A stretch of DNA of 38,050 nt from positions 1-38,050 of IMG/VR virus record IMGVR_UViG_3300031977_000306; one strand, 5' to 3'. The position numbers and the translations under genes were made by a program. Shown here one piece after another: positions 1 to 38,050 of this stretch; the stretch's first letter is position 1, and each line of letters begins with the position of its first letter. Source of the DNA: a virus. Below the pieces are notes generated by a model. The model saw nothing but the letters and a program-made list of their open reading frames with translations. It did not search any database and had not been told where the DNA came from.

Positions 1-527
1 CTAATCAAAGAGCTGCACAACTTGAATCAAGAAATCAGGCGAAGACATTCATCTATGCCCTCATGTACGGAGCAGGAGATGAAAAGCTTGGAAAAGTGGT
101 TGGAGGAACTACGACTGATGGTAGGAGAGCTAGAGAACATTTCTTCGATAGTAAACCTACATTTAAATCTCTTAGAGACAGAGTTCAAAGAGCAGCAAAT
201 AAAAAATTCCTTAAAGGTTTAGATGGAAGAAAGCTTTACATAAGAAACAATCATGCTGCACTTAACACTTTGTTACAGGGTGCAGGTGCTATTGTTATGA
301 AGAAAGCTTTAGTCATACTTGCCAATCGTTTAGAACTTAGCATGACACCGTTTAAGTTTGTTGCTAACATCCATGATGAATGGCAAATAGAAGTAACCGA
401 ATGCCGAGCCAATAAGGTTGGTACTCTAGCAGTACAAAGTATTATTGATGCAGGTAATCATTTTAATCTTAGATGTCCGCTTGATGGAGAGTTTAAGATA
501 GGGAGGAACTGGAGTGAAACACACTAA
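1..527 (+). CDS. DNA polymerase I family (T7-type), C-terminal part, 5' end cut by window
   Basis: Family A replicative DNA polymerase; only about the last 175 residues are present, because the open frame (codons start at base 3) runs in from the window edge. The first visible stretch, RNQAKTFIYALMYGAG, matches the motif B / O-helix region that contacts the incoming dNTP (Lys, Phe, Tyr-Gly pattern). HDEW further on is motif C, where the Asp binds a catalytic metal. The block between them (NNHAALNTLLQGAGA) is the usual linker in T7-like enzymes. It ends with a TAA that overlaps the next gene by 14 bases. Any exonuclease domain would lie outside the window. The family call is firm; the T7 subtype is inferred from the YGAGDEK wording. 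Confidence 0.95.
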   Translation, partial: NQRAAQLESRNQAKTFIYALMYGAGDEKLGKVVGGTTTDGRRAREHFFDSKPTFKSLRDRVQRAANKKFLKGLDGRKLYIRNNHAALNTLLQGAGAIVMKKALVILANRLELSMTPFKFVANIHDEWQIEVTECRANKVGTLAVQSIIDAGNHFNLRCPLDGEFKIGRNWSETH

Positions 528-969
528 AGTTTGTACACGATGCAACGTTGAGAAAGAAATCAATAGAGAAAACTTTCCAACAAGAGAAGGCGGTAGGTTC
601 AGGGCTGATTGTAGAGATTGTTACAATGCATTCAGAAGAGAAAATCCTACATATGCTAAACATCATATGATTGGAGAAGCAAAACGTAGAGCAAAGAAAA
701 AAGGATTAGCCTGTGACTTAAATAAAGAATTATATTTTCCAAAGGTTTGCCCTATACTTGGTATAGAATTAAAACATGGTACTGATGATTGGTACAACTC
801 ACCTAATATAGATAGAATAGATAACAACAAAGGATACCTAATGGACAATGTTATTGTTGTCTCAGCACTTGCTAACTCTATAAAAAGTGCTGCAACACCT
901 GACCAAATTCTAGCTGTCGGAAAGTTCTATAAAAAACTTTACGAAGAAAAAGGAATTAAGTATGCCTAA
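514..969 (+). CDS. HNH-type endonuclease with N-terminal zinc ribbon
   Basis: A 151-residue protein. The N-terminus carries two Cys pairs (CTRC near residue 7, CRDC near residue 40) typical of a zinc ribbon. The C-terminal half has the phage HNH-like signature SPNIDRIDNNKGY followed by DNVIVVSALAN and IKS, which in this family forms the beta-beta-alpha-metal fold. It begins with GTG at 514, chosen because GGGAGGAA lies about seven bases upstream, and it overlaps the polymerase stop. It could be a resolving or nicking nuclease of the replication module or a freestanding homing endonuclease. Tight overlaps on both sides (8 bases with the next gene) favour an integral operon member, but this is inference. 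Confidence 0.75.
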   Translation: MKHTKVCTRCNVEKEINRENFPTREGGRFRADCRDCYNAFRRENPTYAKHHMIGEAKRRAKKKGLACDLNKELYFPKVCPILGIELKHGTDDWYNSPNIDRIDNNKGYLMDNVIVVSALANSIKSAATPDQILAVGKFYKKLYEEKGIKYA

Positions 970-1849
970 ATCTAAAAAGACTATTGACACATTAGTCAAA
1001 GATATATATAATAAGATTAGTGTCTTGGGAAAAGGTGAACACATTGACCTAGACAAGGACACTATTGAACAGTTTGGAGAATCCATGAAAGAGATTCTCT
1101 ATAAGTGGTCACATCCTGAACCACGTGGTAACGAGAAGCTACGTATGTCTAACATAGGTAGGAAGTCACGTCAACTGTGGTTCGATACAAGAGCAGAAGA
1201 TACTCAAGCAGAGAACATACCTGCTCATGTCTTTATAAAATTTCTCTACGGGCATTTGCTTGAGGAGATTGTTTTGTTTCTGATAAGACTGTCCGGTCAT
1301 ACAGTAACTAACGAACAGAAAGAAGTTAAAGTCAATGGCATCAAAGGTCACATGGACTGTGTGATTGATGGTGAAGTTGTTGATATTAAAACTGCATCCA
1401 GTTATGCCTTCAAGAAATTCAAAGATGGTACACTGGCAGAACAAGATACGTTTGGTTATCTTGCTCAGTTAGCAGGATACGAAGCAGCAGAGGGTACAAA
1501 CAGCGGTGGATTCTTAGCACTTAATAAAGAGTCAGGTGAGCTAACACTTTACAGACCTGACGAGTTTGATAAACCAAACATTAAGAAAAGAATTACTGAG
1601 ATTAAAAAGCTTGTAAAGCTTGACACACCACCGGAACTTTGTTATAATCCTATACCTGATGGTAAGTCAGGCAATATGAAACTACCACGTGAGTGTACGT
1701 ATTGCAGACATAAGTTTGAATGTCATAAAGATTCAAACGAGGGTAAAGGTTTACGAGTATTTAAATATTCTGATGGATTCAGATACATGGTTCAAACACC
1801 TAATGAACCTAAAGTTATAGAGGTTACTAATGAATGGACAAAAAGCTAA
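962..1849 (+). CDS. PD-(D/E)XK nuclease, RecB/Cas4-like exonuclease
   Basis: A 295-residue protein of the PD-(D/E)XK superfamily. The core motif GHMDCVIDGEVVDIKTAS (about residues 132-149) supplies the metal-binding Asp and the D-I-K catalytic pair. A downstream YLAQLAGY segment resembles the RecB/Cas4 motif in which a Gln and Tyr support catalysis. A C-terminal Cys group (a lone Cys, then CTYCRHKFEC) could hold a metal or an iron-sulfur cluster, as in Cas4/AddB relatives, though the usual fourth N-terminal Cys is not obvious. In T7-like phages the exonuclease at this position degrades host DNA and trims recombination ends. The ATG at 962 overlaps the upstream stop and has AAGGAA in front. 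Confidence 0.8.
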   Translation: MPKSKKTIDTLVKDIYNKISVLGKGEHIDLDKDTIEQFGESMKEILYKWSHPEPRGNEKLRMSNIGRKSRQLWFDTRAEDTQAENIPAHVFIKFLYGHLLEEIVLFLIRLSGHTVTNEQKEVKVNGIKGHMDCVIDGEVVDIKTASSYAFKKFKDGTLAEQDTFGYLAQLAGYEAAEGTNSGGFLALNKESGELTLYRPDEFDKPNIKKRITEIKKLVKLDTPPELCYNPIPDGKSGNMKLPRECTYCRHKFECHKDSNEGKGLRVFKYSDGFRYMVQTPNEPKVIEVTNEWTKS

Positions 1850-2063
1850 GAAGCTAAGAAGAATAGGCGAACAACGCTTAATAGATTGGCTGAGAACTAT
1901 GGTTCCGGAAGGTGAAGATACTTCTAAGATTAATAAAAATAATCTACATGAATTTTTACCTGAACAAACCCATGTGTTCGCTAATAATAAATTTTTGTTA
2001 AGTGCCTATAGTTTAAGATGGTTTTACAAACAGGTAAAAAAGAATCCTGATTTTAAAGTATAG
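1830..2063 (+). CDS. Small conserved-type phage protein, function unknown
   Basis: A 77-residue basic protein (MNGQKAKKLRRIGEQRLIDW start) with an RRIGEQRLIDWL helix and a C-terminal SLRWFYKQVKK segment. It overlaps the exonuclease end by 20 bases and its TAG shares one base with the GTG of the endonuclease I gene, so it is embedded in the operon and is probably real. I do not recognise a domain; proteins of this look sit beside nuclease and primase genes in marine T7-like phages, so a role as an accessory DNA-binding factor is only a guess. Confidence 0.65.
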   Translation: MNGQKAKKLRRIGEQRLIDWLRTMVPEGEDTSKINKNNLHEFLPEQTHVFANNKFLLSAYSLRWFYKQVKKNPDFKV

Positions 2064-2503
2064 TGCCAAGACGTAAACCAAGAAAGGTTAGACCTAAAGA
2101 TGTCAAAGCACCAAAGGGCTACGATAGTTTATGGGAATATAATTTACATCAAGACTTTCTCAAGGACTGGAAACATCATTGGGATACTATTGAGTATGTT
2201 GTTAAACATAAATACGAAGCTGACTTTGTAAGAGAGTTTAACGGTAAAATTATTTTACTAGAAGCTAAAGGTAGGTTTTGGGATTATGCAGAGTATAGTA
2301 AATATATTCACATAAGAGATGCATTACCTGATAACTATGAGCTAGTATTTGTTTTTCAAAAACCTTACTCTCCAATGCCGGGAGCTAAGATGCGAAAAGA
2401 TAAAACAAAAAGAACACATGCTGAATGGGCAGAGACAAACAACTTTACATGGTATAGTGAAGAAACATTACCGGAGGATTGGAAGAGTGAGAAAGAAAAT
2501 TAA
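2063..2503 (+). CDS. Endonuclease I-like Holliday junction resolvase (T7 gp3 family)
   Basis: A 146-residue protein matching the phage T7 endonuclease I family, which cuts four-way junctions and host DNA as a domain-swapped dimer. The core is YEADFVREFNG then ILLEAKGRFW: the Asp of EADF and the E-x-K of LEAKG are the expected metal and catalytic residues, as D and ExK are in T7 gp3. The basic N-terminus (PRRKPRKVRPK) fits DNA binding. It starts with GTG at 2063, overlapping the previous stop by one base (TAGTG). Length agrees with T7 gp3 (about 149 residues). Together with the exonuclease this forms the recombination and host-genome breakdown set. Confidence 0.85.
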   Translation: MPRRKPRKVRPKDVKAPKGYDSLWEYNLHQDFLKDWKHHWDTIEYVVKHKYEADFVREFNGKIILLEAKGRFWDYAEYSKYIHIRDALPDNYELVFVFQKPYSPMPGAKMRKDKTKRTHAEWAETNNFTWYSEETLPEDWKSEKEN

Positions 2504-2792
2504 ATATAAGTTTGATGAAGATAAGTTAATCAAAGAGATACAACAGTATATTGATGAGACTTATAGTCAACATTATGCATCAGATAAATACCAAGCAACA
2601 GATGTTATCATTGACTCCGGTCATGGAGAAGGATTCTGTATTGGAAACATTATGAAGTATGCCAAACGTTATGGTAATAAAGAAGGAAAGAACAGAAAAG
2701 ACTTGCTAAAAATATTACATTATGCTATAATAATGCTTCATATACACGATGATACAAAAAGATTTTTCAGTACTGGAGATAGTAAGTGGTAG
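2487..2792 (+). CDS. DUF3310 family protein (phage nucleotide kinase-like annotation)
   Basis: A protein of about 101 residues ending in IGNIMKYAKRYGNKEGK then DLLKILHYAI, the diagnostic stretch of the DUF3310 family found in many phages near replication or thymidylate genes. Biochemical function is unsettled; databases sometimes label it nucleotide kinase without a P-loop, and none is visible here. The frame opens further upstream, but I place the start at GTG 2487 because GGAGG lies about nine bases before it and the longer version would overlap endonuclease I by more than 150 bases. Its stop overlaps the NrdA start by seven bases. Confidence 0.75.
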   Translation: MRKKIKYKFDEDKLIKEIQQYIDETYSQHYASDKYQATDVIIDSGHGEGFCIGNIMKYAKRYGNKEGKNRKDLLKILHYAIIMLHIHDDTKRFFSTGDSKW

Positions 2793-4681
2793 AAGATAAA
2801 GTTGGACCTAAAGAATATTTAGGAATTAAAATAAATTACAATAAAGAAAAACAACTGGACAAGTTTAGTCTTGATACTTTACGAGACAGATATTTTGACA
2901 AAGGAGAAACCCATGCCCAAGAAGCATTCGCAAGAGCATCCGTCTTCGGAGCAACCTACAAAGGACTCACTGATTTTAAACTTGCTCAGAGACTTTATGA
3001 CTATAGCTCCGATTGTTGGTTTATGTTCAGCACTCCTATTCTTAGTAACGGAGGAACCAGTCGTGGGCTTCCTATCAGCTGCTTTCTTAATTATGTACCT
3101 GACAGTCGTCATGGTTTATCTGCTCACTATGATGAGAATATATGGTTGGCGAGTTCAGGTGGAGGTATTGGTGGATACTGGGGAGATGTTCGTAGTAACG
3201 GTGTATCTACTACTCACGGTAGTAAATCTACTGGCTCTATCCCCTTTATGCACGTTGTAGATTCTCAGATGATTGCCTTTAATCAAGGCACTACAAGACG
3301 TGGTTCGTATGCTGCGTATATGGATGTATGGCATCCGGAGATAGAAGAGTTTATCAACATGCGAAAAGAATCAGGTGGAGATATCCATAGAAAGAATCTT
3401 AATCTTCATAACGCTGTAAACATTAACAATGAATTTTTAAAAGCTGTACAAGAGGACGCAGACTGGAGATTGATTGACCCTAAATCACACGAAGCTGTTA
3501 AAGTTATTAATGCTCGTGACTTATGGTTTCAAATCATTCAAGCAAGAGCAGAAACCGGTGAGCCTTATATTGTTAATCTTGATAAATGTAATGAGGCTTT
3601 ACCACAGAAACAAAAAGACTTAGGATTAGAAATCAAACAAAGTAATTTATGTTCTGAGATTACACTACCAACCAATGAAGAGAGAACAGCAGTATGTTGT
3701 TTATCTTCTGTAAACTTAGAACACTTTGACAAGTGGTCAAAGAACGAACAGTTTATAGATGATTTAATAACCATGTTGGACAATGTGCTACAACACTTTA
3801 TTGATAATGCCATTGATACCACACAGCTAGGAGAATACAATGCAAACTTCAAAAGATTTATCAAGCATATCAAAGAAGATAAAGAAGGCTTTACGAAAGC
3901 TGCTTACTCTGCTTATCGAGAAAGGTCAGTGGGTCTTGGAGCAATGGGATTCCACGCCTATCTTCAAAAAAATAATATCCCTTTTGAGGGTATCTTCGCT
4001 ACGGGATTCAACCATCAAGCTTTTTCACATATTAAAGACAGAGCCTTATCAGCTTCTCGTAGACTCGCTGAAGAACGTGGTGAGGCTCCTGACATTAGTG
4101 GTACTGGTCTTCGCAATGCTCACCTTTTGGCTGTTGCTCCTAATGCTTCTTCTAGTATCATTTGTGGTGGCACATCTCCTTCGATTGAGCCATATCGTGC
4201 TAACGTTTATACGCACAAAACTCTCTCGGGTTCGTTTCAAGTCAAGAACAGATACTTAGAAAAGCTTCTTAAGTCTAAAGGTTTGAAAGGTAAAGAGCTT
4301 GAGAATCTTTGGAAAGACATTGCAGGAATGGATGGTTCTGTTCAGCATCTAGATATTTTAACTGATGATGAAAAAGAAATATTTAAAACCGCTAATGAGA
4401 TAAATCAAATATGGATTGTTGAACATGCATATAAGAGACAAGACTTTATATGTCAATCACAATCAGTTAATTTATTCTTCACACTTCCTAAAGCTACAGA
4501 GCCACAAGAAGTGCATGATGAATACATGCAGTATGTCAATGATGTTCATTGGTATGGTGCAAACAAACTAAAGTCTTTGTATTACTTCAGGTCTAATGCT
4601 GCTCGTAATGCAGAGAACGTTAATATAAAAGTTCCACGTATCAAACTTGATGAAGTGGAATGCATTGCCTGTGAGGGATAG
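2786..4681 (+). CDS. nrdA: Ribonucleoside-diphosphate reductase, class I, alpha subunit
   Basis: Catalytic large subunit of class I ribonucleotide reductase, 631 residues, making dNDPs for phage DNA synthesis. Key residues are visible: Cys99 in PISC, the radical-site block NLCSEI (Asn287, Cys289, Glu291), the second redox Cys in AVCCLSSVNL (304/305), the Tyr pair in SLYYFRS for radical transfer, and a C-terminal CIACEG tail that would shuttle disulfides. Cys99 aligns with E. coli Cys225, so the roughly 95-residue N-terminal ATP-cone that senses dATP is absent; the enzyme should lack that feedback (inference from the family). It starts with GTG at 2786 inside the end of the previous gene. The partner NrdB follows after one small gene. 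No glutaredoxin or thioredoxin is in the window. Confidence 0.97.
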   Translation: MVEDKVGPKEYLGIKINYNKEKQLDKFSLDTLRDRYFDKGETHAQEAFARASVFGATYKGLTDFKLAQRLYDYSSDCWFMFSTPILSNGGTSRGLPISCFLNYVPDSRHGLSAHYDENIWLASSGGGIGGYWGDVRSNGVSTTHGSKSTGSIPFMHVVDSQMIAFNQGTTRRGSYAAYMDVWHPEIEEFINMRKESGGDIHRKNLNLHNAVNINNEFLKAVQEDADWRLIDPKSHEAVKVINARDLWFQIIQARAETGEPYIVNLDKCNEALPQKQKDLGLEIKQSNLCSEITLPTNEERTAVCCLSSVNLEHFDKWSKNEQFIDDLITMLDNVLQHFIDNAIDTTQLGEYNANFKRFIKHIKEDKEGFTKAAYSAYRERSVGLGAMGFHAYLQKNNIPFEGIFATGFNHQAFSHIKDRALSASRRLAEERGEAPDISGTGLRNAHLLAVAPNASSSIICGGTSPSIEPYRANVYTHKTLSGSFQVKNRYLEKLLKSKGLKGKELENLWKDIAGMDGSVQHLDILTDDEKEIFKTANEINQIWIVEHAYKRQDFICQSQSVNLFFTLPKATEPQEVHDEYMQYVNDVHWYGANKLKSLYYFRSNAARNAENVNIKVPRIKLDEVECIACEG

Positions 4682-4682
4682 T

Positions 4683-4838
4683 ATGAACTGTTGGCATTGT
4701 AACACAAAACTAATATGGGGTGGAGACCACGACATTGAAGAGGTCGATGAAGGTTATCTACTTGAAACAAATCTAAGCTGCCCTAACTGTAATGCAGAGG
4801 TGTATGTTTATTTACCAAATAATAAGGAAGAGGAATGA
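4683..4838 (+). CDS. Small zinc-ribbon protein between nrdA and nrdB
   Basis: A 51-residue protein with two Cys pairs, CWHC at the N-terminus and CPNC about 30 residues later, spacing that fits a rubredoxin-like or zinc-ribbon fold. The start is ATG 4683, one base past the NrdA stop, with GAGGG upstream; a longer in-frame version would run back into nrdA and is less likely. Its stop overlaps the NrdB ATG by four bases (ATGA). Similar short zinc-ribbon proteins sit beside reductase genes in marine phages. A role with the reductase (for instance redox or assembly) is plausible from position only. Confidence 0.7.
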   Translation: MNCWHCNTKLIWGGDHDIEEVDEGYLLETNLSCPNCNAEVYVYLPNNKEEE

Positions 4839-5815
4839 GTCTATTAGGAACAAGAGAATATTATAAACCGTTTGATGATGCATGGATGTTTGACTACTAT
4901 GTATTACAAAACCAAATGCACTGGATGCCGGAGTCTGTACCACTACATACAGATGTTAAAGACTGGCAAGAGCTATCAGATACTGAGAAGAATCTATTGA
5001 CTCAAATATTTAGATTGTTTACTCAGTCTGATGTTGATGTTGGTTCCGGATACATAGACAGATACATGAGAATATTTAAAAAGCCTGAAGCACGTATGAT
5101 GATGGCTTCGTTTGCTAACATGGAATCAATTCACCAACATGCCTATAGCTTACTACTTGATACAGTCGGTATGCCTGAGATAGAGTACAAAGCTTTTGCA
5201 GAGTACGAAGAAATGTCCGACAAGCATGAATACATTAGCGACATTAAAACAACATTACGAGATAAGAAAAGTATTGCAAAAACTTTAGCAGTTTACTCAG
5301 CCTTTACCGAAGGACTACAGTTGTTTAGTAGCTTTGCAATCTTGTTAAACTTTCCACGCTTTGGACGTATGAAAGGTATGGGTCAGATTGTTACCTATTC
5401 TATTCGTGATGAATCTATGCACGTGGAAGCAATGACTAAGTTGTTTAGACAATTCATCAAAGAGAACATAGAGATTTGGACAGATGATTTTAAAAAAGAA
5501 CTGTATCAAATTTGTAGAGAAATGGTTAAACTTGAAGATAAGTTCTTAGACTTAGTATTTGCAATGGGAGACATACAAGGATTAACTAAGAAAGATATGT
5601 ACGCTTACAATAGATACATAGCTGACAGAAGATTATTACAGTTAGGATTAAAAACTAATTACGACCAAAGAGAAAACCCTCTTGGTTGGATAGATGAAGT
5701 CATGGGTGTGGAGCATCAAAACTTCTTTGAAGGAAGGGCAACGTCTTATATGAAAGCTGGTCTACGTGGTAGACAAGATAAAGTGTTGTTTTTTGATACA
5801 AGCGGAGAAGAATAA
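4835..5815 (+). CDS. nrdB: Ribonucleoside-diphosphate reductase, class I, beta subunit
   Basis: Radical-generating small subunit, 326 residues. The diiron ligands can be placed against E. coli: Asp66 (SDVDV), Glu97 and His100 (ESIHQHAY), Glu159 (FTEGLQLF), Glu193 and His196 (RDESMH). The radical Tyr is present as Tyr104, seven residues after the ligand Glu, which makes this a conventional tyrosyl-radical protein rather than a Tyr-less variant. It works as a dimer with NrdA. Its ATG overlaps the zinc-ribbon stop, and its own TAA shares bases with the next ATG, so the three reductase-region genes are translationally coupled. Confidence 0.97.
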   Translation: MSLLGTREYYKPFDDAWMFDYYVLQNQMHWMPESVPLHTDVKDWQELSDTEKNLLTQIFRLFTQSDVDVGSGYIDRYMRIFKKPEARMMMASFANMESIHQHAYSLLLDTVGMPEIEYKAFAEYEEMSDKHEYISDIKTTLRDKKSIAKTLAVYSAFTEGLQLFSSFAILLNFPRFGRMKGMGQIVTYSIRDESMHVEAMTKLFRQFIKENIEIWTDDFKKELYQICREMVKLEDKFLDLVFAMGDIQGLTKKDMYAYNRYIADRRLLQLGLKTNYDQRENPLGWIDEVMGVEHQNFFEGRATSYMKAGLRGRQDKVLFFDTSGEE

Positions 5816-6039
5816 TGAGCAACAACAGTGAAGCAAATCTAGTGAGCTTCAAAGTCTTACTAACGAGAGACAATAAAATCGTTACAGAGTTTAGTATCTT
5901 ACCTGAGAATGAAGTAGATAACATCTTTGAAATAGATGAAAGAGATTTAATCAAAGCTATCCTACGTTCAGGTAAGTATAAGATGTCAGGTCTACACGAT
6001 TACTTTAGAAGAGAGTTACAAGCTTTAAAGCTGGGGTAG
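5815..6039 (+). CDS. Small acidic protein ending the plus-strand operon, function unknown
   Basis: A 74-residue protein (starts MSNNSEANLVSFKVLL) with a beta-strand-like N-terminal half and a helical C-terminal half (DLIKAILRSGKYKMSGLHDYF). The ATG overlaps the nrdB stop (TAATG), so it is coupled to the reductase genes. I recognise no domain. Its TAG stop lies inside the left arm of the hairpin that closes the operon. Confidence 0.65.
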   Translation: MSNNSEANLVSFKVLLTRDNKIVTEFSILPENEVDNIFEIDERDLIKAILRSGKYKMSGLHDYFRRELQALKLG

Positions 6040-6054
6040 CGTTTAACTACCCCA
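6032..6054. terminator. Hairpin between converging operons, probable bidirectional terminator
   Basis: Perfect 8-bp stem TGGGGTAG / CTACCCCA with a 7-base loop, lying between the last plus-strand gene and the stop of hsp20 on the minus strand. The left arm contains the TAG stop of the upstream gene. There is no clear run of T on either side, so it may be a weak or structure-based terminator that stops the two convergent transcription units from running into each other. The stem is seen directly; its function is inference. Confidence 0.55.
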
Positions 6055-6059
6055 CACCT

Positions 6060-6488
6060 TTACTTAGATATCTTAATCTTTACAGGTTTCTTTTCATCAG
6101 GAATAATCCTTTCCATTACTACAGAAAGTAATCCATTCTTTAGAGTTGCCTTTTTAATTTCAATATCATCAGCTAGATTAAAACTCTTTTTAAAAGAACG
6201 TTGAGCTAGTCCTTGATGAACTAAATTCTCACGGGTCTCTTCTGTTTTATCATAAGAGATTGTCAACACTCTTTCTTCAAGAACAATATCAATATCTTGG
6301 TCAGTCAATCCTGCCATAGCCATTTCAATTGTATAAGTTTCTCCATCCTTAATAAGATTATAAGGTGGGTATTGTGGTACTGATTTACCACGAGATTGTA
6401 GTTTCAACATCTCTTCAAAAAGTCTGTCAAATCCTACATAGGTTGGTGTGAATAAACCATTAAGGTTTAATATATTTTTACTTGTCAT
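6060..6488 (-). CDS. hsp20: Small heat shock protein, Hsp20 / alpha-crystallin family
   Basis: A 142-residue holdase chaperone that would bind unfolding proteins in the cytoplasm. The alpha-crystallin domain spans about residues 45-130 (YTIEMAMAGLTDQDIDI onward), with the family motif ATLKNGLLSV and a C-terminal VKIKI segment that acts as the I-x-I oligomerisation motif. It is the last minus-strand gene. Unlike its neighbours it is separated by a 75-base leader and has its own consensus promoter and a leader hairpin covering the ribosome site (AAGGAG, six bases before ATG). Hsp20 genes are known in marine phages, where a role in virion assembly or protecting host machinery has been proposed; the trigger here may be heat. 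Confidence 0.95.
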   Translation of the reverse strand: MTSKNILNLNGLFTPTYVGFDRLFEEMLKLQSRGKSVPQYPPYNLIKDGETYTIEMAMAGLTDQDIDIVLEERVLTISYDKTEETRENLVHQGLAQRSFKKSFNLADDIEIKKATLKNGLLSVVMERIIPDEKKPVKIKISK

Positions 6489-6493
6489 TTTGT

Positions 6494-6513
6494 ACTCCTT
6501 TATAAAAGCAAGT
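6494..6513 (-). promoter_or_regulatory. ROSE-like RNA thermometer hairpin over the hsp20 Shine-Dalgarno
   Basis: On the minus strand the 20 bases directly before the start codon region fold as ACUU-(G)-CUUU, loop UAU, AAAG-GAGU: eight pairs with one bulged G, including one G-U pair. The whole AAGGAG ribosome site is paired. The antisense arm contains UUGCU opposite AGGA, the sequence that marks ROSE thermometers in proteobacterial small heat shock genes, with the same unpaired G. The stem is AU-rich and should open on warming. Sequence and pairing are seen; temperature response is inference from the ROSE family. Confidence 0.65.
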
Positions 6514-6520
6514 TAAAGTA

Positions 6521-6544
6521 ACAGTATGCATTTAGCCCTACTGT
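6521..6544 (-). promoter_or_regulatory. 5' stem-loop of the hsp20 leader
   Basis: Inverted repeat ACAGTA / TACTGT around a 12-base spacer. It begins about where transcription from the adjacent promoter should start (near 6546), so the hsp20 transcript would open with this hairpin followed by the ribosome-site hairpin. ROSE leaders usually contain such an upstream stabilising stem. It could instead, or also, be a protein-binding operator near +1. Confidence 0.45.
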
Positions 6545-6552
6545 ATACTAAT

Positions 6553-6580
6553 ATTATAATACCCTACAGCAATTTGTCAA
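6553..6580 (-). promoter_or_regulatory. Consensus sigma-70 promoter for hsp20
   Basis: Minus strand: perfect -35 TTGACA (6575-6580) and perfect -10 TATAAT (6553-6558) separated by 16 bases. The -35 element lies inside the last codons of the cyclase gene (the Leu-Asp-Lys codons), so the promoter is partly within coding sequence. Transcription should start near 6546, giving a leader of roughly 58 bases. It suggests that host RNA polymerase can express hsp20 separately from the long late transcript. Confidence 0.8.
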
Positions 6581-8312
6581 GGTTTATTGTAAATATTTTT
6601 ACAGGTTTTTCTTTTCCCTTTACAAAGATAGGCTCAAGTTCTACTAAAGGTAATGTAATATTCTTGGCAGTCTCACGCCCGATTACTAAGTCTTGTCCAA
6701 CTTCTTTGGTTGAACTCTCTAACCTAGCTGCAAGGTTTACTGCATCACCTATCGCAGTATAATCAAATCTAGTCTCACTTCCCATGTTTCCTACCACCGC
6801 ATCTCCGGTGTTGACTCCTATACCAATCGTTACTCCAATATCTGCTTCGTTCATACCACGCATAATATCTAATGCAGCTAACACAGCTTTCTCTTCATGC
6901 TCTTCTTGGTCTATGGGTGCATTGAAGATAGCCATCATAGCATCGCCAATATATTTATCTACCATTCCACCGTGTTTCTTTACAGCATCTGATTGAATCG
7001 TCAATGCTTTGTTCATAATCTCTGTAACTTGTTCAGGCTCTAAACGCTCTGACAAACTTGTAAAGCCTCTAACGTCTGTAAATAAAAGTGTACAACGTCT
7101 ACGAACTCCTCCTAACTTCAAAAGCTCTGGATGTTTCTGGAGTTGTTTGACTTGTCGTGGGTCAAGATAGTGTTCAAATTGTTTCTTAATCTGTTGTCTA
7201 AGTTTGTATTGCTTTCTAAAGTTTAAATAGAATTGCTGAGTAGATACAAGTAACATAGATAGTAATGACCATGTAACATCTATCAAAATATTTGCTTGAA
7301 TTAAAGCATATCCACCATAAGACACAGAAGCCATTGAAACTCCTGCCAATACCAATCCCCACGTAATACCAAAAGCGTTGATTACAGTAGCTACAGCGAG
7401 ACCAGAGAGGCATAATATTAATAGCTCTACAAACAATCTATAGTCAGGTATTTTTGGTGTGTCTAACAGAATACTTTCTGCTAGTGCTGCTTGAATTTTG
7501 TGAGGCTCTAACAAACCTTTTGGAGTTGCAACTTGTTGCATAATTCCTTTGGCTGTAAAACCTACAAACACAAACTTATTCGCTACATCAAGCTCTTGTA
7601 ACGTAGTCTCAGGTGTGTCTACCCAAGATATCCACTTACGACCAAGACTATCTGTAGCAATGGGAGGTAGCCCACGTACTCGTATCTGTTCAATACCGTT
7701 TAGATTTGTTTTAATTTGATACGTTGAACCACCTCCTAAAATTTTTAAGACTTGAGTACCGAATGAGGCTACCCACCCATCAGGAATTTGTTGAAGTAAA
7801 GGAATTTGTCTAACCAAATTATCAACGTCAACAGGAACAGAGACTGCACCTTGAGTAGCTGACTGCTTGAGTATTGGTATGTTATTTAAGAAACCTTGTG
7901 CCTGTGGAAGTATGACATCTTCTCCGAGTATGACAGTTCCATGTGTTTCAGGATACAAATTATTTGGAACTTCAGGCATCGCTATGACACTTGGAGAACT
8001 TTGTAAAGCTTGTGCAAACTCTGTATCTCCACCAAGTCTGTCAGGATGTGGGAACAATACAACCCAACCCACGCCAAGTGCACCGTTCTCTAGTAACGTG
8101 TTGTGAATCTTGGCAAGTGTTTGACGTGGTAAAGGATAACCACCTTCTTTATCTATATCTTCTTCTGTGATATTAAGAATAGAAAAATATCCTGTAGGTT
8201 CTGGAGTCTTGACAAACGTGTCAAACGTTTTAAGTCGTAGGATTTCTAAAGGTACAGCATTGAACAACAAGGGTAGCGTAAGGATGCCGATAAGAAGTGT
8301 TGCCCATTTCAT
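6564..8312 (-). CDS. CHASE2-domain class III adenylate/guanylate cyclase, membrane bound
   Basis: A 582-residue sensor cyclase. An N-terminal membrane segment (residues 1-20) leads to an extracytoplasmic CHASE2 sensor domain (about 25-290), then hydrophobic segments at about 293-312, 317-340 and 343-358, and a cytoplasmic class III catalytic domain (about 405-575). Catalytic residues look complete: metal Asp413 (LFTDVRGF) and Asp457 (DKYIGDAM), purine-selecting Lys453, Thr519 in the second selecting position (DYTAIGD), and transition-state Asn526 and Arg530 (NLAARLE). The Lys/Thr pair is typical of class IIIb bacterial cyclases, many of them bicarbonate-responsive adenylate cyclases, so cAMP is the likelier product. 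Its ATG overlaps the FecR-gene stop by one base. Very unusual in a phage; probably host-derived. Confidence 0.93.
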   Translation of the reverse strand: MKWATLLIGILTLPLLFNAVPLEILRLKTFDTFVKTPEPTGYFSILNITEEDIDKEGGYPLPRQTLAKIHNTLLENGALGVGWVVLFPHPDRLGGDTEFAQALQSSPSVIAMPEVPNNLYPETHGTVILGEDVILPQAQGFLNNIPILKQSATQGAVSVPVDVDNLVRQIPLLQQIPDGWVASFGTQVLKILGGGSTYQIKTNLNGIEQIRVRGLPPIATDSLGRKWISWVDTPETTLQELDVANKFVFVGFTAKGIMQQVATPKGLLEPHKIQAALAESILLDTPKIPDYRLFVELLILCLSGLAVATVINAFGITWGLVLAGVSMASVSYGGYALIQANILIDVTWSLLSMLLVSTQQFYLNFRKQYKLRQQIKKQFEHYLDPRQVKQLQKHPELLKLGGVRRRCTLLFTDVRGFTSLSERLEPEQVTEIMNKALTIQSDAVKKHGGMVDKYIGDAMMAIFNAPIDQEEHEEKAVLAALDIMRGMNEADIGVTIGIGVNTGDAVVGNMGSETRFDYTAIGDAVNLAARLESSTKEVGQDLVIGRETAKNITLPLVELEPIFVKGKEKPVKIFTINLDKLL

Positions 8313-9418
8313 TAGCTGCTCTGTTTAATGGTGATGGTAGATGAATTACCACCGTTAATAAGTATCTGAGTACTCTTACCGTCTTGTACCAATAATACAG
8401 TGTATGCACCGGAACTATCTATCTCTAGTCGTACTGTATCTTGTACACTTCTAAGAACGGTTAGCGTACCATCGTTTATAAAAGTATTTATCTGTGTCTC
8501 ACTATCAAAGCCAAACTCTGTACCTTTGATATTCGTTTCTGACACTTGACCAAGTTGTTCAGTTTCCAACTGGTCTACTTCTTCTATGATGTTAAGTAAA
8601 TCTTCTAAGAAATTAACATCAAGATAATTAATATCTAGCTCACTAAATTCTAAATTATCTTCAGCTAGATAATCTTGTTCGAGTTCATCAAACTCTAAAA
8701 AATCTACATCAAGTAAATTTGTTCTTTGTTCTGTTACGTTTTCTGTTTCTGTAACCACTTCTTCCGGTGGTTGTACAATCAACATGTTGTCGATAAGTTC
8801 TAACGTAATGTCAAGTATAACCGGTTTACTTGGTTTACTTTCAAAGACTGACACACTGGTAGCTTGGTAAGGCTGATTCAATACTGCTTGTCCTATAGCT
8901 GTACTAACCACTATCTCACCACTAGAGTTACCAAACTCATCCGGTAACAAGATTACTAAGCTTCTTCCAAGTTCATCTACTGTAACTGTAAAGTCTGTAC
9001 CACGTATTCCTATCGTGGCACTAGGAGTCTTTATAGATATATTCTCTTTGTCAATGGATGCAAGTTTGCCAGTGATGAATCTTGCAGTACCACTAGCAAA
9101 CTGCAATGCCATTTTAGACTTCGAGGGGTTGGGGTCAAAGATAAACTCATCTATAATAAGTTGTGAATGTTCAGTCAGTCTAACTTTACTATCATCTAAA
9201 AACGTAATACCTACTCTACCATTAGCAGTCTTTACGTTATCGTAACTCTCTATACCAAACTCTAAAGCAGCGTTGTAAGTATCATCACGAATGACTTGAC
9301 TTACACCTTTAAGCTCTGTTATCTCACCAATATCAGCAGCTTGTAGTTGTGCCACCGTCATTTTGGATGACACAAATAGTACCATTAGAGCCAGTACTTT
9401 CAATCTTAAGCCAATCAC
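8312..9418 (-). CDS. FecR-domain periplasmic protein
   Basis: A 368-residue exported protein. An N-terminal signal peptide (about residues 1-27, ending in AQLQA) precedes a FecR domain (about 30-150) with the family stretches VKTANGRVGITFLDDSKVRL and TPSATIGIRGTDF. Residues 235-290 are very acidic and repetitive (LEFDELEQDYL, LEFSELDINYLDV), and the C-terminal part has a second IKGTEF motif followed by beta-rich sequence. FecR proteins bind or signal at the cell envelope; in bacteria FecR-domain proteins are often neighbours of CHASE2 cyclases, which fits the gene next door. The start is probably GTG 9418 (TTG 9403 is an alternative), inside the end of the curlin-like gene with an overlap of up to 86 bases. 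Confidence 0.85.
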   Translation of the reverse strand: MIGLRLKVLALMVLFVSSKMTVAQLQAADIGEITELKGVSQVIRDDTYNAALEFGIESYDNVKTANGRVGITFLDDSKVRLTEHSQLIIDEFIFDPNPSKSKMALQFASGTARFITGKLASIDKENISIKTPSATIGIRGTDFTVTVDELGRSLVILLPDEFGNSSGEIVVSTAIGQAVLNQPYQATSVSVFESKPSKPVILDITLELIDNMLIVQPPEEVVTETENVTEQRTNLLDVDFLEFDELEQDYLAEDNLEFSELDINYLDVNFLEDLLNIIEEVDQLETEQLGQVSETNIKGTEFGFDSETQINTFINDGTLTVLRSVQDTVRLEIDSSGAYTVLLVQDGKSTQILINGGNSSTITIKQSS

Positions 9419-10034
9419 TTGCTAATGTACTCTGTTGTTGTATGTTAAATGTTCTTGAACTTCCGGTTTGGTCTAAATAAAAATAACCATCAGCATAACC
9501 ATCGCCATCAAAGGTTATAGTGTTGCTGTCTCCGTCTACATCTACGTAGTTAGTAGCTGAATCTGAATCAATATCAAAATCAAATGTGTTACTGTCTCCA
9601 TTAATAATCCAGTCTAAGTCTAAAGTACTTGCCAAAGCGTTAGTAGCTACGTTAAGTGTAAAGTCGTTAGAAGAACCTGTAACATCTACGTTTAAGTTAC
9701 CACTGTCTGCACCGTATGTATTGGTAGGGTCAACTTGAATATCAAAAGTATTACTGTCTCCATCAAACTCAAAAAAACCTGTCAGCGTATCAGCCCACAT
9801 GTCTCCTAAGAATTTGTTGAAGTCACCAATCTGATTGATGTCTAACGTTAGGTTGCTTCCGTCTAAGTCCAATGGTGTCATAGTACCTGATATAGCATCC
9901 AATCCACCAATGATGTTACCTGAACCTAGCTGTTCTAAGTCTATGTTCGCAGTCGTACCAGATTGATTGATATAGATTTCATTATCAGCCCATGTCAACA
10001 TCGGTAATAATAAAAATAATTTAAGGTGTTTCAT
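9333..10034 (-). CDS. Curlin-like secreted repeat protein (putative amyloid substrate)
   Basis: A 233-residue protein with a signal peptide (residues 1-16, ending LTWA). After it come about nine loose repeats with alternating hydrophobic residues around a Gly-x-x-Asn turn, such as IYINQSGTTANIDLEQ, LTLDINQIGDFNKF, FEFDGDSNTFDIQ and YFYLDQTGSSRTFNI, spaced about 20-26 residues apart. That strand-turn-strand pattern with Gln, Asn and Gly is the design of CsgA/CsgB curlin repeats, although many repeats here carry Asp in place of Gln. Cys221 and Cys233 could form a disulfide. It lies directly after csgG (14-base overlap), which is the best evidence that it is exported by that pore. Divergence makes 'curlin-like' safer than CsgA. 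Confidence 0.75.
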   Translation of the reverse strand: MKHLKLFLLLPMLTWADNEIYINQSGTTANIDLEQLGSGNIIGGLDAISGTMTPLDLDGSNLTLDINQIGDFNKFLGDMWADTLTGFFEFDGDSNTFDIQVDPTNTYGADSGNLNVDVTGSSNDFTLNVATNALASTLDLDWIINGDSNTFDFDIDSDSATNYVDVDGDSNTITFDGDGYADGYFYLDQTGSSRTFNIQQQSTLASDWLKIESTGSNGTICVIQNDGGTTTSC

Positions 10035-10830
10035 ATTCCCAATAGCCCCTCTCTATTCCTGTTTCAATTATTTGTAATACCCCAGTCTCTATTGCTTTTT
10101 GCAAAGCTATAGAAACACTCTCGTTTTGTGCTGCTCCACTTTCTATCTCTACAAGTTCTGAACCTGCTTCAATAAAACGGAACACGTCCTGCGATATGCC
10201 GATAGATAAAATAGTTTTAGCTACCAATACTTCCATCAATACTTCCCCAGTAGAGATAGATACTAATCTCATAGAGATAGTAACAGTATCCTCTCTGTAT
10301 TGACGACTGGCACCTACACCTAAATATCTAGCACCATTACCGCCTGACTTTAAATTGGTGTCATAACTTATAACACCGCCTTGAACCAATACTCCTGCAA
10401 AAAGTAATGGTTGAAGTTTTTCTTCCTCGTCAAAGTCTTCACGAGTTGACCTGATAATCTGTCGTTCTTTAGTTAGACTATCTAAACCTACTCGTTCAAC
10501 CACCCGAAAAAACTTACCATCTGCTGCATGTTTAAATGCACGAATTACCAAAGCTTCCGGAGCTTGGCTTATCGCTGTACTAAACAATGCGAACTGGCTG
10601 TTACTTTTACGCTGACCTGTTAAGTCTTGAAAACTATCTTTGTAAATTGCAACAACCGGCTTAGTTTTTGCAGCTGGTAAAGTTTTTAAAGTTTCTGATT
10701 GTAAATCTAATACGGATGTTCCTTCTAGTCTAATGTCTGCGACACCACCCGAATCTAATAAATCATCGTAGTGCCAAGCAACACAGCTAGAAAGTGAAAC
10801 TACCGATAGGCAAAGTAATAATAGTTTCAT
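10021..10830 (-). CDS. csgG: CsgG-like curli secretion pore lipoprotein
   Basis: Outer-membrane lipoprotein of the CsgG family, which forms a nine-subunit pore for curlin export (type VIII secretion). The start at ATG 10830 gives a short lipoprotein signal with lipobox LSSC (Cys16); ATG 10842 is possible. Recognisable CsgG blocks in order: VAIYKDSFQDLTGQ, FSTAISQAP, KFFRVVERVGLDSL then ERQIIR, YDTNLKSGGNGARYLGVGA, STGEVL, AKTILSIGISQDVFRFI, and the C-terminal AIETGVLQIIETGIERGYW. In the constriction loop the FSTA core is kept but the Tyr and Asn next to it in E. coli are replaced. It overlaps csgF by 44 bases and the curlin-like gene by 10. Confidence 0.93.
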   Translation of the reverse strand: MKLLLLCLSVVSLSSCVAWHYDDLLDSGGVADIRLEGTSVLDLQSETLKTLPAAKTKPVVAIYKDSFQDLTGQRKSNSQFALFSTAISQAPEALVIRAFKHAADGKFFRVVERVGLDSLTKERQIIRSTREDFDEEEKLQPLLFAGVLVQGGVISYDTNLKSGGNGARYLGVGASRQYREDTVTISMRLVSISTGEVLMEVLVAKTILSIGISQDVFRFIEAGSELVEIESGAAQNESVSIALQKAIETGVLQIIETGIERGYWEYETP

Positions 10831-11260
10831 TTCCGTCAGCATCCGTTATCGTTAATGTTATGTAGTCACCATCAACACTATATTCAATGGTGTTGCCTTC
10901 TAATTCTATAGAGCCACTTTCACTTTTGGTTTCACCAAACAAGTTCTCAACTAATTGTCTTGAGAGCTGTGCGTAGATACGTGACTCTAAGTTTCTTATA
11001 AATCTTGCAAGGGTAGTATTCTGTGCTTCCCTTTCTAGTTCTTCTTGGTAAGCTTTTATCTCTGCTTTAATCGCTGCCTTCCTATTGAACTCTTGGTTCT
11101 CTATAGTTAGATAATGACTAGATGTATTGATACCATTAAACGATGGGCTTTTAAACTTATGTGTAATTTCGTCTGCGTTAACAAACATAGTAAAGACAAT
11201 ACTGAATACCAATATTAAACTACAGATTACTAAGTTCCAATCAATCTTTTCTTTGGTCAT
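10787..11260 (-). CDS. csgF: CsgF-like curli assembly factor
   Basis: About 157 residues with a signal/membrane segment (residues about 7-29, ending FVNA) and then EITHKFKSPSFNGINTSSHY, which matches the N-terminal part of CsgF that inserts into the CsgG channel. A charged helix follows (about 60-100), and the C-terminus YSVDGDYITLTITDADGNE has the CsgF beta-hairpin style. In bacteria CsgF couples secretion to nucleation at the cell surface. The start is ATG 11260; an upstream in-frame TTG at 11287 is less likely. It overlaps the upstream membrane-protein gene by 20 bases and csgG by 44, so it is coupled to both. No csgE, csgB, csgC or csgD is present. Confidence 0.88.
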   Translation of the reverse strand: MTKEKIDWNLVICSLILVFSIVFTMFVNADEITHKFKSPSFNGINTSSHYLTIENQEFNRKAAIKAEIKAYQEELEREAQNTTLARFIRNLESRIYAQLSRQLVENLFGETKSESGSIELEGNTIEYSVDGDYITLTITDADGNETIITLPIGSFTF

Positions 11261-11591
11261 CTCTTTCTGCTTTTGCAAGTTTGTCAAGGTCTATTAAGTT
11301 TGGTACGCCTAATAAAGTTTTTAATAATACATCTTGTCTAATACTTTGATTATCTAAAGCTCTAACTCTATCAATCAAACTAACAATGATACCGTACTGA
11401 CTGTCTAACTTTGTAGATACTCTTTCTTCCATAGTATCTAATGCAGTCTGCACTTTATCATCTAACGTTTCTAATTTAGTCTCCATACCATCAATGATAC
11501 GATTGATAAGCTTCCAAATAAAAAGCCCTAAACCTAGAGCTGCTGCAATGGGAAAGCCTACTTCATTGATAAGGCTTACGAACTCGTTCAT
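11241..11591 (-). CDS. Single-span membrane protein with coiled coil, holin or spanin candidate
   Basis: A 116-residue protein with one N-terminal membrane segment (FPIAAALGLGLFIWKLI, about residues 13-30) followed by a long charged coiled coil (IIDGMETKLETLDDKVQTAL region) and a hydrophilic tail. Its topology resembles small phage holin-like or BhlA-type proteins. It sits between the three-segment holin candidate (4-base overlap) and csgF, so it is the last lysis-type gene before the curli block. No enzymatic domain is seen. Confidence 0.6.
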   Translation of the reverse strand: MNEFVSLINEVGFPIAAALGLGLFIWKLINRIIDGMETKLETLDDKVQTALDTMEERVSTKLDSQYGIIVSLIDRVRALDNQSIRQDVLLKTLLGVPNLIDLDKLAKAERDDQRKD

Positions 11592-12067
11592 TTATCCGGT
11601 GTGTTAGAAGCTCCAAAGTAAAAACTAATAACTGCTGATGCTAAACCACCAAGATAACCAAGTACAAGGTTGATAAGAGCTTCAGAGTTTTGCTCCGGTG
11701 GCTGAATGGTTACTAAGAATATATAACCTAAGAATCCACCAAGGGTAGCAATCCCCATGATACGTGCTGTCCAGTCTTTACTAAACTTACCACGTGCATC
11801 TTGTTTATCTTGAACTTCTAACTTGAATACATCGATTTCAAGCTCTTTCATTTGTAGTTCAAAGTTTTGTTCAGCTTTTTTAAGCTCTAGCATTTGTTCA
11901 GGTGTAGCTTCTTGTACAGCCTTTTCAATTGCTTTAGGTGTATTAGGCACACCCAACACTTCAGAGATAACGTTAGCTGCCATACCACCCATAGGACCGC
12001 CTAAAGCGGTACCAAGTGTTGGAGCTACAGCACCTACTACTTGTTTTAAAACATTTCCAAATTTCAT
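11588..12067 (-). CDS. Putative holin of the three-transmembrane GTA/phage type
   Basis: A 159-residue protein. A small-residue hydrophobic N-terminus (residues about 8-40, VVGAVAPTLGTALGG) is followed by a charged helix (EQMLELKKAEQNFELQMK) and two clear membrane spans, IMGIATLGGFLGYIFLV and LINLVLGYLGGLASAVISFY. This order (helix, KDWTAR, two spans, short polar tail) matches the family described as three-transmembrane holins for phage or gene-transfer-agent release. Position next to lysozyme supports it. It would permeabilise the inner membrane so that the lysozyme can reach the wall. Confidence 0.75.
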   Translation of the reverse strand: MKFGNVLKQVVGAVAPTLGTALGGPMGGMAANVISEVLGVPNTPKAIEKAVQEATPEQMLELKKAEQNFELQMKELEIDVFKLEVQDKQDARGKFSKDWTARIMGIATLGGFLGYIFLVTIQPPEQNSEALINLVLGYLGGLASAVISFYFGASNTPDK

Positions 12068-12306
12068 TTCAACTCCTCTGTTGTTATGGTACCTTCCAAT
12101 AAATCATTTACTGAATCTAATAAGTATTCAGGAACATCATCTGCCAACGGATGGTCTTCGTTGTATGCAATCATAAATGCCTCGACCAATACTTCATACA
12201 CCGGTCTAAACTCTTCACGCTTTATCCAAGCTAGTCCAGACTTTGTACGGGCTTTACAATCAATACGATAAGCTACATCTAATTGTTTCTCTGTATAGAG
12301 TAACAT
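12064..12306 (-). CDS. Small acidic protein within the lysis cassette, function unknown
   Basis: An 80-residue soluble acidic protein (starts MLLYTEKQLDVAYRIDCKAR) with predicted helices throughout and no membrane segment. It shares one base with the lysozyme stop and four with the holin start, so all three are co-translated. Small proteins of this look are common between lysozyme and holin in marine podoviruses, but I do not know a role; regulation of lysis is a guess. Confidence 0.65.
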   Translation of the reverse strand: MLLYTEKQLDVAYRIDCKARTKSGLAWIKREEFRPVYEVLVEAFMIAYNEDHPLADDVPEYLLDSVNDLLEGTITTEELK

Positions 12307-12758
12307 TAGACTTGCTCAAGAACCATAGCTTGTAGCTCTTTACTACGTCTACCTACTTGATGAAACCATTTACTATCTTCCATTTGTCTAGCCATTTCTT
12401 TCCAGTCATGGTTTTGACAAGCTGCTATCATGTTACGAAACTTTGAAAGTCTTGAACCACCTAGATTAAAACACATATTAACTATGACTCTTTGAATAGG
12501 CTCTGGCAAGTTTTGAAAAACATGGTCACCACCGATAACGTGGATAGCTTCCATGTAATGCTTGTCAAAGTCTTCCTCATAGTACATGTCTACCACTTCT
12601 TGACTTACAGGTGTACCTATTTCCCATCCGTATTCAGGGTCACTAGGTTGACATAGATGTCCAACACCAAGAGTTTTATAGCCAAGACTATCTTCATAGA
12701 TTGCTAAGACTTCGCCTTCGTGTCTCTTGATTTCAGCTTTACATAATTCTTTATTCAT
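12306..12758 (-). CDS. T4-type lysozyme (GH24 muramidase), endolysin
   Basis: A phage endolysin of about 150 residues that cleaves peptidoglycan. Numbered from ATG 12758, the catalytic triad of T4 lysozyme is complete with the same spacing: Glu14 (RHEG), Asp23 (YEDSLGYKT) and Thr29, followed by LGVGH. The later block FNLGGSRLSKF corresponds to the conserved region containing the substrate cleft helix. I chose ATG 12758 because it puts the catalytic Glu near T4's position 11; an in-frame ATG 12788 overlaps the upstream gene's end and cannot be excluded. No signal peptide, so release should depend on the holin. Confidence 0.93.
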   Translation of the reverse strand: MNKELCKAEIKRHEGEVLAIYEDSLGYKTLGVGHLCQPSDPEYGWEIGTPVSQEVVDMYYEEDFDKHYMEAIHVIGGDHVFQNLPEPIQRVIVNMCFNLGGSRLSKFRNMIAACQNHDWKEMARQMEDSKWFHQVGRRSKELQAMVLEQV

Positions 12759-12765
12759 TTTTTTA

Positions 12766-15700
12766 CTATTTAATTGGTACACTTTCATCTAATAATATAT
12801 AAGTATCTTCAAACTTTCTTGCTGAAGCAGGTTGATTTTTTAAAGCGAAATTAGTTGGGTTTGTCCTTAACAATTTAATATTGTTTTCCAACAAAAATTC
12901 TCTTACAGTTGGACCCACTCTTGTAACATATTTATCTTCACCTAATTGATTTTTAAAATCTGTAAGTAGTTTGGCTTTTAATTTGTCATTTGCTCCTAAT
13001 ACTGAGGATGAAGAAGGTGTTTTAGATAATTCATTTATTCTTTTGTCTAAATTAACAAGTAATTTATCTTTTGGTTTTGCTGTGTTTAATACTTGATTTT
13101 GTCCTATTTTTAATAAGTTTTGTAATTTAGATATATTAGAGGTATCAATGTTAAATAAATTTTTCTCATTATATCTAGCATATTTAAGTGCATCTTGTTT
13201 AGCTTTAGTAGTAAAAATTGCACTTTGTAATCTTTCACTAGGATTTGCAAGTTGAAAATTAGCACTCTTTATTTCTGTTAATTGTTCAGAGCGTGGTAAA
13301 CTTCCATGATAAACTGTTTTAGGTACACTAGCTTTTTCAATTACTTCTTCACCAATTTCTTTAACAGCTTTACCACCTTTAAGTATTCCAAGTCCTGATA
13401 AAAATTCTAAAATAGGAGCAACAGGTTTTAAACCTTGCTCTTCTAATGTTGGTACCCCCTCTGGTAAAATATCTTGTCCTTTTCCTAGAAAACCACCGCC
13501 TTCAAATCCTAATCTACTCATCTGCTCTTGGTAAGGTTCACCAGTAAACGGGTCAACTCTATCGGCAGGGTTTTCTTTTGTGAATGGTACGTCTGGTCCT
13601 TCTATTAGACCGCCTGTTGCATACCCAAGCATTGAATTTTGCGGTTCTTCTTCTTCTAAAATATTTTCTACTCTAGGAACAACTTCTTCTAATATAGGAA
13701 CTACATCAGCAGCTTCTCTTACAGTTGTACCTAAACCTTCCATAAATGCTTCCATCAGAGTCTCATCATCCTCTGCAACAAAATCTGGCTTTGTAACTAT
13801 TTCTGCCATGTCTTCCATGTAGCCTAACACCGGTGCAATCTGCTCAGTTACACTAGAACCATAGTCTGAATATTTAAATATACCTCTAAGCTTATCAATT
13901 AAATAAGTATTTAATCCTGAATAGGATAAAGCTTCTCCAGTTTTTTGCAATAATGTTTCATCGTTTACACCTTCTTTATATTTTTCATTAGGTGATAAAG
14001 CTACTTGAGCCTCTCTAACACTTGCAAAAACTGGTATCGCTGCTGCTATTCTTAAAAATAATGCAGCATCTCCTTGCTCAACTCTTGCAATTAACGCATT
14101 AGTCTGTGATGTTTTAGCTTGTGCCCATGACATAAAACTTCCTAAGAATTTTACATACGGATCTTTTGATTGAGTAAATAATCTTCTATTACCCACCAAC
14201 GGAATAATTGCATCTCTGTTGGCTGACATAATTCCTGCTTTCTTTAAATATGATCTTGCCATATTGTCTTGTAACGCATCTTCTATGGTTTTAAATTGAC
14301 TAATATATAAAAAGTTTTCTCTTGATAAACCAAGCGTATCCATTTCTTTCAATAACGCTTGTTCAGATTTTAAAAATTGTTTAGTCTTACCACGCCCTAC
14401 TAAGTTTGCAATATCCATAGCTCGGTAAACACCTGCATCGTATGCAAAGTTTCTAGCAATTCTTGTAACCCTACCAAGCTGTACTGCTTCAAAAAATCTT
14501 CTAGTAAAGTCAGTCATTCTTCTTTGGTATTGTCGCATACCAAGTGTATCGCCTATTAATAATACATCTGATAATTCTCTTGATAAAACATTATCGTGAA
14601 TATTATTCCCTAAAAACCTATCTACATAAGTAGCATCTCTACCTTTAACTTGTTTTGTTCTTTGATTTAATGCAAGTCCTTCTTTTGAAAGTGGAACAAC
14701 TTTTCCTTGTCTTGCTTGTATTTGTGTTAGTGCTGATTTTGCAGCAGCCTTATAACCGCTGTTTGAAAGTGTTTGTAACCAATCACCCATACTTGGTAAA
14801 GCTACAAATGTTAGTCTTGTTGTGGCTAATCCAGTTTGTAAAAATGTTGCAAGTGCTCTAGCTGCATCTCCTGTTGGCATTCTTTCAATGTGATACACAC
14901 CAAAAAAAGCTTCCAAAGAATCTTTAATTTTTTTCTTTTCCGCTGTTGCTGCTGCTTTGACACCCGGTACATTATTAAATAAATCTTCTACAGTTTTATA
15001 TTTATCGTCTTGATTTCTTATGGTATTATTTACTAATCTCAAATATCTTTTATTTATATCTGTAAATATTTGTTTAATATATTCTCCTCGTGCACCAAAT
15101 TGTTTTGCAAATTCTGCAATATGTACGCTATTTTTTAGTAATGTTTGAGTGGTAAGCAATGGATTGCTTTCAAATAAATCTGCTACTGAAGCCCTAGCTT
15201 CTTGATCAAATAAAGTTCTATCTTTATCAAAATGTTTTGCAGCTTGTAAAATAAAATCTTCATCTCGTGGAACAAAGTCTTTATATTTTTCTCCAGCACT
15301 ATTATTAGTTTTAAATAGTATATCTTCATTGTCTGAAAAAATAGAATTGGTTCTAACTCTTGATGCAGTTGCTAAATATCCCTCTGCTAATTTTCTACTA
15401 TCTTTATTTAATGTAGGATATGTTTGTCTAATAAAATCTTTATCTTTTAACTGAGCCTTCGTAAGTGTTTTTTTAATATTATCGTTTTGTAAACTAAATG
15501 CTTCGCTTAATCTTTTAATATTAGTTTTATAATTTGCAATATCAGAAGCTTCTGATGTTAAAATTTGAGTTAATCCATAAACATCTTGCTCAATAAAATC
15601 TATTCCTCTAGCTTTTATATAGTTTTTAAAGTCTTCATTATACTTATCTATGTCTAAAGATAATTTTTCTGCTTCGTTATAGCGTGGATGTAATCTATCT

Positions 15701-17445
15701 TGTGATGTTAAAAATGAATGTTTTTCAGAAACCAACCCCCTATTATTACTTATCTTACCAGCTAATATTAAAATATCATCATCGTATTTACTGAACATAT
15801 CCGCTGCTCTGTTATTCCAATATGCTAATTGATTCATTGCCTCAACTTCTACTGGATTAACAGGAGATGTTTTACCCAAGGCTATACCACCACCAAACGG
15901 TTGATACATTCGTGTACCAAACTTATTGGCTACTTCATCAGACCAACCCATTAAATCTTGAATATGAGAACCAGCTGTAAAACTTTTTAATGTGTTGTAC
16001 CAAGATCTTTTAAATCCTGCAATAAATTCTTCGTTAGCAGCATTCTTAGCTTTAACAGGAATTAATTCAAAAGGTTTACTTTGAATAATTTTTTGAACTT
16101 TACCAAGTGTAGCACCCATAAGTGCAAAGGTAATCATTCGTCCATTACCTTCATCTTCTTCGGTAAAACTTGCACCAATACCACCACCAATTAATCCACC
16201 AAACAATGGTCTGGTCAATTCTTGAGTTAAAGCTCTAGCAAGTCCTTCATTTAATACACCACCTTTTTGTGCATTAATCATGCTCTTTTGATAAACATCT
16301 AATAAATTATCCGGTATTTCTTTAGTATAAATATTTTCAAGCTGTGTATTTAATTTATAAATATCATCATTTAATTTAGTTCTTTCAGCTTTTAACTTTT
16401 TAACTTCTAACGGATTATTAAATAGTTTAGAATATGTATTATAATCCATATCCCAACTTAAATCTGTATCTAAGGATTTACGTTTTAATCGAGAAGTTTG
16501 ATTATTTATTTTTTTAATTTCTTCACGTATTTCTAATTTACGTTCTTCAATTTTTCTAATTTGTAAATTTACAAAGCCTACATTATTAACAGACTCTTGG
16601 GTTTCTAAAAGTGTTTGTTTCCCTACTTGCTCTAACGCTACCGGATTACTAATTTCAATATCTGAAATTTTTGTAGGGGCTGGAATATTTACTTCTTTAT
16701 CAATTTTAGAACCAACACTATTATGTGTCGGAACTTTTTCTCTAATTACTTTATTATAAAGAGATATACCTGCTTCACCAATAATACCTCCAGCTATACC
16801 AGCTCCTGCTCCCAAAGCAACCACTTCAGGTCTTACTTCACCATATAGTGCTTCATCACGTATAGCTAAATCAGCAGCACCAAACGCACCTGCTGCTCCG
16901 ATACTAGCAACTTTACCAGCTTTTGCAATCTTTACCCAAGGCATTAAAAAAGTTGCTGGATCTGCTAAAGCCAAACCCATTCTACCTGCGGTTACACCGG
17001 CAGTTTCTTCTCTTCCTCTAAACTCAGGAAATTCTTCAAATATTTTTTCTTGTCTTTCTGCTTCGATTCTTGCTCGTGCTTCTTCATAAGTTTCATTTAC
17101 GTCTAATGCTGAACTTACCACAGCCTCTCCAATTCTAAATAAACTTCCAAGCACAGTAGGTTCTTGAGCTGCTCCATAAGCAAACTCTCTAGCGAAAGAT
17201 ATTTGGGGTTCTTTAGAACGATTGAAATAGCCAAAACTTAAAGGCTCTGATGGCTCTTTTAAAGTTGGTTCTGGAAAAGCAGGAGAAGTAATTTCTGTAA
17301 CAGCAACTTCTTTATCTCTGTTAAAATAACCTTCCTGTAAATATTCAGGTTTAACTTGAACCGGTTCTGGCATTATAGGCTGTTTCTCCTGTTCTTCAGG
17401 AGATTCTTTCCGATTAAAGTAACCGTAAGTTAAAACTTCAGACAC
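12766..17445 (-). CDS. Giant internal virion protein-like protein with possible C-terminal ADP-ribosyltransferase-like domain
   Basis: A 1559-residue protein in the position of the T7 gp16-type ejected core protein. It has three N-terminal GYFNR motifs (residues 8-12, 39-43, 72-76), a hydrophobic Ala/Gly-rich stretch near residues 175-235 that could cross a membrane, a long helical middle, and a Pro/Gly segment near 1300 containing GPDVPFTKENPADRVDPFTG, a phrase typical of large virion proteins of marine podoviruses. The last 190 residues start VYHGS and continue NPSERLQSAIFTTKAK, then DALKYARY, and end TYILLDESV, which resembles ADP-ribosyltransferase-like domains carried by phage-injected proteins. 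No lytic transglycosylase motif is evident. Virion location and ejection are inferred; the ART call is tentative. Confidence 0.7.
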   Translation of the reverse strand: MSEVLTYGYFNRKESPEEQEKQPIMPEPVQVKPEYLQEGYFNRDKEVAVTEITSPAFPEPTLKEPSEPLSFGYFNRSKEPQISFAREFAYGAAQEPTVLGSLFRIGEAVVSSALDVNETYEEARARIEAERQEKIFEEFPEFRGREETAGVTAGRMGLALADPATFLMPWVKIAKAGKVASIGAAGAFGAADLAIRDEALYGEVRPEVVALGAGAGIAGGIIGEAGISLYNKVIREKVPTHNSVGSKIDKEVNIPAPTKISDIEISNPVALEQVGKQTLLETQESVNNVGFVNLQIRKIEERKLEIREEIKKINNQTSRLKRKSLDTDLSWDMDYNTYSKLFNNPLEVKKLKAERTKLNDDIYKLNTQLENIYTKEIPDNLLDVYQKSMINAQKGGVLNEGLARALTQELTRPLFGGLIGGGIGASFTEEDEGNGRMITFALMGATLGKVQKIIQSKPFELIPVKAKNAANEEFIAGFKRSWYNTLKSFTAGSHIQDLMGWSDEVANKFGTRMYQPFGGGIALGKTSPVNPVEVEAMNQLAYWNNRAADMFSKYDDDILILAGKISNNRGLVSEKHSFLTSQDRLHPRYNEAEKLSLDIDKYNEDFKNYIKARGIDFIEQDVYGLTQILTSEASDIANYKTNIKRLSEAFSLQNDNIKKTLTKAQLKDKDFIRQTYPTLNKDSRKLAEGYLATASRVRTNSIFSDNEDILFKTNNSAGEKYKDFVPRDEDFILQAAKHFDKDRTLFDQEARASVADLFESNPLLTTQTLLKNSVHIAEFAKQFGARGEYIKQIFTDINKRYLRLVNNTIRNQDDKYKTVEDLFNNVPGVKAAATAEKKKIKDSLEAFFGVYHIERMPTGDAARALATFLQTGLATTRLTFVALPSMGDWLQTLSNSGYKAAAKSALTQIQARQGKVVPLSKEGLALNQRTKQVKGRDATYVDRFLGNNIHDNVLSRELSDVLLIGDTLGMRQYQRRMTDFTRRFFEAVQLGRVTRIARNFAYDAGVYRAMDIANLVGRGKTKQFLKSEQALLKEMDTLGLSRENFLYISQFKTIEDALQDNMARSYLKKAGIMSANRDAIIPLVGNRRLFTQSKDPYVKFLGSFMSWAQAKTSQTNALIARVEQGDAALFLRIAAAIPVFASVREAQVALSPNEKYKEGVNDETLLQKTGEALSYSGLNTYLIDKLRGIFKYSDYGSSVTEQIAPVLGYMEDMAEIVTKPDFVAEDDETLMEAFMEGLGTTVREAADVVPILEEVVPRVENILEEEEPQNSMLGYATGGLIEGPDVPFTKENPADRVDPFTGEPYQEQMSRLGFEGGGFLGKGQDILPEGVPTLEEQGLKPVAPILEFLSGLGILKGGKAVKEIGEEVIEKASVPKTVYHGSLPRSEQLTEIKSANFQLANPSERLQSAIFTTKAKQDALKYARYNEKNLFNIDTSNISKLQNLLKIGQNQVLNTAKPKDKLLVNLDKRINELSKTPSSSSVLGANDKLKAKLLTDFKNQLGEDKYVTRVGPTVREFLLENNIKLLRTNPTNFALKNQPASARKFEDTYILLDESVPIK

Positions 17446-17455
17446 AGTGGTATCC

Positions 17456-19357
17456 TTATTGTTTGGCTAATAACGAAACGTCTTCACCTTTTAAAGTTGC
17501 TAAAACTATTTCAATTTCTTCGGGTGTGGCATTTTGATCAAGATTATATTTTTTTAGTAAAGCAGATTTACCACGAACATAAGAAGATCCTTGTGCAAGT
17601 TTTTCGAGTCTTTCCATATCGAACTGCATTTGTTTTGTATTATATAGTTCTTTGACCTCTTCCATACCACGTGAAGCTATCTTAGAACGTTGTTCATCTA
17701 TATATGCATCTACATCGTCTTGAGACATCTGTGGCATTTGTACATCTTGTGATGTTTGATTTACTTTTTTCTTTTCTTGCATTTGTAAATTTTGTAAGAT
17801 TGGTTCAAAAATTAAATCAATTTTCTCAACGTCATCAGGATAGTTTCTTTTTAATTCGTTAATTGTTTCTTGTCTTTGTATGGGGTTTAATGAAGTAAAT
17901 TTATTACTCTCTGCCCAAGTTTCTATTTTAATTGGATTAAATTCAGTATCATTTTCCTCTTCAGGTTTTTCTTGTCCTTTATCTGCATTAACATTTGCAG
18001 CATCACTACTTGTTGATTTTCCTCGTATTAAAAAATCAGAGCCGGGGGGTATAAATAAAATATCATCTTCATTCCACAGTTGCTCTGCTGTATAAGGAAC
18101 CGTCTTTCCTAAAATTTTAAAACCTTCTGTGTCTATTTGGTTCATCTTAAGAAATCTTCCTTCATCACTCCAAATTTGTAATGCTCCATGAATTGATTCT
18201 GCTCCTACCAGTGGCTGCTCATTATTTTTTAATAAATTATAATTCATAGATAAAATTTGTACAGCTAATGCATTTTGAAATACATCAGATGAAATTGGAT
18301 TGACTATTGTGTCCTCTCCTTCTTTACTTAATGTTTTAATGTTTTTAAATTGTTCAGCTTTAATATTTACTGAAACCGTATTACCTTCTATTTTTTCAGG
18401 AATAGTATTTAAATTTGAAATAGTTTCTTTTGCATCAATAATTTCAATATTAAATGGTAGGTTAAAAAAGTCTTTATTTACTTTACCTTCTTTAGTTTGT
18501 AAAACTTTTAAATTATTATTTCTTTGCTGTAGAACGTCCTCATAATTAAATCTTTTTTGAGATTTGATTGCAGCACCATTTAACAACTGTTCTTGAGTAT
18601 TGTTAATACCAGCCTCATAGTTTAAATCTAATAAAGTTTTTGCAGTATTTATTTTACTTCTAAAATCATTTCTTTCTTTTTGAGCTTTGTTTAAATTCTC
18701 CATTAGCTCTATTTTCTCTGCATTTGTTGAAACTAAGTTTCCTTCTTCATCTCGTTTTGTTCTAAAAATTCTATTAAAAGCTGATCTTAATAATCCTTTT
18801 TTAGTTGGATCATCTTCTACCGCAGCAAGTGCAGCTAGGTATTCATTTTTAGCAGCTTCATTATATTTTGTAAACGTTTCATAAGTATTAGTAGGGTCTT
18901 TTCTTAAAAGATCTAATTCAACTTTTAATCTATTTTTTTCAGCATCAAATACATCTTGTAATAATTTTCTTTCCGCTGGACCGTAGTTTGCTCTATTACC
19001 CCAGCTAATATCATTATCAAAAAATTCTGGATTACTATCAATACGTTTAGCAACTTCTTGATTTAAATAAGATTCACCTAACTGGTCATATTTTTTCAAA
19101 CGATCTCTGTTTTCTCTAGCACCGTTCCATTCTTCTTTATTGTTTTCAAAAATATCTGCATATCTTACTTTGACATCCGCTGCTGCATCTACAACATCTT
19201 GTTTCTGTTGTTTTTGTAATTGTCCAAAGCTTTCGGTTATAGCAGACAATAGTAAAGCTTTGTAAAGTTCATCTTTTTCATTTTTCTTTTTTCTAGATAA
19301 CAAAGTTCCAGCAACTTGTCCAAACTGTGAACCTGATAAATAATCTTCTTGTGCCAT
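17456..19357 (-). CDS. Probable internal virion protein
   Basis: A 633-residue hydrophilic, Lys/Glu/Asn-rich, mainly helical protein with coiled-coil stretches (for example SFGQLQKQQKQDVVDAAADV near residue 45, and the region around 220-250). No membrane segment and no enzyme motif is visible. It lies directly upstream of the giant 1559-residue protein in the late operon and its ATG overlaps the stop of the preceding gene by one base. In podoviruses the genes here usually encode the ejectosome partners (T7 gp14-gp16 equivalents); assignment rests on size, composition and position. Confidence 0.6.
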   Translation of the reverse strand: MAQEDYLSGSQFGQVAGTLLSRKKKNEKDELYKALLLSAITESFGQLQKQQKQDVVDAAADVKVRYADIFENNKEEWNGARENRDRLKKYDQLGESYLNQEVAKRIDSNPEFFDNDISWGNRANYGPAERKLLQDVFDAEKNRLKVELDLLRKDPTNTYETFTKYNEAAKNEYLAALAAVEDDPTKKGLLRSAFNRIFRTKRDEEGNLVSTNAEKIELMENLNKAQKERNDFRSKINTAKTLLDLNYEAGINNTQEQLLNGAAIKSQKRFNYEDVLQQRNNNLKVLQTKEGKVNKDFFNLPFNIEIIDAKETISNLNTIPEKIEGNTVSVNIKAEQFKNIKTLSKEGEDTIVNPISSDVFQNALAVQILSMNYNLLKNNEQPLVGAESIHGALQIWSDEGRFLKMNQIDTEGFKILGKTVPYTAEQLWNEDDILFIPPGSDFLIRGKSTSSDAANVNADKGQEKPEEENDTEFNPIKIETWAESNKFTSLNPIQRQETINELKRNYPDDVEKIDLIFEPILQNLQMQEKKKVNQTSQDVQMPQMSQDDVDAYIDEQRSKIASRGMEEVKELYNTKQMQFDMERLEKLAQGSSYVRGKSALLKKYNLDQNATPEEIEIVLATLKGEDVSLLAKQ

Positions 19358-20073
19358 TACGCTGCTCCCTTATCTAATAAACTTTTTAATTGTGGACTTT
19401 TTTCTTTTACCTGCTCCATAATTTCTTGTGGTAATATATTATTATCCATACTAACATTTTTTACAGATGGTGAATTTTTTATTTGTTCAAAAACAGTTTT
19501 AAATTCATTAATTTTATTTTGAACATCTTCCTCATCTTCATCAAATTCATCTAAATCATCATTATCTATATTGTATTTAATATTTGCTTCTTCACCTATT
19601 GCCATCATTAAATACATAGTTGGCTCAATTAATAACAACATTACATCAGGATTTATTTCTCCTTCAAAAAATTTAGCATACAACACAGCACTTGCTAAAT
19701 CTCCAACAGATGCTCCGTTTGCTAAAGCTTTGACAATATTTTTCATTGCTTCTGGCTGCAATAATAATTTAGTAATTTCATTTAAAGCTTCTCTAGGATT
19801 AGAAAAAGTAGCAGGTTTTTCCCAAGGATAAGGCGTGTCAGGATTATTGGTTAAACTTTGACCGGGAATAGATGCACCTGTTCCAGACATACCAACAAGT
19901 TCATCCAATGATTCTTGATTAAACTTTCTTTCTCCTCTAACTTTAGGACCACGTTCTGGTGCAATTTCTTCAATATCAAATCCTGCATCTAATGCATCTA
20001 GTAAAATATCAGCTGATGCATCAGAAACATTTTTAGATATGATAGGTTTAGGTGGTCGTCTATCTTTAGCCAT
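19357..20073 (-). CDS. Probable virion-associated protein, function unknown
   Basis: A 238-residue protein with a basic, Pro-rich N-terminus (AKDRRPPKPIISK), a central helical part (ILDALDAGFDIEEI; AMKNIVKALANGASVGDLAS) and a strongly acidic linker near residues 170-185 (DNDDLDEFDEDEED). It starts and stops within one base of its neighbours. It is grouped with the internal virion candidates by position only; I recognise no family. Confidence 0.55.
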   Translation of the reverse strand: MAKDRRPPKPIISKNVSDASADILLDALDAGFDIEEIAPERGPKVRGERKFNQESLDELVGMSGTGASIPGQSLTNNPDTPYPWEKPATFSNPREALNEITKLLLQPEAMKNIVKALANGASVGDLASAVLYAKFFEGEINPDVMLLLIEPTMYLMMAIGEEANIKYNIDNDDLDEFDEDEEDVQNKINEFKTVFEQIKNSPSVKNVSMDNNILPQEIMEQVKEKSPQLKSLLDKGAA

Positions 20074-20825
20074 TATGCTACTCCTAGTGTTTCTTGTCTA
20101 AATAATTCTGCTGATGCTTGGAATCCGGGATCTCCTGTGCCATAACCAAGTTGTCCATAAACATCGTTTAATGATATTGTTGTAGTTGGTGCATATACTG
20201 CAAGAGGATCTAGTGGACTTCTTCCTTCTACTGCTAATCCAGCCATTTCACCAGTAGGGTCTCCACCTAATAGTTCTTGAGTAGCATATCCCGTAGCAAC
20301 TCCACCAATAACTTGTTTTCCTACTTCTGATATAAATTCACCAGTACCTGTTTGCCAAAAACCACCTTTAGATGCTGTAGTACTTGCTGGAGCTGGAGTC
20401 GTAGGCGTAGGTGTTGTAATTCCAGTAAAGTCTGTAACTGCCCTAGCACCACTACCAATAGCTGAACCAACATATTCAAAAGGTTTTGATATTAATTGTG
20501 TAGCTGTGTTACCAAGTTTTGCTAATCCTGTAGCACCTTGTCCAAATAAAGTTCCACCAGTTATCGCAGCACTTTTTGTCATCATCCAGTTTCCAAAAGT
20601 TGCCAATGGACCGGAACCAGCCAAAGCTGCACCTCCCGTAAAGGCACTAAGAGCTGCACCTCCCGTTACCACAATAGCTCCTATGGTAGCAATAGCTTTA
20701 AATAGTTTACTTTTGGTAACTTTCTTTACAACTTTACCAACTTTTTTAACTACTTTTTTAATTCCTTTACCTACTTTCTTTACAACTTTTTTTAAAGCTT
20801 TTCCTATTTTACTAAATAATCCCAC
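20073..20825 (-). CDS. Cationic-repeat, membrane-active-looking virion candidate
   Basis: A 250-residue protein. The N-terminus has an 11-residue cationic repeat, KKVVKKVGKGI, KKVVKKVGKVV and KKVTKSKLFKA (about residues 11-43), predicted to form an amphipathic basic helix. A hydrophobic Gly/Ala stretch follows (AIATIGAIVVTGGAALSAFT then ALAGSGPL), then a Thr/Pro-rich linker (TPTPTTPAPAS) and a globular C-terminus. The mix of a basic amphipathic helix and a membrane-like segment suits a T7 gp14-like ejected pore protein, but that is inference. It overlaps the 238-residue gene by one base and follows the hendecad-repeat gene after one base. Confidence 0.6.
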   Translation of the reverse strand: MGLFSKIGKALKKVVKKVGKGIKKVVKKVGKVVKKVTKSKLFKAIATIGAIVVTGGAALSAFTGGAALAGSGPLATFGNWMMTKSAAITGGTLFGQGATGLAKLGNTATQLISKPFEYVGSAIGSGARAVTDFTGITTPTPTTPAPASTTASKGGFWQTGTGEFISEVGKQVIGGVATGYATQELLGGDPTGEMAGLAVEGRSPLDPLAVYAPTTTISLNDVYGQLGYGTGDPGFQASAELFRQETLGVA

Positions 20826-20826
20826 G

Positions 20827-23800
20827 TTATCCTCCGATAATATCGCCTGTTATAGAACCTATCAGACCTTTTATATCATTTAAACTTGAACCATACCTTG
20901 AAGGGTCACTCGCTAGTGCAGTGTTTACAAGTTGTGCAATTCTGTTTCTTTCATTTTCAGATGCTCTAAAATCATAATCTGCTTGATCTCTAAGTTCTTG
21001 CCATAAAAATGACATAGCTGTTTGAGACATGGCAAAAGCATTCTGAGCATTCTGCATATTAATTTGATTCTGCATTGCAGTATTCGCAGTATTAGCCTGT
21101 CTTCTCCACTGAACATTAGAAGCTTCAACAGCTGCTCTATTCTGTGCGTTCCATTGATTTCTTGCAAAATCTTGATTAGCATTAAACTGATCAACTTGCG
21201 TATTTAATTGTGCATTAAATTTTTCAACGTCTGCTAATCTTTGTGCATCTCTAGCAGCAGCAGCATTAGCCTGTGTAGCATTAAACTGGTCAATTGCATT
21301 AGCTTGTGAAGCATTGAACTGACTCATCTGAGCTGCAAGACTTGTCATAAACTGATTAGTCTGTTGTTCGTTAGCAGCATTAAACTGACGTGATGCATTG
21401 GTTGCAGCTTCTGCTGATAATATTCTTTGTTGTTCTTGTTGAGCTTTTAACATGTTTGCTTGTTGAGCATTGCTAAGATTTGTCATATCCATTTGTAAAA
21501 AAGCTTGAGCATTCTGTGCTGCAAGTTTTGTGCGTTGGTCAAGCGTTGCTAAATCTAACTGAGCCATAGCTGTAGCATTTTGCATAATAGCTTGTTGGTC
21601 AGCGTTAAAGTTTGACAATGTTACAGTCTGCATAAACTTACTGTTAGCTAACTCAACTTGTTGCTCATTGGTAAACTTAGCCATATCCATGTTAGCAACC
21701 ATGTTAGCATTTTGCATAGCTCTTTGTTGGTCAACATTAAGTTGAGCTAAACCCATTTGTTGAGCTAACTCACCATTCTTAATATTGATATTCATCTGAG
21801 CATTAAGGTTGGCTAACTCAGTTTGCTGTGCAGCATTAAGATTTTCTGATGAAGCTTGATTAAGAGCTGTCAAGTTTGCAAGTCTCATCTGTTGTTCATT
21901 GCTTAAATTAGCAAGGTCCATTTGCTGTTTAAATCCAGCATTCTTAGATAAGAAATCAGCAGCTACTTGCATCTCGGCTAAACGTTCTTGATTAACCGCA
22001 GCTTGGTTAGCTCCTTGTACTTGAGCTTCTATTTGAAGTTCTGCAAGATTTACTTGTTGCTCGTTACCTAAGTTTTGAGCATTCATTGCCTGTTGGTTTT
22101 GAGCATTAAGAACAGCTGCTTGTTGTTGATTTTGCAAGTTAGCTATTCTTGTTTGCTGCTGTTGCTCTGCTGTAGTTATTACAGCTTGTTGCTCAAACTG
22201 GCTCTGCATAACACCCATCTGTTGAGCAAACTGTGCAGTCTGTGATGCAGCTTCTTGACGGTTTGCCAAGTTCTGCATTCTTAATTGTTGTTGTTGATTT
22301 GCTTGTTGTAAATTAGCTTGTTGTTGATTACTAAGATTCTGTGTAGCTCTTTGCTGTAATGCACTTGCATTGCTTTGTGCAATTGGTAAAGCTGTTTGAA
22401 TGATAGCATTAAACAATGCATCTCTACCAACTGTTGAAGCAGTTAAACCTCGCTGTGCCATGTTTTGATTAACAGCATCTACCGCAGGTCTAGCCCATAG
22501 TGGTATTTCTCCATCTTCCATCCCACCTAATAATGTTTCAATCTGTGAAGATACTAAAGCTTCTGTAGGTAATGCAGCAATTGCAGCTTGTACTTCTACT
22601 GGCTCGGTATCTACTTGTGCTTCTACTGTTGCTGGGTCTTGAACAATAGCAGCAGATATTTCTGGTGGTAATGCTGCGGTTTGTGCAACCATTTCAGCAG
22701 CAGCACCTTTAGCAGCGGTGCCTTTAACTGCTCTTTGTTTAGCAGCATCGTAACCTACCATACCCACTATCTGAGATGCTTGTGCATCCGGTGCAGCTTG
22801 TCCTGTTAAAGCAGCACGAGTCTGTGCTTCGGCTTGTGGAGTTTCTGAAATCTGTGCAGCTACTCCATCTACTTCAGGAACAAAAGCTCCTGCTGAGATA
22901 ACTGCATCAACTGTTTCAGCCTTTGCAGCGTTTGCAACTTTCTGTGATATTTCAGCAGCTTTTGCAGGTCCTGAAAGTTTTCTAATTTCATCTACTTTTG
23001 CAATAGATTCAGGTGATAGTTCTCCTAATGCAGCTTGTACGTCTGCTGTTTGTTCGCTAACAAAAGCATCGTATTCTGCTGGTTGAAAGCTTGGAGGAAG
23101 TTGTCCACGTTCTACCATTTGTGCAGTTGTTACTTTTTCTGCTGGAGTTACCCCAGCCTCAAAAGCTTGTGCTTCTGCTGTAGGTCTCATAACAGTTCTA
23201 CGCTGTCTTATATCTTCTCTGACTCTTTCAGCTTCTGGAATAACAGCAGCCTCTGGAACTTCTCCTCTCGCAGCAGCCTCTGCCATTTGTCTTGCAACAT
23301 CTTCTTGTCTTTGTTGTTCTACTTGTTCAGGGCTTGGTGTTGGGGCTGGAGTCGGTGCAGGTGTCGGAGCTGGTGCTGGTGTAAATGTAGGTGTATATGG
23401 AAACTCTATCATCTCACCAGTTTCAGGATCAATTCTTGGTGGTCTACCAAACTGATCATAAGCCTGTTGTCCAGCTTGTGCAGCTGCTTCTCTAATAGCA
23501 TTAGGATCGAAATCAAAAAGATTTGGCTGCATAGTTACCCTATCTTGATTTGCTCCGGGTCTTGGTGCTTCTATTGGTGGTCTTTGTGTTCCTTCAGCTG
23601 GAGCAGGTGTAGGACTTGGTTTAACACTAGGACTCGGTGCAGGTCTAGGTGCAGGTGCTGGACTTGGTGCTGCTCCTCTTGTTGGGTCTTCATCACCTCT
23701 TATCGGTCCTCTTCCACCGCCTCCGGGTGTAGGAGCTGGTGCTGGTTGAGGTCTTCTTGGCTTCACAGGTTTTGGTTTAGGCTCATTTGGCTTTCTAACA

Positions 23801-23991
23801 GGTAAAGACCCATCGCCTATACTTTGACCTTTAGGTGGAACTACATTTCTAGGTGGGTCTATTTCAGGGTTTGGTCTCAAACCTTTAGGAGGCATTCTAC
23901 CTCCAACAGCTTTAGCCACACGTCCACCTTTGGACATGTCAACTCTCCCACCAGTAGTTACTCTAGTTCTGTTACTTTTCTTTTTTGCCAT
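20827..23991 (-). CDS. Long rod protein with Pro-rich N-terminus and 42 tandem 11-residue repeats
   Basis: About 1054 residues from ATG 23991 (chosen over the longer frame because it starts MAKKKSNRTR and has an AAGAAAAG site). Residues 1-45 are basic. About 55-160 are Pro/Ala-rich (PAPAPTPGGGGRGPIRG; PAPAPRPAPSPS), about 200-230 add PTPAPTPAPTPSP, about 240-520 are Ala/Glu/Gln-rich, and residues 541-1002 are 42 contiguous units of 11 residues with consensus N-L-x-N-x-Q-Q-x-x-L-A. The last 52 residues are globular. Hendecad phasing implies one very long right-handed or straight coiled coil. Position between fibre-region small genes and the internal-virion genes suggests a virion component such as a needle, core rod or fibre; function is unknown. 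Confidence 0.7.
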   Translation of the reverse strand: MAKKKSNRTRVTTGGRVDMSKGGRVAKAVGGRMPPKGLRPNPEIDPPRNVVPPKGQSIGDGSLPVRKPNEPKPKPVKPRRPQPAPAPTPGGGGRGPIRGDEDPTRGAAPSPAPAPRPAPSPSVKPSPTPAPAEGTQRPPIEAPRPGANQDRVTMQPNLFDFDPNAIREAAAQAGQQAYDQFGRPPRIDPETGEMIEFPYTPTFTPAPAPTPAPTPAPTPSPEQVEQQRQEDVARQMAEAAARGEVPEAAVIPEAERVREDIRQRRTVMRPTAEAQAFEAGVTPAEKVTTAQMVERGQLPPSFQPAEYDAFVSEQTADVQAALGELSPESIAKVDEIRKLSGPAKAAEISQKVANAAKAETVDAVISAGAFVPEVDGVAAQISETPQAEAQTRAALTGQAAPDAQASQIVGMVGYDAAKQRAVKGTAAKGAAAEMVAQTAALPPEISAAIVQDPATVEAQVDTEPVEVQAAIAALPTEALVSSQIETLLGGMEDGEIPLWARPAVDAVNQNMAQRGLTASTVGRDALFNAIIQTALPIAQSNASALQQRATQNLSNQQQANLQQANQQQQLRMQNLANRQEAASQTAQFAQQMGVMQSQFEQQAVITTAEQQQQTRIANLQNQQQAAVLNAQNQQAMNAQNLGNEQQVNLAELQIEAQVQGANQAAVNQERLAEMQVAADFLSKNAGFKQQMDLANLSNEQQMRLANLTALNQASSENLNAAQQTELANLNAQMNINIKNGELAQQMGLAQLNVDQQRAMQNANMVANMDMAKFTNEQQVELANSKFMQTVTLSNFNADQQAIMQNATAMAQLDLATLDQRTKLAAQNAQAFLQMDMTNLSNAQQANMLKAQQEQQRILSAEAATNASRQFNAANEQQTNQFMTSLAAQMSQFNASQANAIDQFNATQANAAAARDAQRLADVEKFNAQLNTQVDQFNANQDFARNQWNAQNRAAVEASNVQWRRQANTANTAMQNQINMQNAQNAFAMSQTAMSFLWQELRDQADYDFRASENERNRIAQLVNTALASDPSRYGSSLNDIKGLIGSITGDIIGG
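20986..22371 (-). repeat. 42 in-frame 33-bp units encoding an 11-residue hendecad
   Basis: The 1386 bases divide exactly into 42 units of 33 bases with no phase break. Examples of units: NLSNEQQMRLA, NLNAAQQTELA, KFTNEQQVELA, NFNADQQAIMQ, NASQANAIDQF, NAQLNTQVDQF. Position 1 is nearly always Asn, and hydrophobic residues favour positions 2, 8 and 10; units toward the C-terminus change their ending from LA to QF. The DNA copies have diverged, so selection is on the protein period rather than recent tandem duplication. Confidence 0.9.
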
Positions 23992-24202
23992 TCTTTTCTT
24001 TCCTACGTTTAAGTGCACCTAGCACTATCATTATGACTGGACCGCCATGTTCTTTAGATTTCCTAGGCTTTAGACCGTGTTTAATTCCACGTAACAAACG
24101 TAACATGCCTTCAGCTTTTTCAACTGATTTAGCTTCAGCCTTCTTTACCCAGCGTTTACCACGCTTTACAAAGACTGTTCGACCTTCACGCTTGTATGGC
24201 AT
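23972..24202 (-). CDS. Small highly basic protein, function unknown
   Basis: A 76-residue protein rich in Lys and Arg (starts MPYKREGRTVFVKRGKRW) with a short hydrophobic stretch GGPVIMIVLGAL near residue 58 followed by a Lys-rich tail. It overlaps the start of the hendecad-rod gene by 20 bases. Composition suggests nucleic-acid or membrane contact. It could be a minor virion protein or, given the hydrophobic segment, a small membrane peptide; I recognise no family. Confidence 0.55.
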   Translation of the reverse strand: MPYKREGRTVFVKRGKRWVKKAEAKSVEKAEGMLRLLRGIKHGLKPRKSKEHGGPVIMIVLGALKRRKEKNGKKEK

Positions 24203-24221
24203 AGTCTATACCTCTATTTTA

Positions 24222-24461
24222 CTATCTTTCAAACAATTTGTCAAGCTTTTCATCGATTTTTTGTACACGCTCCATAAGCATTTCAAAATCGTCTTTAAGC
24301 TCTTGCTTAGTTACATATTCTTTTGCAAGTTCTTCACGGGTCCTGTTCAGCAGTATACCGATACGTTGTATCTCATTGCTGTTCTGTCTAATACTATAAA
24401 GTAATGGAGCAAGAACAAGCGTTATAAAAACGTTCCAAACGATATACGCTGACAGTTCCAT
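24222..24461 (-). CDS. Small one-span membrane protein with coiled coil, holin-like
   Basis: A 79-residue protein: an N-terminal membrane segment (YIVWNVFITLVLAPLLYSI, residues about 6-24) and then a charged coiled coil to the end (ELKDDFEMLMERVQKIDEKL). The topology is like that of the 116-residue protein at 11241-11591. It lies between tail-fibre-region genes rather than near the lysozyme, so it could be a second holin-like protein, an Rz-like factor or a membrane anchor. Confidence 0.6.
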   Translation of the reverse strand: MELSAYIVWNVFITLVLAPLLYSIRQNSNEIQRIGILLNRTREELAKEYVTKQELKDDFEMLMERVQKIDEKLDKLFER

Positions 24462-24463
24462 GA

Positions 24464-24715
24464 TTAACTATTTGCAGTAATGTAAGCGTTGCCTGTAGAA
24501 ACAGCATCGGTATATGAAGATTTGTCGCTTGAATCAGCTACCACTTCTTCATAAGCCAAAATGATTTCAAGATGGTCAACATTACGCTGAACCATATCGT
24601 TGATATCGCTTTGTTCCATGCCTTCTACATTCCAAGAGCCATCGTTTACACCATTTATCAAGCTAACAGAATCATCTGCTGCTGATAGAATTTGTGTTAC
24701 ATCTCTTTCTTCCAT
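24464..24715 (-). CDS. Small acidic protein after the tail fibre, function unknown
   Basis: An 83-residue acidic, helical protein (MEERDVTQILSAADDSVSLI). Its ATG is four bases from the fibre stop and the AGGAG that serves it lies in the fibre's last codons, so it is coupled to fibre expression. Proteins of this kind follow fibre genes in marine podoviruses; a fibre-assembly or chaperone role is possible from position alone. Confidence 0.6.
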   Translation of the reverse strand: MEERDVTQILSAADDSVSLINGVNDGSWNVEGMEQSDINDMVQRNVDHLEIILAYEEVVADSSDKSSYTDAVSTGNAYITANS

Positions 24716-24718
24716 GTT

Positions 24719-27700
24719 TTATTCTCCTAATTTAGATTTAAGTTCTTCTACTTGTGCTGATAATTCTTTAACAGCGTTTATTAATACAGGTATAAATTTT
24801 GAATAAGTTAATCCATAATTACCATCATTATTTATATCGGTAAGTATAGCTGTTTCATCTTCTGCTTTATATCCGTATTCTCTTTCGAGTTGTTCAACAT
24901 CTTGAGCTAATAAGCCACCATGTAGTTGTGATTTTTTATGAGTTCCGTCAGGTGTAATGCTTAAATCATCAGAGTAATCTGACCGCATATCCCATCTATA
25001 AGTAACAGGAGTTAATTGATTAACAAATTGTAATCCCATTGTTAATGGCTCTATATCTGTTTTATCTCGTTTATCTGAGGTTACAGTCCAATCTACTTTA
25101 ATATAAGAGTTGGTAATATTATTATCGCCAAGAACTATATTATTTGAACCTGTTGTTATTGAGCCTGATGGAGAAGCTGTACGCCCTGCATCTCTACCAA
25201 TCAAAACATTATTGTCGCCTGTACTAATTTCATATCCTGCTGCCCTACCAACAATTGTGTTTTGTCCTGCGGTTGTACCTTGTGCAAGAGCAAATTCTCC
25301 TATTGCAACATTATCACTTGTAGTTGTTAATGCACTTCCCGCCTCATAACCTATGGCGACATTACTACTACCAGTTGTAAGAGCATCTAAACAGTTATAA
25401 CCTATTCCCACATTAGCTGTACCTGTAGTGTTTACCTCCAATGCACCATGTCCAACTGCTACATTATTTGATGCTGTGGTATTAGCACTTAAAGCACTAT
25501 TACCAACCGCTACATTGAAGCTTCCTGTGGTGTTGGCATCTAAAGTATTAACACCAACAGCAATATTACCTGCACCTGTAGTGTTTGCTCCAAGTGCATT
25601 ATATCCAAAAGCATTATTACTATTTGCAGTAGTGGCAGCTACAAGTGCATCTTTACCAAAAGCAGAATTAAATTGACCTGATGTATTTGCTGTAAGTGCA
25701 TCCATACCAACTGCGGTGTTGTAACTTGCGGTATTAGCTCTAAGTGCATCTTTACCTACAGCAGTATTGTAATTACCAGTTACATTTAAAAGTAAAGCTG
25801 ATTTACCTAAAGCTGTATTCTCTGAACCAGTAGTATTGTTAGTTAAAGCACCATTTCCTACTGCTGTAAGAGAACTAGCGGTTGTATTACTTGCTAAAGC
25901 GGTATTACCAACAGCCACATTCTCAATACCTGTAGTGTTTGCTGTAAGTGCTTGATAACCAACTGCTGTGTTATTATTTGCTATCGTATTAGCAGTTAAT
26001 GTTCCGTGACCTAATGCAACATTTGCAACTCCTGTAGTATTTGCTGCTAAACTATATGCACCAACTGCAACACTTTCATTACCAGTTGTGTTTACTGCAA
26101 GTGCTGTCCTACCGACTGCGACATTGTTTGAAGCGGTGGTATTGGCTGATAAAGCAGCATAACCAATAGCTACATTATCGTTTCCTGATATATTAGCATC
26201 TAAAGCTTGTGAGCCGATACCTGTATTTCTAATTCCAGTAGTATTATCACCTAATGCTAGGCGACCCAAAGCTGTGTTTTCAGTACCTGTGGTGTTTGAC
26301 CCAAGTGAACTGTAACCTATTGCGGTATTATTGCTTCCAGTTGTATTAGCATCTAAAGTTAAACCACCCACGGCTGTGTTGTTTGTACCAGTTGTGCTTA
26401 CAACCATAGAGCCATAACCAACCGCAGTATTATACATATCAACATTTGTAGCGGGTTCTTGATATCTTAAAGTTGCATAACCAACCGCAACACTTCTATC
26501 TCCAATAGTATTGGTTTCTAAAGCTAAAGGACCTAAAGCAACATTCAAATTACCTGTGGTGTTTGCATTTAAGGCATTATATCCTGCTGCAAGATTGTAA
26601 TCAGCTGTGGTATTTGCTGATAAAGCACCTCTACCTAGAGCTGTGTTTTGACTTCCAGTAGTATTGTCATCCAAAGATGCATAACCTAATGCTGTGTTAT
26701 TATTTGCTGTTGTGTTTGCTGCTAAAGCTGCATAACCTACTGATGTATTACTTGCACCTGTGGTGTTTGCTCCAAGTGAGTTATAACCAACTGCTGTGTT
26801 AGCGTTTGCGGTGGTATTGGCATCAAGTGCATTTGCACCTACAGCCACATTCTGAGCACCTGAAGTGTTATCTGTAAGTGCAGCGTAACCAACAGCTGTG
26901 TTGTTATCTGCTGTAGTGTTAGCATCTAAGGCTAAAGAACCAACTGCTACATTTGAAGTACCTGTAGTGTTTAACAATAAAGCACTTTTTCCAATAGCTG
27001 TGTTGTTATCTGCAGTTGTGTTTGCTGACAAAGCTAACTGACCAATAGCTATATTATTACTGCCTGTGGTGTTAGCGTCTAAAACCCTATCTCCCACGCC
27101 TGTATTATTAGCACCTGTAGTGTTTGCTGAAAGAGCAAGATATCCTACTCCAGTATTACTACTAGCAGTTGTTGCAGCATCTAAAGCAGCATAACCTAAA
27201 GCTGTATTATTACCCCCTGTCGTATTCCTTGCTAATGAATTGTGACCAAGAGCAGTATTGTTTGCACCACTAGTATTATCTGTTAATGCAGCATTACCAA
27301 TAGCAGTATTGTTATTACCGCTAAGAGAACCATCATCTAAAGCAGTATTACCAAGTGCAACATTATTAGAACCAGTCGGATAATTACCATCAAGTTTGAT
27401 AGTTCCATTCACATCTAAGGTTGCGGATGGGTTTGTTACATTTATACCAACATTAGCTCCACCAATATTTAAACCTGATGTGGTGGTTTCAAAATAAGAA
27501 TGAACAGCTCCATTTTTTGCAAAAGTTAGTTGTCTAACAGAAGCAGTATCATCTCTAGCTAAATTAATGTAACCTCTTCCAATTTCTGCGGTATTTAAAT
27601 CTGCTGGAGTACCACCAGCTCCAACTGAAGTAAAATCTCCGCTAGTTATAACTCCAACAACTGATAAAGTATTTGAAGGACTTGTAGTACCTATACCAAC

Positions 27701-29851
27701 ATTACCTGAAGAATCGATACGCATTCTTTCTGTAAGCGTATTTACACTAGCAGTTGAAAAGGTTAAATCTCCATTTGGATAAGTTCCTGCATTATTAGAA
27801 ACTGCTTTAATTCTTGCTCTTACAAATTCTGTTACAGAAGCATCATCAATTCTAAAATCAATACTACCAATCCCATCACCTGCTACCCAAGTTCCTGTAG
27901 CACTTTCTGTAAGTGATAAAGTTGGGAATGTAGTATCGCTTGAAATTTCTAGTAAAGATGCAGGACTACTCGTTCCAATCCCAAGACTTTCAGCACTTGC
28001 ATCCCAAAATAGTTTTGCGGTTGTGCCTGTATCTTCGTAGAAGGAGATGTCTCTGTTACCATCTATTTTTAGTGCAGGGTTTAAATCTGTTTGGTGGTCA
28101 GCAGAAAAACGCAAACTGTTATTGCTTGATGTGCCGTCTGCACCAGCATCAAAAGTGATAGAACCTGTATTACCATCGCCACCATTATCAGCCTTGGCGT
28201 ACATTCCAATAGTTACAGCTTCGCCTGTAGTGCTGTTGCGTACTTTTAAAAGTTGACTTGTAATTGCCTCTGTATCTGTACCATCAACAGTCAAACCATC
28301 AGAAGTTACTGTACCATCAACATTTAAACTTGTATCAGCTTGTAAAGTTGTAAAACTACCAGCAGCAGTTGTTGTACCACCAATCACAGTACCGTCAATA
28401 GTACCTCCATCAATATCAGGAGTATTAACATCAGGGCTTGTAAGTGTTTTATTTGTTAAAGTCTGGGTACCGGTAAGTGTAGCAACGGTAGAGTCTATAG
28501 CAACTGTTAAAGTGTTAGTAGCTCCTACAGTATCAATACCTGTACCACCGGCAATAGTCAATGTCTCACTATCTAAGTCTATAGATAATGCACCACCGGT
28601 ATCACCTTGAAAGTCTAAATCTTGTGCTGTGACTTGGCTATCTACATAAGCTTTGACAGACTGTTGAGTCGGTACAAGCGTTGCAGAGTTTGATACCATG
28701 TTGTCTTCATCGACAAAAGCTGTAATGGTTATGGTGCCATCTGACAAGTCTGTAAAGGTTACAGCACCTGCACTAGTACCACCGATAGTAACACCATCAA
28801 TCGTACCACCATTAATATCTGTTGTAGTTAATACAGAACTTGCTAATGTTACAACGCCTGTAGTATCGGCTATTGAACCTGCTGAAGTTCCATCTTTAGC
28901 TTTTAAATTAGTAACTTCAATGTTAGTAGTATCTACAGTAGTAGCATTAACAGTTGTAATGTTACCTGTGGTGGCTGTAGCGGTTGTAAAGCTACCAGCA
29001 ACTGCGGTAGTTCCACCTATAACAGTGTTATCAATAGTACCAGCATTGATATCAGCTGTATCGGCTACAAGGCTGTCAATATTGGCTGTACCATCTACAT
29101 AGAGATTTCTCCATTCTTTTGTAGAGGTTCCTAAGTCGTAAGTGTCATCAACATCCGGTGTAATGTTTGAAGCAACGTCTGCTCCAATAGTAATGGTATC
29201 TGTATCGGCATCACCAAATGTTAAGTTTCCAGAGATTGTAGCATTACCAGTAACAGTAAGATTACCTCCTACTGATAAGTCGTTTGTGGTGGTGACGTTA
29301 CCAGTAAGTGTTGATGTACCTGTAACAACTAATGTAGAGCTAAGTGTAGTTGCTCCAGTAACTGCTAAAGTGCTTGATAAAGTTGTAGCACCTGTTACAG
29401 CCAATGTAGAACTTAATGTAGTTGCACCTGTAACGCCTAGTGTAGTTCCAATCGTTGCAGCTTCATCAACAGTCAGTGTATCAATTTTAGCTATACCATC
29501 TAGGTAAAGATTCTTAAACTCAAGTGAGCTTGTACCTAAGTCGATGTCGTTATCTGTGACAGGAACGATAGCACCATCGGCAATGTACAACTGCTGGACA
29601 GGAGCAGAAGCTACTTCAATGTAAAATTCTATGTAGTTATTTGTAGTATCTATAAGGACTTTATTGTTTGGTGAAGTTTCTCCTGCATCACCAATTAATC
29701 CTATTACTGGACCTTCAGCGGTTGTACCGTCATGTTTATGACCGTTTGTATTGCTAAAAGCATTTACAAGTTGGTTGTATTCATCGTTAAATAAAGCTGC
29801 GGTAATGGTATCGCCATCAACGAATGAACTTTGTCTAATATATCCTGCCAT
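24719..29851 (-). CDS. Giant tail fibre with YadA-like beta-roll repeats and S74 intramolecular chaperone
   Basis: A 1710-residue receptor-binding fibre. The N-terminus (AGYIRQSSFVDGDTITAALF) is the virion-attachment type seen in marine podoviruses. About residues 130-260 hold near-identical 11-12-residue repeats (TGATTLSSTLAV), then mixed beta modules to about 828. Residues 829-1583 are about 44 units of 17 residues of the form NNTAVGYxALxANTTGx, resembling the beta-roll head of YadA-type adhesins. The C-terminus is an S74 peptidase/chaperone: cleavage-site motif TSDKRDKTDI (Ser1592), GLLAQDVEQ and a final coiled coil. In endosialidase-type fibres this domain trimerises the fibre and cuts itself off. 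Host range is likely set here. Confidence 0.92.
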   Translation of the reverse strand: MAGYIRQSSFVDGDTITAALFNDEYNQLVNAFSNTNGHKHDGTTAEGPVIGLIGDAGETSPNNKVLIDTTNNYIEFYIEVASAPVQQLYIADGAIVPVTDNDIDLGTSSLEFKNLYLDGIAKIDTLTVDEAATIGTTLGVTGATTLSSTLAVTGATTLSSTLAVTGATTLSSTLVVTGTSTLTGNVTTTNDLSVGGNLTVTGNATISGNLTFGDADTDTITIGADVASNITPDVDDTYDLGTSTKEWRNLYVDGTANIDSLVADTADINAGTIDNTVIGGTTAVAGSFTTATATTGNITTVNATTVDTTNIEVTNLKAKDGTSAGSIADTTGVVTLASSVLTTTDINGGTIDGVTIGGTSAGAVTFTDLSDGTITITAFVDEDNMVSNSATLVPTQQSVKAYVDSQVTAQDLDFQGDTGGALSIDLDSETLTIAGGTGIDTVGATNTLTVAIDSTVATLTGTQTLTNKTLTSPDVNTPDIDGGTIDGTVIGGTTTAAGSFTTLQADTSLNVDGTVTSDGLTVDGTDTEAITSQLLKVRNSTTGEAVTIGMYAKADNGGDGNTGSITFDAGADGTSSNNSLRFSADHQTDLNPALKIDGNRDISFYEDTGTTAKLFWDASAESLGIGTSSPASLLEISSDTTFPTLSLTESATGTWVAGDGIGSIDFRIDDASVTEFVRARIKAVSNNAGTYPNGDLTFSTASVNTLTERMRIDSSGNVGIGTTSPSNTLSVVGVITSGDFTSVGAGGTPADLNTAEIGRGYINLARDDTASVRQLTFAKNGAVHSYFETTTSGLNIGGANVGINVTNPSATLDVNGTIKLDGNYPTGSNNVALGNTALDDGSLSGNNNTAIGNAALTDNTSGANNTALGHNSLARNTTGGNNTALGYAALDAATTASSNTGVGYLALSANTTGANNTGVGDRVLDANTTGSNNIAIGQLALSANTTADNNTAIGKSALLLNTTGTSNVAVGSLALDANTTADNNTAVGYAALTDNTSGAQNVAVGANALDANTTANANTAVGYNSLGANTTGASNTSVGYAALAANTTANNNTALGYASLDDNTTGSQNTALGRGALSANTTADYNLAAGYNALNANTTGNLNVALGPLALETNTIGDRSVAVGYATLRYQEPATNVDMYNTAVGYGSMVVSTTGTNNTAVGGLTLDANTTGSNNTAIGYSSLGSNTTGTENTALGRLALGDNTTGIRNTGIGSQALDANISGNDNVAIGYAALSANTTASNNVAVGRTALAVNTTGNESVAVGAYSLAANTTGVANVALGHGTLTANTIANNNTAVGYQALTANTTGIENVAVGNTALASNTTASSLTAVGNGALTNNTTGSENTALGKSALLLNVTGNYNTAVGKDALRANTASYNTAVGMDALTANTSGQFNSAFGKDALVAATTANSNNAFGYNALGANTTGAGNIAVGVNTLDANTTGSFNVAVGNSALSANTTASNNVAVGHGALEVNTTGTANVGIGYNCLDALTTGSSNVAIGYEAGSALTTTSDNVAIGEFALAQGTTAGQNTIVGRAAGYEISTGDNNVLIGRDAGRTASPSGSITTGSNNIVLGDNNITNSYIKVDWTVTSDKRDKTDIEPLTMGLQFVNQLTPVTYRWDMRSDYSDDLSITPDGTHKKSQLHGGLLAQDVEQLEREYGYKAEDETAILTDINNDGNYGLTYSKFIPVLINAVKELSAQVEELKSKLGE
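25103..27367 (-). repeat. About 44 in-frame units of 51 bp (17 residues) in the tail fibre
   Basis: Tandem protein repeat with Asn-x-x-Ala/Gly-x-Gly at the start of each unit and an Asn-Thr-Thr turn at the end. Most units are exactly 17 residues; exceptions are an insertion in the RSVAVGYATLRYQEP unit, a 15-residue unit near KDALRANTA, and a longer unit just before the S74 domain. High similarity among copies makes copy-number change by recombination likely. Confidence 0.9.
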
Positions 29852-29855
29852 TTAA

Positions 29856-31463
29856 TTATCTCCTACCTGAAGGTATGTAATCTATGTATAAACCGTTTAT
29901 AATGTATGGTGCTTTTGTATCGTTAGTAATAAAAGTAAAGTTATTACTTGTCCCACTTCCTTGTAAAGGTATCCTTACCATCGGAGCAGCTGCTGCACCA
30001 AATACATTTGTTCCAAATACAGCACTACCAAACAGCGATGAAGGATTAACCGTTCCTAACAAATAATTACTCGTTGGTTGTGGTATAGTACTGCTGTTGT
30101 ATTCAAACCTTACTTGAACTTCTGGTGTTACCAAACCTTCTGCTGCTAACGACACTTTCAAATAGTGTAAAGTTTTTAACGTTCCTAAATCTCCGTAATC
30201 GAAGTCGGGAGTGGCGTACCTAGCCAAGATAGCAGTGCCATCGAAATCATTGCCAGAATCATGTACAAACACATAACCTGTATTATTCCCGTGATAATAT
30301 TTTTCAACACCTGTACTATCGAATCCCGAACCTATTCCTGTTACTTCTAATCCTCTTGTTGTTGACCATTCAAATCCGTTTGGTCGTAATGTTCCTATAA
30401 TTCCTCTTTGTGCACCTTGCACTGCATTGACATTACTGTAATATAATCTGTATTGTGACTTCTCTCTCATCACCAAACTGGTTATGGTATAGTCATTAAT
30501 GTTTTGAGCAACCAATGTCAAGATAGGCTGTATAGCTTTTGACACGGTACCAAGCTCAACGTCACCAATCCTTGCGGTACCTGCAACGGTTCTTATACCA
30601 TCCGGTGCAAGGAATACCAAGTCACCACCAATTTCTTGAATGCTGTGACCTGATAAACATCCAATGTTTTCAGCAATTGATATAATAGCTACGGTTTGAG
30701 AATCGTCAATGTTGACAAGCTTGTGAATACTATTCTCACAAAAAACTATCAAGTCTGCACGGAATCCTCTAATTCCTACTATCGTATCTGAAATAGTAAT
30801 AGCTCCTGCACCAGCACCGCTAAAGTTATCAGGGTCGTTGTGTACGCTGTAGTATACGGTAGTCTCGTTATCCTCTACACCAGCTGCAATAAGATGGTGG
30901 TCATGTGAAGTAATATATTTTACTGTTGCATTGGCTCCGTTAGGGGCTACTTCTTTTGTATAAAATGTTCTAGTGTTTAAAGCTCCTGTTCCTTCCATTC
31001 TAAATGAAAAGATGTCTTCGGATTCATCGGCTATAAAAATTTCACCGTAATCCATTCCAGCACTTTCAAACAAAGCAAACTGAGCTTGTCCTTGCCCAGT
31101 TCTTGTAGCAACTGCTTGACCTGTAAAGGTTGTATAATTATCACCACCCACAGAAGAAATTCTATTTATTTGTAACCAAGTAATTCCATCTTGACTAAAA
31201 TAAATTCCATTACCTCCAACTACTACTACACCATCAGCATAAGGTTTAGCACCATAAATAGTACTTGCACTTCCAGTAGGCTGTGTAGCACTACCTTCAC
31301 CAAATTTAGTATAACCGCTGATACGTCTGTATCCACCTTTAATAGACACTTCAAAGTTTTGAAGCTCTGTTGCTACTCCGGGTCTACGTAACAAATCTAA
31401 TTGGTTAGAAGCGGTTACTAGACCACCTTCACATGCAAGTGTAAACGGTTGTGAACGTGCCAT
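29856..31463 (-). CDS. Tail tube nozzle protein (podovirus gp12 / P22 gp10-like)
   Basis: A 535-residue beta-rich protein with the N-terminus ARSQPFTLACEGGLVTASNQ, a style common to podovirus nozzle or tail-stabilisation proteins, in which the first residues describe the contact with the adaptor and a following NFEVSIKGGYRRISGY stretch forms the first beta-propeller-like element. It lies between the adaptor and the fibre, the usual place for this gene. It would form the hexameric tube end that carries the fibres. Length is intermediate between P22 gp10 and T7 gp12. Confidence 0.75.
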   Translation of the reverse strand: MARSQPFTLACEGGLVTASNQLDLLRRPGVATELQNFEVSIKGGYRRISGYTKFGEGSATQPTGSASTIYGAKPYADGVVVVGGNGIYFSQDGITWLQINRISSVGGDNYTTFTGQAVATRTGQGQAQFALFESAGMDYGEIFIADESEDIFSFRMEGTGALNTRTFYTKEVAPNGANATVKYITSHDHHLIAAGVEDNETTVYYSVHNDPDNFSGAGAGAITISDTIVGIRGFRADLIVFCENSIHKLVNIDDSQTVAIISIAENIGCLSGHSIQEIGGDLVFLAPDGIRTVAGTARIGDVELGTVSKAIQPILTLVAQNINDYTITSLVMREKSQYRLYYSNVNAVQGAQRGIIGTLRPNGFEWSTTRGLEVTGIGSGFDSTGVEKYYHGNNTGYVFVHDSGNDFDGTAILARYATPDFDYGDLGTLKTLHYLKVSLAAEGLVTPEVQVRFEYNSSTIPQPTSNYLLGTVNPSSLFGSAVFGTNVFGAAAAPMVRIPLQGSGTSNNFTFITNDTKAPYIINGLYIDYIPSGRR

Positions 31464-31470
31464 AAATTAT

Positions 31471-32238
31471 TTAAAAATATCTTCTATCGTCTGTCATAAC
31501 TCTTGGAGTTGGATTCATAAGATTAGACTTCATATGTTTCATAGCCTTCTTATGGTCTTCAAGAGCAAATGCAGCTTGTTGTGGGCTTTCTTTAAACTGC
31601 CACACATAGTAACGTACTCGTGATGTGATAACGTTACTATATTGTTCGGGGAACACTATGGTGTCCGTGTAAGCACTAAGCTTTGTTGGCTTAGTAAATG
31701 CATAAAAATGCACATTATAAACTTTATCAGGAATTGGGCTTAAGCCAAACTTCCTTGAGTCAGGTGATTTAATAACTCGTATTGGCTCACCATAAGCCTG
31801 TGTATCAGCATCGTCAGCATTCTCGCTGTCTCTGTAATATCTTTTCCAATCTTCGTGATTGATAAACTTTAAACCTTTAGAGACATACGGTGCTGTTTCA
31901 CCACTAACATTAATCGTGGTGAGATAAAAATCATCCCAGTCTATAGAACCATAATCGTCTGCTAGACTTGAACTACCAGCTTTAAGCAGATACCATCTTG
32001 TACCTGCTACCGTTGCTACTGTTACGTTACCATAGAATGGGTCAGTAGCACCACTAAGACCTGCTGAAAGGAACGGTAATTGTGGTTCCTCATTAGCAAT
32101 GTCAAATATAGATTTATTGACTGCATCCTTGACAAACTGTTGAAGTCCTGTAGCACTTGCAAAGTTTGCAGCTGTCAATGGAATTTCATTGAGTTCTCTT
32201 AGAACTTCGTTAGTTATATCAAGATATGTTGTAGCCAT
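31471..32238 (-). CDS. Tail adaptor (tail tubular protein A-like)
   Basis: A 255-residue protein whose N-terminus, TYLDITNEVLRELNEIPLT, followed by a helical FVKDAVNKSIFDIANEEPQ stretch, is typical of podovirus head-tail adaptors (T7 gp11 family). A C-terminal helix (QAAFALEDHKKAMKHM) is also usual in the family. It would form the dodecameric ring between portal and nozzle. Gene order capsid, small protein, adaptor, nozzle, fibre agrees. Confidence 0.8.
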   Translation of the reverse strand: MATTYLDITNEVLRELNEIPLTAANFASATGLQQFVKDAVNKSIFDIANEEPQLPFLSAGLSGATDPFYGNVTVATVAGTRWYLLKAGSSSLADDYGSIDWDDFYLTTINVSGETAPYVSKGLKFINHEDWKRYYRDSENADDADTQAYGEPIRVIKSPDSRKFGLSPIPDKVYNVHFYAFTKPTKLSAYTDTIVFPEQYSNVITSRVRYYVWQFKESPQQAAFALEDHKKAMKHMKSNLMNPTPRVMTDDRRYF

Positions 32239-32250
32239 TTAAAAAATCTC

Positions 32251-32439
32251 TTAGTTAGCTTTAGCTTTAGGCATTTCTCCATGAGCATAATGAACTTGTC
32301 CACCTTTCATAAGCTCACGTCTAGCAGCTTTGTTACCATCAGTAATTCCATCGACTTTCTCGACTTCACCACCCATTGAGTAACCCATCATTTTTTTCTT
32401 GTAGCCACCGCCCATCATTTTTTTTCTTCCGTATTTCAT
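32251..32439 (-). CDS. Small Gly/Lys/Met-rich protein after the capsid gene
   Basis: A 62-residue basic protein with KKMMGGGYKKKMMGYSMGG at the start and a soluble C-terminus. It has an AAGGAAG ribosome site that lies just after the capsid terminator, so it is read only when transcription passes that hairpin. Short proteins rich in Gly, Lys and Met occur here in marine phages; function unknown. Confidence 0.6.
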   Translation of the reverse strand: MKYGRKKMMGGGYKKKMMGYSMGGEVEKVDGITDGNKAARRELMKGGQVHYAHGEMPKAKAN

Positions 32440-32453
32440 AATTTCTTCCTTTT

Positions 32454-32480
32454 AAAAAGTGGGGAGTCCGAAGACCCCCC
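32454..32480 (-). terminator. Intrinsic terminator with UUCG loop after the capsid gene
   Basis: Minus strand: GGGGGGTC, loop TTCG, GACTCCCC (8-bp stem with one G-U pair), then ACTTTTT. This is a textbook rho-independent terminator with an extra-stable tetraloop, starting 14 bases past the capsid stop. Because adaptor, nozzle and fibre genes continue in the same direction without a visible new promoter, it probably terminates only part of transcription, raising capsid message over tail messages as T7's late terminator after gene 10 does. Confidence 0.88.
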
Positions 32481-32493
32481 GAGTTATCAACAA

Positions 32494-33465
32494 TTAGTCG
32501 ATTAAGTAGAAAGCACCTACTAAGGCTTCGTCTCTAAGGACTTTAGAACCATATACATGCAATCCTCTAACGATATCACCGAAAGAACTTGGGTCTCTAA
32601 GGACTTCAGTTGAGATGATAGTTTGAGCAGTAGCAGTAGATGATATGTGTCCTGCTAGACATTTACCAGTAGCATTAGAAGTAGCAGCAATGTTATTAGA
32701 TTTGTACATGCTGAAACCTCTTAGTTTTCCACTTGATACTAGACCGTTTCTAATTGAGCCTTGACCAGCGTTGTAGTCAACAGACAATAGTTTAGAACCA
32801 GACTGAGAAAGTTGCTCATAGAAATCTGGACCAGCTACAAACCATCTTCCTTCTTCAGGAACGTTTTGCTCGTCTAAAAGTCTAGCCATTCTAGCCATAA
32901 GGTCTAGTGGGTCAGTTTCACCAGATGTGCCTAAATCAACAGCACCAGCTCCGTCAAATACGTTAGCACCTAAAGCAGTTGCACTATCAGCACCTAATGT
33001 ATGGTCAGGTGAAGATGTTGACAAACCACTAAACATGTTAGCGATAACAGCAGCATCAAAAGAATCTTTTAATGCATAAGCAGCAGATGAAGAAGCTACT
33101 TCTTTGAAGTTCACATGTGACATTTTAGTTTCAATATCATCAACGATGAATTTGAAAGCTTTTGCACTGTCAACAACCAAAGTAAGTTCTTGGTCTGTTA
33201 GTTTAGTTGAAGTTGTATCGCTACCTCTTGTGTAGTCATACACAGAAATAACGGGTTCTTTAATGATTTTAACTGAGTCTCCGTAAGCTGAGATTTCACC
33301 GGCATAGTCGGTGTTAGTAATAGCTTCTACAACCGAAGACTTTCTAAAGAAGTTTAAAACCTTTTTAGAATAAATCGAAGGTAGGAAGAAACTATTAGCT
33401 TGTCCACTTACGGAGTTTGCAAAGTTAGCATCGGTATCGGTTGCAGGTTCAAAATATTGAGCCAT
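32494..33465 (-). CDS. Major capsid protein
   Basis: A 323-residue protein placed between scaffold and tail adaptor. The sequence (AQYFEPATDTDANFANSV start; an IYSKKVLNFFRKSSVV segment; a SAKAFKFIVDDIETKMSHV segment in the long-helix region; VLRDPSSFGDIVRGLHVYG near the end) has the pattern of T7-like/HK97-fold coat proteins of marine podoviruses. The AGGAGA site just before its ATG is strong. It would assemble around the scaffold into an icosahedral head. Fold assignment is from pattern and context. Confidence 0.85.
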   Translation of the reverse strand: MAQYFEPATDTDANFANSVSGQANSFFLPSIYSKKVLNFFRKSSVVEAITNTDYAGEISAYGDSVKIIKEPVISVYDYTRGSDTTSTKLTDQELTLVVDSAKAFKFIVDDIETKMSHVNFKEVASSSAAYALKDSFDAAVIANMFSGLSTSSPDHTLGADSATALGANVFDGAGAVDLGTSGETDPLDLMARMARLLDEQNVPEEGRWFVAGPDFYEQLSQSGSKLLSVDYNAGQGSIRNGLVSSGKLRGFSMYKSNNIAATSNATGKCLAGHISSTATAQTIISTEVLRDPSSFGDIVRGLHVYGSKVLRDEALVGAFYLID

Positions 33466-33496
33466 GATACATTCTCCTATAGTTTAAAATTAATAA

Positions 33497-34354
33497 TTAT
33501 TTGCGAATACGTCCTTCGACCATAGCCTGACTAATTTCTTTTTCAAACTTGTCAAACTCGTCCATTGACATTCTTGCAATCTCCTTTTCAGTCCAAATCT
33601 TATCCTGTTTAGGTTCAACCGCAGTTGTTTTGGTTGAGACCATATCAGCAGCAGATTTATTAGACTGCTTAGAATTTGACTTCTTCGGTGCAACGTCCAT
33701 ACCAATATCACGTTTAAATAAATCTAAAGCTCTTGCAGCTAGGTCAGCATCATCAGCATTTGAGTATATCCAATCTTGAATAGACTTAGGCTGTTCTTTT
33801 GCCCAGCTATGGAAGTCGTCACTGTTTCTGATATCTTCAAAATCAGGATGTCTATCCATCAATCGCTTTTCAGCATCCTTACGAATTAACTCTTTCTCAC
33901 GTTCTTGTAGTCTTTCTAGTTTCTCTTTCAGTTCCTTAGATTTCTCTTCGGCTTGAAGGTGAGAAACAGTTTCTACAACTTCGTAAACATCAGGATACTC
34001 TCGTCTAAATTGTTCAAGTTCTTCAGCAGACTTAGGAGCTTTGTAGGTTTGTCTATTTTTAGTAGCCTCATCTAGTAGCTCTTGTTCTCTAGCTTTAAAC
34101 TCGTTTAGCTTAGAGTCATAATGCTTTTTCAAGTCATCGTAACGTTTCTTGTAGTCAGGTCTTTTATAAGGTTCATCCCTAGAAGTTTCCTGTTCTACAG
34201 GTTCTTCATCGGTTGCTTCTTTCTTTGATTTAGCTTTAGGCTTTTCAAAAAACATTCCGTCTGCTGTGTCAAAGTTTTCTTCAACGTCTGTATGCCATGA
34301 TTTATTTTGGTTGTAAGGATTGGCATGTTCCTCTTGTTGTACTTCAGTAGTCAT
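33497..34354 (-). CDS. Capsid scaffolding protein
   Basis: A 285-residue, highly charged, mostly helical protein directly upstream of the coat gene. Residues about 65-165 form a long Lys/Glu coiled coil (KKRYDDLKKHYDSKLNEF; ELKEKLERLQEREKEL), and the C-terminus is a short helix with a basic end (SMDEFDKFEKEISQAMVEGR then IRK), the usual coat-binding tail of scaffolds. It would guide head assembly and be lost from the mature virion. Its ATG overlaps the stop of the broken small frame upstream, and its TAGGAG site lies within that frame. Confidence 0.82.
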   Translation of the reverse strand: MTTEVQQEEHANPYNQNKSWHTDVEENFDTADGMFFEKPKAKSKKEATDEEPVEQETSRDEPYKRPDYKKRYDDLKKHYDSKLNEFKAREQELLDEATKNRQTYKAPKSAEELEQFRREYPDVYEVVETVSHLQAEEKSKELKEKLERLQEREKELIRKDAEKRLMDRHPDFEDIRNSDDFHSWAKEQPKSIQDWIYSNADDADLAARALDLFKRDIGMDVAPKKSNSKQSNKSAADMVSTKTTAVEPKQDKIWTEKEIARMSMDEFDKFEKEISQAMVEGRIRK

Positions 34355-34507
34355 ATTCTTTTTCTCCTACTCAGGGCTTCGTTTAACAAGGTAGCTGCGT
34401 GTGCACTTGCAGGGCTTGTCTTGTAAAGGTAGCCTTTCGGTTTATAATATGATAAGGTGCCTATGACGTCTTGGGTAGCCTTATCGCCTTTTAGTAACCA
34501 GCTCCAT
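34351..34507 (-). pseudogene. Small gene apparently broken by one base in an A-run (51 residues if repaired)
   Basis: Between the 335-residue gene and the scaffold the minus strand has an open frame reading KATQDVIGTLSYYKPKGYLY and then KTSPASAHAATLLNEALSRR, whose TGA overlaps the scaffold ATG (ATGA). In this frame there is no usable start. However, an ATG at 34507 reads MELVTK and would enter exactly this frame if the run of four A (34489-34492) were three. The repaired gene would be 51 residues, overlapping the upstream stop by 17 bases. This is either a sequencing or assembly slip, a true mutation, or +1 programmed frameshifting. Function unknown. Confidence 0.45.
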
Positions 34508-35498
34508 GAACCGGTGGTCTTTTAAATGCCATCTCTTCGTATAGAGGATTAGTTTCCTCTCCACGTTGAGGGTCAAGCATTGAACCAGCTACACCAACCG
34601 TTTCGGATTGTGGTCCTCTTTCAACTCTAATAACTTGTTCAGTCATTGGAGCTGCTGTAGGTTGGTATGCTTCTTCATCTTGTTGCATTAAACCACCAGT
34701 CTGTACTGGCTGTCTTTCGTCTGCTCTAGCTTCAGCATCTTTCATCATCGCCATTAAGTTATCGGCTCCGATTTCTTCTACAGCTTTAGCAGTAAAGACA
34801 AATTCTCCATCAGATAACCTTGCGGGTATGCTGTCAGAGACTCCGGTTCCGGGTCCTTCAACAGGTCCAGAACCAGCAAATTCTGATGCGACTTCTATAA
34901 CTTTATCAAATAGCATAGAGAGTTCTTCATCTTGTTCAAGTTTTGACATAAGCATATCTTCTTCTTCTTCACTTAATGCTTCGTCAATTATAAAATCTAA
35001 ATAGTTATCTTCCATGACATCATCAGGTTCCATTTCTGATTCACCATGAGTAGCACCGGGCATAACAGTTCCATCCGGCATTGTGTGTGTTGGACCCATA
35101 AGCTCTGACATTTGTTCGTCTACGTCACCGCCTTCTTGCCAAGTGTTTCTTTCGTCCATTGATGCATCCATTGACCCACCTTTATACATTCCGGGTCTCT
35201 CTTCAGCTAATTCATTTTTAATTAAAATACGTTGTCTATCAAGGTCATTAATTTCTTGGCTAATTGATTCCACTTGTCCAACATCTTTATTTTTTTGAGC
35301 ATCTTGTAAATCTAGCATTTTAGATTGAATAGCAACTTCCAAACCATTTAATACAACTCTAGGATTTGAATTTAAAGATTCAACAACGGATTCTCCATCT
35401 CTGTATCCCATTCTTTTTACAACCTCTGGAACTTCTTTCGCTAAAGCTTCCAGTCCTTCGTTTGGATATTTTTTACTATCGTCTTGTAACATGCTCAT
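34491..35498 (-). CDS. Capsid-region protein of unknown function
   Basis: A 335-residue acidic protein between portal and scaffold. An N-terminal helical part (about 1-95) includes a coiled coil (VESISQEINDLDRQRILIKN). The middle is acidic and Met-rich (ALSEEEEDMLMSKLEQDEEL). About residues 212-260 hold GPGTGVSDSIPARLSDGEF then VFTAKAVEEIGADNLM, a recognisable module in marine podovirus genomes whose function is unknown. No protease catalytic set is clear. Its ATG overlaps the stop of the 77-residue protein (TAATG) and AAGGAAGAAGA precedes it. Position suggests a head-assembly or head-completion role. Confidence 0.7.
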   Translation of the reverse strand: MSMLQDDSKKYPNEGLEALAKEVPEVVKRMGYRDGESVVESLNSNPRVVLNGLEVAIQSKMLDLQDAQKNKDVGQVESISQEINDLDRQRILIKNELAEERPGMYKGGSMDASMDERNTWQEGGDVDEQMSELMGPTHTMPDGTVMPGATHGESEMEPDDVMEDNYLDFIIDEALSEEEEDMLMSKLEQDEELSMLFDKVIEVASEFAGSGPVEGPGTGVSDSIPARLSDGEFVFTAKAVEEIGADNLMAMMKDAEARADERQPVQTGGLMQQDEEAYQPTAAPMTEQVIRVERGPQSETVGVAGSMLDPQRGEETNPLYEEMAFKRPPVHGAGY

Positions 35499-35731
35499 TA
35501 TTCTTCTTCCTTTCTAGTCAGTGCCTCTTTAACTTTACCCGGCAACTGCTCTAGGCGTACCAGAGAATTCACTCTCCCCTGCAACCGGAACATTTCCGAT
35601 TCCGATGTTGCCACCGCCAGTGCCTGTAGGTCCAAGGTCTTGAGGCTGTGCAGGTACTCCTGCAAGGCTTCCCATAGCTCCTTGTTGCCCACCAAGAGAT
35701 TCAGGCGTTTCGCCAGTTGTTTGTCCAACAT
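35498..35731 (-). CDS. 77-residue protein overprinted on the portal C-terminus
   Basis: A helical, charged protein (MLDKQLAKRLNLLVGNKELW, then a central helix, and a tail ending ALTRKEEE) encoded in another frame over the last 197 bases of the portal gene. Reasons to treat it as real: a TAGGA site about eight bases before ATG 35731, a globular Leu/Glu/Lys-rich composition unlike a random shadow, and a TAATG junction with the next gene that would couple their translation. Short proteins of this style follow portal genes in T7-like phages. Role unknown. Confidence 0.7.
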   Translation of the reverse strand: MLDKQLAKRLNLLVGNKELWEALQEYLHSLKTLDLQALAVATSESEMFRLQGRVNSLVRLEQLPGKVKEALTRKEEE

Positions 35732-37730
35732 TTTGCATTCCTATAATTTGTGCCATCATTGCAGCTTCTTCAGGGTCGTTGAGTATTTCATCAGGGTCTA
35801 AGTCTAAGCTGTAGGCAAGTTCACTAACGAGTTTAGAAATCTTAACAAACGGTGCAATAGCTGGACTTTGTGCAGTTTGTAAGAACATCGTAAGTCTTTG
35901 TGACCTAACTTCTTTCTGCATCAAGCTATTCGTACCTGTAGCTTTGACTTCTAAATCGCCTTTAACATCTAAGTCACCTTCAAAGAACTGCATGTTCCAT
36001 TGAAAGAATGACTCTCCCATTGGTCTCAGTAAAAAGTCGTCAAGGTTTTTAACAACTGTTTTAATGTTAAGACTAGATGCTCCAAGTAACATGGACATAC
36101 CAGAAGCAGTCCTTGTCATACTTTGAACACCAGTCTGACCATGTGAATAGGATGGTATGCCGGTTTGTTCGTCTGCAAGTTGTCTAAACTTGTCAAACAT
36201 CATCATATTCTCAGGTGCAGTGTTTGGAAACTTTAACCCGTGTATAGCTTGTCCGGGCATCCCAGCTTGTCTTCTAAAGATTTTGCCGGGATAGATTTCC
36301 ATAGACTGTCCACCCACTAATGCTGATTCGTCTACATCAAATACTAGCGAACCAGCCATAGCTAAATTATCTACAGCCATTCTTGCATGACCGTTCATAA
36401 TCTGCTGTGAATCATCCATGTTCTCAGCTACTCCAATACCGAAGAAGTTATATGGATTCTTCTCGTATGGGAAAGCGTGGTAAGGTATTCTGTAAGGAGT
36501 AAATGGATTCACTACTGCTCTAAGAAGTTTATTACCACATATCCATGCATTGATTTGTACTTCATCTAAATCATCAATGTCTTCGTCAAGGTCAATACCA
36601 ACTTCTCTAGCGTACTCAGCGTCCATGATACCCCAGTACTCAATAACTTCAAAGTTGCTTTCGTATTCATCAACTCTTGCATCATCACGTAGTTGAGATT
36701 CAAAATCTTTCTCTTCGTAGTTTGGACCTTCGGTCAAACATTCACGAATAGCATCTTCGTCAAAGTAAGGCATATTTCTTAATTGCCTTAATTGGCTTTT
36801 ATTCATCTTATGACGATGAATTACAAATTCGCATTCTTCAATGCTAGTAGCTGATGGGTCTGGATAAAAATCCCAACAGCTTACAAATTCTATTCTTGGT
36901 ACTCTAACTTCTAAAGGCTTATACGTTCTATTACCTTCTTCGTCTGTATCCCACTTGTTTAACTTTTTATTAAAATTAAAAGGACCTTTGACAATCCCTG
37001 TACCAAGTAGTGATGCTTCTAATAAAGCATTACGTATTTCTGATGACCCGTGTGACTCTTCTATTTGGTCATGGATAAGTTTTTCCATTCTTCTTGCTGC
37101 ACGTTGAGCTGGAGATAGTTCTAATTTTTGTGGGTCAGGACTGAATCCTTCTTGAAGCATTCCAGCCTGTTCAGCTTTTTGTTCTAATGAATCTTCAAAC
37201 AATCCTCTGTTAAAGGTAGCACCGGGTCTTAGTACTCTTCCGTCACCCTCGTAACCAACATCGTAAGGATTGTCAATTCTGTTTCCAATGTCATCGGGTA
37301 TTTCCATACCGCCCATTGGAGTTTCAAGTCCTAATTGTCCTTGGTCTAAATGAGCTTGTCCAAACTCACCTTCAGGTATTCTTGTTTCTTGAATACCAAT
37401 TGGAAACTTACCTGTTCCAAAGATAACATCAACTAATTGTCCAAAGGCAGCAAGTACTTTAGTCTTAGTTATCTTTACAAAGATTCTAGATTTTTCTGAA
37501 TCTCTAAACTTAATTGATTTGTTGTATAGCCCTCTGTAGTTTTCGTAAGCTCTAAGCCAACGTCTTTCGTCAGAGTTTCTTGCATCTTCAGCTTGGTAAA
37601 ATCTTGACTGGATGATACCTACAAGATTTTCTTTTTGACCAAACTCTAGTGCAAGGTTTTTACCCGCTTCACCTTCTACTTCTTCGTAAAGGTTGTCAGC
37701 GTTTAAAAATGTGTTCTCGTTATCTGCCAT
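35535..37730 (-). CDS. Portal (head-tail connector) protein
   Basis: A 731-residue portal that would form the twelve-subunit DNA entry channel. It lies directly after the large terminase and ahead of scaffold and coat. Features include the N-terminal SDERRWLRAYENYRGLYN helical stretch followed by SRIFVKITKTKVLAAFGQL, a YNFFGIGVAENMDDSQQ region near the middle, and MTRTASGMSMLLGAS around residue 540, phrases characteristic of marine podovirus portals. The C-terminal 65 residues are Gly/Pro/Gln-rich and disordered-looking, and coincide with the overprinted frame. The ATG has AGGAACGA upstream and is six bases from the terminase stop. Confidence 0.92.
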   Translation of the reverse strand: MADNENTFLNADNLYEEVEGEAGKNLALEFGQKENLVGIIQSRFYQAEDARNSDERRWLRAYENYRGLYNKSIKFRDSEKSRIFVKITKTKVLAAFGQLVDVIFGTGKFPIGIQETRIPEGEFGQAHLDQGQLGLETPMGGMEIPDDIGNRIDNPYDVGYEGDGRVLRPGATFNRGLFEDSLEQKAEQAGMLQEGFSPDPQKLELSPAQRAARRMEKLIHDQIEESHGSSEIRNALLEASLLGTGIVKGPFNFNKKLNKWDTDEEGNRTYKPLEVRVPRIEFVSCWDFYPDPSATSIEECEFVIHRHKMNKSQLRQLRNMPYFDEDAIRECLTEGPNYEEKDFESQLRDDARVDEYESNFEVIEYWGIMDAEYAREVGIDLDEDIDDLDEVQINAWICGNKLLRAVVNPFTPYRIPYHAFPYEKNPYNFFGIGVAENMDDSQQIMNGHARMAVDNLAMAGSLVFDVDESALVGGQSMEIYPGKIFRRQAGMPGQAIHGLKFPNTAPENMMMFDKFRQLADEQTGIPSYSHGQTGVQSMTRTASGMSMLLGASSLNIKTVVKNLDDFLLRPMGESFFQWNMQFFEGDLDVKGDLEVKATGTNSLMQKEVRSQRLTMFLQTAQSPAIAPFVKISKLVSELAYSLDLDPDEILNDPEEAAMMAQIIGMQNVGQTTGETPESLGGQQGAMGSLAGVPAQPQDLGPTGTGGGNIGIGNVPVAGESEFSGTPRAVAG

Positions 37731-37736
37731 TCGTTC

Positions 37737-38050
37737 CTAGTATCCAAATGTAGAATCTGAAGGAGCATATATTTCTCGCTTCAGATTTCTCATTCTTTCT
37801 AATGGGCTTTCCATTCTTGGTCTGCTCATTATCATATATCTTAACGCATCGTATGCGTGGTCTGAAGCATGAGTATCCACGTCTTCAGGGTTGGTCTTCG
37901 ATAATGGTATACTCTGGAGTTCTCGTATTAGATTTGGGCAAGTATTAAATATTTGCAGTTTTGGTCTACCATTCTCTCTGACCTTTAGGAACTCGTGTAT
38001 TTGAATTTTACCCTGTATACGATTCTTGTCTGCTCGTCTGAGCTTATGAC
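37737..38050 (-). CDS. Terminase large subunit, C-terminal end (5' part outside window)
   Basis: Reading the minus strand from the window edge gives about 104 codons ending DSTFGY. The stretch FNTCPNLIRELQSIPLSK, then EDVDTHASDHAYDALRYM, is the end of the terminase nuclease domain; the Asp of DHAYDALRY is the third catalytic acidic residue of this RNase H-like nuclease. Terminase packages DNA through the portal encoded next. The ATPase half lies beyond the window, so packaging mode cannot be judged. Confidence 0.92.
   Translation of the reverse strand, partial: HKLRRADKNRIQGKIQIHEFLKVRENGRPKLQIFNTCPNLIRELQSIPLSKTNPEDVDTHASDHAYDALRYMIMSRPRMESPLERMRNLKREIYAPSDSTFGY

Follow-up and report, generated by a model that had tools for sequence, protein, structure and literature searches.

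Where genes of phages or other viruses are overprinted on the same strand, with one gene in the +1 frame of the other, a single stretch of DNA is read in two frames, one of them old and the other added. For the separation of such overlapping pairs, a published model of overlap loss relies on the movement of start and stop codons; duplication is nowhere mentioned in it (0 occurrences; PMC4161906). The locus described here likewise consists of one stretch of DNA with two frames, but it differs from other overprinted pairs in that the added frame holds a motif that is conserved in an essential virion protein and in that relatives carry both parts separately.

The locus lies in a stretch of viral DNA of 38,050 nucleotides (IMG/VR record IMGVR_UViG_3300031977_000306), which was analysed as a whole and is called the window below. 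Its features are the following:

35535..37730, minus strand: portal protein, 731 aa (SU10_portal PF23899, phrog_332/phrog_1216)
35498..35731, minus strand: ORF77, a 77-aa all-helical protein in the +1 frame of the portal gene, probably an old gene of the head module
35535..35731, minus strand: putative dual-coding overlap, 197 nt
35634..35731, minus strand: portal linker, the first half of the overlap (about residues 667-699), nearly neutral in the portal frame and constrained in ORF77
35559..35633, minus strand: conserved portal motif GPTGTGGGNIGIGNVPVAGESEFSG, residues 700-724, the second part of the overlap
35739..35742, minus strand: AGGA, the probable Shine-Dalgarno sequence of ORF77, within portal codons
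35496..35500, minus strand: TAATG, in which the ORF77 stop overlaps the start codon of the gene that follows; not conserved among relatives
34491..35498, minus strand: next gene, 335 aa, hypothetical

The portal belongs to the SU10 type by its Pfam and PHROG portal matches. A sequence-only reading of this DNA had proposed that the portal tail and a 77-residue helical protein have 65 codons in common, and the two genes indeed share 197 nt (65.7 codons) on the same strand. AGGA stands 7 nt ahead of the ORF77 ATG, and the bases that specify the portal motif (35559..35633) also encode an ORF77 helix with an R.QG signature. As for the neighbouring genes, a DGEFVFTAKAVEEIG stretch (residues about 205-260) of the 335-aa product of 34491-35498 matches many tape-measure PHROGs, although the gene is far too short for a tape measure. 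A charged protein of 285 aa (33497-34354; PHROG 13678, function unknown) is encoded directly before the capsid gene and, judged by its place, is likely a scaffold, and an ORF for 62 residues rich in Met, Gly and Lys (32251-32439), for which no family match was found, lies behind the capsid gene.

To compare the locus with its relatives, we assembled 490 sequences from viral contigs, which were scanned with different portals in six runs, and from regions of annotated phages. Each scan contributed the best 80 loci per query, and counts of arrangements therein do not equal frequencies in nature. With this scope, a homologue of ORF77 was located directly at the 3′ end of the portal gene, on the same strand, in 473 of the 475 loci with a complete portal end. 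Removal of near-identical loci left 408, of which, again among the best 80 per query, 286 have a long overlap of 160-218 nt (O loci) and 120 are side by side or share no more than about 75 nt (S loci). The overlap length is bimodal (160-218 nt versus -30 to about 75 nt), with almost no loci between the two modes. No broken ORF77 was found in the 286 distinct O loci (best 80 per query); stops in the 77-residue frame next to an intact portal frame were the pattern that the sequence-only reading had singled out as evidence against a second gene. A search of the loci for recent duplicates found none with two copies of ORF77.

Several lines of evidence address whether ORF77 is a gene. The frame is open in all 78 close loci. 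When the portal gene is recoded synonymously, the ORF77 frame stays open in 0.075% of trials in the window, in 6% in HTVC103P and in 60% in HTVC033P, so that this test alone is weak in the latter two; when ORF77 is recoded synonymously, the portal frame stays open in at most 0.05% of trials in the window, HTVC103P and HTVC033P alike. We also ran the substitution analysis by frame that had been suggested from the sequence alone, using near pairs within three O clades and sorting substitutions by their effect in each frame. This simplified version of published overlap-aware counting, with codon-bootstrap intervals and pairs that are not phylogenetically independent, yielded ORF77 dN/dS values in the overlap of 0.43 (0.32-0.59), 0.33 (0.23-0.47) and 0.33 (0.26-0.42), compared with 0.71, 0.86 and 1.23 for the control, the same non-coding frame in the portal core. 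The ribosome site read from the window is retained in relatives as well: the glycine codon preceding the ORF77 start is GGA or GGG in 72 of 79 loci versus 38% of core glycines, and the start codon is ATG in all these loci. ORF77 is probably translated from its own ribosome site within the portal gene. The TAATG link to the next gene, also pointed out by the sequence-only reading, is present in the window, but many relatives lack it (40/79 loci have it in the window's group and 1/74 in the HTVC103P group), and it was therefore rejected as a conserved trait.

The isolates that carry the overlap have no ORF77 annotation, which would fit a frame that is open by chance in DNA where the portal alone is coding. 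This explanation is countered by purifying selection, the conserved Shine-Dalgarno sequence, stand-alone homologues and a confident fold, and we give it next to no credence; at the sequence level, the dN/dS values together with the recoding and Shine-Dalgarno results reject it. As judged from its pattern of substitution, ORF77 is a real gene under purifying selection at the protein level, and dual coding of ORF77 and the portal is well supported.

We then considered what the portal frame contributes. Averaged over the overlap, its dN/dS is 0.99, 1.09 and 0.77, versus 0.05-0.10 in the portal core. These averages comprise two different parts. In the linker, changes that alter the portal and are silent in ORF77 accumulate at rates of 0.318/0.112/0.206 in the three clades, about equal to the synonymous rate of the core (0.362/0.096/0.225). 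In the motif, the same class of changes accumulates at 0.086/0.060/0.087, 2-4 times below the linker. This difference suggests that the linker is a free run-on, whereas the motif, a stretch of 25 residues with the consensus PTGxGGGxIGxGxVPxxGExxFSG, is dual-coding and constrained in both frames. Substitution rates thus indicate protein-level selection in both frames, which for the portal frame is confined to the motif; the subgroup intervals of dN/dS for the motif alone are wide. In the structure model of the portal, which is moderate overall (mean pLDDT 61), residues 654-731 have a pLDDT below 50, and ORF77 is modelled with a pLDDT of 95. The asymmetry that had been noted between a disordered tail and a compact second frame fits these models, but the description of the tail as disorder is incomplete, as the tail also holds the doubly constrained motif.

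A mean portal-frame dN/dS of about 1 in the overlap and a tail predicted to be disordered could also mean that ORF77 is real and the entire portal tail a tolerated run-on, with the motif being a shadow cast by conserved ORF77 codons. Under closer inspection this is very unlikely, given that ORF77-silent sites evolve 2-4 times more slowly in the motif than in the linker, that synonymous recoding of ORF77 destroys the motif, and that other phages have the motif outside ORF77; the slow ORF77-silent sites and the recoding nulls largely refute the shadow at the sequence level. We instead favor a scenario in which ORF77 would be an old gene of the head-assembly module through which the portal frame later ran on (in the -1 frame relative to ORF77). 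The first half of the resulting tail would be a tolerated by-product, and the 25-residue Gly/Pro motif at its end would be functional portal sequence, its bases being selected in both frames.

The distribution of ORF77 homologues bears on the order of these events. A profile of O-type ORF77 matches the gene behind the portal in CRP-9, CRP-13, RHph_N3_19, Slicky01, phiM6, MQM1 and MW202701, with weak matches in CHOED and CRP-235, and homologues with no or a short portal overlap are found in Rhizobium, Roseobacter, Vibrio, Aeromonas and Pseudoalteromonas phages. Profile comparison of O and S members gives a probability of 97-98.5%; between the window group and the HMO group it gives 98% at full length and 96% when restricted to the N-terminal part, a region outside the motif, and this establishes homology across the two arrangements. 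The small genes of CRP-9, CRP-13, phiM6, RHph_N3_19, MQM1 and Slicky01 share with ORF77 the family, the location between the portal and the head genes that follow, and the R.QG signature, and, as read by eye, stand-alone small genes have the same W-to-QG spacing; they differ in that they start at or near the portal stop, whereas ORF77 starts within the portal gene and is unannotated in isolates. More distantly, Y3, StenR_269, MW202426 and Rollin have portals without such a tail, followed at the equivalent place by a small gene with an [R/Q]G[K/R] signature that is weakly linked to ORF77 by profile. The homologues behind portals with no or short overlap favor extension of the tail over an older gene, the first of the two origins considered by the sequence-only reading, and not the reverse; ORF77 is therefore probably older than the portal tail. 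A simple extension, however, is not the whole history, since related phages carry the motif and then ORF77 in series. The portals of Vibrio/Aeromonas/Pseudoalteromonas-type phages (L091, L092, L094, L411, L412) end in a shorter tail, P.PG..GFTGN.EGAGN, and the overlap is absent or very short; this tail resembles the Gly/Pro motif and may be homologous to it.

In S phages, including the HMO-2011/CRP type, the motif appears as DPTGxGGGxIGxGxVPxPGExxFSG upstream of the ORF77 start. Measured against synonymous recodings of ORF77, the fit between O-type and S-type motifs reaches z scores of 9.4, 5.7 and 10.0, and 244 of 244 O sequences exceed all 200 nulls. Tails of HTVC033P-type phages are identical to HMO-type tails at 20 of 33 residues on average (27 in the best case, L456), as compared with 20.0 for the S-type CRP-13, 17.7 for phiM6 and 4.5 +/- 1.9 for shuffles. 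The register is constant, as in 227 of 244 O loci the motif precedes the QG codons by 52 nt, and tail similarity drops with tree distance (20, 16 and 11.5 of 33). In six S loci (L400, L378, L399, L381, L371, L365), the +1 frame of the motif is open and continuous with ORF77, so that an N-terminally extended product starting at an upstream ATG is possible.

Motif and ORF77 both seem to be inherited. This is difficult to explain without an ancestral overlap that a second copy later resolved. Separate stretches cannot merge by descent, while one dual-coding stretch can split, so that, most simply, the superposed state would be the ancestor of the HMO-type state. Specifically, it would already have existed before the window/HTVC103P, HTVC033P and HMO-2011 lineages parted, and in the HMO-2011/CRP/phiM6 lineage a second copy, arising by tandem duplication or gained by recombination, would have resolved the overlap, the upstream copy retaining the portal motif and the downstream copy ORF77. 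The published model shifts a boundary (PMC4161906); here both readings of the shared bases are required, and loss of the overlap would require a second copy. Relics of the lost frame were sought in both copies of S phages and none was found; such loss is expected after so long a time, but it also leaves the proposed duplication without a direct scar.

The trees bear on this sequence of events to different degrees. FastTree analysis of the portal core places HTVC033P-type O phages as sister to HMO-type S phages, but under a mixture model the portal tree does not reject a single O clade (p 0.40) and leaves the base open. The TerL tree alone rejects a placement of all O phages on one side (p 0.0006), and TerL and portal combined, with the TerL of the window taken from a 98% relative (L001), reject a single O clade (p 0.0035) and join HTVC033P-type to HMO-type phages with support of 100/100. 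A published five-gene tree also puts HTVC033P inside the HMO-2011-type group (PMC9038755). Rooting on the far outgroups Y3, Rollin, StenR_269 and MW202426 involved long branches and left the basal order open. The TerL trees thus support an ancestral overlap, and the portal tree alone does not decide. Its weaker signal may stem from recombination at the portal end among SAR11 phages, which could mislead and is our main doubt. The Vibrio/Aeromonas-type phages, placed outside and having the short P.PG..GFTGN tail without overlap, leave the state of the deepest node unsettled.

Alternatively, the side-by-side state could be ancestral: in SAR11 phages, a deletion would have taken away the old portal tail and put the portal frame onto ORF77, selection would have rebuilt the lost motif in the -1 frame, and recombination would have spread the block among SAR11 phages. 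In line with this, the phages of Vibrio, Aeromonas and Pseudoalteromonas that fall outside in FastTree are side by side, the portal tree allows one overlapping clade (p 0.40), the overlapping isolates all infect Pelagibacter, and the ORF77 of non-overlapping phages has, at the matching position, a certain latent potential for the motif (z 0.2-2.8). Yet it requires that 25-33 residues were rebuilt to 20-27/33 identity within the limits of another protein, and this in several clades at one register; moreover, the drop of similarity with tree distance is what descent predicts, and the TerL tree groups the HMO-type phages with one of the two overlapping clades only. We consider a side-by-side ancestor improbable. 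A later second copy that separated the two genes accounts best for the comparative data, without being proved. That one lineage took apart an ancestral dual-coding segment by a second copy, with one frame retained in each, has in our estimate an even chance, and we lean modestly toward the account as a whole, comprising a real and old ORF77, a dual-coding motif, an ancestral overlap and a later second copy.

Regarding the role of ORF77, its model consists of four helices (pLDDT 95, pTM 0.78), bearing out the helical protein expected from the sequence. Searches of Pfam and PHROG gave no family match above the curated cut-off, and Foldseek found nothing significant in the PDB, its hits being generic helical hairpins, type III secretion co-chaperones among them; nothing reliable thus came from Pfam, PHROG or solved structures, and matches to the designed proteins 8ga9 and 8eox were disregarded. 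Among viral models, the best hits are small proteins (70-81 aa) whose names are uninformative; those of 70-76 aa have TM 0.76-0.92 and E 0.004-0.03. In a distant phage, the gene order is portal, small gene, scaffold and capsid. The gene of T4 gp67, a small protein, similarly stands directly behind the portal gene and ahead of the scaffold and capsid genes. T4 gp67 is a prohead core protein (PMC9958956); its likeness to ORF77 is one of gene position alone, and we claim no relation in sequence. From its place behind the portal gene and ahead of the capsid gene, we tentatively suggest that ORF77 may be a head-assembly accessory protein, conceivably a small helical accessory of the prohead or the portal.

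In sum, the observation made from the sequence alone is confirmed and its interpretation partly supported. ORF77 is unannotated in four isolates with the overlap, HTVC103P, HTVC104P, HTVC115P and HTVC033P. Its homologue is also absent from the annotation of CRP-1, CRP-345 and Aeromonas phage 1233 and shortened in that of HMO-2011 (L084, L086, L496, L494). A survey of HMO-2011-type phages, in which genes were called with Prodigal and GeneMark, makes no mention of overlaps (PMC9038755). Prodigal permits same-strand overlaps of at most 60 bp (PMC2848648), a limit that we suggest as the reason why ORF77 was missed. A conserved gene overlooked in abundant marine phages is thereby added. Moreover, the superposed and side-by-side states form a natural series on how gene overlaps begin, how constraint is divided between two frames at the level of single codons, and how overlaps are undone, and, if the proposed history is true, this locus would be a natural case of a gene overlap undone by duplication.
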